DNA from: Candidatus Zhuqueibacterota bacterium
Lineage (GTDB): Bacteria > KSB1 > UBA2214
DNA: 12,785 bases
Direction: 5' to 3'
Assembly (NCBI GenBank): GCA_022706175.1
Contig: JAKJDB010000028.1
Span: forward strand, 1 to 12,785
The position numbers were made by a program, and so were the translations under genes. This document shows, piece after piece, positions 1 to 12,785 of the stretch. The notes below the pieces were generated by a model. It saw only the letters and a program-made list of their open reading frames with translations, was not told the origin of the DNA and did not search any database. Each line of letters starts with the position of its first letter. The first letter of the stretch is position 1.

Positions 1-3
1 CGA

Positions 4-99
4 GTCCAACTGATTCAGCGCAACCTTCGATGTCATTCGAGGCTGCCAACCTGACAGAACTGGTATTCACGCTGCTTAACCTCAACGCATTGGTTGGGC
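4..99 (+). repeat. Possible attC-like site of the preceding cassette
   Basis: GTCCAAC at 4-10 (RYYYAAC) and GTTGGGC at 93-99 (GTTRRRY) are complementary at 6 of 7 and 96 bp apart, close to the spacing of the clearer site at 778-871. The right half contains GCTTAAC (74-80), like the inner box of many 60-base elements. A convincing inner stem was not found, so this rests mainly on the outer boxes and on the relation of 93-99 to the 778-784 box. Confidence 0.3.
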
Positions 100-106
100 G
101 ATAACT

Positions 107-499
107 TTATCTTCTTACTTGCAGTCCGAGTATTTTTTCCATCGGATCAAAATCGCGATCGTTGTGCAATAGCTCAAAACCGTTTTCAATACAGAAGGTA
201 GCGATAATTACATCGATCATTTTACGTACTGTTATTCCACTTTTCCGTAAAATTCTGAAATTCTGGGCAGATTGTAAAGCAATCTTTTTGCCTACAAAAT
301 CATGATACTCCAAACTTTCCATGATCTCTTTCGCAGCTTGATATTCTTTCTCGTTACGAAAACCCTGAAGGAATTCAGTGATAATAAGATCCCCCGTAAT
401 TATGCGATTGTGATCTAACTCATAATCAAGTAAGTTGGTATGAGTAGCATCGATTCCTCTGACATAATCAATCCATACAGATGTATCAGCGACAATCAT
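107..499 (-). CDS. vapC: VapC-type PIN-domain ribonuclease toxin
   Basis: Toxin of a type II toxin-antitoxin pair. The 130-residue length is typical for VapC. The PIN-domain acidic residues are all visible: D5 in the N-terminal VADTSVW motif, E42 in ITEFLQG, D96 in RKMIDVIIA and D114 in HNDRDFD (with D116 as a possible extra metal ligand). From the family, such proteins bind Mg2+ or Mn2+ in this acidic pocket and cleave RNA, often tRNA or rRNA. The exact target cannot be read from the sequence. The ATG start lies inside the stop of vapB (ATGA, 496-499), so translation is probably coupled to that of the antitoxin. Nothing looks broken: no stop, frameshift or missing catalytic residue. The call is secure; the cellular target is unknown. 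Confidence 0.93.
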   Translation of the reverse strand: MIVADTSVWIDYVRGIDATHTNLLDYELDHNRIITGDLIITEFLQGFRNEKEYQAAKEIMESLEYHDFVGKKIALQSAQNFRILRKSGITVRKMIDVIIATFCIENGFELLHNDRDFDPMEKILGLQVRR

Positions 500-690
500 T
501 TTTCTGCTCTCATTTTATCAAGATCACCTTCCCATTTTAGTTTTCCCCTGTATTTTCGAATTTTCGCTTGTGTTCTTAACGCAATCAGTAATTTGAGACC
601 TTCTTCGACCGCATCTTTTTTAGTCTTATGCCCAGAGAGCACAAGTGCTTTCTGCATCAAGTCGTCGTCAATTACGATATTTGTTCTCAT
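496..690 (-). CDS. vapB: VapB-type ribbon-helix-helix antitoxin
   Basis: Antitoxin of 64 residues, first gene of the pair. The N-terminus MRTNIVIDDDLMQKAL followed by the helix KTKKDAVEEGLKLLI has the pattern of the short VapB family (DUF2191 type): a ribbon strand with alternating residues, then two helices making a DNA-binding ribbon-helix-helix. The basic, polar C-terminal tail (about residues 40-64, with KIRKYRGKLKWEGDLDKMR) is where this family wraps the toxin. The ATG start is preceded by a strong Shine-Dalgarno AGGAGG five bases upstream. The gene ends four bases into vapC. From the family, VapB and the VapBC complex repress their own promoter. The palindrome just upstream (700-739) is the obvious binding site. 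Confidence 0.92.
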   Translation of the reverse strand: MRTNIVIDDDLMQKALVLSGHKTKKDAVEEGLKLLIALRTQAKIRKYRGKLKWEGDLDKMRAEK

Positions 691-694
691 AGGG

Positions 695-701
695 TCCTCC
701 T
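695..701 (-). promoter_or_regulatory. Ribosome binding site of vapB, overlapping the operator
   Basis: Minus-strand AGGAGGA ending five bases before the vapB ATG. Its upstream end runs into the proximal arm of the palindrome at 700-739. A transcript starting inside the palindrome would still carry this site. Confidence 0.8.
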
Positions 702-739
702 GTCATGTGTATAAATACGACATAATATACACATGACAG
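700..739. promoter_or_regulatory. 40-bp palindromic operator of vapBC
   Basis: Perfect 14-bp inverted arms (CTGTCATGTGTATA at 700-713, its complement at 726-739) around a 12-bp AT-rich centre. It lies directly upstream of vapB, covers the predicted -10 box, and touches the Shine-Dalgarno sequence. Two half-sites at this distance fit binding of two ribbon-helix-helix dimers, as in VapBC autoregulation. The palindrome is seen directly; its role as operator is inferred from position and family. Confidence 0.82.
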
Positions 740-752
740 TGAAAGGAAACAA
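724..752 (-). promoter_or_regulatory. Predicted sigma-70-type promoter of vapBC
   Basis: On the minus strand, TTGTTT (752-747) and TATATT (729-724) are separated by 17 bp. The -10 box lies in the distal arm and centre of the palindrome, so bound VapB would block polymerase. An alternative -10, TATTAT, is shifted two bases. The predicted start near 717 gives a very short leader before the vapB Shine-Dalgarno. Confidence 0.6.
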
Positions 753-777
753 GTATTTTTATGCGTTTGACATGTCC

Positions 778-871
778 GCCCAACAGCTGTGTGGTCGCCG
801 CGGTAAAATGGAAACTGAACCCCAAAATGCAAATCAGCCAAGCGGCCACCTTCACCAGCCGCTGGTTAGGC
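778..871 (+). repeat. attC-like integron recombination site
   Basis: A 94-bp imperfect palindrome with integron attC features. The outer boxes are GCCCAAC (778-784, RYYYAAC) and GTTAGGC (865-871, GTTRRRY), complementary at 6 of 7 bases. Inside, AGC (785-787) pairs with GCT (861-863) after an unpaired G at 864, and GGTCGCCGC (793-801) pairs with GCGGCCACC (842-850) at 8 of 9. The centre (about 804-838) is unpaired or variable. Unpaired bases on one arm and a variable centre are typical of attC. The patch is also distinctly GC-richer than its surroundings. Its translations in both strands are probably spurious. The palindrome is seen; the attC identity is inferred. Confidence 0.58.
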
Positions 872-978
872 GAAGAAGACGGGCAAGATGCCCTTGCTAT
901 GGTTCCGCGCGGGGAAGGAATTCCCCGGGCGATCTTGAAGGCTTTCTCCATTTGGAAAAATAGCTAACTAACGCCAAG
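872..978. other. GC-rich stretch without a recognised gene
   Basis: Between the attC-like site and the IS21-like end. It can be translated on both strands (plus strand to a stop at 965-967), but the reading frames run through the palindrome at 778-871, lack a Shine-Dalgarno and match no family I recognise. It could be the start of a further cassette interrupted by the insertion-sequence remnant. Confidence 0.35.
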
Positions 979-1029
979 TGTCAACAAAGGGCACTTGAAA
1001 ATGTAACGGGTGCGGGCAGTTGAAAATGT
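979..1029 (+). mobile_element. Solitary IS21-like terminal sequence (remnant)
   Basis: It begins TGTCAAC and carries two near-identical 16-base units, GGGCACTTGAAAATGT (989-1004) and GGGCAGTTGAAAATGT (1014-1029), 15 of 16 identical and 25 bp apart. IS21-family ends start with TG and contain multiple similar transposase-binding repeats of this kind. No istA or istB gene and no opposite end were found in the window, so this would be a one-ended relic. The direct repeat is seen; the family assignment comes from pattern memory and is tentative. Confidence 0.42.
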
Positions 1030-1154
1030 GCTACTCTCGTCATAGGCGTTTGGGCGTGGCCTTCCTTCAGATGAATACTTCTTCAGAACCATGAAAATTC
1101 TTGATTATTAAGCTATAATTTATTAAAGTTAGCAAGAAATAACTGGTTTTGAAG
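1030..1154. other. AT-rich spacer without a recognised gene
   Basis: From the IS21-like end to the promoter at 1155. The first part (to about 1065) is GC-rich, the rest strongly AT-rich. No coding region with a start signal was found on either strand. Confidence 0.4.
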
Positions 1155-1163
1155 TGGTATAAT
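1155..1163 (+). promoter_or_regulatory. Extended -10 promoter upstream of an orphan hairpin
   Basis: TGGTATAAT: a consensus TATAAT with the TGn extension that lets sigma-70 work without a good -35 box. No good -35 is visible. A start near 1170 would be followed within 20 bases by the terminator hairpin at 1188-1228, so the first product would be a short RNA or an attenuated leader of the gene at 1374. Confidence 0.45.
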
Positions 1164-1169
1164 TGGGTG

Positions 1170-1240
1170 GGATACTATGGGTAAAAGGAGCACAACATTA
1201 TTCATCGTTGATGAGGAGTGTTGTGCTCTTTTTGTTTTTT
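1170..1240 (+). ncRNA. Candidate short RNA or attenuator leader
   Basis: The interval between the extended -10 box and the end of the T tract would give a transcript of about 70 nt, mostly one long hairpin. It matches no RNA family I recognise. Alternatives: the leader of the secreted-protein gene 134 bases further on, with the hairpin as attenuator, or a chance promoter in AT-rich DNA next to a terminator left by a lost gene. Two small open frames overlap it (1177-1302 and 1211-1339); neither has a properly spaced Shine-Dalgarno. Confidence 0.33.
1188..1240 (+). terminator. Strong intrinsic terminator
   Basis: Perfect 10-bp stem GAGCACAACA (1188-1197) with TGTTGTGCTC (1219-1228), topped by a second stem TCATC/GATGA (1202-1206 with 1210-1214) across an internal loop, then a T-rich run to 1240. 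No complete gene lies upstream on the plus strand, which makes the position odd. Confidence 0.78.
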
Positions 1241-1373
1241 ATGATGGTTCTGATATATGCGCCGATAGAAAAACACAAGAAAATAAATTGCATCCCTCCT
1301 AATGTAGAGTTAAATAAAAATCAACTTAACAATTATTGAAATAGTATTGGACTCTTGTGATAAGGATGGATCT

Positions 1374-2894
1374 ATGAAAAAAATTAAATTTCAAATTTAT
1401 TTCATATCAGTTTACCTTTTTTTTGCACCATTTGTCTATCTTGCGCTACATCACTTGTGCTGCAACAATTCAGTTTCTGCAGACGTGACTTGCTTTTCCT
1501 CCACAGGCAGAGCTATTGAGGCCAAAACTGCCCAGCCGGTAGTGCCGATGGAGATTGGCGATAAATGGTACTTTGAAAAAAGATATCAATACAGAGTTTA
1601 TGGTCAACCGTCAGTTGATGATTATACACCATGCGTGTTTTCAGTGATAGATACTACAAGAATAAATAAGCAAAAAGTATTTTTGGTTGAAAGACAAGAA
1701 ATACCTTCATATATAAAGTCAAGAGAGACATGGCATTCTGACTCATTAGTTTTCACGCGGAACGGCAGTTTATATTTTAGTCGGAAACAGCATAAAGATA
1801 CTACGTGGAGCGTATCGGGTGGTGGCACTTTTGGCATTCGAATAAAAGCTGATACAATTTTAGGAAGCGTTTGTACAACACAAACCACTTGGCTCCGCTA
1901 TTGGCATGCAGGAACTGGCTTAGACCGATCCTACACGGTAGGTGAGAATATAGGAATTGTGAGCATAATAGATCTTGAACAAACCCCGAACTATAATAAT
2001 CGGATAGAGACCAATTACCAGTTGGTGAAGGCGCCTCATTTATCGCCAGGCAAGCCACTAAACTGTTTTATTCTTAAAATGCAAAAGACGCAAAGTGATT
2101 TGAAGATTACTTGGAATAAAAGTCTTGAAGATAATATCTCACATTACAGAATATTTGCCAATAATAAATTAATCGATTCTACCGCAAGTTCATTGGATAC
2201 AATCAGAGTTTTGCATCTTAAACCTGAGTATGAGCAACTGATTGGTGTCGCAGCAGTGAATAATGCCAATACAATGAGTAAGTATCATAGCCAAAAACTA
2301 TCAGATTTCGCCATGGGCCCGGCTGCGTTCGATCTTGTATCACCTTCGCGGGCTTATCAAAAGATTAAAGTATCCGCAGACTCTACCATCTCTTTTAGCT
2401 GGGAAGCCAGCAAAGGCAGCAATGATGAAATGGTAACCTATAATCTTCATATTTATTGTGATAATTTTGATAGCACCATAACGGGAATCAGCACTAATGA
2501 AGTTAACATTCGTTGGCGGTGGCTGGAAAATATGCAATATACGTGGTCAGTAGATGCTACTGATGGGCTCTTGTTGACTTCAAGCCTTAAGAAAAATCCT
2601 TTTCAAATATTCTATGCCGTTTTTGAATCACCTCGCATCTATCCAAATCCCTTCCATTCAGCGGCGAATATATTTTTCAGATTGACGACTGATGGACATG
2701 TTACTTTAACGATTTATAATTCTAAAGGACAAAAAATCTTCGATCTCTTTGAGGGGATGCAATCCTTAGGTCCGCATATCATTACTTGGCCATGCCTTGA
2801 CAATAGCTGGAATCATGTAGCATCAGGAGTATACTTTTTGGTTTTTATATATAATGGCAAAAGATATGTACAGAAAATGTTACTTTTAAAATAG
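1374..2894 (+). CDS. Secreted multidomain protein with C-terminal T9SS/FlgD-like sorting module
   Basis: The chosen start is ATG 1374, with AAGGA seven bases upstream; an upstream in-frame TTG at 1347 would add nine unlikely residues. Product: 506 residues. Residues 1-36 are a signal peptide (MKKIK, long hydrophobic core, cleavage after SVSA). Residues about 37-235 form a beta-rich region opening with a G-D-K-W-Y-F motif and have no family I recognise. About 240-306 resembles a fibronectin type III domain, and 319-405 a second beta-sandwich. About 420-506 begins with RIYPNPF and ends GVYFLVFIYNGKRYVQKMLL, the pattern of FlgD-Ig/type IX sorting modules, implying export across the outer membrane or surface attachment. 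No catalytic motif is visible; function unknown. The gene is much AT-richer than the facing operon, which suggests a different origin. Confidence 0.85.
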   Translation: MKKIKFQIYFISVYLFFAPFVYLALHHLCCNNSVSADVTCFSSTGRAIEAKTAQPVVPMEIGDKWYFEKRYQYRVYGQPSVDDYTPCVFSVIDTTRINKQKVFLVERQEIPSYIKSRETWHSDSLVFTRNGSLYFSRKQHKDTTWSVSGGGTFGIRIKADTILGSVCTTQTTWLRYWHAGTGLDRSYTVGENIGIVSIIDLEQTPNYNNRIETNYQLVKAPHLSPGKPLNCFILKMQKTQSDLKITWNKSLEDNISHYRIFANNKLIDSTASSLDTIRVLHLKPEYEQLIGVAAVNNANTMSKYHSQKLSDFAMGPAAFDLVSPSRAYQKIKVSADSTISFSWEASKGSNDEMVTYNLHIYCDNFDSTITGISTNEVNIRWRWLENMQYTWSVDATDGLLLTSSLKKNPFQIFYAVFESPRIYPNPFHSAANIFFRLTTDGHVTLTIYNSKGQKIFDLFEGMQSLGPHIITWPCLDNSWNHVASGVYFLVFIYNGKRYVQKMLLLK

Positions 2895-3058
2895 TGAAAC
2901 GATTATTGGTTGTACAATAGCGAATCTTGTTCTCGAATTCTTTATAGTAGAAGACCAAAATATTTATATACTTACAAAAAACACCAAACATTAGTTGCGC
3001 GATTACGTTAACAACCTTTAATTCTGAAAATAGAAATACGTGGTTATCCTGTCCTATC
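2895..3058. other. Convergent intergenic region, AT-rich part
   Basis: It holds no gene and no clear intrinsic terminator for the plus-strand gene ending at 2894. Base composition changes from AT-rich to GC-rich near the hairpin at 3059. Confidence 0.5.
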
Positions 3059-3078
3059 CGCGGGCCTGGAGGCCCGCG
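3059..3078. repeat. Perfect GC-rich hairpin
   Basis: Eight-bp perfect stem CGCGGGCC/GGCCCGCG with a TGGA loop. There is no T tract on either strand, so it is not a normal intrinsic terminator. Short GC-rich palindromes like this in a convergent gap resemble dispersed REP-type elements; copy number cannot be judged from one window. Confidence 0.6.
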
Positions 3079-3127
3079 CTCCTTGGCTTACGGTCACAGA
3101 TCTATGCTGCCGCGTTCATAGTGCAGC

Positions 3128-3181
3128 AAAAAACGCCAACCGGCAAGTTGGCACTCCGGTTGGCGTTCCCAGGTTGGCGTT
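3128..3181 (-). terminator. Intrinsic terminator of the minus-strand operon, with a duplicated 5' arm
   Basis: On the minus strand, AACGCCAACCGG (3167-3156) pairs perfectly over 12 bp with CCGGTTGGCGTT (3143-3132), followed by TTTTTT (3133-3128). It lies 27 bases after the last stop codon of the operon. A second copy of the left arm, AACGCCAACC, is at 3181-3172, 14 bp upstream, and could pair with the same right arm, giving two competing hairpins. Confidence 0.8.
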
Positions 3182-3193
3182 ACAAGATAACAA

Positions 3194-5551
3194 TTATTTT
3201 ATAAATCCATGGTACAAGCCCAAATAATAGGGCAATAAAAAGACAGCGCCGTCGGCGAGCCCGCGGCCGGAACCGCCGGTGACCAGTTCAAAGGGATTGC
3301 GGTTCCAATGATTGAAATGGCATTCATCCACCGGAATGACTTTGCCGTCGACCCGATACCCCTGTCTGGTAAACGACTCGGGATCCTCGTCAAAGCAGGC
3401 GGAAAGCTCCGACAAGCGCACCAGATCGATGCGACGGCTGTTGTCGTGGCGCCAGTCAAAACGATCGAGGGGAAAGCGCTTCAGCGTCTCCACCCCATCC
3501 TCCAGCCAATCGCCGGTGGCGTCCAGCGCATGCGTGCCCCACTGATCGGTGTAGCGAACGCCGTTGCACGAGGCGGCCATCAGGAAATTGAACAGCGGAT
3601 TCATCTCCGGCGCCTCGAGCCGCCAGGTCAGCCAAAAAGAGGCAGCATATTGCGAACGCCGCAGCGGATCCGGCTCATATTTGATGAGATTGTAATAACA
3701 CATAAAACCCATCTCATCATCGGACTGATTGCCGCTGCCGATGCCGCGCTGAACTTTCATGTTCATCACATTCTGTAGATATCCGTGCCGATTGATCAGC
3801 GAATCGGCCACGGTCCGATATTTGGCATCGCCGGTGATGTGCGCGGTGGTGGCCAGATAAGAGAGCATGCTCAGCGAGTTGAGCCCTCGTTCGATGAACC
3901 AGCGCGGATCGAAATTGATCTCTGCCGGGTCATAGCGCCCCCATCGCGTGGGCCGGCCGTCATGATCGACCAGCTTGCAGCCGTGCTTGATCAGGTGGTC
4001 GGTCAACCCCCGCACCTGTTCCTGCACCTGTCGCTTTTCCGTTTCTGTTTCCGCCACCAGGTCGTAATAGAGCCCGTAGAGAAAATAGTGGCCGTCCAGT
4101 TCATCGGAGCTGGTGTCTGTTTTCCAATACCACTCTCCGTCTGCGCTGACGGGCCAGCGCGGTTCGAACACTTTCCAAAACTTGTCCCGCCCGGCCTGGT
4201 TGCGCCGATCGTCCTCCAGCCGGCCGATGTTGGGATCAGGACCGCTGGTGGGAAGCACCGTGCGGCAGACAAAACCGGCAGGCGCCGGATGCGTGCCGCC
4301 CTGGGTCACCTGGCCCAGAAAACGCATGGCCTGAAACGCCTTGTCCGCCCTTCGTTTGGCGAGCGGATCCCGCGTGGCGGCATAGGCGAAACATTCGCCG
4401 GCGCCATACATGCTGGTCCACAGTCCGTCGTTGTCGCTGTCGGACTGGTAAAATTCCGCTTTATCGCCCGGATTCTTCACCCCTACCTCCAGCACAAACT
4501 CGTAGGGCGTGCGCCGGTGATAACGATCGATCTCCGCCTCGAACCAGGCCGCCTTTTGCGCCAGCGTCATCGGTTCCCGGTAAATCCGGGACACACCCCG
4601 GTTTGTCGCCAGCCAGGCCGCACCCGATCGAGTAACCGCGATGCTGTTCACTCGATCATTCGGCAGCCAGCGCAAACCCTGACGGTATTCCCAGGTCTTT
4701 CCATCATAACGGATCGCGCCCATGGTCGTGCCGAACCAAATCGAGCTGTCCGGCCCGGCAGCCAAAGCAGTAAAATCATCAAAGGGCAACCCATCCTGCC
4801 CGGTGTACAGCTGCCACCTCTCCCCTGTCTGGCAGCCAACACCCTGTGGACAGGCAAACCATAGCCGCTCAAACCGGTCCACGGCAACGCCACGAACATC
4901 CGCCGGCGCCCAGCTCTGTTTATCCTGACGTGGATGCAGCGCACGCCATGCCTTTTCCCCCTGGCTGTATTGCATCAAACCGGCTGAGGCGGCGGCATAG
5001 ATCGTCTGCTTTGCATCAACCGCAAGCTGCTTGATCACGCCCAGGCTTTTGGTCTCAACCAGCGGCCTGGCTTTGCCGCTCTGCGAAAGGAGATAGAGAT
5101 TCTCCTCGCCGGCGAGATAAATCTGCTCGCCGAAAGCCAGCGCGGTGATCGCCTTGGCGGACGGCTTTTTCTCCAACACAAGCTTTTGTTCGATTCGCCC
5201 GCCCTGCAAGATCAAAACAGCTCGCTGCGGAGCATCGGGATCACCGGACTCGGCCAAGGCGGCCACCTGCCGGCTATGTGCGGCCAACAGACGAATGCGT
5301 ACGCCCTGTGTCGCAGGAATCATTTGCCAGCTTTTTTCTCCTAACCAGGCCGCGCCCTTGTCCGTGCCGGCATAGAGGATCCCATCAGCGGCTGTGGCCA
5401 GACCGTTGACTTTATCAGCCGGCAGGCCCTGATCCACAGTGTAAAAGGTCCGCCCTTCCTGTTCGAACACCACCGGTTTGGCATCGGACTGAGCGGAAGC
5501 CAAACAAGCTCCCACAATCAGCAAAAAAAGGATAACGTTCTTTTTCACCAT
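3194..5551 (-). CDS. Ligand-sensor propeller fused to an uncharacterised alpha-helical glycan-enzyme-like domain
   Basis: Product of 785 residues. Residues 1-20 are a signal peptide (MVKKNVILFLLIVGACLASA). About 30-330 is a beta-propeller with Reg_prop-type repeats; the clearest copies include DQGLPADKVNGLA, GQDGLPFDDFTALA with SSIWFGTTMGAIRYDG, and PNDRVNSIA with GAAWLATNRGVSRI. In Bacteroidota hybrid two-component systems such propellers sense oligosaccharides, but here no membrane segment, kinase or DNA-binding domain follows. Instead about 335-785 is a mostly helical domain with DSDNDGLWTSMYGAGECF (about 370), TSSDELDGHYF (about 482), PTRWG (about 534) and ERGLNSLSMLSYL (about 555). I know these motifs from uncharacterised secreted proteins; they look like an alpha/alpha-toroid glycosidase or lyase, with the acidic D/E clusters as active-site candidates. 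The gene starts 12 bp after the GH2 stop, with GAGGAG six bases before ATG, and is the last of the operon. Confidence 0.82.
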   Translation of the reverse strand: MVKKNVILFLLIVGACLASAQSDAKPVVFEQEGRTFYTVDQGLPADKVNGLATAADGILYAGTDKGAAWLGEKSWQMIPATQGVRIRLLAAHSRQVAALAESGDPDAPQRAVLILQGGRIEQKLVLEKKPSAKAITALAFGEQIYLAGEENLYLLSQSGKARPLVETKSLGVIKQLAVDAKQTIYAAASAGLMQYSQGEKAWRALHPRQDKQSWAPADVRGVAVDRFERLWFACPQGVGCQTGERWQLYTGQDGLPFDDFTALAAGPDSSIWFGTTMGAIRYDGKTWEYRQGLRWLPNDRVNSIAVTRSGAAWLATNRGVSRIYREPMTLAQKAAWFEAEIDRYHRRTPYEFVLEVGVKNPGDKAEFYQSDSDNDGLWTSMYGAGECFAYAATRDPLAKRRADKAFQAMRFLGQVTQGGTHPAPAGFVCRTVLPTSGPDPNIGRLEDDRRNQAGRDKFWKVFEPRWPVSADGEWYWKTDTSSDELDGHYFLYGLYYDLVAETETEKRQVQEQVRGLTDHLIKHGCKLVDHDGRPTRWGRYDPAEINFDPRWFIERGLNSLSMLSYLATTAHITGDAKYRTVADSLINRHGYLQNVMNMKVQRGIGSGNQSDDEMGFMCYYNLIKYEPDPLRRSQYAASFWLTWRLEAPEMNPLFNFLMAASCNGVRYTDQWGTHALDATGDWLEDGVETLKRFPLDRFDWRHDNSRRIDLVRLSELSACFDEDPESFTRQGYRVDGKVIPVDECHFNHWNRNPFELVTGGSGRGLADGAVFLLPYYLGLYHGFIK

Positions 5552-5563
5552 GGAGGGCTCCTC

Positions 5564-8404
5564 TTATTTTTTCGCCTGCTTTTTTAAAAGGCTGCCTAAC
5601 TGATCAAGAGTTAACTCTTGATCAGGGTTGAAAGCTTTGCTGTCGACATACTTGATCAGACTCGCCAGCATCTGGCGACAGACCGGATTTTGCGCCCCCT
5701 CAGCGAGCAGATCGATGCTGCACACCAAGACTCTACCTTTACCCACACGGCCTTCAAAGATCAACGCCAGTCGCCGGGCGGTGAACCAGTCGTCGATCAC
5801 GCTGACGATGGGCTGCAACGATTTCGGCAAATCCGATACAATCATCGGAGCGGCTTGGTGGATCAGATACCACCATTGCCAGTTGCTGTGATAGTCGGTG
5901 GGAAACTCAGCCAGCGCCCGATGACCGGGGTCGCACAGAATGCCGAGCGTATGCGGAGCCTGACGGCTGGTCCAGGCGGTGTTCCAAAAGATGGAGGAAA
6001 ATCCCAGCGCGATCGGCCCGGTTTTAGCATCCCCTTTCACCTCGCCGGGCGGAATGAACAACATTACTTTACCGCCCTGCGCCAGCTTTGCTTTACAAAC
6101 CTCATCGATGCGGTTGCACACCAACACGTCGTCCGGAATCGTTGCAGAGACCTGGTCTGGATAGATCCACACGTCCCATTGATTTTCTATATCTCCGGGC
6201 TGCAGCGAAACGACCAGCTGAAACTGTCCCGGACTGTCCACACCCTGCAGAGGAATATGGATCGAACCCAGAGGGATGGCATTGTCAATGGGAATATCAC
6301 GAGCCGGCAAAGAGCCGCTGGCTACCGTGCGATGCCGTGCATCCTGCAGCCGCCATAGACAAGTGCGATCGTGCAGCGGCTGATCGCCGAAATGGGCGAT
6401 CTCGATGTCGGCCGCCAGAGTATCGGCGTTGGTAAAGACCCGCTTCTCCAGCCGCGCCAGCAGCACGGTGTGATTGCAGAAGCGGCGATATTCCGCAGCC
6501 GTAACATATCCCTTCTCCTGCCAAAAAGGATCGAGCACGCCCACCAGCGCTGTGCCCTGGCCGGGGAAATCGTGCAAATCAAGCAGTTGAAATCCAGCCA
6601 TGGCCGGCGTGCGCAGCGCGGACTCGATCTCTTCTTTATAGAGAAGCGTTTGCAATTTTCCGGAGGCGAGGAGAAATTTGTCCGCCTGCTTGGCCATTCC
6701 CTGCTTTTGCAAGCGATCGTAAAATATGTCAAAATTCTTGGGCTTGAGATAGCCGGTGTATTTTTTCCTTTCGCGGAAATTGGGATACACACACCACTGG
6801 CCGATCTCGTGGCTGATCACCGGCACAGAGACGCTGTTGATGAATTGACGATAATCGACGGTGGTGGTCGGCGGCAGGGCGTTGACGCGTGATTTCAATC
6901 CCTTTCCCCACGCCTGAATGCGCGGATCCGGGACTACATGAAACTGATTTTCCGGCAATTTTGGCCAACCGGACGCAGCCGAATACAGACGCCGGCTATC
7001 CATCGACTTGAAATGTTGCACCCATTCACTCAAATAACTGTTCTTGTTCACGCCGCCCGGCTCATTGCCGTAGAGCATAAAGACGAAGGAAGGATGATTG
7101 CCGTAAAAGCGCAGAATCCGCTCAGCCTCCGCGTAAATCCACGCATCGGTCGGCCCACCGCTACCCAGTGAGGCACTGTCGTTTTTAAAGGAATTATTAG
7201 CCCAGGAAGAGCATTCCACCTGCAGATACATGCCCAACTCATCGGCCGCGGTGAATGCTGCTTCAGGCGGACACCAGGAGTGAAAACGGAGATTGTTCAA
7301 ACCGTGCGCTTTGGCGATGCGGATGATCCGGCGCCATGGCTCGACCTCGGTCGGCGGATGCCCGGTCTGCGGAAAAATTGCGCATTCCAAAGTGCCGCGG
7401 ATAAACGTTTTGCGGCCATTGATGAGAAACTGGGTGCCGAGCGTGGAAATTTCGCGCAGGCCAAAGGTTACTTTTTTAACCTCGCCGTTGGCCGGCAAGC
7501 GGGCGGTAAGATGGTAAAGGAAAGGATGAAACTCGTCCCACAGAGCGGCCGACTCGCCCATGGGAATGGTAACCGAAAAAACGCCACCTGATGAATCCCA
7601 TTGCACCAGCGCAGAGGCATGATATTCACCGGGATCGATCTCCAGGGAAACCGGCATGGTCCCCAGCTCAGCTCTGAGCGAGCCGACCTTACCTTTGACC
7701 AGGATCGAGTAGGAGGCGATATCAGGGTATACTTGCAGATCCTGAATCCACACTGCAGGCGTGCGGATCAGCTCGATGCGGCCAACCATGCCGTTCCAAT
7801 TTCCCTGCGTGTGGTCGGAAACGCTGTGCGAGTTGACGCCCACGGGCACAACCAGGCGGTTATCGATGCGCACAGTCAACACGTGCTTGCCGGCCGTTAA
7901 TCCGGACAGCTCATAGACGTGGGGCGTGGCCAGGGCGTTCTGGCTGCCGATTAAGCGCCCATCGATCCAGACGCGCGTTTCCCAGTGCGGCCGTTCGATG
8001 AACAGTGCAACGTGGCTTTCACCCCAATCTGCCGGAATAATCACATCACGCTGATACCAGGCCGCACCGCGATAGTATTTTTCCGGCTGCAGCCAAAAGG
8101 GCACTTGGATGTGACCCGGCCGGCGATACTCTGCATACTCTGGTGCAAGAAAAAACGAGCTGTCCAGAATGGTGCCGGTCCAGGGCGTCTCCAGGCTGAT
8201 CTCATCACCGATCCCCTGCGCCGCCAAATCCACAGGGACTTGCACTCGGCCGCCAAGTACTCGCTCCGGCCAATGGGCCTGTTCGCCGATATCCTGGCGG
8301 TCCAACTCGTAGCGCCATTTGCCGGCCAGCGGAATAGACTGCGCCATGAGGGTCATGCATCCAGTCGCCAGCAGCGCCAGAGCAACCAGCCAATGCCATT
8401 TCAT
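5564..8404 (-). CDS. Glycoside hydrolase family 2 enzyme with C-terminal amidotransferase-like extension
   Basis: 946 residues, exported: MKWHWLVALALLATGCMTLMAQ is a signal peptide, possibly a lipoprotein signal (ATG-C, non-ideal at -3). Domains: sugar-binding jelly roll about 30-215, immunoglobulin-like sandwich about 216-318, TIM barrel about 320-600, then beta-rich linkers and, from about 755, a Rossmann-like segment (GKVMLFIPPGE ... GRVLVCSIDLL) resembling the inactive amidotransferase/ThuA-like domains attached to some large glycosidases. The catalytic pair of GH2 is present: acid/base E448 in LYGNEPGG and nucleophile E533 in VISHEIGQW, 85 residues apart (76 in LacZ). It should be a retaining exo-beta-glycosidase (galactosidase, glucuronidase or similar); the sugar cannot be told. 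ATG has AGGAGG five bases upstream. It follows the HAD gene by 113 bp and precedes the propeller gene by 12 bp. Confidence 0.9.
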   Translation of the reverse strand: MKWHWLVALALLATGCMTLMAQSIPLAGKWRYELDRQDIGEQAHWPERVLGGRVQVPVDLAAQGIGDEISLETPWTGTILDSSFFLAPEYAEYRRPGHIQVPFWLQPEKYYRGAAWYQRDVIIPADWGESHVALFIERPHWETRVWIDGRLIGSQNALATPHVYELSGLTAGKHVLTVRIDNRLVVPVGVNSHSVSDHTQGNWNGMVGRIELIRTPAVWIQDLQVYPDIASYSILVKGKVGSLRAELGTMPVSLEIDPGEYHASALVQWDSSGGVFSVTIPMGESAALWDEFHPFLYHLTARLPANGEVKKVTFGLREISTLGTQFLINGRKTFIRGTLECAIFPQTGHPPTEVEPWRRIIRIAKAHGLNNLRFHSWCPPEAAFTAADELGMYLQVECSSWANNSFKNDSASLGSGGPTDAWIYAEAERILRFYGNHPSFVFMLYGNEPGGVNKNSYLSEWVQHFKSMDSRRLYSAASGWPKLPENQFHVVPDPRIQAWGKGLKSRVNALPPTTTVDYRQFINSVSVPVISHEIGQWCVYPNFRERKKYTGYLKPKNFDIFYDRLQKQGMAKQADKFLLASGKLQTLLYKEEIESALRTPAMAGFQLLDLHDFPGQGTALVGVLDPFWQEKGYVTAAEYRRFCNHTVLLARLEKRVFTNADTLAADIEIAHFGDQPLHDRTCLWRLQDARHRTVASGSLPARDIPIDNAIPLGSIHIPLQGVDSPGQFQLVVSLQPGDIENQWDVWIYPDQVSATIPDDVLVCNRIDEVCKAKLAQGGKVMLFIPPGEVKGDAKTGPIALGFSSIFWNTAWTSRQAPHTLGILCDPGHRALAEFPTDYHSNWQWWYLIHQAAPMIVSDLPKSLQPIVSVIDDWFTARRLALIFEGRVGKGRVLVCSIDLLAEGAQNPVCRQMLASLIKYVDSKAFNPDQELTLDQLGSLLKKQAKK

Positions 8405-8517
8405 GGTATCCTCCTATGATCAGCCCATGGTATCGTTTGCTGCAGCGAACTCCACTCGCTTCCGTGCTTGTGGATCACTTTCAAGTGTAGAGAGCACAGC
8501 CCAGGAGCCCGGCCGGT
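8405..8517. other. Intergenic gap inside the operon
   Basis: 113 bp between the HAD and GH2 genes, the largest gap in the minus-strand run. It holds the GH2 Shine-Dalgarno (8408-8413) and no clear terminator. TTGAAA occurs on the minus strand at 8483-8478, but no matching -10 box was found, so a separate GH2 promoter is not supported. Confidence 0.4.
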
Positions 8518-9351
8518 TCAGTTTCCCAACAAAAAAGCAAGCAGCTCTCTGCCATGCCTGAAATCCGGCATCAGCAGATCGCAGCCGGCTTTGGTGAGCC
8601 GTTCGATCTTGCGCGGTTCCCAGCCGCAGCCGGTGACTTCGTTGGAAGCGATGCCGATCGCGATGGCGCCGTTTTCCTTGGCGTTGCGGATCTCCACCGG
8701 GCCGTCGCCTAAAACCACCAGTTCGGCGCCGTGCAAATTGTTGTTGCGCAGAATTTCTTTGATCACCTTATCCTTGGAATACTCTTCCACTGAACCGATG
8801 GCGCCGTACACTCCGCCTTTGAACCACTTGTCCACGCCCAGCACGTTCGCTTCGTTGCGCACGTCCTCCTGATCCGTTCCGCTGGCGGTGTACATGATTA
8901 CATTGCGGTGGTAGAGCTGCTGACAAAAATCAATGGAACCCGCAACGGTGCAATCGGCAAGAGTTTTACGGCCGCTCTGCAGTTCGGCGATGCGCCGGCG
9001 TACGGGCACCATCAAACGGTCGTTGTAGATTTTTTTATACCCCCAACTGTCCAATATTTTATCCTTGGGCACCAGGCCGAACTCTTTCACCATCTCCACC
9101 AGCCCCTCCATCTGCAGGATGGTCTGAATGCCGGTGGTTTCATCGATAAATTCACGAACCCGGCGAACCACCTCATCGCTTACCGGATGATCGCCGCAAA
9201 TGCTTTCGATCATCACCGGCTCCATGATCCGTTCCCATCCTTCACGTAAAATGGAGATGGTGCCGTCGAAATCGAATATGGCGTATTTGATTCTTCCGCG
9301 TTCCAGGTTTTTATTCAAGATGCGAATCTCTGTTCCAGGGAGTGAGTCCAT
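8518..9351 (-). CDS. HAD-superfamily phosphatase
   Basis: 277 residues, no signal peptide, hence cytoplasmic. HAD motifs in order: motif I FDFDGT with nucleophile D27 and acid/base D29; motif II YTASG (T155 or S157); motif III lysine around K193/K195; motif IV LGDGPVEI with D216. A cap of about 120 residues between motifs I and II is of the C1 type seen in phosphoglycolate- and sugar-phosphate-type phosphatases. The reaction is probably phosphoester hydrolysis of a small metabolite; the substrate is unknown. Its place between exported glycan enzymes suggests it acts on a sugar phosphate made from the imported product, but this is inference. The Shine-Dalgarno before the ATG is weak and the first 20 residues are poorly conserved-looking, so the exact start is uncertain. 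The gap to the preceding gene is 22 bp. Confidence 0.88.
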   Translation of the reverse strand: MDSLPGTEIRILNKNLERGRIKYAIFDFDGTISILREGWERIMEPVMIESICGDHPVSDEVVRRVREFIDETTGIQTILQMEGLVEMVKEFGLVPKDKILDSWGYKKIYNDRLMVPVRRRIAELQSGRKTLADCTVAGSIDFCQQLYHRNVIMYTASGTDQEDVRNEANVLGVDKWFKGGVYGAIGSVEEYSKDKVIKEILRNNNLHGAELVVLGDGPVEIRNAKENGAIAIGIASNEVTGCGWEPRKIERLTKAGCDLLMPDFRHGRELLAFLLGN

Positions 9352-9373
9352 TCTCTGCTCTGCCTTTCTCTGT

Positions 9374-10606
9374 TTAAAGTTTTTCCAGTTTATAAATCAA
9401 GGTCGCAAATGGTTCATAGCGTTCTGTGATCGCGCCGTCCTGAATCTCGATCCGGCGATTCTCCGGCAAAACCTGCGCGGATGCAAATCCCTGCAAACCG
9501 CTGAGGCGGAGATGAACCGGATTTTTATCCGCATTGACGGTCAATAGATAGACCTCGCCGTTAACCGATTTAGCCGCCATCTCTACACCGCGGTCCACCG
9601 AATGGCCCACTTCGAGATACTCCTTGGTCAACGGCAATGAGACGGATCGTCCGGCCAGGACCAGCTGCAGGGAAGAGAGCTCGCGCGTTACTCTGGTCAA
9701 ATCGGTCCAGAAAGCGGATGGCTGCGGGGTGAAGGCTGAACCCCAGTAGATGACGCCGTTGGCGCCGTGTATAATGGACTGATAAGCCATAAAGCGGCTT
9801 TCCTCATAGCTTGGATATTTCACCATCTGCGTATCGCGGTCCGTCGACTGGCGCAACATCTCCCAGCTGAACGCCTGCAGCACCATGAACACCGGCCGCT
9901 CAGGGCCGGCGACCGTGCGCATTTTGTCCGTATACTCGCCCACCTGACTGATGTAAGTGTTCAACAGATCACCCTGCATCCCGTCCGGGTAGAGCGCGTA
10001 GGTGATGCGAATGCCCCTGGGGATAACCGGATAGATATCGCAGGCGACGATATCGGTCGCCGCGTTATAGCGCTTTAACGTGGAGACCAGGTTCGTCGGC
10101 GCGTGGTTGGTGTAGACCGGATGATGCGGGTCCGCCTGCTTGAGCGCCTGATAGCTTTGAGCCAGATCCTCGGGTTTGACGCGGCATTCGGCGGAATTCC
10201 ATCGCCAGGCCGGCTCATCCTCCATCTCCCAGAAAAGCAAGGCTGCATGGTCCTTCAATTTATTGACCCGCTCGACAAAAGCCGGCTGGGCTGTTGCCAT
10301 GTTAGCCGGATCGATGGAGCCCACGCTGATCCAGGTCTTTAGCCCATGCGCCTGGGCCTGATCGAGTTCATTCCGTTTTTCATTGACCCGCACCAGATTG
10401 TAACCGCTCTCGCGCGCGGCGCGAAATCCATTTTCAGCCTGGGGCAGATAATAGGTGCCGATGATAAAAGTGCGCTGCCCTTCTATGATCATCATGCCGT
10501 CGCTGTCAAAACTAATCGCCTGCGCAACCGGCGGCGCTGCCTCACGGCCGCAATGGTGCAGCAGCAGGCAGGCACATCCTAAAAGCACTAACACGGATCT
10601 TTTCAT
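9374..10606 (-). CDS. Secreted GH5-like TIM-barrel protein, glycosidase candidate
   Basis: The chosen start is ATG 10606: it overlaps the previous stop as ATGA and has AAGGAG eight bases upstream. An earlier in-frame start at 10639 would add 11 residues within the neighbour. Product: 410 residues. The N-terminus MKRSVLVLLGCACLLLHHCG is an export signal with a poor lipobox. A domain from about residue 30 to 320 has clan GH-A traits: beta-4-end motif FWEMEDEPAW with candidate acid/base E131, later IVACDIYPV, and IHGANGVIYWGSAF at the last strands. Where a clan GH-A nucleophile would be expected after FMVL, the sequence reads QAFSWE: Q244 is at the strand end, E249 five residues on. The C-terminal 80 residues are a beta-sandwich (YLLTVNADK ... 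PFATLIYKLEKL) as in alpha-amylase-like or GH domains. Substrate and even activity are uncertain. Confidence 0.78.
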   Translation of the reverse strand: MKRSVLVLLGCACLLLHHCGREAAPPVAQAISFDSDGMMIIEGQRTFIIGTYYLPQAENGFRAARESGYNLVRVNEKRNELDQAQAHGLKTWISVGSIDPANMATAQPAFVERVNKLKDHAALLFWEMEDEPAWRWNSAECRVKPEDLAQSYQALKQADPHHPVYTNHAPTNLVSTLKRYNAATDIVACDIYPVIPRGIRITYALYPDGMQGDLLNTYISQVGEYTDKMRTVAGPERPVFMVLQAFSWEMLRQSTDRDTQMVKYPSYEESRFMAYQSIIHGANGVIYWGSAFTPQPSAFWTDLTRVTRELSSLQLVLAGRSVSLPLTKEYLEVGHSVDRGVEMAAKSVNGEVYLLTVNADKNPVHLRLSGLQGFASAQVLPENRRIEIQDGAITERYEPFATLIYKLEKL

Positions 10607-11805
10607 TGCTGCCACTCCTTTGGAATCTCTACGATGCACACATCCGGATTGCCCAGATATTCGGAACCGAAAATGACAAATCGGCCCCGCGTATCCCAGC
10701 CAACCTCCGGGTGAGTGCCGCGGCCATAGGTGCGATGACCCGTAGTCAATAAATGCTTTTGCGTTGTTTTTGCATCAAAGAGGGCGATGCCCCCGTGCCA
10801 GTTGTCCCCTGCTACCCAGCGTCCGTAAGGATCACCACTGGCATGCCACCAGTTCAACTCCGCCACCTGGCTGTCTGTACCCTGCGGCCAGTAACTGCCT
10901 GCGCCGATGATCCGAACTTCATGGCTGTTAATATCGACAATTTTTACATGAGATTCAACCTTAAAACCATCTTTTTCAAAGCCGCCACAAAAGGTAACCA
11001 GATTGCCGACCCACCAGCACTCATGGGTCACCAGCTCTCCGGGCTGCTGCGGATGCAATTTCCAGGCGCCCTTGCCGGAAAAATCCACCAACCAAAGGCG
11101 CTGGCCGTCGCTGTCATGGCCACCGGAGCCGGCGAACATGACCAGATCGGGCCGATTGTGGCTGAATTGAACATGCGAAGTGCGAATGTCCGTGGTCAGT
11201 ATGGTCTTGACCTGGCCCGTTTGAATATCCATGGTGGCGATGGCGCTTTGACCGTTGGCCAGGTTCGCCGACAGGCTCAGCAGGGCGCCGTCTGCATTTT
11301 CGGTCAACGCTTCCTTTAAGGACAGCTCTGCCGGAACCGTCCCGATGCGGCGCTGACGGATTCGCACCTTATTTTTCGCCGCGAGATCGATGAGGACCTG
11401 CCACTCGACCACCTCCCGCTCACGCACCACATAAACAGAGTTGGTGTGACGCGACACAATGGCCAGTCCGGCATTGGTCGCGCCTGGCGGCAAAAGCTGC
11501 GCCAACTCTCCGGTGGCGGTCAAGTAGCCGAAATATTCGCTACGGCCGCTGCGGTCCGAGGAGAAAACGATCATGGAGCCGTCCGGCAGAAACGAATTGT
11601 GGGTAAAATAAAAGGCTCGGTCTGTTGCGCCGGCTGTGGTGATGAAGCGCAGCGGATAGCCTGTGACCGGATCGGTCACGATCTTGTGCTCACAGGGATA
11701 GATCCGGCAATTCCACACCGAGCTGCCGGGCTCCTCTTTGGCCGCCGATAGAACGCCGCTGAAAAGGACCAGCAACAGTACTGCATTCAGACGGATGGAT
11801 AACAT
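10603..11805 (-). CDS. PL22-like (oligogalacturonate-lyase-related) secreted propeller protein
   Basis: The chosen start is ATG 11805 (AGGAGG four bases upstream), not the in-frame ATG 11844. Product: 400 residues with signal peptide MLSIRLNAVLLLVLFSGVLSA. The remainder is a TolB/oligogalacturonate-lyase-type beta-propeller: DPVTGYPLRFIT, then FTHNSFLPDGSMIVFSSDRSG, THVQFSHNRPDLVMFAGSG-like blade with H211, ELVTHECWW with H261, and THPEVGWDTRGRFVIFGSE with H365. In PL22 enzymes a His-based Mn2+ site cleaves unsaturated or short galacturonides. H211, H261 and H365 are the candidate equivalents, but the family's HPH-type pair reads H365-P-E367 here and the nearby Gln is not evident. It may therefore act on a different uronide or be a non-catalytic propeller. 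The upstream gene ends 42 bp before the ATG and the downstream one overlaps by four bases. Confidence 0.72.
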   Translation of the reverse strand: MLSIRLNAVLLLVLFSGVLSAAKEEPGSSVWNCRIYPCEHKIVTDPVTGYPLRFITTAGATDRAFYFTHNSFLPDGSMIVFSSDRSGRSEYFGYLTATGELAQLLPPGATNAGLAIVSRHTNSVYVVREREVVEWQVLIDLAAKNKVRIRQRRIGTVPAELSLKEALTENADGALLSLSANLANGQSAIATMDIQTGQVKTILTTDIRTSHVQFSHNRPDLVMFAGSGGHDSDGQRLWLVDFSGKGAWKLHPQQPGELVTHECWWVGNLVTFCGGFEKDGFKVESHVKIVDINSHEVRIIGAGSYWPQGTDSQVAELNWWHASGDPYGRWVAGDNWHGGIALFDAKTTQKHLLTTGHRTYGRGTHPEVGWDTRGRFVIFGSEYLGNPDVCIVEIPKEWQQ

Positions 11806-11847
11806 GGCACCTCCTGCACAGTTTGTAGACCGCTTGCGTTTCAAATT

Positions 11848-12785
11848 CTAATGGTCCAGCTGCCGGCTCAATTCCGCAATCGCTTGCCGGTGCCGTTGGT
11901 AGAGCTCTACATCAGCCGGAGAATGCCAGATCATGCGATCCCCTTGTTGCAGATAATCCCGGCTTTCAATAAAAGCAGCATCAGAGAGCTCCATCACATC
12001 GACCAGAGCGATGCGCACCACCTCCTGTGCACGCTTGATCAGATCGCGTTGACTTGACGTGTTTCGGCCGCGCTCAATCTGCTGCTGCAGCAGCGCCAGG
12101 GCTGCCATATCCTCCACGCCGTCGCGCACCGCTTCCCAACGGACACTCGGCACCGGCGCCTCGCCCGGATAGACCAGGGCGTATTCATCATTCAGGTTCA
12201 TGGGCGTAAACCACGGATTAAAAGGCTGGGTGCTATGCGTCCAAAAGCCGATGCCGTCCAGGCCGAAAAATTTCGCCCGCCATGCGTTGGCACGGTTGTA
12301 ACGCAGCGGCGACAAGGATTTGGTCTGCGACACGCACTCATAGGACCAAACAGGCTTGCCCGATTTTATTATCCGTTCAATGCGCGGATCAGCCGCCAAC
12401 AACCCGGAAACCAGACGCATGTTCGGGCACCACACATCGATGAACGGCTCGATGCGTTGAAAATCCTGCCAGGACAACCCAGGGACCGGATCCGTGTAGA
12501 CGCGCAGCCTGGCGTCTGCCTCGCGGAACAGCTGCGCCGCGTCAAGAAGCACCGGTATATTCTTACCGTAATCAAGGCCCGGTTCGTCCAAAGGATAAAA
12601 AGCGTAATCGTTGTAGTTGATTCCCTGCGCGGTCAAGTGATCGCGGAAAGCGCGCAAAAATTCGATTTCGAAACGTCTCTTTGTCTGCTCGTCGGGCGGC
12701 CGGCTAAAAGTGATCGCGGGATGACCGATCTGAAAAAGAATTTGGCCCCGGCCTTTGAGCCGTTCCAGTTCAATATCCACTGCTT
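11848..12785 (-). CDS. DUF4091-type glycoside hydrolase, N-terminus beyond the window
   Basis: About 312 residues are visible. The frame stays open through the right edge (the codon at 12780 is GTG inside a continuing frame), so the true start is outside. The visible part is the second half of a TIM barrel plus C-terminal helical tail. YPLDEPG (E at 12583-12585) is the likely strand-4 acid/base. KPVWSYECV and FFGLDGIGFWTHS mark later strands. LVYPGEAPVPSVRWEAVRDGVEDM is the hallmark of the DUF4091 C-terminal region found in large secreted glycosidase-like proteins of Bacteroidota, Planctomycetota and relatives. Family members usually exceed 500 residues and are mostly uncharacterised. First visible gene of the minus-strand operon; its promoter lies outside the window. 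Confidence 0.83.
   Translation of the reverse strand, partial: AVDIELERLKGRGQILFQIGHPAITFSRPPDEQTKRRFEIEFLRAFRDHLTAQGINYNDYAFYPLDEPGLDYGKNIPVLLDAAQLFREADARLRVYTDPVPGLSWQDFQRIEPFIDVWCPNMRLVSGLLAADPRIERIIKSGKPVWSYECVSQTKSLSPLRYNRANAWRAKFFGLDGIGFWTHSTQPFNPWFTPMNLNDEYALVYPGEAPVPSVRWEAVRDGVEDMAALALLQQQIERGRNTSSQRDLIKRAQEVVRIALVDVMELSDAAFIESRDYLQQGDRMIWHSPADVELYQRHRQAIAELSRQLDH

Follow-up and report, generated by a model that had tools for sequence, protein, structure and literature searches.

A candidate integron cassette carrying vapBC in a relative of candidate division KSB1

At its left end, the window (the whole stretch of DNA analyzed here, 12,785 nucleotides) carries a vapBC toxin-antitoxin (TA) pair between palindromes that resemble the attC sites of integrons, which raises the question of whether this operon is a gene cassette and, if so, in which direction the cassette runs. 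We consider it reasonably probable that positions 783 to 10, on the minus strand, form a 774-bp integron cassette with a complete vapBC, carried by a bacterium related to candidate division KSB1. A sequence-only reading had already placed vapBC inside an integron-like cassette; the cassette survives as the best interpretation of the locus, while its direction and the ownership of its flanking sites are probably the reverse of those first given. The coordinates of all features are collected in Table 1.

A vapBC operon between complementary core boxes

The two genes form one operon with a PIN toxin behind VapB, each family scoring above its cut-off; vapB precedes vapC, and the two overlap by 4 bases. 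This gene order, the 4-base overlap, and an inverted repeat before vapB are shared with the type II VapBC family (PF01850/PF09957), from which the locus differs in having integron-type core boxes on both flanks. From the two families, the toxin is predicted to act as an RNase and the antitoxin to neutralize it. The inverted repeat is likely the VapBC operator, and sequence similar to the inverted-repeat region lies upstream of vapB in loci L001 to L003. In the window, the inverted repeat overlaps a promoter-like pair of hexamers picked out by eye; a promoter scan of positions 1 to 1400 returned 3 promoter-like sites against 3.8 expected, with no excess over chance.

Table 1. Features at the left end of the window.
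Feature	Coordinates	Strand	Basis or detail
Site A, proposed attC of the vapBC cassette	4-99	minus	GCCCAAC 99->93, GTTGGAC 10->4; 6/7 box pair
Proposed vapBC cassette, 783->10, 774 bp	10-783	minus	G|TT to G|TT of both right-hand boxes
vapC, PIN-domain toxin, 130 aa	107-499	minus	PF01850, E 5.3e-10, above cut-off
vapB antitoxin, 64 aa	496-690	minus	PF09957, E 6.7e-14, above cut-off
Inverted repeat, perfect 14-nt arms, 12-nt center	700-713/726-739 (700-739)		upstream of vapB; repeat search
Promoter-like pair, TTGTTT (752->747), 17 nt, TATATT (729->724)	724-752	minus	by eye; absent from promoter scan
Site B, attC-like	778-871	minus	GCCTAAC 871->865, GTTGGGC 784->778; covariance-model match

On the plus strand, GCCCAAC (778-784) and GTTAGGC (865-871) bound a 94-bp imperfect palindrome with six of seven box positions paired, and the letters bear out the RYYYAAC and GTTRRRY outer boxes described there earlier. 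The plus-strand letters likewise agree with the previous identification of GTTGGGC (93-99) as the exact reverse complement (7/7) of GCCCAAC at 778-784. This same GTTGGGC box ends an additional pair that the sequence-only reading did not contain: GTCCAAC (4-10) and GTTGGGC (93-99) delimit 96 bp (4-99) and again pair at six of seven positions. Complementary attC-type core boxes are therefore present at both ends of the proposed cassette, with 7/7 complementarity between the sites and 6/7 within each. The box of site A begins 7 nt past the vapC stop. The inner arms of site A are weak and by themselves at chance level, and the inner boxes of site B pair at five of seven positions whichever direction is read under the extra-base (L-box) criterion.

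Integron integrases cut between the G and the TT of the core box. At this locus, an integrase would cut and join at 784/783 and 10/9, and the segment from 783 to 10 could then be excised as a 774-bp circle. In such a cassette, vapB and vapC would lie in cassette direction with a promoter of their own, probably self-regulated, and could therefore be expressed wherever the cassette sits. A cell losing the cassette would be left with unchecked toxin and suffer from it; this stabilizing function is predicted from the two gene families.

Passages of PMC11023631 describe TA cassettes as carrying their own promoters and their loss as being punished, and count 19 TA cassettes in the Vibrio cholerae superintegron. 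TA systems rank among the commonest cassette functions according to PMC7370490 and PMC8618304, which agrees with the frequency of TA cassettes assumed at the outset. With the TA cassettes of sedentary chromosomal integrons, the locus shares a TA pair between complementary core boxes, a putative promoter of its own, and the size of one cassette; it differs from them in its weak, hard-to-recognize attC, in having no integrase or array visible in the window, and in its host from the KSB1-containing phylum. The feature is most likely an ordinary mobile gene cassette, one more TA cassette of a known class.

Covariance-model matches and chance tests

None of the Rfam families, which to our knowledge include no attC family, matched the window at threshold, and we therefore built our own attC covariance models. 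These were seeded on integron arrays of relatives, with the window excluded from all of them: R1 comprised 4 seeds, R2 48 matches, and R3 91 matches, the latter two counting some sites twice because of overlapping loci. The R1 seeds were four short-loop sites from two genomes, chosen because MAFFT aligned the 3' arms of attC sites badly. A strict L-box scanner had found almost nothing in intI-bearing loci and was dropped as a test in favor of the covariance models.

With filters off, R2 placed its best match of the window at site B on the minus strand (16.5 bits, E 0.029), and the broader R3 scored the same site and strand at 14.8 bits (E 0.055). The narrowest model, R1, matched neither site, and no model gave a full-site match at site A. 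R2 assigns 26.6 to 83.5 bits to the 91 sites underlying R3, so that site B, if genuine, is still a weak one. The palindrome at 778-871 thus scores as the sequence-only reading expected of an attC, albeit weakly and with our own models rather than those of IntegronFinder. That reading had also named the absence of related palindromes as evidence against a cassette, and the remaining 12 kb indeed contains no further convincing attC, yet 778-871 scores.

The R2 runner-up in the window is an ordinary hairpin at 1190-1226 (13.2 bits, E 0.18). It lies within a strong hairpin at 1183-1233, with 24-nt arms that are 83% complementary, followed by a T-rich stretch and terminator-like in appearance; its 13.2 bits provide a yardstick for false positives.

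Taken singly, each site is near chance, but their combined geometry is far from it. We applied first-order Markov shuffling to the flanks (1-106 and 691-984), kept the genes in place, and counted arrangements with a right-hand box pair, an exact complement following vapC at no more than 22 nt, and a further box pairing with that complement. The full arrangement arose in 0 of 200,000 shuffles, and the arrangement without the partner box of site A in 1 of 200,000; these figures overstate the case because the rule was defined after the sequence had been inspected. By a home-made arm-alignment score, counted for each site on both strands, 16 candidates reached 18 or more over all loci examined, against 4.7 expected from shuffles; 778-871 scored 18, above most chance pairs, and 4-99 scored 12, which is at chance level. 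As a plain hairpin, site B is unremarkable: its minus strand is equaled in folding by 11 of 200 shuffles, and its plus strand by 110 of 200.

Integrons and vapC relatives in the KSB1-containing phylum

Less expected than the cassette itself is the frequency of integron integrases outside the window, in the phylum that contains KSB1. The integron integrase family TIGR02249 was found above its curated cut-off in 35 of the 82 genomes from the phylum of the KSB1 genome G001, and attC-model matches (E ≤ 0.01) in 45 of the 82 by a scan run with stricter filters; both counts could be inflated by binning errors in metagenome-assembled genomes (MAGs). No match was obtained in 14 control genomes at the E 1e-60 limit of the phylum-wide TIGR02249 search. 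Among genomes with vapC relatives or a vapC fragment, 8 of 32 carried TIGR02249 above cut-off, compared with 0 of 14 controls. Sites matching attC lay no more than 15 kb from intI at at least 8 of 46 intI places, a count that rests on a by-eye selection of 20 attC places (19 from the 82-genome scan and one from the scan that yielded the G078 array), and of 31 short intI loci, 7 contained an R3 match to attC (E ≤ 0.1); arrays are therefore demonstrated for a minority of these integrases only. Four of the eight places (G106:C10, G094:C108, G057:C10, and G070:C3) have a reversed layout, with attC lying past the 3' end of intI and sharing its strand, the opposite of the usual arrangement.

One array in genome G078 (L097; G078:C6, 3942-15279) contains 11 attC sites on one strand in canonical layout relative to intI, one of which also scores weakly on the other strand. 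The array sites that were read show extra bases in their left inner box. Four of the ten cassettes in this array are of TA type (HigBA twice, a PIN protein, and ParE with an antitoxin); both HigBA pairs lie in cassette direction, and the PIN protein and the ParE/antitoxin pair are inverted. This integron and those of G105 (L112) and G110 (L178) belong to the phylum of the host's closest relatives and share with the window locus RYYYAAC/GTTRRRY boxes, a gene stop a few nucleotides before the box, and TA-type content, while R2 gives their sites 23 to 84 bits, against 16.5 for site B. No intI was found in G110 at E ≤ 1e-60.

The earlier suggestion of integrons in a lineage where they are little studied is supported, in that the host's relatives carry intI and attC arrays. 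Neither KSB1 nor Calditrichota appears in the phylum list of the 2021 review PMC8618304 or in the distribution section of PMC9024848. Among the papers listed by a literature search that covered few subscription journals, none reported integrons in this phylum, the matches to "KSB1" being Klebsiella strains by title and abstract.

VapC has 2,596 homologues at E ≤ 0.001. Among the best 120 of these are metagenome proteins (P0001 to P0006) that are 95 to 96% identical to it. Relatives at 72 to 86% identity come from MAGs or genomes labeled KSB1, Spirochaetes (including Treponema), Kuenenia/Planctomycetaceae, Deltaproteobacteria, and Hydrogenedentota, a taxonomic spread that would fit movement between phyla. 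Within the phylum, 4 of 82 genomes encode vapC at 80% identity or more. All 25 plasmid records matching vapC are less than 60% identical, and none of 44 stretches was confirmed as a vapC relative in the scan of viral contigs.

We found only four attC-model matches at E ≤ 5 in 32 loci around vapC relatives, three of them in one locus and about 0.9 kb away. L012 was rejected as a vapBC cassette, since its attC-like matches begin about 0.9 kb downstream. An exact RYYYAAC box lies within 30 nt past the vapC stop in 4 of 31 loci, where 1.4% per locus would be expected (P 0.0008); these are L009 and L004 to L006, the latter three apparently one shared locus. With up to one mismatch anywhere in those 30 nt, the box occurs in 11 of 31, which is not significant (P 0.08). 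At 4 to 7 nt past the stop, a range picked after the data were seen, a box with up to one mismatch is present in 6 of 28 loci (P 0.001) and an exact box in 2 of 28 (P 0.0025). The 31 loci are the full 36 minus five partial matches (L032 to L036); the 28 further omit the near-duplicates L005, L006, and L025.

One KSB1 genome with vapC at 86% identity contains pieces of integron integrase (L067/L048, G001:C284), one of them with an internal stop, which probably represent a decayed integron.

We tentatively suggest, with somewhat less than even confidence, that the KSB1-containing phylum is a major unlisted home of TA-rich chromosomal integrons and that this VapBC subfamily has traveled among five or more phyla in cassette form, the worn attC boxes 4 to 7 nt past vapC being what remained once it had settled outside arrays. 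Should the phylum-wide finding stand, a phylum that is largely uncultured would be a large unsampled reservoir of integrons; fossil boxes behind vapC, if that is what they are, would make it possible to follow across phyla how a TA family leaves integrons.

Cassette direction, alternative explanations, and the host

Given a cassette, the minus direction appears quite probable to us; we propose it because of the minus-strand model scores, the core box behind the vapC stop, and the 7-nt spacing between the two. vapBC then probably runs in cassette direction, with 99 to 4 as its own attC and 871 to 778 as the site before it, and we propose that site B is the attC, or a remnant of one, of a preceding cassette. 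The sequence-only reading had instead drawn a cassette from left to right (94-865), with 778-871 on the plus strand as its own attC and vapBC inverted inside. Two tests of folding favor that version. PMC11023631 describes the bottom strand of attC, in folded form, as the substrate of the integrase; if site B is an attC on the minus strand, its plus strand would have to fold, and it does so no better than shuffled sequence, whereas the minus strand, the folding one in a left-to-right cassette, folds better (-17.2 versus -12.7 kcal/mol). A simple L-box rule also slightly favors plus (11.5 versus 9), and the inverted PIN and ParE cassettes, two of the four TA-type cassettes in the G078 array, provide a precedent. 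Against it, R2 prefers minus over plus at site B by 9.8 bits (16.5 versus 6.7), and R3 does not list the plus-strand reading at E ≤ 10. The box 7 nt behind the vapC stop likewise resembles the arrangement in cassette genes, the gene stop lying 5 to 6 nt before the box in 4 of 10 cassettes of the G078 array and the distance being 4 to 6 nt in some relatives and true cassettes. We regard a left-to-right cassette as unlikely; from the model strand and the vapC box, the cassette 94-865 with 778-871 as its attC probably becomes 783 to 10 with attC 99 to 4.

An ordinary chromosomal vapBC beside palindromes that merely resemble attC boxes would account for the near-chance standing of each individual site and for the close vapC relatives in KSB1-phylum genomes that have no attC nearby. 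The joint geometry, a best model match that falls exactly at the predicted ends, and the integron-rich relatives speak against such a coincidence, which we judge quite unlikely. Both sites nevertheless look worn and degenerate, and the locus is therefore probably an eroded array edge or a stray cassette. A true cassette that sits outside an integron, or was left behind by an eroded array, with no array to its left, is compatible with the cassette from 783 to 10 that we favor, and we see it as possible at rather less than even probability. Its worn sites, the ordinary chromosome with glycoside hydrolases on the right, and the 45-nt repeat at 985-1029 would suit this history, as would those relatives that lie outside arrays and retain just the first of the boxes past vapC; the abstract of PMC12901181 mentions insertion at non-integron attG sites. 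However, the left side is out of view, the window beginning 3 bases ahead of site A, and several intI contigs of the phylum likewise terminate near the integron.

Among the 82 genomes, the closest matches to the glycoside hydrolase family 2 (GH2) protein at 5564-8404 are in G078 (69%) and then G077 (68%), both of which have intI above cut-off and attC matches. The nine main open reading frames (ORFs) of the window include no intI. To the right of site B, positions 872-984 contain no clear gene and are followed by the 45-nt repeat. Visual inspection of the ORFs listed next to this repeat, which may be an insertion-sequence end, showed no transposase. Copies of it occur near contig ends in G077 (98%, two places) and G046 (87%), and in the interior of contigs in G078 (93%) and G081 (86%). 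The run of minus-strand genes at 3194-12780 encodes GH2, a HAD hydrolase, and oligogalacturonate-lyase-like and GH123-like proteins and is probably a polysaccharide or glycan utilization cluster.
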